Positions 1 through 49,277 of a DNA stretch of 49,277 nucleotides are shown here, piece by piece. The notes below the pieces were generated by a model. It was given only the letters and a program-made list of their open reading frames with translations. It did no database searches and was not told the DNA's origin. Position 1 is the first letter of the stretch, and each line of letters opens with the position of its first letter. The DNA is from Rubrivivax sp. (lineage in GTDB: Bacteria > Pseudomonadota > Gammaproteobacteria > Burkholderiales > Burkholderiaceae_C). Position numbers and translations under genes: made by a program. The stretch is taken from positions 1 through 49,277 of the forward strand of contig JAHCKS010000033.1 in NCBI GenBank assembly GCA_026125665.1. Reading direction: 5' to 3'.

Positions 1-125
1 GCCGGTGCGGGTGCCGGGGCCGGCGCCTGCTGCACCGGCGCGGGTGCACATCCGGCCAGGGCCAGCAGCGCGAGGCCGGCCATGGCGGAGCCGAAGGTGA
101 TCGTCGGGGACGGGTGGCTCAACAT
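1..125 (-). CDS. Lipoprotein, N-terminal fragment (runs off the left edge)
   Basis: Only the first 41 codons are in the window. An ATG at 125-123 is preceded by a strong ribosome binding site (GCGAGGAG, about 4 bases upstream). The peptide has a hydrophobic segment ending in LALAGC, a typical lipobox, so it should be exported and lipidated at that cysteine. Ala/Pro-rich sequence follows, usual for a lipoprotein linker. The mature domain lies outside the window, so no function can be given. It is on the same strand as the TRAP genes, about 100 bp downstream of dctM, and may be a separate unit or the tail of that cluster. Confidence 0.75.
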   Translation of the reverse strand, partial: MLSHPSPTITFGSAMAGLALLALAGCAPAPVQQAPAPAPAP

Positions 126-225
126 GTTCTCCTCGCTGGCTCGTGAACGGATCCGGGTGGTGCCGGTCCGCAAGCCTACGCGCGAGAGGTGCGCCGCCGA
201 AGAGGGGGAACACCCCCTCCGGCCT

Positions 226-1545
226 TCAGAGCCGCAGCACGCCGATCGTGATGAGCGGGAAGGCCACGAGGATGGCCACGCGCGCGATGTCGCTGGCGAC
301 GAACGGCCACACGCCGCGGTAGGTGTCGCGGATGGAGATGCCGGCGGCCATCGACTGGATGACGAACAGGTTCATGCCCACCGGCGGCGTGATGAGGCCG
401 ACCTCGACGACGATGAGCACGAGCACGCCGAACCAGATCGCCGTCTCCTCGGGCGTGCCCACGCCGAACTCCAGCCCCGAGATCATCGGGAAGAAGATCG
501 GGATCGTCAGCAGGATCATCGACAGCGAGTCCATGACGCAGCCGAAGACCAGGTAGAAGACGAGGATCGCCCACAGCACCTGGTAGGGGCCGAGGCCGAG
601 GCTGCCGACCCACCCCGCCAGCTCCTGCGGCAGCTGCGACAGCGCCAGGAAGGTGTTGTAGGCGGCGGCACCGAGCACGATCATGAACACCATCGCCGTC
701 CCCGACGCGGTGGCCTCGAAGGCGGCGAGCAGCTTGTCGCGCGAGAGGCCGCCGCGCCACCACGCCAGCACGCCGGTGGACGCGGCGCCCACCGCGGCGC
801 CTTCGGTCGGCGTGAAGATGCCGGTGTAGATGCCGCCGATGACGGCGACGAAGATGGCGAGCACCGGCCACACGTCGACCAGCGCGCGCCAGCGCTCGGG
901 CCACGGCAGCGCCTCGACCTGCCCGGCCGCCTTCGGCACGAAGCGCACGTACAGGTTGATCACCAGCATGTAGCCGAGCGCGGCCAGGATGCCCGGGATG
1001 AACGCCGCAGCGAACATCTTGGCGATGTTCTGCTCGGCGAGGATGGCGTAGATCACGAGCACGATCGACGGCGGGATCAGGATGCCCAGCGTGCCGCCGG
1101 CGGCCAGCAGCCCGGTGGCGAGCGCGCCCGAGTAGCCGGCGCGCTTCAGCTCGGGCAGCGCCACCTGGCCCATCGTCGCCGCCGTGGCGAGCGAGGAGCC
1201 GCAGATCGAGCCGAAGCCGGCGCAGGCGCCGATGGCGGCCATGCCCACCCCGCCGCGGCGGTGGCCGATGAAGGCCTCGGCGGCCTTGAACAGCGCCGTG
1301 GACATGCCGCCAAGCCCCGCGAACTGCCCCATCAGCAGGAACAGCGGCACGATCGACAGCGAGTGCGACGAGAACTGGCCGTAGGCCATCGTCTTCATCT
1401 GGTTCAGCAGCGGCGCGGCGCTGCCGTACACCAGCCACGAGCCGACGAGCCCGAGCACGAGCATCGAAAGCCCGATCGGCACGCGCAGGAAGATGAGGAC
1501 CAGCAGGACGACGAACGACCACGAGGCGAGCGTGATCGGGTCCAT
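226..1545 (-). CDS. dctM: TRAP transporter large permease (DctM family)
   Basis: 439 aa, the usual length for DctM, the 12-13 helix channel subunit of tripartite ATP-independent periplasmic transporters. These use the sodium or proton gradient to import carboxylates and related acids. Family signatures visible include FGSICGSSLATAATMG, LAAGGTLGILIPPS and a late LITPPVGMNLFVI. The ATG at 1545 overlaps the dctQ stop as TGATG, indicating translational coupling. The substrate cannot be read from sequence; adjacency to a Rieske aromatic demethylase suggests an aromatic or organic acid (inference). Confidence 0.95.
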   Translation of the reverse strand: MDPITLASWSFVVLLVLIFLRVPIGLSMLVLGLVGSWLVYGSAAPLLNQMKTMAYGQFSSHSLSIVPLFLLMGQFAGLGGMSTALFKAAEAFIGHRRGGVGMAAIGACAGFGSICGSSLATAATMGQVALPELKRAGYSGALATGLLAAGGTLGILIPPSIVLVIYAILAEQNIAKMFAAAFIPGILAALGYMLVINLYVRFVPKAAGQVEALPWPERWRALVDVWPVLAIFVAVIGGIYTGIFTPTEGAAVGAASTGVLAWWRGGLSRDKLLAAFEATASGTAMVFMIVLGAAAYNTFLALSQLPQELAGWVGSLGLGPYQVLWAILVFYLVFGCVMDSLSMILLTIPIFFPMISGLEFGVGTPEETAIWFGVLVLIVVEVGLITPPVGMNLFVIQSMAAGISIRDTYRGVWPFVASDIARVAILVAFPLITIGVLRL

Positions 1546-2072
1546 CAATGCCCCCCCGCCTCGACGACGAAGCCGCTCGGCGGCGACGCGACGCCGATCG
1601 ACTCGAGGAAGCGCCAGGCGTAGGCGACGCAGCCGAGCACGGCCGGCACGAACGACGCCGCGTAACCCCACCACACCGGCATCTGCAGGATGAAGCTGAC
1701 CTCGCCGTTGCTGTAGTAGTCGTGCATCGCCAGCCCCATGCGCCACACCAGCAGCACCCACACGACGAACATCAGCCCGTCGGCGGCGATCTGCAGCGCG
1801 CGGCGCATCGGCGGCGGGTAGCGGTGCCACAGCATGTCCACCACGGCGTGGCCGCCCTTCAGGTGGCACCAGGGCATGAAGCAGAACACCGCGAGCGCCG
1901 TGCCGGCCTCGACGAGCTCGAAATCCCCGGGCACCGGGCCCAGCCCGGCGAACGACAGCGCCCGGCCGACGATGCTGGCCACCGTCATGGCGGAGATCAG
2001 CACCAGCACGGCGGCGCCGATCCAGGCCAGCACGCGGCTGCCCTGGTAGACGATCTGGCTGAAGGGGTTCAC
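1545..2072 (-). CDS. dctQ: TRAP transporter small permease (DctQ family)
   Basis: About 175 aa with four hydrophobic helices, the DctQ accessory membrane subunit that holds DctM in the inner membrane. It lies between dctP and dctM, and its TGA overlaps the dctM ATG. The start is uncertain: no ATG exists. The frame is open to a TTG at 2108, but that codon lies inside a perfect hairpin. The GTG at 2072 (protein beginning VNPFSQIVYQ) fits the family better, although no good Shine-Dalgarno is visible before it. Confidence 0.88.
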   Translation of the reverse strand: MNPFSQIVYQGSRVLAWIGAAVLVLISAMTVASIVGRALSFAGLGPVPGDFELVEAGTALAVFCFMPWCHLKGGHAVVDMLWHRYPPPMRRALQIAADGLMFVVWVLLVWRMGLAMHDYYSNGEVSFILQMPVWWGYAASFVPAVLGCVAYAWRFLESIGVASPPSGFVVEAGGH

Positions 2073-2106
2073 GAGGGGGTGCGCGGCATCGGGCGGCGGA
2101 CGTGGC

Positions 2107-2130
2107 AAGGGCGGCCCGAGGGCCGCCCTT
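2107..2130 (-). terminator. Perfect 11-bp hairpin between dctP and dctQ
   Basis: AAGGGCGGCCC, two bases, then the exact reverse complement, in the dctP-dctQ gap. There is no T-run after it on the minus strand. It is therefore more likely a processing, stabilising or attenuating stem that keeps receptor mRNA in excess over permease mRNA than a full terminator. Such hairpins are common downstream of binding-protein genes; the function here is inferred. Confidence 0.6.
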
Positions 2131-2156
2131 CGATGCCCTTCATCCGCGCGGCGAGC

Positions 2157-3185
2157 TTACTTCTTCTCGTAGCGGGTGATGAAGGCTTCGGCCTCGGCGG
2201 CGAGCTTGGGGCCGTCCAGCCCCTTGTCGCCGACTTCCTTGAACCACACGGCACGAACGCCGTTGGCGGCACGGCGCCAGCGTGCCGTCTCCTCGGCATC
2301 GAGCGTGATGATGTTGTTGCCCGCCTTCTTCGCGAGCTCCAGGCCGGCCTTGTCGCCGTCGTCCATGGCGCGGCCGAACAGGGCCGCGGCCTCCATGCCG
2401 CTGTTGGCGTCGATCACCTTCTTCAGGTCGGGCGGCAGCTTGTCGTAGGCGCCCTTGTTCATGGCCACGGCGAAGGTCTGCGTGTACAGCCCCTTGGGGC
2501 CGCTGAAGCCGGTGTGGTTCTTGACGATCTGCTGCACCTTGAGCGCCGGCGTCACCTCCCAGGGGATGGTGGTGGCGGAGATGACGCCCTTGGACAGCGC
2601 CTCGCCGACGGCCGGCACCGGCATGCCCACCGGCGTGGCGCCCAGCTGCTCGAGCATGATGTTGATGACGCGCGAGCCGCCGCGCACCTTCATGCCCTTC
2701 AGGTCCTCGAGCTTGCGCACCGGGTCCTTGCTGTGGAACAGGCCCGGCCCGTGGATGTGCACGCAGATGAGCTTGACGTCCTTGAACTCGTCCATCGCGT
2801 TCTTCTCGACGTAGGCCTGGAAGGCACGCGAGCCGGCTTCGGCGGGACCGGTGGAGAAAGGCAGCTCGAACACCTCGCTCTTCGGGAAACGCCCGGGCGT
2901 GTAGCCGAGCACCGTCCAGATGAGGTCGACGACGCCGTCCTTGGCCTGGTCGAACAGCTCGGGCGGGCGACCGCCGAGCTGCATCGTCGGGAAGTGCTGC
3001 ACCTTGATGCGGCCGCCGCTCTCCTTCTCGACCTTCTGCCCCCACGGCAAGATGGCCTTGGCCGGAATGGTGGCTTGCGGCGGCAGCATCTGGTGGAAGC
3101 GGAAGGTCACGTCGGCGGCGTGGGCACGCGGCACGAAGGGCGCCAGCGCCGAGGCGGCAAGCAGGGTGCGACGGGTGGTGTTCAT
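2157..3185 (-). CDS. dctP: TRAP transporter substrate-binding protein (DctP family)
   Basis: 342 aa periplasmic receptor of the TRAP system. The N-terminus begins MNTTRRTLLAASALA with a cleavage-like AHA site near residue 23; the TRRTLL motif suggests Tat export. Family features include WGQKVEKESGGRIKV, the LKGMKVR segment and LGATPVGMPVPAVGEAL with the usual G-A-x-P-V pocket region. The ATG at 3185 has AAGGAG about 8 bases upstream. It is first of the dctPQM trio; the 192-bp gap to the MetE-like gene could hold its own promoter. Confidence 0.95.
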   Translation of the reverse strand: MNTTRRTLLAASALAPFVPRAHAADVTFRFHQMLPPQATIPAKAILPWGQKVEKESGGRIKVQHFPTMQLGGRPPELFDQAKDGVVDLIWTVLGYTPGRFPKSEVFELPFSTGPAEAGSRAFQAYVEKNAMDEFKDVKLICVHIHGPGLFHSKDPVRKLEDLKGMKVRGGSRVINIMLEQLGATPVGMPVPAVGEALSKGVISATTIPWEVTPALKVQQIVKNHTGFSGPKGLYTQTFAVAMNKGAYDKLPPDLKKVIDANSGMEAAALFGRAMDDGDKAGLELAKKAGNNIITLDAEETARWRRAANGVRAVWFKEVGDKGLDGPKLAAEAEAFITRYEKK

Positions 3186-3377
3186 GCTTCGTGTCTCCTT
3201 CTGGCACCGGCCGCGGGCCGGCAGTCGGTTCGGATCGGGGGGCGACGGGAGCGAAGTCGGCCGCGGCATTGTGCGCACGGGGCCGGTCCGCTGGCAGTGG
3301 CATCGCGCGCTAGCTGATATGCCGGCCCGGCATGACAGCCGCGGCCGCCTGCACACCGGCCGGCCGTGCGGTGCGCC

Positions 3378-4502
3378 TCAGCCCCAGACCTCGCGCGCCG
3401 TCTCGACGACGAGCTCCAGCTTGCGCCGCTGGTCCTCGACGGCGATGTTGTTGCCATGCACGGTGCTCGAGAAGCCGCACTGCGGGCTCAAGGCAAGCTG
3501 CTCCAGCGGCGCGTACTGCGCCGCCTCGGCGATGCGGCGCTTGAGGTCGTCCTTCTTCTCGAGCTGGCCGAACTTCGTGGTGACGAGGCCGAGCACGACG
3601 ACGCGGCCCTTCTTCAGGAAGCGCAGCGGCCGGAAGTCGCCCGAGCGGTCGTCGTCGTACTCCATGAAGATCGCGTCGAGGTTCATCTCGGCCAGCAGCG
3701 CCTCGGCCACCGGCTCGTAGTTGCCCTGCGCGGCGAAGGTGCTCTTGAAGTTGCCGCGGCACAGGTGCATGGCCAGCGTCATGCCCGCGGGCTTGAGCGC
3801 CACCACCTTGTTGATGAACTGCGCATAGCGGTGCGGCAGCTCGTCGGGGTCGTCGCCGCGCTGGCGCGCCGCCTCGCGCATCTTCGGGTCGCAGAGGTAC
3901 GCCATGTTCGTGTCGTCCATCTGCACGTAGCGGCAGCCGGCGTCGAACAGGCTCTTCAGCTCGTCGCCGTAGGCGCGCGCGGTGTCGTCGTAGAAGGCGG
4001 GGTCGAGCTCCGGGTAGGCCTCGCGGCTGATGCCGCCGCGCCCGCCGCGGAAGTGCAGCATCGTCGGGCTCGGGATCGTCACCTTCGGCGTGCAGCCCGG
4101 CGCGTGCACCTCGACCTGGCGCTTCAGGTACTCGAAGTCGGCGCGCTGGATGTCCTTCGCGTGCCGCACCTTGCCGACGACGCGGATCGTGGGCGGCGCC
4201 AGCTCCTCGGTGCCGTCGGGCTTCTTCACGGTGACCGGGATGTCGGTCTTCACGCCGCCGAGCTGGTCAAGGAAGTCGATGTGGAAGTAGGTGCGGCGGA
4301 ACTCGCCGTCGGTGATGGACTGCAACCCGCAGTCGCGCTGGAACTTCACGATCTCGGTGATGGCGCGGTCTTCCACCTCGCGCAGCTGCTCGGGCGTGAT
4401 GTCGCCGCGCGCCTTCTTCTCGCGCGCCTCGAGCAGGTACGGCGGGCGCAGGAAGCTGCCGACATGGTCGGCGCGGAACGGGGGCGTGGTGCGGGCGGTC
4501 AT
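3378..4502 (-). CDS. Cobalamin-independent methionine synthase-like (MetE C-terminal family) protein
   Basis: 374 aa, equal to the C-terminal catalytic barrel of MetE without the N-terminal half. Zinc-ligand motifs are recognisable: MHLCRGN (H-x-C), the glutamate in FMEYDDDRSG and the cysteine in SPQCGFSS. The N-terminus DHVGSFLRPP is typical of the short COG0620 proteins. These may move methyl or alkyl groups between thiols and other carriers; few are characterised. Being 52 bp downstream of a VanA-type demethylase, it could handle the one-carbon unit or a thiol acceptor (inference). ATG at 4502. Confidence 0.85.
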   Translation of the reverse strand: MTARTTPPFRADHVGSFLRPPYLLEAREKKARGDITPEQLREVEDRAITEIVKFQRDCGLQSITDGEFRRTYFHIDFLDQLGGVKTDIPVTVKKPDGTEELAPPTIRVVGKVRHAKDIQRADFEYLKRQVEVHAPGCTPKVTIPSPTMLHFRGGRGGISREAYPELDPAFYDDTARAYGDELKSLFDAGCRYVQMDDTNMAYLCDPKMREAARQRGDDPDELPHRYAQFINKVVALKPAGMTLAMHLCRGNFKSTFAAQGNYEPVAEALLAEMNLDAIFMEYDDDRSGDFRPLRFLKKGRVVVLGLVTTKFGQLEKKDDLKRRIAEAAQYAPLEQLALSPQCGFSSTVHGNNIAVEDQRRKLELVVETAREVWG

Positions 4503-4554
4503 CGTGGCTCTCTCTTGCTCGTGGGGTCGTGACGGGGGCAATCCGGCGAGGGGA

Positions 4555-5643
4555 TCAGTGCGCGGCGGCGGCCGGTTCGCGCGCGGTTGCGCCCGCCTCG
4601 CTGCCCGCCGCCTGCTCGGCGGCGATGAGCCGCTCGATCATGCGGCGCGAGTGCACGCCGCCGCTGTCGATGTTGAGCTTCAGCAGCCGGCGCGCCGGGT
4701 TCTCGGCGAGGTTGCGCTGCTGCCGCTCGAGCATCTCGCGGTCCTCGGCGAAGATGCGGCCCTGGCCTTCGCGGATCTGCGTCGTCAGCGACGCGTCGTG
4801 CGGCTTGAAGTGGCGCGCCATGCCCCAGAAGTACCAGATCGAGCTCTCGGTCTCGGGAGTGATGAAGTCGACGACGATGGCGCTTGCCTTGCTGTCGGCC
4901 GGCGCGTCGATGCCGCCGCGGCCGGCCAGCGCCACGCCGACCTCGATCATCACGTGGCTGGGCGGCGTGAAGTGGCACACCTGCCAGCGGTCCACCGGCT
5001 GGTCGGCCGGCAGGCCGTTCATGCGCAGCGCCATCTGCCAGAACGGCGGCGCCTTGATGTTCTGCATGAAGCGGCTCGTCGTCACCTCGTGCTCGCTGAA
5101 CTTCGTCTCGCACGGCGCCTCGTCGATCTCCTTCTGGCCGATGCTCGTGCTGTGCACGTAGGTCTCGTGCGTCAGGTCCATCAGGTTGTCGATCATCAGC
5201 CGGTAGTCGCAGGCGATGTGATAGAGGCCGCCGCCGTAGGCCCACTCGGGGCTCTCGGCCCACGGCAGCAGCGGCAGCTTCTCGGGGCTGGCGAGCGCCG
5301 CGTCGCCTGGCCACACCCAGACGAAGCCGTACCTCTCCAGCACCGGGAAGGCACGGATGGCCGGGAAGCTCTTCACGCGCTGGCCGGGCATCGCGACCGG
5401 CCTGCCGTCGCAGCCCATGACCAGGCCGTGGTAGCCGCAGACGAGCTGCCCCTCGCACACCGTGCCCAGCGACAGCGGCGCGCCGCGGTGCGGGCAGAAG
5501 TCCTCCAGCGCGGCGACGGGGCCGCCATCGGTGGTGCGGTAGAGCACGAGGCGCTGGCCGCAGATCTGGCGGCCGAGCGGCTTGTCGGCCAGCTCGTCGG
5601 GCGTGCAGGCGACGTACCAGGCGTTGCGCGGGAAGGGGGTCAT
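4555..5643 (-). CDS. vanA: Rieske [2Fe-2S] aromatic O-demethylase oxygenase subunit, VanA-like
   Basis: 362 aa. The Rieske motif C-P-H...C-G-Y-H lies at residues 50-72 (ligands C50, H52, C69, H72). The mononuclear-iron region NLMDLTHETYVH follows near residue 160. Length and order fit vanillate O-demethylase oxygenase and relatives, which oxidatively remove a methyl group as formaldehyde. The usual reductase partner VanB is not in the window, so electrons must come from a reductase elsewhere. The exact substrate is uncertain. It is divergent from the GntR regulator, with VanR-type operators between them. Confidence 0.88.
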   Translation of the reverse strand: MTPFPRNAWYVACTPDELADKPLGRQICGQRLVLYRTTDGGPVAALEDFCPHRGAPLSLGTVCEGQLVCGYHGLVMGCDGRPVAMPGQRVKSFPAIRAFPVLERYGFVWVWPGDAALASPEKLPLLPWAESPEWAYGGGLYHIACDYRLMIDNLMDLTHETYVHSTSIGQKEIDEAPCETKFSEHEVTTSRFMQNIKAPPFWQMALRMNGLPADQPVDRWQVCHFTPPSHVMIEVGVALAGRGGIDAPADSKASAIVVDFITPETESSIWYFWGMARHFKPHDASLTTQIREGQGRIFAEDREMLERQQRNLAENPARRLLKLNIDSGGVHSRRMIERLIAAEQAAGSEAGATAREPAAAAH

Positions 5644-5703
5644 CGCGGGCTCCTTTGCGCGGCACGGTGGGTGGGGGTGCGGCCTTGGGGCCGGACCGGA
5701 TGG

Positions 5704-5715
5704 ATTGGATCCAAT
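5704..5715. promoter_or_regulatory. VanR-type operator, perfect palindrome
   Basis: ATTGGATCCAAT, a perfect 12-bp palindrome in the 127-bp space between the divergent vanA-like and GntR genes. From memory this is the core of the operator bound by VanR in Caulobacter; that identity is established knowledge, while binding here is inferred. It lies about 60 bp upstream of the vanA start. Confidence 0.75.
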
Positions 5716-5769
5716 TATTGGCCAGAATCGACAACAGTCATCGGGGCTTCCCTGGAGATGGCGCGCCGC

Positions 5770-5781
5770 AATGGATCCAAT
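5770..5781. promoter_or_regulatory. Second VanR-type operator overlapping the regulator start codon
   Basis: AATGGATCCAAT matches the upstream operator at 11 of 12 positions and contains the regulator's own ATG (5771-5773). Its centre is 66 bp from that of the first site. Its position suggests autorepression by blocking the start of the gene, and possibly looping between the two sites. Confidence 0.65.
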
Positions 5782-6598
5782 CACCCCCGCCGGAGCCGGC
5801 CCACGCGGGCCGGGCAGCGCCTCGCCGGCCGGTGCCGCCGGCACCGTGGCGCGGCTGCGCCAGCTCATCGCCGAGGGCCACCTGGCGCGCGGCGAACGTC
5901 TGGCCGAAGAGGCGGTGGCCGCGGCACTCGGCGTGTCGCGCACGCCGGTGCGGCTGGCGTTCCGCACGCTGGCGCAGGAGGGCCTGCTGCAGCGCGCCGG
6001 CAAGCGCGGCCACGTCGTGCGCGACTTCTCGCCCGAGGACGTGCGCGCCGCGGTCGAGGTGCGCGGCGTGCTCGAGGGGCTGGCGGCGCGGCGGCTGGCC
6101 GAGCAGGGCCTGCCCGAGGCGGTGCGCGCCGAGCTGCACGCCTGCCTGGCCGAAGGCGAGGCGGTGCTCGCGGGCGGGGCCGTCGGCCGCGCGCGCGAAG
6201 GGCACGGCGGTCGCCGCCCCGGGGCCGGCGCGGCCACCGTGGCCGGCCGACTCACCGAGGCCGGCATCGCGCGCTGGAGCGCGCTCAACGCGCGCTTCCA
6301 CGCCGCCATCGTGCAGGGCGGCGGGCGCACGCACGTCATCGCCGACGCCATCGCGCGCAACAACCACCTGCCGTTCGCCTCGGCCGACAGCATCCGCGTG
6401 CAGAAGGACCAGCTCGGCGCCGAGTGGCGCAAGCTGCAGATGGCGCAGATGCAGCACCGCCTCATCGTCGAGGCGCTCGAGCAGCGCGAGGGTGCGCGCG
6501 TCGAGGCGCTGATGCGCGAGCACGCCAACATCGGCCTGCGCTACGGCGCGCTGTTCGGGCTGCAGGACGGCATCGACGGCGCGCCGCCGGCGCAGTGA
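5771..6598 (+). CDS. vanR: GntR/FCD-family regulator, VanR-like
   Basis: 275 aa. An N-terminal GntR winged helix (about residues 25-90, EEAVAAALGVSRTPVRLAFRTLAQEGLL) is followed by an FCD-type helical ligand domain with the NARFH motif. It presumably represses the divergent vanA-metE-like-TRAP cluster and itself until a methoxy-aromatic acid or similar ligand binds. Evidence is the pair of ATTGGATCCAAT-type palindromes in the shared promoter region, one of them over the start codon. The ATG at 5771 was chosen because upstream in-frame sequence is intergenic. Confidence 0.88.
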   Translation: MDPITPAGAGPRGPGSASPAGAAGTVARLRQLIAEGHLARGERLAEEAVAAALGVSRTPVRLAFRTLAQEGLLQRAGKRGHVVRDFSPEDVRAAVEVRGVLEGLAARRLAEQGLPEAVRAELHACLAEGEAVLAGGAVGRAREGHGGRRPGAGAATVAGRLTEAGIARWSALNARFHAAIVQGGGRTHVIADAIARNNHLPFASADSIRVQKDQLGAEWRKLQMAQMQHRLIVEALEQREGARVEALMREHANIGLRYGALFGLQDGIDGAPPAQ

Positions 6599-6755
6599 GG
6601 CCCCGGCGGTCGCGCCGAAGGCGCCGTCGGCCGTCAGAACTTCGCCTCGCGCGCCCTGGGGGAAATCCCCGAACCCGGCGGCACCCCGTTCGCGGTCCAG
6701 AATCACCCGGCATAACGGGCGGAATCCCCGCACCGCCCGCGCAGGGAGAGCGGCG

Positions 6756-9717
<2,962 letters not shown>

Positions 9718-9725
<8 letters not shown>

Positions 9726-10110
9726 AGCCTGCGCGCGCACGCACGCGCCCTACGTGCTCGTCGTCGACGACAACGAGACCAACCTCGAGCTGGCGGTCTT
9801 CGCGCTGGAGGTCGACGGCTTCGAGGTCGGCACCGCACGCGACGCGGTCGAGTTCCGCCGCGCGCTGGCCGCGCGCCGGCCCGACGCGGTGCTGATGGAC
9901 GTGCAGCTGCCGGGCACCAGCGGCCTGGAGCTGACGCGCGAGCTGAAGGCCGACCCGGCGACGGCGTCGATCCCGGTCATCGCCGTGACGGCCTACGCGA
10001 TGAAGGGCGACGAACAGCGCATGCGCGACGCGGGCTGCGACGGCTACCTGAGCAAGCCGCTGGACGTGGCGACGTTCGCGCAGGCGGTGCGCCGGGTGCT
10101 GGCGGGCTGA
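9718..10110 (+). CDS. Single-domain response regulator (DivK/CheY-like)
   Basis: 130 aa receiver only. It shows the acidic pair in VLVVDDNE, the phospho-acceptor aspartate in VLMDVQLPG, the VTAYAM switch threonine region and the K in LSKPLD. There is no output domain, so it must act by protein contact or in a phosphorelay. The GTG at 9718 overlaps the last 8 bases of the hybrid kinase and is preceded by GGAGG, so the two are translationally coupled and very likely partners. Confidence 0.92.
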
Positions 10111-10131
10111 CGCGGCGCGCGCGCCGGCCGG

Positions 10132-11448
10132 TCACCGGTGCAGGTGCCGGCCGAGCAGCATCGCCAGCAGCAGCCCGGCCGCCGCGCAGGTGCCCGTCGC
10201 CACCCACGTGAAGTGCCAGCCGCCGGCCTGTGCCGCCACCCAGGCCACCGCCGGCGGCCCGGCGAACTGGCCCAGCGCCGACCACTGCTGCATCCAGCCC
10301 ACCGTCGTCGCGAGCGTGCCCTCGCCCGGCGCGACGCGCACGGCCAGCGCGAAGAGCGTCGCCGGGACGAGCCCGCCGACACCGGAGAACAGCAGCGCGG
10401 CAGCGAAGCGCAGCGATGCGGGCAGCAGCGGCTGCGGCGCCGGTGACGCCGCATCGCCCGCCGACGCCGCGAACGCCAGCCAGGCGAAGAACCCCATCGC
10501 GGCAAAGCCGACGAAGAGCAGGCGCACCGGCGGCACGCCGGCGTGCAGCAGCCGGCCGCCGGCGACGTTGCCGACGATGTTCGCGGCCGCCGCCGCGGCC
10601 GTCAGCAGGCCGGCGGTGGCGAGTGCCGTGCCGCCCTGCGCGTAGATGGTGGGCAGGAAGCCGATCACGGCCAGCCACTGCGCCGCGTACACGGCGAAGG
10701 CCGTGGCCAGCAGCCAGGGCCCCGGTGCGGCCAGCGTGCGCACGAGGCGCGCGGCGAGCTGCGCCGGCGACGGCACGGCTGCAGGCGGCGTAGCTGCGCC
10801 CGGCGGCACACCCGCGCCCTGCGACACGGTGCGCACGCTCGGCGCCGCGGGCACGGCGCGCGCCAGCCACCACGCCGTCGCCGCCGTCACGGCGGCCAGC
10901 AGCCACCACCACGCCCGCCAGCCGAACCACGCCAGCACCCACGGCCCGGTGGCCAGCGCCAGCGACGTGGCCACCGGCATGTAGGCGCCCCACAGCCCCA
11001 TCGCCAGGTTCAGCCGCTGCGGCGCGACGAGCCGGCGTACGAGCGAAGGCGCAGCCAGCACGACGAGCAGGAAGCCGAAGCCCTCGCACGCGCGCAGCAC
11101 CATCAAGGCGAGCACGTCCTGCGCAAAGCCGCCGATGCCACTGGCCGCCGCCAGCACGCCCAGGCCCGCGAGCATGCTGCGGCGGGGCGTCAGCCCGTCG
11201 GCCAGCGCGCCGAAGGCGACGCCGGCGCTCATGCCGGCCAGCTGCACCATCGACAGCAGGAAGCCCGCCTGCACGAGCGTGATGCCGAGCGCGGCCTGCA
11301 GCACGGGTATCGCCGGCGGCAGCTTGCCCACGTGCAGCGCGGCGCAGACGCCGGCCCCGATGACGACGAGCGCCACCGGCTCGATGCGGGCGCGCCGCGC
11401 GGCCGATGTCGCCGGGGCGGGGTCGGGTGGCGTGCCGAAGCTCGTCAT
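10132..11448 (-). CDS. MFS transporter (CynX/NimT-like)
   Basis: 438 aa, about 12 hydrophobic helices with a Pro/Ala-rich central loop (about residues 205-230). A loop 2-3 motif of MFS type is visible (GALADGLTPRRSMLAGLG). General resemblance is to the CynX/NimT branch of small-molecule exporters and importers; the substrate is unknown. ATG at 11448. It is divergent from the acyl-CoA ligase gene with a 129-bp shared upstream region, so co-regulation with it is possible. Confidence 0.88.
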   Translation of the reverse strand: MTSFGTPPDPAPATSAARRARIEPVALVVIGAGVCAALHVGKLPPAIPVLQAALGITLVQAGFLLSMVQLAGMSAGVAFGALADGLTPRRSMLAGLGVLAAASGIGGFAQDVLALMVLRACEGFGFLLVVLAAPSLVRRLVAPQRLNLAMGLWGAYMPVATSLALATGPWVLAWFGWRAWWWLLAAVTAATAWWLARAVPAAPSVRTVSQGAGVPPGAATPPAAVPSPAQLAARLVRTLAAPGPWLLATAFAVYAAQWLAVIGFLPTIYAQGGTALATAGLLTAAAAAANIVGNVAGGRLLHAGVPPVRLLFVGFAAMGFFAWLAFAASAGDAASPAPQPLLPASLRFAAALLFSGVGGLVPATLFALAVRVAPGEGTLATTVGWMQQWSALGQFAGPPAVAWVAAQAGGWHFTWVATGTCAAAGLLLAMLLGRHLHR

Positions 11449-11577
11449 GCTGGGGCGCCAGTGTGCCTTCGCGCACCATGTGTTCCCGGCCCGGGTGCCT
11501 TCCTAGAATGCGCGGCCCATGAGAGCTCTGGCCGCCCGACCGACGCGTGTGGGCATGCGCAGCACGCGGATGACGCG

Positions 11578-13206
11578 ATGAACGCCGTGGCCGACGCCCG
11601 CGCCGAGGCCGGGTTCCTCGACCTGCCCGGCATGCTGGCCGAGGCGGCGCGGCGGCACCCGCACTCGCCCGCCGTCATCGACGGCGAGCGGACCCTCGAC
11701 TTCGCGGCCTTCGATGCCGCCGTCGACCGCGTTGCCGCCACGCTGCAGCGTGAAGGCCTCGGCCCGGGCGACGCCGTGGCCGTCGTCGCGGCGGCGAGCG
11801 TCGAGGTCCTGTGCGTCTTCGCGGGTGCGCTGCGCGCCGGCCTCGCCGTGGCGCCGCTCGCGCCGTCGTCCACGCCGCAGCAACTGGCCGACATGCTCGC
11901 CGACTGCGGCGCGCGCGTCGCCTTCGTCGATGCCGACGGCGCCGCGGCGCTGGCCGGTGTCGCGGGGCCGGTGCGGACCGCGCCTGCGCCGCGCTGCGTG
12001 CACCTCGACGGCAGCGCGGGCGGCGCGGCGTTCGACGGGTGGCTCGCACCCGCGGGCGCGCGCCCGGCGCCGGTGCGCATCGACCCTGCGTGGCCGTTCA
12101 ACATCATCTACTCGTCGGGCACCACCGGCACGCCCAAGGGCATCGTGCAGCCGCACGCGATGCGCTGGGCGCACATCCGCCGCGGCTCGGCCAGCGGCTA
12201 CGGGCCGGGCTCGGTGACGCTCGCGGCCACGCCGCTGTACAGCAACACCACGCTCGTCAGCGTCATCCCTTCGCTCGCCTGGGGCGGCGCGGTGGTGCTG
12301 ATGAAGAAGTTCGACGCGCTGGCTTACCTGCAGCTCGCCGAGCGCCACCGCGCCACGCACACGATGCTGGTGCCGGTGCAGTACCGGCGGCTGCTCGCGC
12401 ACCCGCGCTTCGACGAGTTCGACCTCTCGAGCTTCGTGGCCAAGTTCTGCACGAGCGCGCCGTTCCACGCCGAGCTGAAGGCCGAGGTGCTGCGGCGCTG
12501 GCCGGGCGGCCTCGTCGAGTACTACGGCCTCACCGAAGGCGGCGGCACCTGCATCCTGCATTGCCACCTGCACCCGACGAAGCTGCACACCGTGGGCCAG
12601 CCGGCCGAGGGGCACGACATCCGCCTCGTCGACGAAGCCGGCCGCGAGCTGCCGCGCGAGCCGGGGCGCGAAAGCGCCACCGGCGAGGTCGTCGGCCGTT
12701 CGCCCGGCATGATGACCGGCTACCACCGCCAGCCGGCGCTGACGGCCGAGGCCGAGTGGTTCGACGCCGAGGGCCGGCGCTACATCCGCACCGGCGACAT
12801 CGGCCACTTCGACGCCGACGGCTTCCTCGTGCTGACCGACCGCCGCAAGGACATGGTCATCAGCGGCGGCTTCAACATCTACCCGAGCGACCTCGAGGCG
12901 GTGCTGCGCCGCCACCCGGCGGTGGCCGACGTGGCGGTGTTCGGCGTGCCGAGCGAGCAGTGGGGTGAAACGCCGGTGGCCGCGGTGGTGCTGCGCGAGG
13001 CGGACGCCGATGGCGACTTGGCGCCCGATGCCGAGGCGCTGCGCGCGTGGGCCAACGCGCATCTGGGCAAGACGCAACGCCTGGCGGCACTGCGCATCGT
13101 GCCCGATCTGCCGCGGAGCGCCATCGGCAAGGTGCTGCGGCGCGAGCTGCGCGAGGCGTGGCTCGCCGAGGGACGCGGCGGCTCACATCACGTCGCGATC
13201 GATTGA
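11578..13206 (+). CDS. AMP-dependent acyl-CoA synthetase / CoA ligase (class I adenylate-forming)
   Basis: 542 aa. Adenylation motifs are all present: the P-loop-like YSSGTTGTPKGI (about 180-190), YYGLTEGG, YIRTGDIG, the hinge DRRKDMVISGGFNIYP and the C-terminal catalytic lysine in SAIGKVLRRE. It should activate a carboxylic acid through acyl-AMP and transfer it to CoA. The acid (fatty or aromatic) cannot be decided by eye. ATG at 11578 with no earlier in-frame start in the intergenic region. It is divergent from an MFS gene. Confidence 0.92.
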   Translation: MNAVADARAEAGFLDLPGMLAEAARRHPHSPAVIDGERTLDFAAFDAAVDRVAATLQREGLGPGDAVAVVAAASVEVLCVFAGALRAGLAVAPLAPSSTPQQLADMLADCGARVAFVDADGAAALAGVAGPVRTAPAPRCVHLDGSAGGAAFDGWLAPAGARPAPVRIDPAWPFNIIYSSGTTGTPKGIVQPHAMRWAHIRRGSASGYGPGSVTLAATPLYSNTTLVSVIPSLAWGGAVVLMKKFDALAYLQLAERHRATHTMLVPVQYRRLLAHPRFDEFDLSSFVAKFCTSAPFHAELKAEVLRRWPGGLVEYYGLTEGGGTCILHCHLHPTKLHTVGQPAEGHDIRLVDEAGRELPREPGRESATGEVVGRSPGMMTGYHRQPALTAEAEWFDAEGRRYIRTGDIGHFDADGFLVLTDRRKDMVISGGFNIYPSDLEAVLRRHPAVADVAVFGVPSEQWGETPVAAVVLREADADGDLAPDAEALRAWANAHLGKTQRLAALRIVPDLPRSAIGKVLRRELREAWLAEGRGGSHHVAID

Positions 13207-13213
13207 CCGGGCT

Positions 13214-13255
13214 CGGTCCCGCCAGTTCGCACTTCGACGGGCGGTGGCGGGATCG
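13214..13255 (+). terminator. Stem-loop after the CoA ligase
   Basis: An 11-bp arm, CGGTCCCGCCA, pairs with TGGCGGGATCG (one G-U), with a 20-base loop. It begins 8 bases after the ligase stop. There is no U-tract, so it may be a weak or Rho-assisted terminator or a stability hairpin. Confidence 0.4.
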
Positions 13256-13406
13256 GGCCGGCGGGGTGGTCGGCGCAGCGAAATCAAGGGGGCATCGAGG
13301 GGACCAGCGAAGCTGGACCGCTCGAAGAGGACATTCGCGGAGCCGATCGCCCGGCGTCCTTGGCGCGCCACAACCTCGAGTCCGCGTGCGATCGTTCCGG
13401 CACACC

Positions 13407-14453
13407 TCACCGCGCCACACGCGCAGCCAGCTCACGCGCCAGCCGTTCGCTGGCGGCGAGCGCCGCCGGCGGCAGTGTGCGCAGCAGCATGTCGCGCAGG
13501 TCGCGCGCGTCGCACAGCCCCTGGTGCATGCAGGCATGCCACAGCGCCGGATGATCGCGGCAGGCCGGCTGCAGGCCCGCGGCGTTGACGAGCGGCTGGC
13601 CGCGTGCGTCGCGCGGGTAGCAGGTGGCGAGCCACAGCGCGGCGCGCTGCGTGTCCGGCTGCAGGTCGCGCGGATCGGCGCCCCAGGCCTGCAGGCGTGC
13701 GCCGATGCGCTCGGCCGAGCTCGCGTCCACCACCTCGGCCATGAGCAGCGGGTCGCCGACCGCCAGCGCGAGCGTCAGGTCGACGGGGCGGCGCGTCATC
13801 TCGACCACGTTGTCGTCGGTGGCCGGGAAACCCGCGGCTTCCAGCGCCGCGTCGAGGGCCGCGGCATCGGGCAGCGCGTCGCAACGCGACAGCGCCTCCG
13901 TGGCGGCCGCGTTGGCGGCGCCGGAACCACGCGCGCCGATGGCCGCCGTCGCCTGGCCGGCGCGCTGCCGCCACTGCGCGATCTGCTGCCAGTGCAGGCG
14001 CTGCCGGCAATGCCGCTCGACCATCCACGCCACGGCCAGCGCGCTCGGCTCGCCGCGCTCGATGGCCGTGGTGACGAACGCGGCGGCAGTGCCTGCATCG
14101 CGCAATGCGGCCAGCGTGTCGCGCAGCGACTCGCGCGTCGGCGCAGCCCTTGCCGCCGCCGGCGACGACGACGCGACGGCGGCACCCGCCGCGGCCGACG
14201 CGCCGGCCGCCGACGCCGCGGCCGGCGCATCGGCGCCCTGCACCGGCACGCCATGGCCCCACGGGTTGGCGAGCGGGCCGCTGCGCTGGAAGTCGGGCAC
14301 CTGCGCCACCTCCGGCGCCGGGGCTTCGCCCCGCGGCGCGAGCAGCAGCCACAGCGCGCCCGGCACGACGGCCGCACACAGCACGACCACCAGCCAGCGG
14401 CGCACGCGGACGTCGAACATGCGGGCTGGTGGCGGACGGTGGGGCGAAGGCAT
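13407..14453 (-). CDS. Hypothetical membrane-anchored protein
   Basis: 348 aa from the ATG at 14453 (an ATG at 14420 is also possible). A single N-terminal transmembrane segment (RWLVVVLCAAVVPGALWLLL) is followed by an Ala/Ser-rich low-complexity stretch and then a helical C-terminal domain of about 230 aa. That domain contains several cysteines and histidines (HCRQRLHW, CDALPD, CYPRD, ACRDH, ACMHQGLC). No family is recognised. It is likely anchored in the inner membrane with the domain in the periplasm, where some cysteines could form disulfides. It is divergent from the GNAT gene. Confidence 0.7.
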   Translation of the reverse strand: MPSPHRPPPARMFDVRVRRWLVVVLCAAVVPGALWLLLAPRGEAPAPEVAQVPDFQRSGPLANPWGHGVPVQGADAPAAASAAGASAAAGAAVASSSPAAARAAPTRESLRDTLAALRDAGTAAAFVTTAIERGEPSALAVAWMVERHCRQRLHWQQIAQWRQRAGQATAAIGARGSGAANAAATEALSRCDALPDAAALDAALEAAGFPATDDNVVEMTRRPVDLTLALAVGDPLLMAEVVDASSAERIGARLQAWGADPRDLQPDTQRAALWLATCYPRDARGQPLVNAAGLQPACRDHPALWHACMHQGLCDARDLRDMLLRTLPPAALAASERLARELAARVAR

Positions 14454-14610
14454 GCTCGGCAGCGGGGCGTGAAGGCGCGGCGGGGTGTGCAGCCGCATGC
14501 GGCCGCAGGCCGCGCCGGGCCCTGCATCGTGGCCCCGGTACGGCACGGTCCGGCCCGGTGCGGCCCGGGCGGCCCCTATGATGCCCGCGCCACAGGCCCG
14601 CCCCCGCGCG

Positions 14611-15198
14611 ATGACCCCTTCATACGCTCCGCACGCCCCGGACACCTCGGACGCCCCTGCCTCTGCGGCCGGCGCCATCACGGTGCGCCGCGTGCACGGC
14701 GACGAGGCCGAGGCGATGGTGGCCCCGCTGGCCGACGTGCTGCTCGACTGCGTCGAGGGTGGCGCGTCGGTGAGCTTCATGTGGCCGCTGCCGCGCGAAC
14801 GCGCCCTCGCCTTCTGGCGCGGCGTCGCCGAAGGCGTGCGGCGCGGCGAACGTGCATTGCTCGTCGCCGAGGACACGGCGCAGGGCGGCCGCGTCGTCGG
14901 CACCCTGCAGCTCGTCCTGGCCCTGCCGGAGAACCAGCCGCACCGCGCCGACGTGGCGAAGATGCTCGTGCACCGCGGCGTGCGCCGGCGCGGCGTTGGT
15001 GCACTGCTGCTGCAGGCGCTGGACGACGTCGCGCGCGCCGAGCGCCGCGACACGCTGGTGCTCGACACGGTCACGGGCGGCGATGCCGAGCGGCTGTACG
15101 CACGCGCCGGGTGGACGGCCGTCGGCTCGGTGCCGCGCTACGCGCTGATGCCGCAGGGCGGCTACTGCGCGACGACCTTCTTCTACAAGCAGCTCTGA
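14611..15198 (+). CDS. GNAT-family N-acetyltransferase
   Basis: 195 aa. The acetyl-CoA-binding motif A is clear (ADVAKMLVHRGVRRRGVGALLLQAL, with R-R-x-G-V-G), followed by the motif B region LYARAGWTAVGSVPRYAL, as in aminoglycoside- and small-molecule-type GNATs. The target is unknown. The start at 14611 gives a normal length; in-frame ATGs at 14578 and 14581 would add 10-11 residues. It ends convergently towards the DUF924 gene with an inverted repeat between them. Confidence 0.85.
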   Translation: MTPSYAPHAPDTSDAPASAAGAITVRRVHGDEAEAMVAPLADVLLDCVEGGASVSFMWPLPRERALAFWRGVAEGVRRGERALLVAEDTAQGGRVVGTLQLVLALPENQPHRADVAKMLVHRGVRRRGVGALLLQALDDVARAERRDTLVLDTVTGGDAERLYARAGWTAVGSVPRYALMPQGGYCATTFFYKQL

Positions 15199-15292
15199 GC
15201 GACCGCGGGCCGGGCCTGTGCGGGCCGCGGGCCTCTCGGGAAACCGAACCTGCCTTCGTGCGGGATCGTGGCGCGCATGTCCGAGGCCGCGG

Positions 15293-15389
15293 GGGGCCGC
15301 TCAGGGCATGGCACCCGAGGTGCGGCGGCGACGGTGACGTTCACTCGGACTGCCGTCGTGTGTTCGGGTGCCATGCCCTGAGCGGCCCC
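15293..15389. repeat. 97-bp element with perfect 26-bp inverted repeats
   Basis: The arm at 15293-15318 is the exact reverse complement of 15364-15389, separated by 45 bases. It sits between convergent genes (GNAT plus, DUF924 minus). It could be a bidirectional terminator, but 26 perfect pairs with a structured 45-base loop is unusually long and also fits a small REP/MITE-like element. No coding potential is seen. Confidence 0.8.
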
Positions 15390-15472
15390 ACGGCAGCGGC
15401 CCGGCGCGCCGTGATCGTGGGCCGCCCACAGCTTCTTCGCGAACGCCGGGCGCGGTCACCGGCCCGGGACGT

Positions 15473-16048
15473 TCAGAACGACGAGCCGGGCTGCCTCAGG
15501 AACTCGGCCTCCTCGGCCGTCGACTCTCGCCCGAGCGCGGCGTTGCGGTGCGGGTAGCGGCCGAAACGTTCGATGATCACCGCGTGCTTGCGCGCCCACT
15601 CCAGTGCGTCGGCATGGCGCGGCTCTTCGGCGGCCAGCTGCCCGAACAGGCGCAGCGACTCGGCCTGCGCCGTGGCGTCCTCGGCGTGCTCGAACGGCAG
15701 GTAGGCGAAGGTGCGCATCGTGCCGGTGAGCCGGCGGTCGTCGCCGCGCGCCACCAGCGCGCGTGCGGCGGCGAGCGCCAGCGCGTCGCCGGCGAAGGCG
15801 CGCGCCGCGCCGCGGAAGGTGTTGCGCGTGAACTGGTCGAGCACGACGATGCGGGCGAGCGCGCCGCTCGGCGTGGCGTCCCAGGCGCGCAGGCCGCCGG
15901 CCAGCGCCTCTTCGATGCGCGCGCCGAAGCGCGTGCGGATCTGCGCGTCGAACGTGTCGTCCTTGCGGAACCACTCGGCGCGCGGCGCGTCGGCCGGCGG
16001 GTCGCCGAACCAGAAGCGGATCACCTCGTCGGCGGCGGGCAGCGCCAT
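15473..16048 (-). CDS. DUF924 family protein
   Basis: 191 aa. It matches the DUF924 pattern: an N-terminal VIRFWFGDPP, the central motif VLDQFTRNTFRG, and FAYLPFEHAED. The all-helical family is widespread and of unknown function. The ATG at 16048 was chosen because the frame's upstream extension (to 16126) overlaps the next gene's 3' end. It is probably one transcript with the VOC gene upstream. Confidence 0.9.
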   Translation of the reverse strand: MALPAADEVIRFWFGDPPADAPRAEWFRKDDTFDAQIRTRFGARIEEALAGGLRAWDATPSGALARIVVLDQFTRNTFRGAARAFAGDALALAAARALVARGDDRRLTGTMRTFAYLPFEHAEDATAQAESLRLFGQLAAEEPRHADALEWARKHAVIIERFGRYPHRNAALGRESTAEEAEFLRQPGSSF

Positions 16049-16106
16049 GGTCCCTCGTGAGCGTGTCGTGTGCGCGGCGGTGCCCGCAAGCGTGCGGATC
16101 GGCGGC

Positions 16107-16475
16107 TCAGCCCGCCTTGCCGCCACCCTTGCGGTAGTGCGGCTGGTACAGCTGCACGTTGAAGGCGCCCGGCACCTTGAAGTAGGTGACGAGGCCGTAG
16201 CCGTGGTCCTCGACCGGCTGCACGAACTCGACGCCGCGGCGCTTCAGCTCGGCCACCGTGGCCTCGATGTCGTCGCAGTAGAAGGAGACCTCGGCGGTGC
16301 CCGACGGGGCGTCGCCGCCCTCGGTGGGGTGCACGCCGAGGTCGGCCTCGGGGGCATCGAAGATGAGCCAGCCGCCGCCGACGTCGGTGCCGCTGAAGCC
16401 GAGCTTGTCGCGGATGAAGGCGCGCAGCGCTTGCGCTTCCGACGAATAGAACATCGCGTGCATGCCACGGATCAT
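16107..16475 (-). CDS. VOC-family (glyoxalase/bleomycin-resistance fold) protein
   Basis: 122 aa with two beta-alpha-beta-beta-beta halves: the first around MHAMFYSSEAQALRAFIRDKLGF, the second around VSFYCDDIEATVAELKRRGVEF and ending FKVPGAFNVQLYQP. Such proteins bind a metal and act as lyases, dioxygenases or resistance proteins; the activity here is not predictable. ATG at 16475. Confidence 0.85.
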   Translation of the reverse strand: MIRGMHAMFYSSEAQALRAFIRDKLGFSGTDVGGGWLIFDAPEADLGVHPTEGGDAPSGTAEVSFYCDDIEATVAELKRRGVEFVQPVEDHGYGLVTYFKVPGAFNVQLYQPHYRKGGGKAG

Positions 16476-16583
16476 GGGTGCCTCGCTTCGCGGGTTCGGG
16501 GTGGCGCACCCCGGGGGCCGGATTGTGACGCGGGGGCTGCACCGCGACGCGCGGCCGCTGGAGCCGCGGCACCCGCCGCGCCT

Positions 16584-17126
16584 TCAGCCCTGGCCGCCGG
16601 CCAGCGCGTGCAGCTTCAGCGTCGTCGCCCAGTTGCGCGTCGTCGCGCCGCGCCCGGCGCGGCCGAGCAGCGCCTCGCCGGCGCGGCTGGCCAGGATGCC
16701 CGCGGGGCAGTGCAGGTACGCCGCGTGCGTGCCGAGCACGAAGCGCTCGGGCGGCACGGCGAGCTCGCCCACCGGCGCCAGCGTCGCCAGCCCCGCCGCG
16801 TCGGCCGCGAAGGCGACGAGCAGGCGCGAGGGGTCGGGCGCCTCGCCGGCAAGCGGGTTGCCCTCGACGATGGCGGCGAGCTCGCTCGCCGACTTGACGA
16901 TCACCGGCACCTCGATGCCCAGGCCCTCGGCGAGCGCTTTCGCGATGGCCGCCGCATGCTGCCGGCCGCTGCCGCGCGCGGCGCGGAAGACGGCGTTGCC
17001 GCTCGCCAGCAGCGTCGCCACGGCGGTGTAGCCGAGGCCCTCGAGCTGCGCGCGCCACTCGCCCATCGGCACACGCCTGGCGCCGCCGACGTTCACGCCG
17101 CGCAGCAGGGCGACGAAGGTGGGCAT
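16584..17126 (-). CDS. DUF1697 family protein
   Basis: 180 aa. It starts MPTFVALLRGVNVGGARRVPM, the hallmark N-terminus of DUF1697, and has LLASGNAVF and the C-terminal ATTRNWATTLKLHAL. The function of the family is unknown. ATG at 17126; a GTG three codons earlier is open but less likely. Confidence 0.9.
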   Translation of the reverse strand: MPTFVALLRGVNVGGARRVPMGEWRAQLEGLGYTAVATLLASGNAVFRAARGSGRQHAAAIAKALAEGLGIEVPVIVKSASELAAIVEGNPLAGEAPDPSRLLVAFAADAAGLATLAPVGELAVPPERFVLGTHAAYLHCPAGILASRAGEALLGRAGRGATTRNWATTLKLHALAGGQG

Positions 17127-17154
17127 GGCCGTCACCCGTGCCGTGGGCTCCCAC

Positions 17155-17323
17155 GCTCAGAAGCTGTGAATGAACCGGCCGCGCCCGAGCGGCACGCCAA
17201 ACGGCGCCCGATCTAGGCGCAAAGCGCAGCCATAGCTCGGGCTATGGCGAGCATTTGCAACGACGAGCGGGCGTCGTTTGGCGTGACGAGCGGGCGTGGA
17301 GGGTTCGTTCACAGCTTCTCAGC
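17155..17323. repeat. Long imperfect palindrome, REP/MITE-like
   Basis: About 169 bp folding on a centre near 17239 (CATAGCTCGGGCTATG). The outer ends GCTCAGAAGCTGTGAA and its near reverse complement pair almost perfectly. Inner blocks (GGTTCA..., CACGCCAAACG..CGCCCG) also pair, with scattered mismatches. The right end runs into the stop codon of the MAPEG gene (17319-17321). Structure and position suggest a non-autonomous repetitive element. Confidence 0.8.
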
Positions 17324-17729
17324 CGAGCAGCAGCCGCACGCACCACCACACGCCGATCGCCATCTGCACGGCGAACGCGGCGAAGCGCACGTTGACGGCC
17401 AGCACGCTGAGCGAGGCCAGGTGCACCACCGACTGCACGATGCGCGCGCCCAGCAGCACCGGCGCCAGCGGGTCGGTGACGGCGCCGCGCTGCGCCAGCA
17501 GCGCCACGACCATCAGCCCGCCGAACACCGGCAGCCCCTCGAGACAGTTGGCGTGCGCGCGCGCCAGCCGCTGCATGAACGGCGACAGGTTCGCGTTGTC
17601 GGGGCGGAAGCCGTTGGCAGGCACTTCCTTCCTCAGCACGAGGCGCGCACGCAGCACCTCCATCAGCACGAGCAGCGCCAGTGTCCAGGCGACGAAGCCG
17701 GCGAGCGCGGCGAGGGTGGGTGACGACAT
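17319..17729 (-). CDS. MAPEG family membrane protein
   Basis: 136 aa with four hydrophobic segments. The motif RAHANCLEGLPVFGGL is characteristic of the MAPEG family (membrane-associated proteins in eicosanoid and glutathione metabolism). Bacterial members may conjugate glutathione or be uncharacterised. ATG at 17729. Its stop codon lies inside the right arm of the palindromic element, so its natural 3' end may have been altered by insertion. Confidence 0.88.
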   Translation of the reverse strand: MSSPTLAALAGFVAWTLALLVLMEVLRARLVLRKEVPANGFRPDNANLSPFMQRLARAHANCLEGLPVFGGLMVVALLAQRGAVTDPLAPVLLGARIVQSVVHLASLSVLAVNVRFAAFAVQMAIGVWWCVRLLLG

Positions 17730-17770
17730 GGCTTTCTCCGCGAATCCCTTTCGGTTTCTCTCTGGTCCTC

Positions 17771-17820
17771 GTCGGTCTTCTTCGGTCTTCTTCGGTCCCG
17801 TTCGGTCCGCCTCGGCCCGC
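17771..17820. repeat. 10-bp tandem repeat, five units
   Basis: Five consecutive decamers related to TTCGGTCTTC / TTCGGTCCCG / CTCGGCCCGC in perfect 10-bp register, between the CWC gene stop and the MAPEG start. One helical turn per unit could present a protein to one face of DNA, or it may be simple slippage. The copies decay towards the CWC gene. Confidence 0.6.
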
Positions 17821-17821
17821 C

Positions 17822-18070
17822 TCACCCCGACGGCGCGGCCGGGTCTTCCGCGCCGGCACAGCGCCGGCACAGGCAGGCGCGGTTGCGCAGCGCCGGCGGC
17901 ACGCGCGCCAGCGCCTCGGGCGCGATGCGCACGTCGCGGCACCAGCACGGCGTGTCCAGGTCGCCGCAACGCGCGGGCGCACAGTCGTTCGGCTGGCCGC
18001 ACAGCGGACACAGCGGCGCCGGCAGCGCGGCGAGGCCGCCCGCGCGCTTCACGCGACCGTCGGCGCCCAT
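17822..18070 (-). CDS. Cysteine-rich CWC family protein
   Basis: 82 aa with about nine cysteines in the CWC arrangement: CPLCGQPNDC near residue 22, then a CWC triplet (PCWCRDV), then CLCRRC near the C-terminus. It is probably a small metal-binding (zinc) protein; the family has no known function. ATG at 18070 overlaps the cupin gene's end by 22 bp, so the two are likely co-translated. Confidence 0.88.
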   Translation of the reverse strand: MGADGRVKRAGGLAALPAPLCPLCGQPNDCAPARCGDLDTPCWCRDVRIAPEALARVPPALRNRACLCRRCAGAEDPAAPSG

Positions 18071-18447
18071 GGTCCGCTCGCCTCGATGGCCTCGCCGTCG
18101 CCGGGCCACGGCGGCATCGTCACCGCCACCGCCTCGAGCCCGGCGTGCGCGGCAGCGCGGAACTGGAACTGGGTGCCCAGCGGGACGGTGAGGCTCACGC
18201 CGGCGCACAGCGCCACGACTTCCTCGCGGGCGCCCTGGCGGCGCCACATCTCGCCCGCACCCGCGGTGACGTACCAGATCTCCTCCACCGTGCGGTGCGC
18301 GACGGCCTTCGACACCGCCCCGGCCGGCAGCGAGAAGTGCGCCATGCCGCCGCCGGCCAGGCCGAGCAGCACGCGCACGTCGGAGCCGTCCGGCGCGGCG
18401 ACGGTGCGCTCGGCGGGCAGCATCAGCGTGGCGAAGGCGGTGGGCAT
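18049..18447 (-). CDS. Cupin-domain protein
   Basis: 132 aa with a single beta-barrel cupin: motif 1 around AHRTVEEIWYVTAGAGEMWRR (H, E and G present) and motif 2 around VPLGTQFQFRAAAHAGLEAVAV. The metal-ligand set is only partly conserved, so it may bind a ligand without being an enzyme. The ATG at 18447 gives a compact cupin. Confidence 0.82.
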   Translation of the reverse strand: MPTAFATLMLPAERTVAAPDGSDVRVLLGLAGGGMAHFSLPAGAVSKAVAHRTVEEIWYVTAGAGEMWRRQGAREEVVALCAGVSLTVPLGTQFQFRAAAHAGLEAVAVTMPPWPGDGEAIEASGPWAPTVA

Positions 18448-18512
18448 CGGCAGGTCTCGGTGTGTTTCGAGGAAGGCTAGGGCGGCAGCGACGGCGGCAT
18501 CGCTTGCGAGCG

Positions 18513-18731
18513 TCAGCGCCGCCCGCCGGCCAGCAGCAGCACGGCCCCGGCGACGATGGCGCCTACGCCCGCCCATACCGGCACGTTGACCGTCTCCTTC
18601 TCCTTCATCGAGAGCTCGATCGGCCCGAGCTTCAGGTCGTGCGACTTGCGCGTGTAGGTGAAGCCGCCGTACACCAGCGCCAGCACGCCGGCGGCGATGA
18701 GGACGATGCCCGCGAGCCTGGCCAGGTTCAT
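18513..18731 (-). CDS. Small two-helix membrane protein
   Basis: 72 aa: helix (LAGIVLIAAGVLALVYGGF), a charged loop containing LGPIELSMKEKETVNVP, and a second helix (WAGVGAIVAGAVLLLAGG). It resembles widespread conserved small inner-membrane proteins of unknown function. ATG at 18731. It stands alone between the cupin and the GGDEF/EAL gene. Confidence 0.8.
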   Translation of the reverse strand: MNLARLAGIVLIAAGVLALVYGGFTYTRKSHDLKLGPIELSMKEKETVNVPVWAGVGAIVAGAVLLLAGGRR

Positions 18732-18828
18732 GTGGTCGTTCCGGTGTTGAAGAGCCCGCGCGCATTCTGCCGCTGCCAGCGCGGCCGCCCGGCATCGCGC
18801 GGCCGCGTCGCCAACTTGCGGGCGCCGC

Positions 18829-21204
18829 TCAGTGCAGCGCGGCGACGCCCGGCCGCGCCTGCGGCCATTCGCGCAGCAGCTCGCCGAACAGCGCCAGCGG
18901 CCGCGGCGGTGCCGCCAGGTAGCCCTGCACCTGCTCGCAGCCGGCCGCTGCCAGCGCCGCGAGCTGCGAGCCGGTTTCCACGCCCTCGCACACCGTGCGC
19001 ATGTGCAGCGTGGCGGCCAGCCGCGCCAGGGCCTGCACGAGCGCCCGCGCCTCTTCCTGCGTGCCGTGGCCCGATGCGCCGCCGACGAAGGCCGCGTCGA
19101 TCTTCAGCGTGTCGAACGGAAAGCGCCTCAGGCACGCCAGCGAAGCCGGCCCGAGGCCGAAGTCGTCCAGCGCCACCTGCACGCCCAGGTCGCGCAGCGC
19201 GTGCAGCTGCGCCACCGCCTCCACGCCGCCGCCTTCGCCGAAGACGGCCTCGGTCACTTCCAGCTCCAGCCGCGCCGCGGGCAGGCCGGTGTCGCGCAGC
19301 ACGTCGCGCACGAGGTCGACGAAGCCGGCCGCGCGCAGCTGCAGCGGCGAGACGTTGACCGACACGACGAGGTTGCCCAGCGCCGCCGCCGCCTCGGCGC
19401 AGGCGCGTTGAAGCGCGAAGCGGCCGATCGGCTCGATGAGGCCGCAGCGCTCGGCCACGCCGATGAACTCCGCCGGCGGCACGTTGCCCAGGTCCGGCGC
19501 CTCCCAGCGCAGCAGCGCCTCGGCGCCGACGACGTTCCACGAAGCGATCTCGACCCGCGGCTGCCAGTGCAGCGACAGCTCGCCGTGCGTCACCGCCTGC
19601 GCCAGCGCACGCTCGATGGCGGCGCGGCGGCGCGTGCGCTCGCCCAGCCCCGGCGTGTGCACGACGTGGCGCCCGCGGCCCGCCTCCTTCGCCGCATAGA
19701 GCGCGCTGTCGGCCTGGATGAAGAGCTCGTCCACCGTCGGCCCCGCGCCACCGGCCGACGCCGCCGGCGCGCGGATCGGCGCCACGCCCACGCTGCCGCC
19801 GATGTGCAGCTGGCGCCCCATCACCTCGAACGGCGCGGCGATCGCCGCGCCCAGGCGCGCCGCCAGCGCCTCGGCGTCCTCGATGCGGGCGCTGTGCTGC
19901 ATCAGCACCGCGAACTCGTCGCCGCCCAGGCGTGCCACCAGGTCGCCCGGGCGCAGGCCTTCGCGCAGCCGCTGCGCCACGCCGCGCAGCAGCTCGTCGC
20001 CGGCGCTGTGGCCGAGCGTGTCGTTCACTTCCTTGAAGTCGTCCAGGTCGAGCAGCAGCAGCGCCCCCGGCCGGCCCTCGTTCAGGCAGGCGGCGAGCGC
20101 GTCGGTCAGCGTCAGCCGGTTGGCCAGCCCCGTGAGCGCGTCGGTATGCGCCATCGTGTGCAGGCGCTGCTGGTCGAGCACGCGCTCGGTGACGTCGGCG
20201 AGCACGCCGCGCCAGCCTTCGGCCTGGCCGGTTTCGCCGAACACGCGCTTGGCGCGCACCGCGAGGTGGCGCACCTGGCCGCCGACGGCCAGCCTGAGCG
20301 GCAGGTCGCGCACGCTGCGCACGTCGGCCAGCGCGCGGCGCAGCGCCTCGCGGCCCGGGTCGTCGGCGACGCCGCGCTCGTCGAGCAGCGCCAGCAGCGG
20401 CCGCCCCACCAGCGCTTCGGCACCGAGCCCCAGCAGCTCGGCCAGGCGCGGCGAGACGTGCACCAGGCGGCCTTCGGCATCGGTCTGCCACAGCGCCTCG
20501 TCGGCGTGCTGCTCGAAGTCCTGCAGCAGCAGCGCCAGCATGCGCTGCTGGCGCGCCGTCTCGGCCTGCGAGCGCAGCAGCGCCAGGTGCCGGTAGCCGG
20601 CGGCCAAGGCGCCGAACGCCAGCACGCTGGCGTAGAAGGCGAGCATGGCCACGACGCCGGCGAAGGCCGGGTTGCCGTCGGCAAGCAGCGCGCCGACACC
20701 GGCGACGCTGTAGATGGCGAGGTAGGCGAGGCAGGCGCGCGGCAGCGGGTTGAGCAGGAACGCGCCGGCGCCCATCATGCCGGTGGTGACGATGGCGATC
20801 TGCACCTGCTGGTGCGGCGCCGCGCCGGGGAACCAGGCGAGCGGCACCACCGCCCACAGCGCCGCCAGCGCCGCCGCGTGCCAGGTGGCCTGGCGCACGG
20901 CGCGCCGCGACACCGTCTCGTGCACACGCCCGCGCCCGCGCCACCAGGCGCGCAGCGGCACCGCCGCCGTGGCCGCCAGCAGCGCCGCCCACACGCCGAT
21001 GCCGCGGGGCAGCGCCGGCGCGAAGGCCCAGACGATGACGAGTGCGCAGCCGACGTTGGCCACCATCACCAGCGGCGTCATGCGCATCACGGCGCCCAGC
21101 ATCGCGGCGCGCAGCCGGCCGGCATCGGCGCCGTCGTCGTCGTACAGCGGCGACGAGGCCGCGAGCAGCCGCAGCGGCGACAGGGAACCCAGCGGGGTAC
21201 GCAT
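18829..21204 (-). CDS. Membrane diguanylate cyclase/phosphodiesterase (7TM-PAS-GGDEF-EAL)
   Basis: 791 aa from the ATG at 21204. About six or seven N-terminal helices (residues 40-210) are followed by a PAS domain (about 230-340). The GGDEF domain has an intact RLGGDEF signature near residue 425 and an RPGD inhibitory site five residues before it. The EAL domain near residue 560 keeps GAEALLRW, NVSP, LEVTEAVF, the DDFG motif, LKID and EGVET. Both c-di-GMP synthesis and hydrolysis look possible; the EAL loop DDFGLGPASL is slightly unusual. The role is probably membrane-signal control of c-di-GMP; the signal is unknown. Confidence 0.93.
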   Translation of the reverse strand: MRTPLGSLSPLRLLAASSPLYDDDGADAGRLRAAMLGAVMRMTPLVMVANVGCALVIVWAFAPALPRGIGVWAALLAATAAVPLRAWWRGRGRVHETVSRRAVRQATWHAAALAALWAVVPLAWFPGAAPHQQVQIAIVTTGMMGAGAFLLNPLPRACLAYLAIYSVAGVGALLADGNPAFAGVVAMLAFYASVLAFGALAAGYRHLALLRSQAETARQQRMLALLLQDFEQHADEALWQTDAEGRLVHVSPRLAELLGLGAEALVGRPLLALLDERGVADDPGREALRRALADVRSVRDLPLRLAVGGQVRHLAVRAKRVFGETGQAEGWRGVLADVTERVLDQQRLHTMAHTDALTGLANRLTLTDALAACLNEGRPGALLLLDLDDFKEVNDTLGHSAGDELLRGVAQRLREGLRPGDLVARLGGDEFAVLMQHSARIEDAEALAARLGAAIAAPFEVMGRQLHIGGSVGVAPIRAPAASAGGAGPTVDELFIQADSALYAAKEAGRGRHVVHTPGLGERTRRRAAIERALAQAVTHGELSLHWQPRVEIASWNVVGAEALLRWEAPDLGNVPPAEFIGVAERCGLIEPIGRFALQRACAEAAAALGNLVVSVNVSPLQLRAAGFVDLVRDVLRDTGLPAARLELEVTEAVFGEGGGVEAVAQLHALRDLGVQVALDDFGLGPASLACLRRFPFDTLKIDAAFVGGASGHGTQEEARALVQALARLAATLHMRTVCEGVETGSQLAALAAAGCEQVQGYLAAPPRPLALFGELLREWPQARPGVAALH

Positions 21205-21500
21205 CGCGGAGCCTTCCTGGTCGGCGTGGCGCGGCCGTGGCGATGCGGGGCATTCTTGCGCCCGCCTGCACGGTGCCGTCCCCCTAGGCCCGGCCGACGG
21301 TCGCGCCGATGCGTGACCTAGTTCCACCCTGGGCGCGAAGTTCGTAACGGAATGCCGCCGCGCGCGCCGCGGAGAGGCGGCATGCGCAGGCCCAAGCCGG
21401 CCCGGCGAGCCGGGGCGGGCCGGCGCGGCGTGATGACCGCACCGGCCCGGCGGGCCGATGCGACCGACTCGGCGAGGTGGCGCACACCGGTGGACGCCGG
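21205..21500. other. Non-coding stretch upstream of the LexA box
   Basis: No convincing gene on either strand. It contains the 5' side of the GGDEF/EAL gene and, at its right end, a possible -35 (TGGACG, 21491-21496) placed 17 bp from a -10-like TACAGT inside the LexA box. Confidence 0.5.
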
Positions 21501-21520
21501 TACTGTTTGTTTGTACAGTG
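21501..21520 (+). promoter_or_regulatory. LexA (SOS) box
   Basis: TACTGTTTGTTTGTACAGTG fits CTGT-N8-ACAG exactly, with TA before CTGT as in the E. coli consensus. It covers a -10-like TACAGT (21514-21519) with a -35-like TGGACG 17 bp upstream, so LexA binding should block transcription of the two small ORFs that follow. The sequence match is direct; regulation is inferred. Confidence 0.85.
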
Positions 21521-21543
21521 TTCGTCCAACTCAGGAGAGCCCC

Positions 21544-21630
21544 ATGCGCCCTGCGGACCTCAGGATCATCTACCGCCCCTCGCGCCTGCGTGCCCCGCGC
21601 TGGCTGCAGCGCCTGTGGGCCTGGTGTTGA
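21544..21630 (+). CDS. 28-aa basic peptide under a LexA box
   Basis: ATG at 21544 with AGGAG about 7 bases upstream and a LexA-covered promoter 25-50 bp before. The peptide is rich in Arg, Trp and Leu (MRPADLRIIYRP... ending WLQRLWAWC) and looks amphipathic and membrane-seeking rather than a clean transmembrane helix. Its TGA overlaps the start of the next ORF. Size and control recall SOS-induced peptides such as SidA or TisB, but there is no recognisable homology. Function unknown. Confidence 0.6.
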   Translation: MRPADLRIIYRPSRLRAPRWLQRLWAWC

Positions 21631-21947
21631 ACTCCTCCGCCCTGGCCCTTCGCCCGCGCCCCGCGCCCGCGCCGCCTGCGGGGCGCCCTTCCCTTCGACA
21701 CGCGCCGCCCGGGCTGCCGAGGCCGGCCGTTTCGCGCCTGCCCTCGCCTTCCGTGGCCCCCGAACCGCCCCCCTTCTCCGAAGTCGTCATCGGCGGAGCC
21801 GAGGACGCACAGCCGCCGCTGCCGCTGGCCAGCGACGGCGTGCTGCGCTGGCTGTGGCACAGCCGCTTCGGCGACATGCTGATCGAGGTGATCGGCAACG
21901 AGGTCTTCGTCAACGGGCAGCGCGTGGCGCGCGCCCAGGAGCGCTGA
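21624..21947 (+). CDS. Small SOS-linked protein, unknown family
   Basis: 107 aa. GTG at 21624 overlaps the upstream peptide's end by 7 bases, suggesting coupling. The first 55 residues are Pro/Ala/Arg-rich and disordered. The C-terminal 50 residues look folded (FSEVVIGGAED..., DGVLRWLWHSRFGDMLIEVI, GNEVFVNGQRV). I do not recognise a family. A later start is possible because only the C-terminal part looks constrained. Likely induced with the 28-aa peptide on DNA damage (inference). Confidence 0.55.
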   Translation: MLNSSALALRPRPAPAPPAGRPSLRHAPPGLPRPAVSRLPSPSVAPEPPPFSEVVIGGAEDAQPPLPLASDGVLRWLWHSRFGDMLIEVIGNEVFVNGQRVARAQER

Positions 21948-21968
21948 CGAGCGCTGCACCCGCCCCTT

Positions 21969-22154
21969 CCGCCGGTTCGTCGTGCCTTGAACGAGACCTT
22001 CAGCGCGGCGCTGTCACAGCCCGACGTGCGCGCCCGGATGCTGGCGATGGACGTGGAGTTCGTGCCCGACACGCCCCGCGCAGGCGCCGGGCGCCTGCGC
22101 AGGGAAGCCGACCGGTCGGCCCGCGTCGTGCAGCAGCCGGGTTTGCGCATCGAT
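21969..22154 (+). pseudogene. C-terminal remnant of a Bug/TctC solute receptor
   Basis: The reading frame gives VRRALNETFSAALSQPDVRA..., then EFVPDTP... and finally VVQQPGLRID. This matches the last 60 or so residues of Bug-family (tripartite tricarboxylate transporter) receptors. There is no upstream part, no start codon and no stop at the expected place. The rest of the 21948-22297 interval holds nothing recognisable. Confidence 0.6.
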
Positions 22155-22297
22155 GGGTCCTCGCAGCGCCCGCCCCCGTTCGGCGCCGCCGCAGCTGCGC
22201 GAGTCCCGGCACCACCTGCGCCAGCAGGATGCCGGAGCCCCTCTGCGGCACGACCTGCAGCACGACCGGCGCCGCCGGCCGCAGCGGCAGCAGAGCA

Positions 22298-22750
22298 TCA
22301 AGCCTGGTCGTCGAGCAAGCACGTCTCCCACTTCGACGCCGCGGCGTCCACCCGCATCGGCAGCGATTCGCCCGATGGCCGGTCGATCTGCAGCGTCACG
22401 TCGCCGCGTGCCGGCAGCCGCAGCGTGAAGCGGCCCTGGCCGTCGCTCTGCGCATTGCCGAGCAGCCGCCCGTCGGCCGCGAGCGCACGAACCGGCGTGC
22501 CGGTGGTGGGGATGTAGTGGCGGTCGAGCACGCAGCCTTCGACGGTGACGGAAGCGGCGGCCACCGCCGGCTGCGTCGCATGCGCCGCGGTCGCCGCCAG
22601 CTTCTGCGCCTGCGCGGCCGAGGAAGTGGAGGAGACCACGGCCGAGTCTTCCTCCTCCCCGCCACCACAGGCGGCCACGGCCAGGCCGAAGGCGATGGCA
22701 AGGAGCGTGCGAGACCCGCGCACCGGGGCATGGATCGAACGGAAGGACAT
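22298..22750 (-). CDS. Lipoprotein with carboxypeptidase-regulatory-like fold
   Basis: 150 aa. The signal peptide ends AVAAC at cysteine 28, a good lipobox, followed by an acidic/Ser linker. A beta-sandwich-like domain follows (VTVEGCVLDRHYIPTTGTPVRALAADGRLLGNAQSDGQGRFTL shows the typical G-x-x-x-T-D-x-x-G-x-F pattern of regulatory-like domains). ATG at 22750 with AGGAG upstream. The function is unknown, possibly binding at the cell envelope. Confidence 0.8.
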   Translation of the reverse strand: MSFRSIHAPVRGSRTLLAIAFGLAVAACGGGEEEDSAVVSSTSSAAQAQKLAATAAHATQPAVAAASVTVEGCVLDRHYIPTTGTPVRALAADGRLLGNAQSDGQGRFTLRLPARGDVTLQIDRPSGESLPMRVDAAASKWETCLLDDQA

Positions 22751-22890
22751 GACGGGCTCCTGGGTTGTGGAGCCTTCATCGTGAGAGTGCGCCCGCTTGA
22801 GGTGCTGAGCCGCGCCTCAAGATCGCCCGAGGGATCTCTCAGGCGCGGTGCCACACGGTGCCGGCGGCCGCGGGCCACGGTCCTCACGCT

Positions 22891-24573
22891 TCACTGCGCC
22901 GGCAATCCCGCCTCGCGCAGGGTGTCCAGCAGCCGCTCCAGCTGCCCGAGGCAGGCCGGGTCGTAGCCGCGCTCGAACGTCAGGCGAACGGCCGCCAGGC
23001 TGCAGAAGGCCGGGTGCCGACGCAACTCGGCCACCCACTCGTGCGCCTGCTCCACCGCGCCCAGCCGCCAGGCGGCGATCGCACCGGCCACGTACACCTG
23101 CCCGTACGAGGGGTTCACCGCCATGCCGCGCTGCGCCTCTTCCAGGGCAGCCCGGGGGTCGCCGGTGGTCAGGCTGGCTTCCGCCCGCACCCAGTGCCAG
23201 ATCACGCGCAAGGGCTCCAGCGGGCTCAGCTCGAAGGCCTTGTCGCAGTAGGCGCGGGCTTCGTCGTGCCGCCCATGCCGCTCCAGCGAAAGGGCGAGCA
23301 GGCCGTACGCCGGCGCGTACGACGACGACAGCCGCAGGCAATGGCGCAAGGCCTCGTCGGCCCGCTGCCGCTGCCCGCGGTTGCGCGCAGCGAGCGACAG
23401 CACGTAGTGCGCGTCGGGGTCGCGCGGGTCGAGTGCCACCGCGCGCTCGGCTTCGGCCAGCGCGCGCGCTAGCTGCTCGTCGCGCGGCTCGTCGCTCCAG
23501 CGGTAGTTGCCGGCGCGCCAGTCGGCATAGGCCAGGCACATCCAGGCCTGGCTCAGCTCGGGCGCCAGCGCCACCGCCGAGCGCGCCAGGCGCGTGGCGC
23601 GCTGGTTGGTCTCGGGCGTCTGCGCGCGGGCATACAGCTGCACCCAGGCCTGGGCGGCAAAGGCACGCGCCTGCACCTCGGCGTCGCTGGCCGGCACCAC
23701 GGCTTCCTGGCTGGCCAGGTCGTTGAGCTCGAAGCGCAGCGCGCGCGCCAGCCGGCCCACCACCACGGTGGCCGTGGCATGCCAGGCGTTGGCCGGCAGC
23801 GTCAGCTCGTCGGCCCAGGTCTGCGTGCCACGGCGGCCGTCGACGACCTGCACGCCCACATGCAACGTGGGCAGCGTCTCGCCGCGCTGCTCGAGCTGGC
23901 CGTCGACGACGTAGCGCACGCCGAGGTCGGTGGCCAGCGTCTGCGGCGGCGGGTGGCGCTGCCCGAAGGTGAGCATCGTGCCCAGCGCCACCACCACCAG
24001 CCCCGGCTGGCGCGACAGTTCGGAGATCAAGGCTCCCGTGAGGCTCTCGCTCAGGAACGACAGCGAGTCGGGCACCCCGCGCATCACGAACGGCAGCACG
24101 GCCACCGAGCGCGGGCCGAGGCGGGGTTCGGCCGCCTCTGCGGCCGCGGTGCCTGCCTGACCGCTGTGGCCGGCAGAAGATGGCGCTGCTTCGGGCGCCA
24201 CCTTCGTCACCGCGGAGGAACCGGCCGCCGTCACCGCCGTCACCGCCGCCACCGCCGTCGCCAGGCGGTAGCCCTTGCGTGGCACGGTAGCGATGTGATC
24301 CGGGCCCAGCACCTTGCGCAACTGCGCCACGGCGTCGTACAGCGAGCTGGGCGTGACGACGAGGCCCGGCCAGACCGCGTTCAGCAGATCGTCGGCCAGG
24401 ACCACCTCGCCACCCGCCTGTGCCAGCACGGCCAGCAGCCGCATCGCGCGCGGCTCGAGCTTGTGCACCTGGCCCAGGCCCGCCACCTCATCGCGCGACA
24501 CGTTCACCTGCCAGGGGCCGACGGTGAAGCGATCGGGCAGAGGATCTGGTGGAAGATGCGCCACCCCCGGCAC
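22891..24573 (-). CDS. CadC-like winged-helix regulator with TolB-like and TPR domains
   Basis: 560 aa. An OmpR/CadC-type DNA-binding domain (about residues 15-105, with LEPRAMRLLAVLAQ and the wing TVPRKGYRL) is joined by an Ala-rich linker to a TolB-like segment (SVAVLPFVMRG, FLSESLTGALISELSRQPGL). A set of TPR repeats follows (about 300-550). No transmembrane helix is obvious, unlike CadC. Start is GTG at 24573, or GTG at 24564; no ATG is available. It is divergent from the Bug receptor gene across 112 bp and may control it. Confidence 0.87.
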   Translation of the reverse strand: MPGVAHLPPDPLPDRFTVGPWQVNVSRDEVAGLGQVHKLEPRAMRLLAVLAQAGGEVVLADDLLNAVWPGLVVTPSSLYDAVAQLRKVLGPDHIATVPRKGYRLATAVAAVTAVTAAGSSAVTKVAPEAAPSSAGHSGQAGTAAAEAAEPRLGPRSVAVLPFVMRGVPDSLSFLSESLTGALISELSRQPGLVVVALGTMLTFGQRHPPPQTLATDLGVRYVVDGQLEQRGETLPTLHVGVQVVDGRRGTQTWADELTLPANAWHATATVVVGRLARALRFELNDLASQEAVVPASDAEVQARAFAAQAWVQLYARAQTPETNQRATRLARSAVALAPELSQAWMCLAYADWRAGNYRWSDEPRDEQLARALAEAERAVALDPRDPDAHYVLSLAARNRGQRQRADEALRHCLRLSSSYAPAYGLLALSLERHGRHDEARAYCDKAFELSPLEPLRVIWHWVRAEASLTTGDPRAALEEAQRGMAVNPSYGQVYVAGAIAAWRLGAVEQAHEWVAELRRHPAFCSLAAVRLTFERGYDPACLGQLERLLDTLREAGLPAQ

Positions 24574-24685
24574 TATAGGTGCCCGGTGGAGCCCGCTTGA
24601 GGAAACCCCGAGAACTCCTTGAGCCCCGCCTCAGCCCGGGCGGGTTGCCGCACGCCACCATGACGACACCGCACGAGGAGATCAC

Positions 24686-25711
24686 ATGAACCGCAGAACC
24701 CACCTGACGCTGGCTGCGGCCCTGGCCCTGGTCGCCATGCCCGGCCTGGCCGCGGCGCAAGCGCCGGCCCGGGCCTCGGCCCAGGGCGCGTACCCGAGCA
24801 AGCCCATCCGCCTGGTGGTGCCCTTCGCGGCCGGCACCGCCCCCGACGTGCTGGCCCGGCTGGTGGCCCCGGCCCTGGGCGAGTCGATGGCCGCCAACGT
24901 GGTGGTGGAGAACGTGCCCGGGGCCGGCGGCACCATCGGCGTGGACCGCGTGGCGAAGTCGGCGCCCGACGGCTACACGCTGCTGCTGTCGGGCGACGCG
25001 GCGCTGGTGCTCACCGGCGGCGCCTACGGCGTCAAGCCGCCCTACGAGACGCTGCGCGACCTCGCGCCCATCGCGCAGCTCGTCATCACGCCCAACGTGC
25101 TGGTGGTGGCCAACGACGTGCCGGCGCGCAACGTGCAGGAGCTGGTGGCGCTGGTGCGCAGCCAGCCGGGCAAGTTCAGCTACGGGTCGGGCGGCATCGG
25201 CTTCTCGCAGCACCGGGCCGGCGAGCTGATGAACCGCATGGCCGGGCTGGACATGGTGCACGTGCCCAACCCCGGCAACCCGTGGCCCGACGTGATCGCC
25301 GGGCGGGTGCAACTGATGTTCGGCAACATCACCGTGGCCCTGCCGCTCATCAAGGCCGGCAAGGTGCGTGCCCTCGCGGTGTCCTCCACCACGCGTGCCC
25401 CGGCAGCGCCCGATCTGCCCACCGTCAGCGAAAGCGGGCTGCCGGGATTCGAGTCGTTGTCCTGGTTCGGCGTCCTGGCGCCCGCCGGCACGCCATCGGC
25501 CGTGCTGCAGGGTCTGGAGGCCGAGTTGCAGAAGGCCATGGCCACGCCGGCCATCAAGGAACGCGTGGCGACGATGGGCGCCATGCCCGGGGTGATGAAC
25601 GCGGCCGGCTTTGCCCGGGTGATCGAGAACGAGACCCGGCGCTGGGCACCCAAGCCCGGCTCCGCCGCGGCCCCGGGCAACCCGGTGGCCGTGATGGCCC
25701 GGAAGCCCTGA
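24686..25711 (+). CDS. Bug/TctC-family periplasmic solute receptor
   Basis: 341 aa with signal peptide (cleavage near AAAQA, residue 25). Family motifs: YPSKPIRLVVPFAAGTAPDVLAR, VVVENVPGAGGTIGVDRVAKSAPDGYTLL and the late LPTVSESGLPGFESLSWFG. These bind carboxylates or related solutes, normally for a TctAB permease, which is not present here, so this is an orphan receptor, as is common in Burkholderiales. ATG at 24686 with GAGGAG 6-7 bases upstream. Confidence 0.93.
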   Translation: MNRRTHLTLAAALALVAMPGLAAAQAPARASAQGAYPSKPIRLVVPFAAGTAPDVLARLVAPALGESMAANVVVENVPGAGGTIGVDRVAKSAPDGYTLLLSGDAALVLTGGAYGVKPPYETLRDLAPIAQLVITPNVLVVANDVPARNVQELVALVRSQPGKFSYGSGGIGFSQHRAGELMNRMAGLDMVHVPNPGNPWPDVIAGRVQLMFGNITVALPLIKAGKVRALAVSSTTRAPAAPDLPTVSESGLPGFESLSWFGVLAPAGTPSAVLQGLEAELQKAMATPAIKERVATMGAMPGVMNAAGFARVIENETRRWAPKPGSAAAPGNPVAVMARKP

Positions 25712-25728
25712 GCACCGCGGGCCCCATC

Positions 25729-26106
25729 ATGCTGCTCTCACTGGGCCACGTCACGGTGCGCAGCGCCGACTTCGAACGCACCGAGCGCTTCTATTGCGGC
25801 CTGCTCGGCATGCGCGTGGGGCCCCGCCCGGCCATCCCGCTGCCCGGGCGCTGGTTCTACGTCGGCAATGAGGCGGTGCTGCACGTGCTGCCGCGCATGG
25901 ACGGGGCCACGGGCGATGCGCGGGCCGTCATCGACCACTTCGCCCTGAACGCCGATGACCTGCGCGCCTTCGAGCAAAGGTTCGAGGCCGCCGGCCAGCC
26001 CTTCGAGTGCCGCCGCCTCGGCGACAGCGACACGTGGCAGATCTTCCTCACCGACCCCGACGGCGCGCGGGTCGAGCTCAGCTTCACGGGCGTCGATGCG
26101 CCTTGA
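25729..26106 (+). CDS. VOC-family protein (glyoxalase fold)
   Basis: 125 aa: LGHVTVRSADFERTERFYCGLLGMRVG gives the first half and IDHFALNADDLRAFEQRFEAAG the second, with a metal-ligand pattern H...E...H...E (final E in GARVELSF). Possible functions are glyoxalase, epimerase or dioxygenase-like; the substrate is unknown. It starts 17 bp after the Bug receptor stop and is probably in its operon, perhaps acting on the imported compound. Confidence 0.88.
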   Translation: MLLSLGHVTVRSADFERTERFYCGLLGMRVGPRPAIPLPGRWFYVGNEAVLHVLPRMDGATGDARAVIDHFALNADDLRAFEQRFEAAGQPFECRRLGDSDTWQIFLTDPDGARVELSFTGVDAP

Positions 26107-26153
26107 GCCTGGCCCGCCGCGGGGCCCAGGATCAGGCCGAGGCGGGAGGAGCG

Positions 26154-26306
26154 ATGAGCGCGCATGTGATCTTCGACGTCGAGATCCGCGACATGGACGC
26201 CTGCCAGGCGTTCATGAAGGGCTGCAACGGCGCGACCTGCCGGGGCTTGAAGACCATCCGCGCCCAGTGCGGCTCGGCGCGGCCGGCTTCAGTGCAGGGC
26301 GGGACG
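26154..26306 (+). pseudogene. Internally deleted DUF1330 gene
   Basis: After an ATG at 26154 (preceded by GGAGGAG) the first 23 residues, MSAHVIFDVEIRDMDACQAF and on, match the start of DUF1330 proteins. The next residues, CRGLKTIRAQCGSARPASVQGG, match the family's C-terminal end. About 50 central residues are missing, with the two parts in one frame. No stop follows at the expected place, so the frame runs on antisense to the protease gene. Judged a remnant. Confidence 0.65.
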
Positions 26307-26369
26307 CGTGAGTGGCATGCGAAGCTTGCGCGAGGCCACGGCCACGAACTCGTTGCAGCGCAGCCGCCC

Positions 26370-27902
26370 TCACCGCCCCCTCACCACCTCCACCGCCCGC
26401 TTCGGATGGATCAGGTTCCGCCGCCCATCCGCCGTGCGCTCCGCCGTCTGCACGATCACCTCGATCACCTGCGGCGGCGTCAGCTCGGGGTCGATCGCCA
26501 GCAGCTTGGCCGCCAGGTTGGCCACCTGCGGCGCGGCCATCGAGGTGCCGGAAAGCGCCACGCGCGTGCCGCCGGGCAGGTAGCTCTCCACCTGGTAGCC
26601 GTTGGCGTGCACCTTCACCATCTTGCCGCAGCTCGTGAAGCTGGCCTCGTCGCCCGCCTGGTCCACCGCGCCCACGGTCAGCAGGTTGGGCAGCACGATC
26701 GCCGCCGGGATGTCTTCGACGAAGGCCGGGTCGTTGTTGCTGTTGCCGGCCGCGGTGACGAAGAGGATGCCGGGCGCGCCGGCAAAGGCCTCGGTGAGCG
26801 CCTTCTTCTGCATCTCGAAGTAGAGGCGCGGGTCCGAGAAGCCCTTGGTCATCGCCGTCAGCTCCGGGAGGCGCGCGCGCACGGCCTCGGGCAGCGGCAC
26901 CAGCAGGCTCTTCGAGGGCCGGCCGTACTTGTCGTAGGCGATGAAGACCGGCCGGCCCTTCGCGTCGCGCACCACCCGGTCACCGAAGAGCGATACGTCG
27001 ACCCCGCTGTCCCACACCGAGATGCGCACCGGCGCCAGCTTGCGGCCCGGCCAGGCCGCGGGGTCGAGCACGGCCTCGCGCGCGGCCCAGATGTCGGGCT
27101 TCACCACCTTGTGCGCATCGAGATAGGCGCCGAAGGCGGCCGTGAAGGTGGCCTTCAGCGGCAGCGTGGCCAGCAGGCCGAAGCGCGCGTAGACGAGGCC
27201 CGGCGCGAAGTCCGAGCTCAGCGCGCCGGTGCTGGTGGCGATGGGCTGCATCACCTCGCGCACGCGGCCGAGGATCAGCCCCTCGCCGATGAGCTCGGCC
27301 CCTTGCTTGAGCTCGCGGATGTCGTTGGCGATCACCGCATAGGGCAGCGGCGCCAGCTCGCGCGCGATGCCCTCGGCCACGGCGCGCTGGAAGGCCTCGC
27401 CGGCCGGGCCGTGTGCCTTGGCGGCGGCGGCCATCACGCGCAGCCGCAGGCCCGAGAGCAGCTTGTCGGCGGGCTTGTCCTGCAGGCCGCGCACTTCCTC
27501 GGCGCGCGCGAGCGCCTCGTCGTAGCGGCCGTCGAGGTAATCGAGCAGGGCGATGCGCGTGACGAGGTCGCGCTTGGTCGCGTGGTCGGGGATGTCGTAG
27601 GCGTCGAGCACGCCCTGCGTGTCGCGCCGCAGCGCCGCCGCGAACGGCGCGAACCTGTCGGCCGAGCGCACGATGTCCTCGAGCGGGCCCGCGACCTTGT
27701 AGGTGAAGCGCGGCAGGTCGGCCGCCTTCTCGATGCGCGGCTGGGTGGCCTGCGCCCAGGCGGCGGCAGTCGCCAGGCCGAGGCTGGTGATCGCGAAGGT
27801 GACGGCGAGAGGGGAGACGGAAGCGAGAGCGCCGGCGGCAGCGCCAGCCGCGGCCATGCGCGCGCAGGCGCGGCAGAGGGTCCTGAACATGAAAGCAGGC
27901 AT
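26370..27902 (-). CDS. S8 (subtilisin-like) peptidase homologue lacking the catalytic histidine
   Basis: 510 aa with a signal peptide (cleavage near AAAWAQA, about residue 45) and a long N-terminal helical region. The catalytic aspartate motif WDSGVDV is at D298, the oxyanion asparagine in AAGNSN at N387 and the nucleophile in SGTSMAAP at S454. The N-to-S spacing (67) equals subtilisin. Between D298 and N387 there is no histidine and no HGT motif, and the interval is shorter than normal, so the block carrying the catalytic His appears deleted in frame. It should be inactive as a protease or a decaying gene. The start could also be 27890. Confidence 0.8.
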   Translation of the reverse strand: MPAFMFRTLCRACARMAAAGAAAGALASVSPLAVTFAITSLGLATAAAWAQATQPRIEKAADLPRFTYKVAGPLEDIVRSADRFAPFAAALRRDTQGVLDAYDIPDHATKRDLVTRIALLDYLDGRYDEALARAEEVRGLQDKPADKLLSGLRLRVMAAAAKAHGPAGEAFQRAVAEGIARELAPLPYAVIANDIRELKQGAELIGEGLILGRVREVMQPIATSTGALSSDFAPGLVYARFGLLATLPLKATFTAAFGAYLDAHKVVKPDIWAAREAVLDPAAWPGRKLAPVRISVWDSGVDVSLFGDRVVRDAKGRPVFIAYDKYGRPSKSLLVPLPEAVRARLPELTAMTKGFSDPRLYFEMQKKALTEAFAGAPGILFVTAAGNSNNDPAFVEDIPAAIVLPNLLTVGAVDQAGDEASFTSCGKMVKVHANGYQVESYLPGGTRVALSGTSMAAPQVANLAAKLLAIDPELTPPQVIEVIVQTAERTADGRRNLIHPKRAVEVVRGR

Positions 27903-28061
27903 CGTGCTCGGCCGGCCGCGCCGGCCCCGGGGCTGGATCGAGGGCAACGATCCTAGGCGAGCAGGTGCCCGCAGCCGGCCCGCGTGCGACGAATCGCGCT
28001 TCCCGCGGTCCGGACCGCACGGGCGCACCGGGGACGCCCGGCGCTGCGCCGCCGCGCAGGC

Positions 28062-28634
28062 TCAGCTGGCGCCGTAGATCGCCGCCGTCACCATCACTTC
28101 CTGGACCTCATGGCGCCGGTGCAGCGACAGGCCCAGCGCGGCCATGTCCCCGGCCTCGCGCGCCAGGACCTGCTGCGCGAAGGGCAGGAACTCCTCCTCC
28201 TCGGTGCGCACGTGCTCGTTGAAGCGCCTCACCAGTTCGTGCAGCAGCGTGGCGTCCAGCCGGGGCAGGTAGCCGTTCGCGATGCCCTGCACGGCCGGCT
28301 CCAGCTGTTGCCAGACCTGGGCGATCTCCCGGTGCTCGCGCACCAGCTGCTCGACCATGGCCCGGGCCCGGTCCTCCTCGGCACCCGGCCGCACCACCTG
28401 GAGGACGGCCGGGAACAGGTCGCGCTCCTCGTCGTCGTGGTGGGCGAGCAGGCGGTCGCGGAACATCTTCACCACGTCGGCAGCGCACGCGCGCGCCCCA
28501 GCGGCGGTGGCGACCATCTCGGGCAGCCGCAGCGAGGACTCGAGCAGCGTCACGAACCCGACGTGGCACCTGGAGAAGTCCTGCAGCGGGGCGTCGGCTC
28601 CGGCCGCCTGGCCGGGGCTTGGTGTGTACGACAC
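28062..28634 (-). CDS. Hemerythrin HHE cation-binding domain protein
   Basis: 190 aa, helical bundle with hemerythrin-type ligand motifs: LLAHHDDEERDLFP, LVREHREI and FNEHVRTEEEEFLPF. It binds a diiron centre and may sense or carry O2, or protect against NO or oxygen. Start is GTG at 28634 (VSYTPSPGQ), preceded by a purine-rich AAAGGGGGTG; no ATG is close. An FNR-like site lies about 64 bp upstream, suggesting induction at low oxygen. Confidence 0.88.
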   Translation of the reverse strand: MSYTPSPGQAAGADAPLQDFSRCHVGFVTLLESSLRLPEMVATAAGARACAADVVKMFRDRLLAHHDDEERDLFPAVLQVVRPGAEEDRARAMVEQLVREHREIAQVWQQLEPAVQGIANGYLPRLDATLLHELVRRFNEHVRTEEEEFLPFAQQVLAREAGDMAALGLSLHRRHEVQEVMVTAAIYGAS

Positions 28635-28691
28635 GGCACACCCCCTTTGGCGAGTTTCGCTGCCAGTCTGGCACTCCCCTGCGGGAGATCC

Positions 28692-28705
28692 TTGATGCGC
28701 GTCAT
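28692..28705 (-). promoter_or_regulatory. Candidate FNR/Anr box upstream of the hemerythrin gene
   Basis: TTGATGCGCGTCAT: the first half-site TTGAT is perfect and the second (GTCAT against ATCAA) has two mismatches. Similar TTGAT-GCGC-GTCAA sites are common for FNR-type regulators. Its centre is about 64 bp from the hemerythrin start, compatible with class II activation. Confidence 0.45.
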
Positions 28706-28801
28706 GCCGGAACGCCGACCGACTTCGGCCCGCCCGCGGGCTCGCCGTCGCCACCGGCCCAGGGGGCGCCTCGGCACGCTGCCGGATCGGCGGTGGCGCA
28801 C

Positions 28802-30124
28802 TCAGGGAATGGCGTACGGCTGCCCGTCCGGCGTGTCCAGCGCGATGGCCCGGTACAGGGCGCGCCAGCTGTCCGGCGGATAACTCGCCGGGTCGCGCGG
28901 CGCCAGGTACTCGACGAGGTCGAAGTGGTTCGTCCGGCGGTTGCGCACCTCGTCGCCGAGGTCGGCCGTGCCGCGGATGTGCGACATGATCGAGCGGGCG
29001 AGCAGCGAGTAGGCCCAGGGCGCCGAGCCGATGCCGTCGAGGCCGACGCCGGGGAAGTAGAGGTTGGGCGCGTCGGCGCTGCGCACGATGCCGCGGCAGC
29101 GGGCGGTCAGCGCTTCCAGCGTGCGGATCGAGGCGATCTCGGGCGCTTCGAAGTACGACAGGTCCACCGTGTAGCCCGTGCCCCAGAGCAGCAGGTCCAC
29201 GTGCTCGAGCCGGTGCCCGCCGCCGAGCGTGACGGTGCCGCCTTCGATGCGCTCGACGCCGGCGCGGTGGCGCTCGATGCGCGCGAAGTTCGCCAGCATG
29301 CCGGCCCGGCCGGGCATCAGCTGGTCGTGCTCCACGTCGAACGGCCGGGCCGGCATGATGTCGGCGATGCCGAACTTCGCGTAGCGCTCGCGCATGTCGC
29401 CGCCGATGGCCGCGCTCTGCTCGGCGGTCGTCTTGCCGCTGGCCTGCAGCCGCGCGAAGCCGCGCACGCTGCCGGCGATGGGCTTGGGTTTGCTCGTCGG
29501 CAGGAACCAGCGCAGGCCGCGGTAGGCCCACGCCACGTGGCGCGCGCCGTGCTGGAAGCACAGCTCCAGCAGGTCGAAGGCCGAGGCCCCGCCGCCGACG
29601 ACGAGCACGTGGCGGCCGCTCAGCAGCTCGGGCTCGTGCAGCGCGCTCGAGTGGAACTCGCGCACCGTGCTCGCGTTGCGCGTGATGTCCGGCAGCACCG
29701 GCGTGTTGTGCGCACCCGTCGCGGCGATGAGGTGGCGGGCACGGACGATGCCGTGAGGCGTCGCCAGTTCCCAGGCCGTGCCGGCCCGGCGGGCGCACTG
29801 CACCGGCGTGTTGAGCCGGATGCCCGAGCCGAGGGCGAAGCGCTCGACCCACGCCTCGATGTTGGCCAGGATGTGCGGCTGCGTGGAGCCGCGAAGCGGC
29901 AGGTCGCCGAGCGTCCAGTCGGCGGGGCTGATCTGGATGTCCTGCCACGCCGGCACGCGGCACCACAACCCGCCGACGCGGCCTTCCCGCTCCAGCACGA
30001 CGGCGTCCAGGCCGGCCTTGCGCGCATAGCGCAGCGCCACCACGCCGCACAGGCCGCCGCCGACGATGGCGACGTCGAGCACCCGGCCGTCGTCGGGCGG
30101 CGCGCCGCTGCGTTCCGCGCTCAC
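28802..30124 (-). CDS. FAD/NAD(P)-dependent flavin monooxygenase-like protein
   Basis: 440 aa. The FAD-binding Rossmann motif VAIVGGGLCG is at the N-terminus and a second, NAD(P)-binding motif VLVVGGGASAFD near residue 170. It is preceded by REFHSSALHEPELLSGRH, which resembles the flavin-containing monooxygenase fingerprint region. LLWGTGY matches the family's late ATG motif. The GTG at 30124 overlaps the TGA of the upstream redoxin gene as GTGA, so translation is coupled and the two proteins likely work together. The substrate is unknown. Confidence 0.88.
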   Translation of the reverse strand: MSAERSGAPPDDGRVLDVAIVGGGLCGVVALRYARKAGLDAVVLEREGRVGGLWCRVPAWQDIQISPADWTLGDLPLRGSTQPHILANIEAWVERFALGSGIRLNTPVQCARRAGTAWELATPHGIVRARHLIAATGAHNTPVLPDITRNASTVREFHSSALHEPELLSGRHVLVVGGGASAFDLLELCFQHGARHVAWAYRGLRWFLPTSKPKPIAGSVRGFARLQASGKTTAEQSAAIGGDMRERYAKFGIADIMPARPFDVEHDQLMPGRAGMLANFARIERHRAGVERIEGGTVTLGGGHRLEHVDLLLWGTGYTVDLSYFEAPEIASIRTLEALTARCRGIVRSADAPNLYFPGVGLDGIGSAPWAYSLLARSIMSHIRGTADLGDEVRNRRTNHFDLVEYLAPRDPASYPPDSWRALYRAIALDTPDGQPYAIP

Positions 30125-31245
30125 TCGGCGCCGGCCGCGGGCAACGCGGCGATGTCGGCAGGTGGGTAGTAGGGCTTGTCGCCGAGCGCATCGACCCGCG
30201 CCCAGAACTCGGGCCCGGCAGCCAGGCCGCGTGCGTCTCTTGCGGCGGCCTGCCGCCACATCGCCCACGAGTCGGGGTGCAGCCGCGAGGCCTCGGCCAT
30301 CTGCGCCTGCGCTTCGTCGGCGTGGCCCTGGCGCAGCAGGTGGCAGCCGAGGCGGAAGTGCGCGTGCGCCAGCGCGATGTCGTCCTTTGGCACGCCGAGC
30401 TTCGCCGCGGCGCGCCCGGCGTCGAGCACGTGCACGCTGGCCGGGCCGCGCCGCACCCAGTCGCGCACGGCGTCGACGTAGGCGGCCTTGGCGCGGTGGC
30501 GCGCGGCGATCGCCGCCTCGGGCACCACGAAAGTCCTGCGGTCCATCGCGCGGAACGAGTCGATCGAACCGGCGGTCTCGGGCGGGCGCACGATGCGGCC
30601 GCGTTCGTCGATCCACACCGCCTGCGGCACGTTCACCAGGTTGTACAGGTCGGCGACATGGTGCTCGCGGTCGATCAGGCAGGGGTACGAAGGCTTCGCG
30701 GCTTCGATCCACGGCCGCGCCGCCTCGGGCTGGTCGAGGGCGACGGCCAGCACCGTGAACGCCGGGTCCTTCAGCTCCTCGGCCAGCGACTGCTGCAGCG
30801 ACTGCCACACGGGCAAGTCAGCGCGGCACCCTCACCACGAAGCCCAGGTGGCGAGGAAGACCTTGCGCCCGCGGAACGAAGAGAGGCGGTGCCGGCGCCC
30901 GTCGAGGTCGGGCAGCTCGAAGTCCGGCGCTTCGAGCGTGGCCATCGCCGCGGCGCGCTGCGTGGCGCCGGTGCCCAGCACCCAGGTCCGCGACGCGGCG
31001 TCGTGCACGACGGGCTGCCCGCTGCGGCGCCACACCGCGGCCAGGTCCAGGCGGCCGTCGCGAACGAGGGCATCGGCGCCGGCCGGCGGCAGCGGCACGC
31101 AGGTGTCGCCGTGGCACAGCCCCTCGGGCTTCCAGGCCCAGCCGGTGGCGCGCTCGATGGCCGCGGCGTCGAGCCACAGCCCGTCGCCCGCGGCCTGCCC
31201 TTCGGGGCAGGGTGTCGCGCGCTGCTCGTGAAGCACGGTGATCAT
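30121..31245 (-). CDS. Candidate selenoprotein: TlpA/redoxin-domain protein with C-terminal TPR, in-frame UGA at the active site
   Basis: Reading through one TGA (30834-30832) gives 374 residues in a single frame from the ATG at 31245 (GGAG upstream). The N-terminal part (1-105) has CHGDTC and is of unknown type. Residues 108-230 form a thioredoxin fold (APDFELPDLDG, FLATWASW-U-GCRADLPVWQ, LIDREHHVADLYNLVNVP, VWIDERGRIV), and the rest a TPR-like helical region. The UGA at codon 138 falls where relatives, from memory, have the first Cys of a WASWCGCR motif. A bulged hairpin follows at SECIS distance. The downstream FAD gene is coupled by GTGA. The alternative is a nonsense mutation or sequencing error. 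Confidence 0.75.
30800..30819 (-). promoter_or_regulatory. SECIS-like stem-loop after the in-frame UGA
   Basis: On the minus strand, GACU, a bulged U (30815 or 30816), GCC, loop CGUGU, then GGCAGUC forms a 7-bp stem. The loop G (30810) is its second base and 21 bases lie between it and the UGA. A bulged U and a G-U in the apical loop are also features of the E. coli fdhF SECIS. A competing 8-bp stem (30828-30821 with 30810-30803) is possible. Structure by eye only. Confidence 0.55.
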
Positions 31246-31312
31246 CGCAGGTCTCCGTCGTCTTGTTGCGGTCTTGTCGTTGCGCTGCGCGGTCGGCCGC
31301 TGGCTGCGCGCC

Positions 31313-31975
31313 CTACTTCCCGAACACCGCCTGCAGGATGCGGCTGCCGGTGCGCACGGGGTCGGCGCGGATCTTCTTCTCCTCCTCGCCGATCATGAAG
31401 AAGAGCCCGTCGAGCGCCTTGCCGGTGATGTACTGCTGCAGGTTCGCCTGCTCCGGTTTCACCAGGCCGAAGGCGCTCGCCTTGTCGGCGAAGGCGTTGT
31501 AGCGCGCGGCCAGCGACACCTTGCGCGTGGCCTCGGTGACGATGGGCAGGAACTTCACGCCGAGCGGCTCGCGCGTCTTCTCGGCGAAGTAGTCGGTGAC
31601 GGAGGTGCCGCTGCCGCGCACGATGCGGATGGCGTCCTGCAAGCTGATCTTGCGCGCCGCGTCCACCAGCAGTGCCTTGCCCATCGGCACGGCCTGCTCG
31701 GCGGCGCGGTTCATCGACGTGACGAGCTCGTCGACGCGCCGGCGCTGGCCGATGGCGCGCAGGAACTTCGCCGTGTCGTCGAGGAAGTCGGGCAGCGGGA
31801 TGCGCACGCGCTCGTTGCCGAGGAAGCCGTTCTCGCGCCCGAGCAGGCCGACGGCGGCGAGCGCGCCGCGCTCGAGCGCGGCGCGGATGCCGCTGGCGGC
31901 GTCGGCTTCGGACAGCGCGTGCGCACGCATCGAGGCCACGGCGGCGGCGGACAGGACGAAGGCTCGACGTTGCAT
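31313..31975 (-). CDS. DUF4197 family periplasmic protein
   Basis: 220 aa from the ATG at 31975, with a short signal-like N-terminus (MQRRAFVLSAAAVASMRAHA). The body matches DUF4197: LSEADAASGIRAALERGA, the central VPMGKALLVDAARKISLQDAIRIVRG, and the terminal KALDGLFFMIGEEEKKIRADP. Function unknown. It lies 99 bp downstream of frdD on the same strand but may be transcribed separately. Confidence 0.9.
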   Translation of the reverse strand: MQRRAFVLSAAAVASMRAHALSEADAASGIRAALERGALAAVGLLGRENGFLGNERVRIPLPDFLDDTAKFLRAIGQRRRVDELVTSMNRAAEQAVPMGKALLVDAARKISLQDAIRIVRGSGTSVTDYFAEKTREPLGVKFLPIVTEATRKVSLAARYNAFADKASAFGLVKPEQANLQQYITGKALDGLFFMIGEEEKKIRADPVRTGSRILQAVFGK

Positions 31976-32074
31976 GCCACGCTCCCGGGTACGGCGAGCG
32001 GGCATTGTCGGGCGGGCGCGCCGGCCCCGCCCGTGGCGCCGTTCCCGGGCGGCCGCACCGGCCTGTCCCGGGGT

Positions 32075-32461
32075 TCAGAGCCCCAGCAGCGCCCCGCCGG
32101 CGACGAGCGTGACCACCCCGGCGGCGCCGTAGCACGCCCAGGCGGTGGCCCGGCCGCCGTGCACGCCCACGTCGTGCAGGCTGTGCAGGATGCGATGCAC
32201 GGCGTGCCACGCGAAGAGCGAGACGATGCCCCACAGCACGAGACGCACGATCGGCTGGCCGGCGAACGCCTGCACGCGAGCGAAGTCGCCGAGCAGTCGG
32301 CCGACGGGCCAGTCGAGCGGCGCGGCGAAGCCGGTGATGAACACCAGCGCCGTGCCGAAGAGCGCGGCGAGCAGACCGCCGCCACCGAAGAGCAGCCAGA
32401 AGACCGGCGCGTGCGACCGGCGCCGCGGCGGGCCGGCGTTCATCGCGTTCATGTCGCTCAT
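32075..32461 (-). CDS. frdD: Fumarate reductase membrane anchor FrdD
   Basis: 128 aa with three hydrophobic helices. The N-terminal RRRSHAPVFWLLFGGGG strongly resembles E. coli FrdD (the P-V-FW-LLFG motif). It anchors the FrdAB catalytic part and forms the quinol site with FrdC. This type carries no heme b. The ATG at 32461 overlaps the frdC stop (ATGA). Last gene of the electron-transfer operon. Confidence 0.92.
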   Translation of the reverse strand: MSDMNAMNAGPPRRRSHAPVFWLLFGGGGLLAALFGTALVFITGFAAPLDWPVGRLLGDFARVQAFAGQPIVRLVLWGIVSLFAWHAVHRILHSLHDVGVHGGRATAWACYGAAGVVTLVAGGALLGL

Positions 32462-32880
32462 GGCGCCGCGACCCAGGCGAGCAGCAGCAGCAAGGCGCTG
32501 CAGACCACGGCCGCGAGCCAGCCGGCCCGCGTGACGACGCGCCCCGGCACGATGCGGCGGCCCATGCGCACCGGCGGCATCGTCTTGGGCATGATCTCGA
32601 ACCAGCTCTTCGCGTGCACGAAGAAGGCCACCAGCAGCACCCCGTGCAGCAGCAGCGACAGCGGCGAGCGCAGGGCCTGCAGCCACGCCGCCCACGCGGC
32701 CTCGCCGCGCGCCAGGCTGACGAGGCCGACGGTCAGCACCACGGCGTAGGCGAACACCGCCAGCGACGTCAGCTCGCGCGCCATGTAGCCCATGAAGAAC
32801 GGGTCGCGCTTCCACCAGCGCCGCATCGGGCGCACGTAGGCGCGCGGCCTGGCCGGTGGGGGTGCGGCCGCGGGCCTCAT
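32458..32880 (-). CDS. frdC: Fumarate reductase membrane anchor FrdC
   Basis: 140 aa with three helices. YVRPMRRWWKRDPFFMGYMAREL closely parallels the E. coli FrdC start, including the glutamate (in MAREL) that matches the quinone-site E29. The ATG at 32880 overlaps the frdB stop by four bases. In this operon the quinol is probably rhodoquinol, since rquA precedes frdA. Confidence 0.92.
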   Translation of the reverse strand: MRPAAAPPPARPRAYVRPMRRWWKRDPFFMGYMARELTSLAVFAYAVVLTVGLVSLARGEAAWAAWLQALRSPLSLLLHGVLLVAFFVHAKSWFEIMPKTMPPVRMGRRIVPGRVVTRAGWLAAVVCSALLLLLAWVAAP

Positions 32881-33668
32881 CGCTTCGCCTCGCGGCCCGG
32901 GCCTGGACGCAGGAAGCGGCCGAAGTAGTCGAGCGCGCTCGCCATCTTGTTCCGGTTCACGGCGTTGGCCGGGTCCACCTGCTTCGGGCAGACCTCGGAG
33001 CAATAGGTCACCGCGGTGCAGCCCCACACGCCCTCCTCGGCGTTGAGCAGGCCGGCCCGCTCTTCGCGGCCGCCGTCGCGCGAGTCGGCGTTGTAGCGGT
33101 GCAGAAGCGCCAGCACGCCCGGGCCGGTGAACCCGGGGTTCAGGCCGACCTGCGGACACGCCGCGTAGCACAGCGCGCAGTTGATGCAGCCGCTGAACGG
33201 CTCGTACTGCGCAAGCTGCTCCGGCGTCTGCAGGTACTCGCCCTCGGCCAGCGTGCGCGGCTCGGCCGGGATGAGGTAGGGCTGGATGCTCTCGAGCTTG
33301 CGCATGAAGCCCTCGAGGTTGACGACGAGGTCGCGCTCGATCGGGAAGTGCGCCAGCGCCTCCACGCGCACCGGCCCGGGCAGCAGGTCGCGCACGAAGG
33401 TCTGGCAGGCCAGGCGCGGTCGGTCGTTGACCATCATCCCGCAGCTGCCGCAGATCGCCATGCGGCACGACCAGCGCAGGCCGAGCGTGCCGTCCAGCTC
33501 GTCCTTGATGTGCAGCAGCGCCTGCAGCACCGACATGTCGTCGCTGCACGGCACCGTGAAGCGCCGCCACGCCGGCTCGGCCTCCTGCTCCGGGCGGTAG
33601 CGCAGGATCTCGAACTCGACGTCGCGCACGGCGTCGCCCGCGTGGCGTGCGGTGGAAGCGTCAGGCAT
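32877..33668 (-). CDS. frdB: Fumarate reductase iron-sulfur subunit FrdB
   Basis: 263 aa. The plant-type [2Fe-2S] cluster motif is CRMAICGSCG with a later C in RLAC. The [4Fe-4S] motif is CINCALCYAACP and the [3Fe-4S] motif CTAVTYCSEVCPKQVDP, so all three centres are complete. It carries electrons from the membrane quinol to FAD in FrdA. The ATG at 33668 overlaps the frdA end by 8 bases. Confidence 0.95.
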   Translation of the reverse strand: MPDASTARHAGDAVRDVEFEILRYRPEQEAEPAWRRFTVPCSDDMSVLQALLHIKDELDGTLGLRWSCRMAICGSCGMMVNDRPRLACQTFVRDLLPGPVRVEALAHFPIERDLVVNLEGFMRKLESIQPYLIPAEPRTLAEGEYLQTPEQLAQYEPFSGCINCALCYAACPQVGLNPGFTGPGVLALLHRYNADSRDGGREERAGLLNAEEGVWGCTAVTYCSEVCPKQVDPANAVNRNKMASALDYFGRFLRPGPGREAKR

Positions 33669-35475
33669 GGGCGACCTTGTCGGCCTTCTCGCCGGCGGCA
33701 CCGTAGGCACGCACGCCCGGCGGCAGGCGCGTGATCTTCACCGCGCCGTAGGTGATGCGCGGCGGCCCGCCCGCCTCGCAGGTGGCCAGGCTGTGGCGCA
33801 GGAAGTTCACGTCGTCGCGCTGCTCGAAGCCGTCCAGCCGCTGGTGCGACCCGCGCGACTCGCGCCGCTGCAGCGCCGAGTGCGCCATCGCCTCGGCCAC
33901 GTCGAGCTGGCAGGCGAGCTCCAGCGCCAGCAGCCACTCGGTGTTCCAGGCCTTGGAGTGGTCGTCGAGCTGCACCGACCCGGCGCGTTCCTTCAGCTCG
34001 GCCAGCTTGTCGCAGGTGGCCTGGATGCCGCCTGCCTGGCGATAGATGCCGCAGCCTTCTTCCATCGCCTGCGCCATCTCGCGGCGCAGCGTGGCGATGC
34101 GTTCACCGCGGCGGCCGGGCCCGGCGGGCGCGCGCCGTACCGGCGCCTGCGCGGCGGCGGCGGCCTCCTCGGCCAAGGCCAAGAGACGGGCCGGGCGCGT
34201 GCCTGCGCCACCGCCGCCGGTCGAGCCCGCCGCCTGCGCATGCCGAGCCGCCTCGACGCCAGCCACCTTGCCGAAGACGAGCAGCTCGGTGAGCGAGTTC
34301 GAGCCCAGCCGGTTGGCGCCGTGGATGCCGACGCTCGAGCACTCGCCGGCCGAGTACAGCCCGGTGAGCGGCGCTGCGGTGCGCCCGTCGGCCAGGATGC
34401 CGCCCATCGTGTAGTGCACGGCCGGCAGCACCGGGATCGGCTCCCTCGCCGGGTCCACCCCCAGGTACTGCAGGGCCAGCTCGTAGATCTGCGGCAGCCG
34501 CTCGCGCAGCTTCGATTCGCCGAGGTGGCGCAGGTCCAGGTGCACGGCCTCGCCGTGCCGCGTGGCGATCGTGCGGCCCTTGCGCTTCTCGTGCCAGTAG
34601 GCCTGGCTCAGGCGGTCGCGCGGGCCGAGCTCCATCGCCTTGTTGCGCGGCGTCGGCTCGGCGGGCCCGAGGCCGTAGTCCTGCAGGTAGCGGTAGCCGT
34701 CCTTGTTCAGCAGGAAGCCGCCTTCCCCGCGGCAGGCTTCGGTGAACAGCAGGCCGGTGCCGGGCATGCAGGTGGGGTGGTACTGCACGAACTCCATGTC
34801 GCGCAGCGGCACGCCGTGCCGATACGCGAGCGCCATGCCGTCGCCGGTGACGATGCCGCCGTTGGTGTTGTCGCGGTAGACGCGCCCGGCACCGCCGGTG
34901 GCGATGACCACCGCCTTCGCCTGCACGCAGCGGAACTCGCCGCTGGCGATGTCGATGGCGAGCACGCCACGCACGGCGCCGTCGTCGACAAGCAGGTCGG
35001 CGACGAAGTGTTCGTCCAGCCGCCGGATCGAGGGGTACTTGATCGACGTCTGGAACAGCGTGTGCAGCATGTGGAAGCCGGTCTTGTCGGCGGCAAACCA
35101 CGTGCGCTCGATCTTCATGCCGCCGAAGGCGCGCGTGTTGACGTGCCCGTCGGGCTGGCGGCTCCACGGGCAGCCCCAGTGCTCCATCTGCACGAGCTCC
35201 TCGTGCGCATGGGCGACGAAATGGTCGACCACGTCCTGCTCGCACAGCCAGTCGCCGCCGGCCACGGTGTCGTGGAAGTGTGCATCCAGGTTGTCCTCGG
35301 GCCGCGTCACGGCCGCCGAGCCGCCCTCCGCGGCGACGGTATGGCTGCGCATCGGGTAGACCTTGGACAGCAGCGCCACCGAGAGCTTCGGGTCGGTCTC
35401 GGCCACCGCGATGGCAGCCCGCAGGCCGGCGCCACCGGCACCGACGATCGCGACGTCGACGCTCAGCGTGTCCAC
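33661..35475 (-). CDS. frdA: Fumarate reductase flavoprotein subunit FrdA
   Basis: 604 aa, close to E. coli FrdA (602). FAD-binding N-terminus VDVAIVGAGGAGLRAA. The covalent-FAD histidine lies in RSHTVAAEGGSAAV, as in E. coli FrdA. Substrate-site regions include FVQYHPTCMPGTGLLFTEACRGEGG and HYTMGGI. The C-terminal helical domain carries an Ala/Gly-rich insertion near residue 430. Start is GTG at 35475 (VDTLSVDVAIVG), overlapping the rquA end by 13 bases, so the two are coupled. It reduces fumarate to succinate in the cytoplasm. Confidence 0.95.
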   Translation of the reverse strand: MDTLSVDVAIVGAGGAGLRAAIAVAETDPKLSVALLSKVYPMRSHTVAAEGGSAAVTRPEDNLDAHFHDTVAGGDWLCEQDVVDHFVAHAHEELVQMEHWGCPWSRQPDGHVNTRAFGGMKIERTWFAADKTGFHMLHTLFQTSIKYPSIRRLDEHFVADLLVDDGAVRGVLAIDIASGEFRCVQAKAVVIATGGAGRVYRDNTNGGIVTGDGMALAYRHGVPLRDMEFVQYHPTCMPGTGLLFTEACRGEGGFLLNKDGYRYLQDYGLGPAEPTPRNKAMELGPRDRLSQAYWHEKRKGRTIATRHGEAVHLDLRHLGESKLRERLPQIYELALQYLGVDPAREPIPVLPAVHYTMGGILADGRTAAPLTGLYSAGECSSVGIHGANRLGSNSLTELLVFGKVAGVEAARHAQAAGSTGGGGAGTRPARLLALAEEAAAAAQAPVRRAPAGPGRRGERIATLRREMAQAMEEGCGIYRQAGGIQATCDKLAELKERAGSVQLDDHSKAWNTEWLLALELACQLDVAEAMAHSALQRRESRGSHQRLDGFEQRDDVNFLRHSLATCEAGGPPRITYGAVKITRLPPGVRAYGAAGEKADKVAHA

Positions 35476-36212
35476 ACCAGCTGCTGGTACAGCGCACCGA
35501 AGCGCGTGCGCTTGCTGCCGGCCGCGGGCCGCACGCCCTCGGGCAGGAAGGCCTCGATCTCCTCGCGCCACAAGGCCGCCGCATACGGCTCGAGGCGGCG
35601 GAAGACGGCGGCCATCACGGCGCGCAGCGGATGCCAGCGCACCGGCCGGTGGTAGTCGACGATGACGATCCTGCCGCCCGGCTTCACGACACGCAGCACC
35701 TCGGCCAGCGTGGCGCGCCGCACGGCGTCGGGCTGCTCGTGCAGCAGGAAGAAGAGCAGCGCCTGGTCGACGCTGGCGTCGGGGAGCGGCATCGCCGACG
35801 AGTCACCGTGCAGCAGGCGCACGCGCCCGTCGTCCGCCGGCAGCTTGGAGCGCAGGTTCTGCAGCTGGATCGGCAGGATGTCCAGCACCGTGAGCCGCGC
35901 GTCCGGCGCCAGCTGCGCGTGCAGCTTGCGCGTCAGGTTGCCGTAGACGCAGGCCACCTGCAGCGTGTGCCCGCCGATCCGCGGCTCGCCCGGCGGCCGC
36001 AGCGCCTGCAGCGCGTGGTCGCGCAGCCGCGCGTAGTTGCCCCAGAGGATGGCGTTGACGAGCCACTCGCGCTCGAAGGTCTGCACCGCGCGCGGGTGCA
36101 CGTAGGCCCACCAGTAGGTCGATTCGAGGTACCTGGGGATGTGCGGGTGGCGGGGGGCCTGCGGCGCGGCGTCCGGGTCGGCGACGGCGGCGCCGGCGAA
36201 GGGTGGATTCAT
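35463..36212 (-). CDS. rquA: Rhodoquinone biosynthesis protein RquA (class I SAM-dependent, UbiE-like)
   Basis: 249 aa. It has the RquA-type N-terminus HIPRYLESTYWWAYVHPRAV and ILWGNYARLRDHAL. The SAM motif region is replaced by VACVYGNLTRKLHAQL instead of the glycine-rich motif of UbiE/UbiG. LLFFLLHEQPDAVRRATLAEVLRVVKPGGRIVIVDYHRP follows. From published work RquA converts ubiquinone to rhodoquinone, the low-potential quinone used for fumarate reduction. Its place directly ahead of, and overlapping, frdA supports this. ATG at 36212. Confidence 0.9.
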   Translation of the reverse strand: MNPPFAGAAVADPDAAPQAPRHPHIPRYLESTYWWAYVHPRAVQTFEREWLVNAILWGNYARLRDHALQALRPPGEPRIGGHTLQVACVYGNLTRKLHAQLAPDARLTVLDILPIQLQNLRSKLPADDGRVRLLHGDSSAMPLPDASVDQALLFFLLHEQPDAVRRATLAEVLRVVKPGGRIVIVDYHRPVRWHPLRAVMAAVFRRLEPYAAALWREEIEAFLPEGVRPAAGSKRTRFGALYQQLVWTR

Positions 36213-36257
36213 CGATGCAGGTCCTCGGGTCCCGCGCGTGCCAGGGCCGGCACCCGC

Positions 36258-38396
36258 TCAGAAGCGATAGCGCAGGCCCAGCCGCAGCACATGCACCCGG
36301 TACGCAGGCGCCAGCTCGCCCAGCGCCAGCAGGTTCGGCACGCTGTCCGGGGCCACGCCGTCGAGCCGCCAGTCGGCCGAGCGCATGCGCTCGTAGCCAT
36401 AGGTGCCGGTGAGCGCCACCTGCTCGCTGAGCTGCCAGCCGACCCGCACGCGCAGGCTGTCCAGGTCGGTCTCGGCCTGCGGGATGTCGCCGCCGGCGAC
36501 ACCGGCATCCACGCGCACGCGGCTGCTCGCGCGCGAGAACACCACGTCGGCGCCGATGTCGAGCGCGCCGCCGAACATGCGGTGCCGCACGCCCGCGCCG
36601 AGCAGGTCGACGCGGTCGCGGTGTTCGCCCGTCCAGTCGGCCGCCGCGAAGGCCTGGCTGCCGGCCTGGCGCGAGCGCACGCGCTCGACCTGACCAAAGG
36701 CATGCGCCTGCGTGTCGTCGGTGATGGCCGCGGCGACCTCGACCCCCCCGGTGGACATGCGGCCGTCGGTGAGGCCGATCGACGACCGGGTGTAGCGGTC
36801 GCGGGCGAACCCGGCGTTGACGCCGACGCTGATGGCGTCGGTCACGGCCATGTCGGCGCGGAAGTCGCCGCCGTCGCGCCGGCGATCGGCGAGGTTGAAC
36901 TTGCGCAGCAGCGGGTTCTCGGGCGGCGTGATCCAGGTCGCGACCCCGTAGTCGTCGCCATCGCGCTGCGCGTGCGCGAGCTTCATCGACATCGAGATGC
37001 CGGCGATCGGCCGCAGCGCCGCGCGCGCCCACACCGTGGCTTCCTCGGTGCTCGCCACTTCCTGCAGCGTGCGCGAGCGGAAGTCGAGCTCGGCGCCGGC
37101 GCTCAGCCGGGCGAACGCGGTGGGCAGGTCGCCCGTGAGCTTGAAGCGGTCGCGCGTGAAGCTGAACGGCTGGTTCACGCGCGCCGCCGCGCCGACGAAC
37201 ATGTCGGTCGACACCGCCGGGTAGGCCCGGCTGGCCGATCGGTTGTCGTGCACGTTGCGCGCGTAGCTGCCTTGCACGCGCGCGCCGCCGTCCAGCAGCA
37301 GGCTGGCGCGCGCACCGGCGTCGAAGGTGTCGACGACGCCGTCGAACGACGCCGCCGGCAGCGCGCCCACGGCGAGGTTCGGGTTCAGCGTGGCCGCCAG
37401 GTACGGCTCGTCCTGGGTCATGCGCCCGAACGCCGCCTCGCCGCTGACGCGGATGCGCGGCGTGACGTCCCAGCCCGCCGCGGCGAGCACCTGCTGGAAG
37501 CGGTTCGTCGGTGCCATGGCCAGCTGGCCGCTGTCGGCCCCGGCGATGACCGGCGTGAACGGGTTGCTCCACTGCACCGCGCGCACGCGCTCGTTGAAGG
37601 CCGACGCGTGGACCGTGACGCTCGCCTGCCACGGGCCCGCCTCGTAGGCGGCGGAGGCCTCGAAGCGGTCGGTGCGCTGCTCCAGCGGCACGACCAGCTG
37701 CGACGAGTTGGCGAAGAACGAGCCGGCCTGCCGCTGCGTGCCGCTGCGCCAGTCGTTGCGCATGCTCAGCTGCGTCGTCCACCGCGGCGCCACCTGCCAG
37801 CCGAGCACGAGCTCGGCGCGCTCGCGGTCGTAGCCCAGCGCCACGGGCGCCAGCGTGCTCGCCAGCGGCATCGCCGCCGTCGTGCCCGCCGGGTAGCCGG
37901 CCGGCAGCGTCTGCAAGCCGGTGCCGGCGCCGACGAATGGCGTGCGTGCCCCTTCCCCGAACCGGCGCGGCACGCCCGACAGCCCGATGCGCAGGTCGAA
38001 GGCCCCTTCGCGGCCGGCTTCGAGGGCCACGGCGCGCGAGTCGAGCCCGAGGTCGGCAAAGCGCACCCGGCCATGCGTGCCGTCGTCGTCGCGCAGGCGC
38101 AGGTCGCCTTCGAGCAGCAGTTGCGGCCCCTTGTCGTCCAGCCCGGTGTGGTCGCCGAACTTCGCGGCGCTGCGCGACACGACACCGCCACCGCCTTCGA
38201 CCGTGCCGGAAGTGCCGGCCTTCTCGAACGGGCAGAGCTCGCACTTCCACTGCGAGGTGTCGACCGACGGTGCCGCGGCCGCGGCGCCCGGAAGCAGGAA
38301 GACGCCGCCGCCGAGCAGCGCCGCAGCCGCCGCGCCGACGGCGGAACGCGCGATGCGGCACCGAGACGAATGCCGGAACGTGATGGCCATGGTCAT
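36258..38396 (-). CDS. mtrB: MtrB/PioB-family outer-membrane beta-barrel (decaheme-associated porin)
   Basis: 712 aa with a signal peptide (cleavage AAAAAPS near residue 42), then the KCELCPF CxxC motif typical of MtrB proteins. A long series of alternating amphipathic strands follows, ending in the outer-membrane terminal aromatic (LRLGLRYRF). It should form the sheath that lets the periplasmic decaheme protein reach the surface cytochrome. It starts 5 bases after the mtrA-like gene stop. Start ATG 38396, or 38390. Confidence 0.93.
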   Translation of the reverse strand: MTMAITFRHSSRCRIARSAVGAAAAALLGGGVFLLPGAAAAAPSVDTSQWKCELCPFEKAGTSGTVEGGGGVVSRSAAKFGDHTGLDDKGPQLLLEGDLRLRDDDGTHGRVRFADLGLDSRAVALEAGREGAFDLRIGLSGVPRRFGEGARTPFVGAGTGLQTLPAGYPAGTTAAMPLASTLAPVALGYDRERAELVLGWQVAPRWTTQLSMRNDWRSGTQRQAGSFFANSSQLVVPLEQRTDRFEASAAYEAGPWQASVTVHASAFNERVRAVQWSNPFTPVIAGADSGQLAMAPTNRFQQVLAAAGWDVTPRIRVSGEAAFGRMTQDEPYLAATLNPNLAVGALPAASFDGVVDTFDAGARASLLLDGGARVQGSYARNVHDNRSASRAYPAVSTDMFVGAAARVNQPFSFTRDRFKLTGDLPTAFARLSAGAELDFRSRTLQEVASTEEATVWARAALRPIAGISMSMKLAHAQRDGDDYGVATWITPPENPLLRKFNLADRRRDGGDFRADMAVTDAISVGVNAGFARDRYTRSSIGLTDGRMSTGGVEVAAAITDDTQAHAFGQVERVRSRQAGSQAFAAADWTGEHRDRVDLLGAGVRHRMFGGALDIGADVVFSRASSRVRVDAGVAGGDIPQAETDLDSLRVRVGWQLSEQVALTGTYGYERMRSADWRLDGVAPDSVPNLLALGELAPAYRVHVLRLGLRYRF

Positions 38397-38401
38397 GCCC
38401 T

Positions 38402-39376
38402 TCACCGCATCAGCTTGGCGCCGGCCGGATGGTTCGAGCCGTGCACCTGCGAGTGGCAGTTGGTGCAGCTGCCGGCCACGAGGAAGATCTCGCCGCCGCC
38501 GCCCGCGCCGGGCAGCGCCGCGCCGGTGCGCGCCGCCGACGGATGCCCGGCCACCGAGTGGCACTGCTGGCACAGCAGCGGCGGGCTCTTGTTCAGCAGC
38601 GCCTGGCGCACCGAGCCGTGGCTGGAGTGGCACAGCGTGCAGTCCTCCACCACCGGGGCGTGCTCCCACAGCAGCGGGCCGCGCTTCTCGGCATGGCAGC
38701 TGTAGCAGGTCTGGTTGATCGTCGGCTTGACCAGCATCGCCGGGCTCTGCGAGCCGTGCGCCGCATGGCAGTCGCTGCAGCTCATCTGGCCCTGCCCGGC
38801 CCACCGCGACGAGCGCGAGCCGTTCACCGGGTGCGCGGAGGTCTTCAGGAAGTCGGCACGCTGCTGCTTGTGGCAGGTGAAGCACACCGCGCTTTGCGTG
38901 CTGCGCGTGAGCACCGCGTCGTTGCCCGTGTGCAGCTTGTGGCAATCGACGCAGGCGAGACCGGCTCGGTCGTGCGCGGCGGCGTGCCACCCGGTGCGGG
39001 CGCCGCTCTGGTGGCAGCCGAGGCACGGCGCATTGCGCGCGGCGGGCCCGCCGGGCGCGTCGCGCTTGAAGTTGACGATCGTGCCCTTGCGCACGCCCCC
39101 CTTGGCGGAGTGCTGCCCGCCCGGGCCGTGGCAGGCCTCGCACTGCAGGCCGCCGGCACCGAACGGCGCGCGGGCGTTGCCGCGGTGGCCGTGGCGGCCC
39201 TTGAAGATGGCGGCGGTGGTGAAGGTCAGCGTGTCGGACTCGGCGTCGTGGCAGTCGAGGCAGGTGTCGGCGCCCTTCTCGCTGTACGTGCCGGGCGCCG
39301 GGGGCTGCGCCGCCGCGGCTCCGGCCAGAACGGCCAGCAGCACGCCGCCCAGCCAGGACAGGATGCGTGGTTTCAC
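38402..39376 (-). CDS. mtrA: DmsE/MtrA-family decaheme c-type cytochrome
   Basis: 324 aa with a signal peptide (cleavage near AAAAQP, residue 26) and exactly ten CxxCH heme sites: CLDCH, CEACH, CLGCH, CVDCH, CFTCH, CSDCH, CYSCH, CTLCH, CQQCH and CTNCH. Size and order fit the periplasmic MtrA/DmsE family that passes electrons through the MtrB barrel. The GTG at 39376 follows GAGGAG; an upstream ATG (39393) is in another frame and stops at once. Confidence 0.94.
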   Translation of the reverse strand: MKPRILSWLGGVLLAVLAGAAAAQPPAPGTYSEKGADTCLDCHDAESDTLTFTTAAIFKGRHGHRGNARAPFGAGGLQCEACHGPGGQHSAKGGVRKGTIVNFKRDAPGGPAARNAPCLGCHQSGARTGWHAAAHDRAGLACVDCHKLHTGNDAVLTRSTQSAVCFTCHKQQRADFLKTSAHPVNGSRSSRWAGQGQMSCSDCHAAHGSQSPAMLVKPTINQTCYSCHAEKRGPLLWEHAPVVEDCTLCHSSHGSVRQALLNKSPPLLCQQCHSVAGHPSAARTGAALPGAGGGGEIFLVAGSCTNCHSQVHGSNHPAGAKLMR

Positions 39377-39426
39377 GACGGCTCCTCGGACATGGCGGGC
39401 GACGACGGCGTCGGACGGCTGGGCGG

Positions 39427-42234
39427 CTACTTGGCGTGCATGACCTTGATGTCGGCGATGCGCCCGCGGTCGTGGCACACAAGGCAGGTCTCGGTGCGCG
39501 TCAACGCGATGCTGCGCGGCATGTACAACGAGCCGCCGTTGGCCTCCATGTGCGCACGGGCCAGCGACGTGTCGTGGCAGGCGAAGCACGCCGCCGCGAT
39601 GGGCGAGTTGACGAGCGTCGTCGCCGCGGCCTCGGTCAGCGTGCCGGTCGCCGCCGCCACGCTGACGCCCGAGCCGTAGGCGAAGTCGAGCATGACGTAG
39701 GGCGAGAAGGTGAACGCCGAGGCGCTGGCGCTGGCCAGCGTGCTGGTGGCCACCGTGCGGTGCGGCCGGCCGGCGATCTCGGTCTCGGGCAGCGGCGTGT
39801 TGTTCTGCTGGTAGAAGTAGTGGCTGCCGGGCAGATGGCAGGTCTCGCAGGCCCGCAGCACCCCGGGGAAGCCGATGTCCGCGAAGCCTTCGGTCGGCGA
39901 CACGGCGTGCCAGTTGAAGCGCACGCTGCGCTTGGCGCCGGCGTGGATGGCGTGGATGAAGCTCGTCGAGTCGGCCGACCAGCCGGCGCTCGTGCGGTTG
40001 GGCGTATGGCACCACGAGCAGGTCGTCGCGTCGTTGCGCTGGCCGCCGTGGAAGGCCTCTTCGGTGAAGGTGCCGAGCTCCTGGTGGCACTTGTTGCAGC
40101 GCGCGTCCTCGACGATGGCGCGGCGCCCGGTGTAGCCGGTGGCCACGCGCGTGGCGTTCGGCGCGATGACGATGAGGCCGCCGATCTCGTTGGCCTGGCC
40201 GGCCGGCGACGGCGAGACCGGGTACTTCGCGAGGTTGGTCTGCGTGAGCGGCAGCGTGTTGACGATGTTGTACGAGAAGCCCAGCCCGCCGGTCAGCATG
40301 CGCGCGTTGTCGGGGATGACGACACCGGTCAGCGTGACGGTGTAGAAGCCGTCGGCATCGGGCCCGGTCAGCGTGCCGGCGCCGGTGCCGGCGGCCGTGC
40401 CTGCCCAGATGCTGCGCAGGTAGCCCGAGACGGAGGCGTTGAAGTCCGACGACATGGCCAGGCCGTCCTGCGGCAGCGAGTAGACGAACTGCACGCTGGG
40501 CGAGCCCATGTAGCCGTCCCAGATCTCCTTGGACCCGGTGGCCGGGTTCGGTGTCGTGGTGGCGAAGTCGTTGAAGTCCTTGCGGGCGCCGTTCTGCAGG
40601 ATGCGGAAGACCATCACCGGCTGCCTGGCGCCGTTGCGCGAGACGCTCTTGATGTCGTAGCTGACCTTGTGCGCGCCGGCCGGCAGCCGGCTCGAGTTCG
40701 AGGCGATCCAGGCCGCGTGCGAATTGGCGCTGCCGCCCGCGACGTGCAGCGCCGAGTTCGGGTTGGGCGGCGTCACCGGTGTGTGGTCGGTGTCGATCGA
40801 GCTCGACGTGTGGCACATCGCGCATTCGGAGTCGTCGGCCAGCGGGCCGGCGGAGTGGCCGACCGGGCTCGTCACCAACCCGGCCCTTGCGTCGGCCAGC
40901 CGCACGCCGTTGCCGGTGGCGAAGTTGATGCCGTCGTGGCACGCACCGCAGGCCAGGCGGCTCGGCCGGTTCTTCCAGTTGTCTCCCTGAGCCGTGCGTG
41001 CGGTGGACGTGGCCGAGCCGTCGTGGCACTTGGTGCAGTTGCGGATGTCCTGCGGGAACTTGATCTCGTTGTAGACGACGCCGGCGTAGTTGTAGTTCTT
41101 CTTCGCCAGCAGCGCGCCCATGTGGATCTTGTGGATGTTGTTGGGCATGTTGCCCAGCGCCCGCCCGTCGACGAGGTTGGTGGCGCTGGTGAAGGTGAGG
41201 GTGGCGTTGTTGATCGTCGCCTCGGTGCGGCCGTAGCGCCGCTGGTCGGTGTGGCAGACGACGCAGTAGCGCGTCTCGTTGCGGTTGCCGCCGTGGAACT
41301 GCGCCGCCGAGCTGTCGGTGGAGTCGCCCGGCACACCGCCGAGCGTGCGGTGGCACTCGTTGCACTTCGCGGTGGCGACGATCTCGCGCCCCGAATCAGC
41401 CACCGGTGCACCCGTGGCCGGGATGAAGTCGTGGATGGCGTCCACCGGGTTGGTCAGCGCCACCGCCGGGAAGCCGGGCACCTGCGCGCCGGTGGGCGTG
41501 TTGGTGCCGGTGCCTGGCGCGCTGCCCGACAACTGGATCGTCAACCGGTGCACGAGGTTCGGCTCGTAGCTCAGGTCGCCGAGGTCGGCCTTGTTGTTGC
41601 TGCCGCTGACGGTCATCGCGTCGACCTGCGCCTTGACCTGCGTGATGTCGCGGTAGAAGGTGTATTCGTAGGTGCCGTCGCCGTTGTCGACGAGCGTGCC
41701 GGTGTTGTCCGTGCTCGGCCGCGTCGGCGCCGCCGCCGTGGTGGTGGTGGGGACCGTGGTGACGATGTAGCTCACCCAGCGGCTCGGGCTGCCGTTGGTG
41801 CCCGGCACGAGCTTCGCGAGCGCGAAGGAAAGGTTGGTGAGGCCCGCCACCGTGGCGGTGCCGCTCCTGGACGTGTTGCCGAGGCCGACGACGGCGGCGC
41901 CGTTGCTGTCGGTGACCCTGAACCTGACGACGGGCGGGCTGGCGATGGTGACGCTGGTCACGGTGACGCTCGGTGCCATCGCCGCCCAGGCGGCGGCCGC
42001 CGCGTCGGTGGCCGGTGTCGCGTTGCCGGGAACACGCGTCACGCCGGCACTGCCGCTGGGGCCTGCGGGCCCGGCCGGGCCGGCAGGGCCGGCCGGGCCG
42101 GGGGCGCCCGCCGGGCCACCGGGCCCGCCGTCGCCGCCACCGCAGGCGGCCAGCGCGCCGAGGCCCGCCAGCGCCACGACGCGGACAGCCTTCAGAACCC
42201 CCTCGAAGCCCATGCGTTCGCTCAGCGTCTTCAT
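39427..42234 (-). CDS. mtrC: OmcA/MtrC-family decaheme surface lipoprotein
   Basis: 935 aa. The signal peptide has a lipobox ending ALAAC and is followed by a collagen-like Gly-x-y run (about 33-65, GPAGPAGPAG). Beta-rich domains alternate with two heme clusters holding ten CxxCH sites: CNECH, CVVCH, CTKCH, CGACH, CAMCH, then CNKCH, CSWCH, CETCH, CFACH, CLVCH. That is five plus five, as in the OmcA/MtrC family, which reduces metals, minerals or electrodes outside the cell. It is somewhat longer than Shewanella MtrC. ATG at 42234 with GGAG upstream. Confidence 0.94.
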   Translation of the reverse strand: MKTLSERMGFEGVLKAVRVVALAGLGALAACGGGDGGPGGPAGAPGPAGPAGPAGPAGPSGSAGVTRVPGNATPATDAAAAAWAAMAPSVTVTSVTIASPPVVRFRVTDSNGAAVVGLGNTSRSGTATVAGLTNLSFALAKLVPGTNGSPSRWVSYIVTTVPTTTTAAAPTRPSTDNTGTLVDNGDGTYEYTFYRDITQVKAQVDAMTVSGSNNKADLGDLSYEPNLVHRLTIQLSGSAPGTGTNTPTGAQVPGFPAVALTNPVDAIHDFIPATGAPVADSGREIVATAKCNECHRTLGGVPGDSTDSSAAQFHGGNRNETRYCVVCHTDQRRYGRTEATINNATLTFTSATNLVDGRALGNMPNNIHKIHMGALLAKKNYNYAGVVYNEIKFPQDIRNCTKCHDGSATSTARTAQGDNWKNRPSRLACGACHDGINFATGNGVRLADARAGLVTSPVGHSAGPLADDSECAMCHTSSSIDTDHTPVTPPNPNSALHVAGGSANSHAAWIASNSSRLPAGAHKVSYDIKSVSRNGARQPVMVFRILQNGARKDFNDFATTTPNPATGSKEIWDGYMGSPSVQFVYSLPQDGLAMSSDFNASVSGYLRSIWAGTAAGTGAGTLTGPDADGFYTVTLTGVVIPDNARMLTGGLGFSYNIVNTLPLTQTNLAKYPVSPSPAGQANEIGGLIVIAPNATRVATGYTGRRAIVEDARCNKCHQELGTFTEEAFHGGQRNDATTCSWCHTPNRTSAGWSADSTSFIHAIHAGAKRSVRFNWHAVSPTEGFADIGFPGVLRACETCHLPGSHYFYQQNNTPLPETEIAGRPHRTVATSTLASASASAFTFSPYVMLDFAYGSGVSVAAATGTLTEAAATTLVNSPIAAACFACHDTSLARAHMEANGGSLYMPRSIALTRTETCLVCHDRGRIADIKVMHAK

Positions 42235-42299
42235 GCTCCACTCCAACCGGCGCTGCAACCGCGCGCCGAGGCGGCCTTACCGTCGAACTGCGCCGCGCC

Positions 42300-42977
42300 C
42301 TACCTGCGCGCACCCCCGCCCGGCGCGCTCCCGCTCGCTGCGGCGGCCACCGCCGCGACGCTTGCCGGCCGAGCGCCGCCCGACCCGCCGGCCCCGGAGA
42401 CCTTCATCTCCTGCGGCCCCGGTCCTTCGGGTTCGGTGTGCGCGATGCCGTAGTGGCAGTCGATGCAGGTCTGCCCCTCGTTCTTCGCCTTGGCGTGCCT
42501 CGCTCGTGCCTTCTCGCTCTGCAGTTCGGGCTTCATGTTCTCGGCCCGGTGGCAGTTGCGGCACTCGTGCGAGTCGGTCTCCTTCATGCGCTGCCACACG
42601 CGCTGCGCGAGCATCGCGCGATGCGACTCGAACTTCTCCTTGGTGTCGATGATTCCCCGCAGATGGCCCCACAGCTCGAAGGTGGCGCGCATCTTCCGGG
42701 CGAGCATCGGCCCGGGCTCGCGCGGCACGTGGCAGTCGGAGCACACGGCGCGCACGCCGGTGCGGTTGGTGTCGTGGATGGTGCCCTTGAACTCCGCATA
42801 GACGTTGTCACGCATCTCGTGGCAACCGATGCAGAACTCCTCGGTGTTGGTCCAGGCGAGCCCGGCGGCGCCGCCGATGGAGGCGAGCACGGTCAGTGCC
42901 ATCACGCCGAAGGCGATGCCGACGATGGCCTTCCAGCTGCGCCGTGGCGCAGCGGCCGGCCTTGGTGTCTCGGCCAT
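42300..42977 (-). CDS. NapC/NirT/CymA-type membrane tetraheme cytochrome c
   Basis: 225 aa: one N-terminal membrane anchor (IVGIAFGVMALTVLASIGGAAGLAW) followed by four CxxCH sites (CIGCH, CSDCH, CRNCH, CIDCH) and a Ser/Ala/Gly-rich tail. It is the expected inner-membrane quinol dehydrogenase that feeds periplasmic cytochromes, analogous to CymA of Shewanella. ATG at 42977. It is placed between the monoheme cytochrome and the mtrC-like gene. Confidence 0.93.
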   Translation of the reverse strand: MAETPRPAAAPRRSWKAIVGIAFGVMALTVLASIGGAAGLAWTNTEEFCIGCHEMRDNVYAEFKGTIHDTNRTGVRAVCSDCHVPREPGPMLARKMRATFELWGHLRGIIDTKEKFESHRAMLAQRVWQRMKETDSHECRNCHRAENMKPELQSEKARARHAKAKNEGQTCIDCHYGIAHTEPEGPGPQEMKVSGAGGSGGARPASVAAVAAAASGSAPGGGARR

Positions 42978-43013
42978 GGCGAGGGGGTCCCGGGGACGCG
43001 CCGCCGCGCCGCC

Positions 43014-43367
43014 TCAGCGCGAGAGGATCCAGCGCACGAGGTTCAGGACCTCGGCATCGCTGCCCTTGATCGCCTTGTGCTCCTCTTCCTTGCCGTCGAT
43101 CTTCACCTTCGGCGAGCTGGTGAGGTGCTTGACGAGCTGGGCTTCGGCATCGGCCTTGCCCTTGAGCTTGGCCGCCGTCTCCTTGTACGGCGGGCCGTCC
43201 TTCTTCTTGTCCACGGCGTGGCACTTGCCGCAGTCGTTGCGCTTGAGCAGCGCCTGCGCGGCGTTGGCGTCGACCGGATCGGCCGCCCATGCATTGCCGA
43301 GCGCAACGCCGAGAGCGAAGCCGCAAACCGCCACCGCGCCGCCGAATTGCCGGGAACTCCGCTTCAT
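43014..43367 (-). CDS. Small monoheme cytochrome c (class I, c551/c552-like)
   Basis: 117 aa with a signal peptide (cleavage AWAADP near residue 28), one CGKCH heme site and a charged Lys/Glu-rich body ending VLNLVRWILSR. It is probably the soluble periplasmic shuttle of the pathway. ATG at 43367 has GGAGAG upstream. It is the first gene of the operon; the FNR box centre lies about 97 bp upstream. Confidence 0.9.
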   Translation of the reverse strand: MKRSSRQFGGAVAVCGFALGVALGNAWAADPVDANAAQALLKRNDCGKCHAVDKKKDGPPYKETAAKLKGKADAEAQLVKHLTSSPKVKIDGKEEEHKAIKGSDAEVLNLVRWILSR

Positions 43368-43457
43368 GCCTGCCTCTCCTGCAGTTGCCTGCCACCGCTC
43401 GGCGCACCGCCAACGAGCCACCTGGATCCATTCGAACGCCGCGAGCAACCGCCGGCG

Positions 43458-43471
43458 TTGACCCAGATCAA
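43458..43471 (-). promoter_or_regulatory. FNR/Anr-type box ahead of the extracellular electron-transfer operon
   Basis: TTGACCCAGATCAA, i.e. TTGAC-N4-ATCAA, nine of ten half-site bases matching TTGAT-N4-ATCAA. A weaker copy (CTGATCAGGATTGA) lies near 43488-43501. The box is about 97 bp upstream of the cytochrome start codon, so induction under low oxygen is likely. The rest of the 43368-43675 gap holds no gene. Confidence 0.7.
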
Positions 43472-43555
43472 CGCGATCGTCGCTCGCCTGATCAGGATTG
43501 ACCCCAGCTTCGCGCAAGTCCCGAACATTCGTCATACCGGTCATGTTGCACTGAC

Positions 43556-43566
43556 TGGTCTGACCA
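43556..43566. promoter_or_regulatory. GntR/FadR-subfamily operator
   Basis: TGGTCTGACCA, a palindrome around its central base, matching the TGGTC-N-GACCA operators of FadR-subfamily regulators (PdhR/LldR type). It lies about 110 bp upstream of the GntR gene and about 85 bp behind the FNR box, so it may serve autoregulation, control of the cytochrome operon, or both. Confidence 0.6.
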
Positions 43567-43675
43567 ACGGCGCCAGCGCAGTAGATCGCCAGGGGCATCG
43601 GCTGTCAAGCGTGTCTACCCGCGCCGCCAAGCGCGCGCCGTGTGCGCAGGTGGCGTGTGCGAGACTGCGCGCCGA

Positions 43676-44920
43676 ATGGACAAGGCCTCGCCCTACCGCG
43701 CCGTCGTGTCACCGCGACGGCTGCGCCTGTCGGACTCGATCTCGGCGCAGGTCGAGGAGCTGATCGTGCGCGGCACGCTGCGACCGGGCGAGGTTCTTCC
43801 GCCGGAGCGCGTGCTCGCCGCGCAGTTCGGCGTTTCGCGGCCTTCGTTGCGCGAAGCCTTGCTGCGCCTGGAAGCGCGCGGCCTGCTGCGCGTCGCACGC
43901 GGCGGCGGCTTCGCCATCACCGACGTGACGGCGCCCACGCTCACCGACCCGCTGGTGCACCTGCTGCAGAACCACGCCACGGCCGAGCAGGACGTGCTCG
44001 AGCTGCGTCACGGCATCGAGCTGGTGGCGGCGCACTACGCGGCGCTGCGCGCCACGCCGGCCGACCGCAAGCGGCTGCGCGAGTGCTTCGCGCAGACCAC
44101 CAAGCCTCGCGGCAAACGCGACGCGCTGCTGGCCGCGCAGGCCGACGCCGACTTCCATCTCGCGGTGGCCGAGGCGTCGCACAACGTGGCGCTGATCCAC
44201 GTCATGCACGGCCTGCACAACCTGCTGCAGACTTCGATGCGCCACGCCTGGGAGGTGGCCTACGCCGAGCCGGACGGGCCGCGGGTCCTGCAGGAGCAGC
44301 ACGCGCAGCTGCTCGACGCCGTGCTCGCCGGCGACGCTTCCCTCGCGCGGGACGCGGCCCACCTGCACCTCAGCTTCGTCGGCGAGACGCTGCTGCTGGT
44401 GCGACGGGGTGCCGCGACGCCGCGCACGGCCCGGGCTGCCGCGTTTATGGCAACGTGCCGCTCGCTGGGCACGCCGCGGCGAGGGCGCGGCGGCGACCCG
44501 ACCGGCCCGCAGCCTGCCCGGTGCCGCGACCGGGCGCGCCACCGATGCGATCGGGCGCGCCTCGTCGGCGTGGCGCGCCGCGCGCGCCTCGGGCGGTCAC
44601 CGGCCTCCGCATGCCCGGCGACGCGCGCCCGGCTCGCCACGGCCTGCACAATGCCGCCATGTTGTTCGTCCCGTCGGTGGCACCGCTGGCGCCCGCCAGC
44701 GAGTCGGCCTGGTGCTTCGTGTTCGTCGAAGGACAGCTCCTGCTGCCGCAGGACGAGACGGCGCCGTTCGCGCCGCCCGAGCCGCTGTTGTGTTCGCGGC
44801 TGCTGGCGCTGGCCGAGCGCCGGCACTACCTGGGCCGGCTCGAGGGTGTCGACAGCTGGGCGCTGGCGCTGGCCGAGGCGCCTGCCGGCTGGCGGCGAAC
44901 GCCCTTGCGCGCGGCGATGA
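43676..44920 (+). CDS. GntR/FCD regulator with an anomalous C-terminal extension
   Basis: From the ATG at 43676: GntR winged helix (about 15-85, LRPGEVLPPERVLAAQFGVSRPSLREALLRLEARGLL), then an FCD ligand domain (about 95-240, LELRHGIELVAAHYAAL, ADADFHLAVAEASHN). The domain ends near 44410, where a stop is expected. The frame stays open for 170 further Arg/Pro-rich codons and overlaps nudC by 262 bp in another frame. The tail does not look like protein, so a lost stop or frameshift near 44410-44460 is likely. Divergent from the cytochrome operon; candidate regulator of it, perhaps by a carboxylic acid. Confidence 0.8.
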   Translation: MDKASPYRAVVSPRRLRLSDSISAQVEELIVRGTLRPGEVLPPERVLAAQFGVSRPSLREALLRLEARGLLRVARGGGFAITDVTAPTLTDPLVHLLQNHATAEQDVLELRHGIELVAAHYAALRATPADRKRLRECFAQTTKPRGKRDALLAAQADADFHLAVAEASHNVALIHVMHGLHNLLQTSMRHAWEVAYAEPDGPRVLQEQHAQLLDAVLAGDASLARDAAHLHLSFVGETLLLVRRGAATPRTARAAAFMATCRSLGTPRRGRGGDPTGPQPARCRDRARHRCDRARLVGVARRARLGRSPASACPATRARLATACTMPPCCSSRRWHRWRPPASRPGASCSSKDSSCCRRTRRRRSRRPSRCCVRGCWRWPSAGTTWAGSRVSTAGRWRWPRRLPAGGERPCARR

Positions 44921-45525
44921 TGCAGCTCGGCGAGCCGCTGATGGGCCTGGCCGGGCGCGCCGCGCAGATCCTCGAATGGGACCGCACGCACCGGCACTGC
45001 GGCGTGTGCGGCACGCCCACCGAAGCGAAGGCCGAGGAGCGCGCCCGCCGCTGCCCGGCCTGCGGCCACACGGCCTACCCGCGCGTGAGCCCGGCGATGA
45101 TGGTGCTGGTGTGGCGCGACGGCGCAAGCACCGGCCGCGGCCCCGAGGTGCTGCTGGCCCGCTCGCCGCACTATGCACCGGGCGTCTACAGCGCGCTCGC
45201 CGGTTTCGTCGAGGCCGGCGAGTCGCTCGAGGAGTGCGTGCACCGCGAGGTGGCCGAGGAGGTGGGTGTGCGCGTGCACGAGCTCGCCTACTACGGCAGC
45301 CAGAGCTGGCCGTTCCCGCACAGCCTGATGGTCGCCTACACCGCAAAGTGGCTGGAAGGCGACATCGTGCCGCAGGAAGGCGAGATCGAGGATGCGCGCT
45401 GGTGCCCGCTCGACGCGCTGCCGAAGATCCCGCCGCGCTTCAGCATCAGCGGCCACCTGATCCGCGACACCGTGCGTGCGCTCGGCGGGCCCGAGCCCAC
45501 GGCGACGGCGTCGCCGGTGCGCTGA
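44659..45525 (+). CDS. nudC: NAD+ diphosphatase NudC
   Basis: 288 aa. The zinc-binding Cys4 (CGVCG...CPACG, about residues 115-135), the Nudix box (G-FVEAGESLEECVHREVAEEVGV pattern, G-x5-E-x7-REVxEEVG) and the diagnostic SQSWPFPHSLM follow in the NudC order. It hydrolyses NAD(H) and can remove NAD caps from RNA. ATG at 44659. The 3' end lies in a 25-bp tandem repeat, so the last codons (ATASPVR) may come from repeat expansion. Confidence 0.93.
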   Translation: MLFVPSVAPLAPASESAWCFVFVEGQLLLPQDETAPFAPPEPLLCSRLLALAERRHYLGRLEGVDSWALALAEAPAGWRRTPLRAAMMQLGEPLMGLAGRAAQILEWDRTHRHCGVCGTPTEAKAEERARRCPACGHTAYPRVSPAMMVLVWRDGASTGRGPEVLLARSPHYAPGVYSALAGFVEAGESLEECVHREVAEEVGVRVHELAYYGSQSWPFPHSLMVAYTAKWLEGDIVPQEGEIEDARWCPLDALPKIPPRFSISGHLIRDTVRALGGPEPTATASPVR

Positions 45526-45575
45526 AGCGACGGCGTCGCCCGTGTGCTGAAGCGACGGCGTCGCCCGTGCGCTGA
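45501..45575 (+). repeat. 25-bp tandem repeat, three units, across the nudC stop
   Basis: AGCGACGGCGTCGCCCGTG(T/C)GCTGA is repeated at 45526-45550 and 45551-45575, with a variant copy at 45501-45525 that supplies the nudC stop; a fourth broken copy follows. Each unit contains GCGACG-G-CGTCGC, a small hairpin, and an in-phase TGA. Confidence 0.75.
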
Positions 45576-45629
45576 CGCGGCGGCGTCGACGCGCGCCGCC
45601 GCGCGCCGCGCCGGAGAGCGCCCTCCCCT

Positions 45630-46112
45630 TCAGCGCACCCGCTCGAACACCCAGTCCCGCCCCCGCGCCTCGCCGCGCAGCCGGCCCTCGATGCGCGCGA
45701 CGAGGCGCTTGCCGTCGCGGCGATAGATGACGCGCTGCGGGAAGTCGTGGGCCGCGTTCTCGAACACGACGCGGCCGGGCGAGAGCTCCTTCAACGCGAA
45801 CTCGACCGGCGGATGCCTCCCCCCGGGGCTCGCCAGGTAGACGACGCGGCCCTCGCGCTGCTCGATGCGCAGGAACTCGAAGCCGGCGCGGCCGCCGCGC
45901 AGGCTCAGGTTCGTGGCCACCATCGTGCCGCCGCGCGGGCCGAGCCAGGCCTCCTCGGTGGTCGCCTGCGGCGTGCTCTCGCGCCAGGTGCCGGCGAGGA
46001 AGGCGAGCTCGGCGAGGTCCTGCGCGGGCAGCGATGAAGCGGCCAGCAGCGCCAGCGCGCCGAGCGCCGCCCGCACGGAGCGGAGTCGGGCGAGGTGTCG
46101 GGTGGTCGTCAT
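45630..46112 (-). CDS. DUF6265-type exported protein
   Basis: 160 aa with a signal peptide (cleavage near LPAQDL, residue 28). The mature part (LAFLAGTWRE, EEAWLGPRGGTMVATNLSLR, FENAAHDFPQRVIYRR) fits the single beta-barrel DUF6265 family, possibly a lipocalin-like binder. The function is unknown. ATG at 46112. Confidence 0.82.
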   Translation of the reverse strand: MTTTRHLARLRSVRAALGALALLAASSLPAQDLAELAFLAGTWRESTPQATTEEAWLGPRGGTMVATNLSLRGGRAGFEFLRIEQREGRVVYLASPGGRHPPVEFALKELSPGRVVFENAAHDFPQRVIYRRDGKRLVARIEGRLRGEARGRDWVFERVR

Positions 46113-46248
46113 CGCGTCGTCGCCGGCGTGGCACCAGGAGGAAGGGATGGAGGAGGCGATGAAGCCATCGTAGGCGCCACGGCCGCGACCGGCTTGTACG
46201 AATGCGACGCGCGGCAGCGGGTGCCGCCTTCGCCGGCTGCGCGCGCGT

Positions 46249-47163
46249 TCAGCTCGCCACCAGCGCCGCCGAGAGCACGCCGGCGGTCGCGAGGTAGTGG
46301 CGAGGCGGCTTCCCCGCGTAGCGGTGGAAGGCACGAATCATGTGCGCCTGGTCGAAGAAGCCCGAAGCGAGCGCGGCGTCGAGCCACGGGCTGCGGCGGC
46401 CGGGCTGCAGCTCGTCGAACACGGCGCGAAAGCGCAGCACCGATGCCAGCGCCTTCGGTGACAGGCCGGTGGCCGCACGCACGCGGCGCTCGAACTGGCG
46501 CCGCGAGACGCCCAGTGCTGCGGCCTCGGTATCGAGCACGGCCTGGCCGCGTGCCTGGAACAGGCGCCGCACGAAGCGCGCCACGGCTTCGTCGCGCGGC
46601 GCGGCGGCGCGGCCCGTGTCTGCCGCCGCCGCGGCGGTGTCGCGGCACCGCAGCGCCTGCACGACGGCACGCGCCACGCGCCCGGCCGCCGCCGCGTCGG
46701 CGCAGGACAGGGCACCTGCGGCGGCGCGTGCTGCGAGCGCCGCGCGGGCTGCGTCGATGGCGATGCGGCGGTCGACGGTGGCCGGGGCGGGCAGTGCGCT
46801 GAAAGCGCCGACGGCATCGGGCCACAGGCGCAGGCCGAGCACGCCGACGCGGCCGTGCGCACGCAGCCGCAGCGGCCGGGTCAGGTTGCCGGCCAGCAGC
46901 ACGCGCGGCTGCTCGATCCAGCCGGCGCACACGCCGTTGGAGGCACCACCTTCGCAGGCGGCCGCCACCATCGCGGTGGGCTCGGTGGGCTCGGCCGGCT
47001 CGGCCGGCTCGGCGTAAGGCTGCCCGACATGCACGATGAGCTCCGGCGAGCCGTCCGGCACGATGTGCTCGTCGTGCGGCACGGCGAACTCGCCCTCGAA
47101 GGTCCACACGCAGCGCAGCAGCGCGGCCAGGTCCGCGGGCGGGTCGAACTGCCGGTAGCGCAT
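46249..47163 (-). CDS. AraC-family transcriptional regulator
   Basis: 304 aa. A C-terminal AraC DNA-binding domain (about 205-295) carries two helix-turn-helix motifs: AAALGVSRRQFERRVRAATGLSPKAL and ALASGFFDQAHMIRAFHRYAGKPPRHY. The N-terminal half (MRYRQFDPPADLAALLRCVWTFEG, HIVPDGSPELIVHVG) is of the DUF6597 sensor type common in AraC regulators with unknown ligands. A PAEPAEPTEPT short repeat lies near residue 60. ATG at 47163, 17 bp after the restored mdoH end. Confidence 0.88.
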   Translation of the reverse strand: MRYRQFDPPADLAALLRCVWTFEGEFAVPHDEHIVPDGSPELIVHVGQPYAEPAEPAEPTEPTAMVAAACEGGASNGVCAGWIEQPRVLLAGNLTRPLRLRAHGRVGVLGLRLWPDAVGAFSALPAPATVDRRIAIDAARAALAARAAAGALSCADAAAAGRVARAVVQALRCRDTAAAAADTGRAAAPRDEAVARFVRRLFQARGQAVLDTEAAALGVSRRQFERRVRAATGLSPKALASVLRFRAVFDELQPGRRSPWLDAALASGFFDQAHMIRAFHRYAGKPPRHYLATAGVLSAALVAS

Positions 47164-47180
47164 GGGCGGACCGACGGCGA

Positions 47181-49277
47181 TCACACCGCCTGCCCGGCCT
47201 CCTCGATCACCTCGAACACCTCGCGTTCCTGCTCGAGCGCCCGCTGCACCGCCTCGCGCGCGCGCTGGCGCAGCGCGTCGTCGATCCAGCGCGCCGGCCG
47301 CTCGGCCTGCGCCACCCGGCGCACCACCAGCGGGTCGACGGCCTCGGCGGCGACAGGCACGGCCCGGGCTGCGAACTGCTCGGGCGCAGTGGCCGGCGCT
47401 TCGGGCGCGATGCCGAGGCGCGGCATCGCCGCCAGCACCGCGAAGGAGAGCGCGCCGGCGACGCCAGGGCCCGCAGGAACCGATGAACGGCGCCGCAGCG
47501 GGCGCGCGGATTGCGCGCGCCGGAACCGCCAGGGCAGCCGCAACCTGCGACGGCACGAGCCACGCCAGGGAGCGCGTCTCGCCGGCGCGCGCCAGCGTGC
47601 GCGGCGGCCGGCGAGCCTCGGGGTTCCACAGCAGGCCAAGGCGCTCGATCCTCGCGCCGAGCGCCGGCCGGGCGCCGGCCACCACCAGCGGCACCGCCAG
47701 CAGCAGCGGCAGCGCCACCAGCCAAGCCGGCACGCCGCCGGCCAGCAGCGCCAGCGCCGGAAGGGCCAGCCAGCCCAGGCGCGAGCAGGCCTCGCGCCAC
47801 GGCACTGCATCGGCCTGCCGCGCCGGCGAGCGCCACTCCAGGCGCAGGCCGGTCAGCGCGCTCGACACGTACGCACTGTGCGCCAGCGCGCGCAGCGGCG
47901 CCTGCAGCGCCGACAGCAGCATCTCCACCACCGCGCTGGCCGCGAGCCGCCACGTGCCGCCGTACGCCGCCTGCTCGCGGCGCAGCCACACCGCACCCAC
48001 CGCGAGGGCGCGCGGCGCGACGAGCAAGGCCAGCGTCGCCACCCACAGTCCGGTGCCGCCCGTGCCGCCGGTGCTGCCGCCCGCATGGCCCGCGCCGGCC
48101 AGCCCCGGGGCGAACCCGAGCACGAGGCCGCAGGCGACGAACAGCAGCCACAGCGGCGCCGCGAGGTACGAGAACGCCGCGGCGGCGAACATCGTGCGGT
48201 GCGCCGGCCGCCAGCCCGGCTCGGCCACGAGGCGCAGGTTCTGCAGGTTGCCCTGGCACCAGCGGCGGTCGCGCTGCAGCTCGTCCAGCAGGTGCGGCGG
48301 GTTCTGCTCCCAGCTGCCGCCGAGCGACGGCGCCAGCCACACCTCGTGGCCGGCGCGCGCCATCAGCGCCGCCTCGACGAAGTCGTGCGAGAGGATCTCG
48401 CCGGCGAGCCCGCCGCGCCCGGGCAGCTTCGCCAGCGCGCAGTGCCGCATGAACGGCTCGACGCGCAGGATGGCGTTGTGCCCCCAGTAGTGCGAGTCGC
48501 CGAGCTGCCAGAAGGCCATGCCCAGGCTGGTGAGCCGCCCGGTGACGCGGTGCGCGAACTGCTGCGCGCGCGCATGCAGCGTGCCGTGGCCGCAGGGCTG
48601 CGGCAGCGTCTGCACGATGCCGGCGCGCGGGTTCGCTTCCATCAGCCGCACCAGCGCCACCAGCGTGTCGCCATGCATCGTGCTGTCGGCGTCGAGCACC
48701 ACCATGTAGCGGTAGTTGCGGCCCCAGCGGCGGCAGAAGTCGGCCACGTTGCCGGCCTTGCGCTTCACGCGGCGGCGGCGCCAGCGGTAGAACAGGCGCG
48801 CGCCGGCCCCGGGCGCCGCGCCGTCGCCGAGCGTGGCGCGCAGCTCCTGCCAGGCGCGCAGCTCGGCGGCGCGCAGCGCCGGGTCGGTGCTGTCGCTGAG
48901 CACGTAGAAGTCGAACAGCGCCAGCGCGCCGGTGGCCGCCAGGCTCTCGCAGGTGGCGCGCAGGCCGCCGAAGACGGTGGCGATGTCCTCGTTGCACACA
49001 GGCATCACCACCGCCGTGCGGGCGCCGCGGTGGATGGGCGCATGTGCGCCGCCGTCGCGCCGCAGCGCGGCGTCGAGCGCGAACGGGTCGCCGCGCCACA
49101 GCACCCAGGCCCCGGCCAGCGCAGTGGCGAAGCCGGTGGCGACCCAGGTGAACAGCAGCACCAGCAGCGTGCTGTAGATCCACCACGCCGCACCGGGCGC
49201 GGGCGGCACGGCACTGGCCTGCCACGCCGCGGCACCCGCCGCCAATGCGACGACCAGCGCCGCCAGGGCCGCGCGGC
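47181..49277 (-). CDS. mdoH: Glucan biosynthesis glucosyltransferase H, partial and probably frameshifted
   Basis: The N-terminus is outside the window. The visible part is a membrane glycosyltransferase: VVMPVCNED, the DxD motif in VVLDADSTMHG, HDFVEAALMARAGHEVWLAP and the QRDRRWCQGN motif, then several membrane helices, as in OpgH/MdoH, which makes periplasmic glucans from UDP-glucose. Near 47470-47490 the coherent sequence changes frame by one base. The C-terminal continuation (GVAGALSFAVLAAMPRLGIAP...) ends at 47181, 17 bp before the AraC start. Unshifted, the frame fuses nonsense to AraC. Either a true lesion or a sequencing indel. Confidence 0.8.

Follow-up and report, generated by a model that had tools for sequence, protein, structure and literature searches.

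An in-frame TGA, very probably read as selenocysteine, in a ResA/TlpA-like redoxin gene of Rubrivivax sp.

In the 2008 analysis of the Global Ocean Sampling data, Zhang and Gladyshev described a protein family named 'Prx-like (UGC-containing)', assigned to pfam00578 and comprising 46 selenocysteine (Sec) sequences, which, in the sections of the paper available, derives from environmental sequences and is commoner in non-marine samples (PMC2398784). The same family is repeated in reviews, in the excerpts available, as a UGC-containing Prx-like or TlpA family protein (PMC9312934, PMC13188914). In addition, NCBIfam holds a corresponding model, NF041054 (WAxxUGC_long, 'ResA-like WAxxUGC motif-containing protein'). 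The selenoprotein family itself is not new, being in print since 2008 and present in NCBIfam, and no experimental work on it was found in the available portions of the literature searched, where the term 'WAxxUGC' also gave no match. The protein described here has in common with the published family both the PF00578 domain and the U-G-C motif (PMC2398784). Specifically, with a PF00578 match of 65.5 bits and the motif WASWUGCR, it is placed in the UGC-containing Prx-like/TlpA family already predicted, an assignment made on domain and motif and not on a comparison with the published alignments. The match to NF041054 covers model positions 8-318 of 354, motif included, and scores 294.7 bits, under the cut-off of 300; in a scan of 10 further members, 6 exceed this cut-off and 4 do not, with scores ranging from 271.8 to 331.9. 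As the score lies just under the curated cut-off, automatic naming may miss this copy.

The gene lies on the minus strand of the window, that is, the whole stretch of 49,277 nucleotides analysed here. It occupies 30121..31245 and consists of a frame of 374 codons, with an ATG at 31245 and a TGA stop at 30123-30121. The sole in-frame interruption is the TGA at 30834-30832 (30832..30834), which is codon 138 and falls within the motif WASW-U-GCR. An earlier note on this DNA had described a single frame broken only by this TGA, at the active site of a thioredoxin-fold protein, and had proposed that it encodes a selenoprotein; the coordinates are exactly as it gave them, and the site is indeed that of a TlpA/ResA-like redoxin domain. 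We hold, with a probability of about 95%, that the gene is intact and that TGA138 is read as selenocysteine, giving a product of 374 residues with an N-terminal domain, the redoxin domain and a TPR-like tail. The downstream half of the gene could start no earlier than a TTG at 30816, as noted earlier; the claim that TTG is the only candidate needs a small correction, since a GTG in the same frame lies shortly after it, at 30810-30808. The coupling to the next gene through a GTGA overlap is visible in the sequence, with the GTG at 30124-30122. Upstream, on the same strand, lies a DUF4197 protein gene (31313-32005, PF13852, 230.5 bits). Elsewhere in the window, a Subtilase-family protein is encoded at 26370-28028 on the minus strand (PF00082 at frame residues 414-535), and the plus strand at 6756-9725 encodes a hybrid histidine kinase that has PAS and receiver domains and, at its N-terminus, a domain resembling that of ethylene receptors (PF25487, 120.5 bits).

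Relatives of the gene were collected from two sources. A contig search returned 206 stretches encoding a relative, the best 80 of which were used as named loci, and a search of 399 same-family genomes gave 6 long matches, window included. In the resulting set of 86 loci (the best 80 of 206 plus these 6), the codon aligned to position 138 is TGA in 78, TGC in 7 and TGT in one, and nothing else. The earlier note had suggested aligning homologues at this codon, and had named close relatives with TGC or TGT as evidence that would speak against selenocysteine; the alignment holds only TGA and cysteine codons, and most relatives keep TGA. Two records, L052 and L062, apparently duplicate the genomes of L021 and L023, since the SelB and SelA tables of each pair are identical in every line; with the duplicates merged, TGA is found in about 76 of 84 distinct loci, window included. 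One of the cysteine copies (L025) has an extra in-frame TAG and ends after 278 residues. The loci come from records titled Burkholderiales, Alpha- and Gammaproteobacteria, Myxococcota, Chloroflexota, SAR324, Rokubacteria and Binatota. When the NF041054 model was run on a further sample of 398 genomes, drawn from the phylum, it gave two near-full-length matches, the window and one further genome (G581), each with one TGA; nothing in this draw exceeded the cut-off, and the next match after these two reached 77 bits. Among plasmids, 69 records match partially and none of them across 80% of the protein.

On a tree of 82 rows, built with codon 138 masked, the cysteine state requires 6 changes, at least 4 of which are forced by starred branches. 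Three cysteine forms from Myxococcaceae (L069, L070 and L072) are nested among Burkholderiales sequences, a position that suggests horizontal transfer; their genomes nonetheless have SelA and SelB. Two metagenome-assembled records titled Bordetella parapertussis (L059 and L061) carry the gene within an environmental Burkholderiales clade, and their labels look doubtful.

The RNA that follows the UGA can form a hairpin resembling a bacterial SECIS element. In the window, the best fold of the stretch +10..+39 is GACU-U-GCC/CGUGU/GGC-AGUC, with a stability of -10.0 kcal/mol, a loop G at +22 and 21 bases between the UGA and this G. The hairpin can form as the earlier note had drawn it, with its bulged U (+13..+32, 30800..30819, minus strand), but the full bulged 7-bp stem is formable in only 12 of 67 distinct TGA copies, and the conserved portion is a 5-bp core, pairing +16..+20 with +26..+30 around the loop CGUGU (30802..30816, minus strand). 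This core is formable in all 67 distinct TGA copies, as against 2 of 8 cysteine copies, and the G at +22 is present in 67 of 67 and 3 of 8, respectively; a lack of hairpin conservation, which had been named as a finding that would weigh against the proposal, is thus not what the family displays. The loops of the 67 copies read CGUGU in 54, AGGUU in 8, AGUUU in 3, and CGGGU and AGUCU in one each. When +12..+39 is folded, at least 3 core pairs appear in 67 of 67 TGA copies vs 3 of 8 cysteine copies. When the whole stretch +1..+39 is left to fold freely, no more than 22 of the 67 copies keep at least 3 core pairs. In the window itself, the unconstrained 39 nucleotides from the UGA favour another pairing, fully possible in 6 of the 67 copies, and their stability is not unusual (z -1.05, with 28 of 200 shuffles folding at least as well). 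Single-sequence folding was accordingly rejected as proof of a SECIS element, because the free fold prefers another pairing; as so few of the copies can adopt that pairing in full, the case rests on constraint across species.

Such constraint is evident in codon choice, although related sequences are not independent, so that neither the hairpin counts nor the codon counts that follow are probabilities. The leucine codon of the hairpin ends in G in 78 of 78 TGA loci, compared with 61% of leucine codons elsewhere in the same genes; the proline codon is CCG in none of the 46 distinct rows with proline vs 48% elsewhere; the glutamine codon is CAG in 77 of 78 vs 80% elsewhere. Synonymous re-coding, in which the glycine frequencies were assumed round numbers, leads to the same result. 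The mean stability of +10..+39 in the TGA copies is -8.19, beyond all 100 re-coding rounds (round means from -7.65 to -5.87), and all five core pairs occur in the best fold of 70% of the observed sequences vs 39% of the re-coded ones. The codons behind the TGA are constrained for RNA pairing. Mean stability was rejected as a means of telling TGA from cysteine copies, as the latter reach -7.95 by other pairings; the identity of the pairs does separate the two groups. Covariance across relatives, another of the analyses suggested beforehand, gave no signal: compensatory changes in the hairpin do not exceed those of shuffles (241 of 500), an absence that is expected because the tryptophan and glutamine codons are fixed. 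Rfam returned no SECIS match.

To accomplish selenocysteine insertion, the ribosome would read UGA138 with selenocysteine delivered by SelB and tRNA-Sec, aided by the hairpin located 16-30 bases downstream. The genome was searched for this machinery in an assembly of 6.28 Mb in 268 contigs that is 88.6% complete. A tRNA-Sec with anticodon UCA (73.4 bits) is found on contig C66, and adjoining it is the C-terminal part of SelB, 380 residues long, which scores 144.7 bits vs a cut-off of 242; it is partial, and falls short of this value, because the end of the contig interrupts the gene. The contig end at 9826, which belongs to loci L009 and L181, is the one that falls inside selB. SelD is encoded on contig C214 (426 bits). 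SelA was not found in this 268-contig, 88.6% complete assembly. Of the genes that the earlier note had proposed to look for, selC, selD and part of selB are therefore present and selA is missing, and the absence of selB and selC, named there as grounds for dismissal, is not observed. In a same-family relative (G394), selB has selA immediately upstream and tRNA-Sec after it, and the SelB fragment is 66% identical to residues 491-858 of the 862 of the G394 SelB; given this gene order and identity, selA would be expected just past the C66 contig break. The same genome also contains a formate dehydrogenase alpha gene (G000:C32:5236-6000, L144) with one in-frame TGA, in the context ARI-U-HAPTV, a site that presumably resembles that of E. 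coli FdnG. It is likely a second selenoprotein of the organism.

SelA and SelB were also searched in 51 of the 85 other records, which come from 49 different genomes; 41 of these have TGA and 8 have cysteine. Among the 41 TGA genomes, SelA (E < 1e-100) is found in 37, SelB over the cut-off in 37 and at least one of the two in 39; both are absent from the data of two, G266 (the same as G408, 84% complete) and G437. Of the 8 cysteine genomes, 5 have both SelA and SelB and 3 have neither.

Two other explanations of codon 138 have to be weighed. The gene might be a pseudogene or the product of an assembly error, with the TGA a true stop, or a misread TGC or TGG, and the downstream half debris; indeed, the window is a single contig from a draft assembly of 268, in which selA was not found. 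However, the same TGA recurs across loci of several phyla, the frame past it is open to its end, the window protein has 76% identity with that of G394 and 64% with that of G266, both TGA-bearing relatives from the same family, and the codons behind the TGA are held to RNA pairing. This conservation across species speaks strongly against such an explanation, which we regard as very improbable. Even more improbable is the decoding of UGA as tryptophan or cysteine, by suppression or by a changed genetic code. The code was judged from the genes of the family, which leaves this explanation some room; against it, TGA works as a stop, because it terminates 38 of 84 family genes, the window gene included, a tRNA-Sec(UCA) is present, and the 8 members without TGA all carry cysteine at codon 138, none of them tryptophan. 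The points that stand against selenocysteine are the missing SelA, the partial SelB, the two TGA genomes with neither SelA nor SelB in their data, the absence of covariation, the nearly equal mean stability of the cysteine copies, the infrequent core pairs in the free +1..+39 fold, the ordinary stability of the window's own stretch and the lack of an Rfam SECIS match. On the other side, the present analysis provides a conserved UGA, replacements by cysteine, a hairpin under constraint, the greater part of the Sec machinery and invariant residues. The reading as a selenoprotein, with TGA in 78 of 86 loci, a conserved hairpin core, selC, selD and partial selB, is strongly supported.

As for the protein, three regions can be told apart. 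The N-terminal domain (about residues 1-100, 30946..31245, minus strand) carries the invariant Cys44 and Cys49 in the alignment consensus EGLCxGDxC; residues 1-100 match no Pfam family at E <= 0.001, and the domain has no convincing solved relative, the single PDB hit having E = 0.12. It is followed by the AhpC-TSA, TlpA/ResA-like redoxin domain (residues 105-219, 30589..30933, minus strand), identified by PF00578 and by PDB matches to ResA and TlpA, and by a weak TPR-like repeat (residues 293-325, 30271..30369, minus strand), with a PF07719 score of 20.7 bits, below the cut-off of 27; designed TPR chains match the family profile. In an alignment of 59 of the 86 loci, four positions do not vary: Cys44, Cys49, Cys140 and residue 138, which is Sec or Cys. 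Of these, Cys140 (30826..30828, minus strand) is the partner of Sec138 within U-G-C. No signal peptide is seen by eye, and the product is probably cytoplasmic.

A possible mechanism is that Sec138 acts as the nucleophile towards its substrate, either a disulfide or a peroxide, and that Cys140, as the resolving residue, joins it in a selenenyl sulfide, while the Cys44/Cys49 pair of the N-terminal domain would relay reducing equivalents and the TPR-like tail would bind a partner. The internal thiol relay through Cys44 and Cys49 is suggested by the four invariant residues and is put forward tentatively. Equally conjectural is the broader picture of a two-module selenoenzyme, in which a U-G-C redoxin would be recycled within the chain by the N-terminal C-x4-C domain and the TPR-like tail would serve a protein client, in a family that is mostly Sec-dependent and in which cysteine repeatedly arises as an exception.

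Two alternatives concern the function rather than the decoding of the protein. It could be a seleno-peroxiredoxin that reduces peroxides instead of a disulfide reductase, as its Pfam matches to AhpC-TSA and Redoxin and the literature name 'Prx-like', in the parts of that paper available (PMC2398784), would suggest. Nevertheless, selenocysteine occupies the first position of the thioredoxin motif, the window sequence has no T-x-x-U, an alanine standing three residues before Sec, and, by sequence, the solved structures nearest to it are those of ResA, TlpA and further members of the thioredoxin family. Reduction of peroxides is thus a possibility of the lesser kind, and disulfide reduction would be favoured on sequence grounds, since Sec takes the first position of the thioredoxin motif.

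The other alternative, proposed in the earlier note, is that the Sec redoxin works in a fixed pair with a downstream FAD monooxygenase. The neighbouring gene (28802..30124, minus strand) does encode an FAD-dependent oxidoreductase and does overlap the Sec gene by GTGA, but among the 79 other loci for which 1.4 kb or more of downstream sequence is available, two of them duplicate records, none has a relative of it downstream (tblastn, E <= 1e-6); in 6 further loci the flanking sequence was too short. The single hit, in L024, is weak (29%) and upstream. Moreover, the largest clusters of neighbours trace to a single group of 14 to 18 loci, whose records are mostly titled Alphaproteobacteria, and 13 of the 86 loci have a gene of a different flavin family, luciferase-like, nearby in varying orientation. 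The proposed pairing finds no support in these data and is considered unlikely.

The luciferase-like (flavin monooxygenase) gene flanks loci of several phyla (L076, L079, L082, L083, L091, L092, L101, L105, L107, L114, L119, L125 and L129), on either side and either strand, often within a few hundred bases. Over a piece of 70 residues, the query used reaches 19.8 bits with PF00296, where 27.9 is the cut-off, and the neighbours are 22-33% identical to it, the query's own locus excepted. This proximity may be fortuitous, given the size of the family, or may point to a loose link in function, and the gene is not claimed as a partner. The group with shared neighbours comprises L094-L098, L100, L104, L106, L109, L113, L115-L117 and L126. 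Downstream, its members carry genes that we take to be 2Fe-2S subunit-like and molybdenum-hydroxylase-like, and upstream, in most of them, there are genes for what are presumably CoxD-like, CoxE-like and thiamine-diphosphate enzyme-like proteins.

An annotation that ignored the recoding would break the gene into two or treat it as defective. In addition, a family that is mostly Sec-containing, with cysteine versions scattered on the tree, represents a natural test of the benefit of selenocysteine over cysteine, and its four invariant redox residues offer a direct hypothesis for mutational work.

In comparison with other described redoxins, the protein shares membership of the redoxin family with the SelL-related redox protein NF040769, whose name links it to selenoproteins, but the match reaches only 20.4 bits against a cut-off of 120. 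The thioredoxin-family structure 4hqz has the motif C-G-P-C, and the site in the window protein is one residue shorter. The same difference separates it from ResA and TlpA, with which it has in common the redoxin domain and the WASWC active-site context: the protein is a TlpA/ResA-type redoxin in which the usual C-x-x-C site has become U-G-C, one residue shorter, and which, unlike ResA and TlpA, has an extra N-terminal domain with two invariant cysteines and a TPR-like tail.
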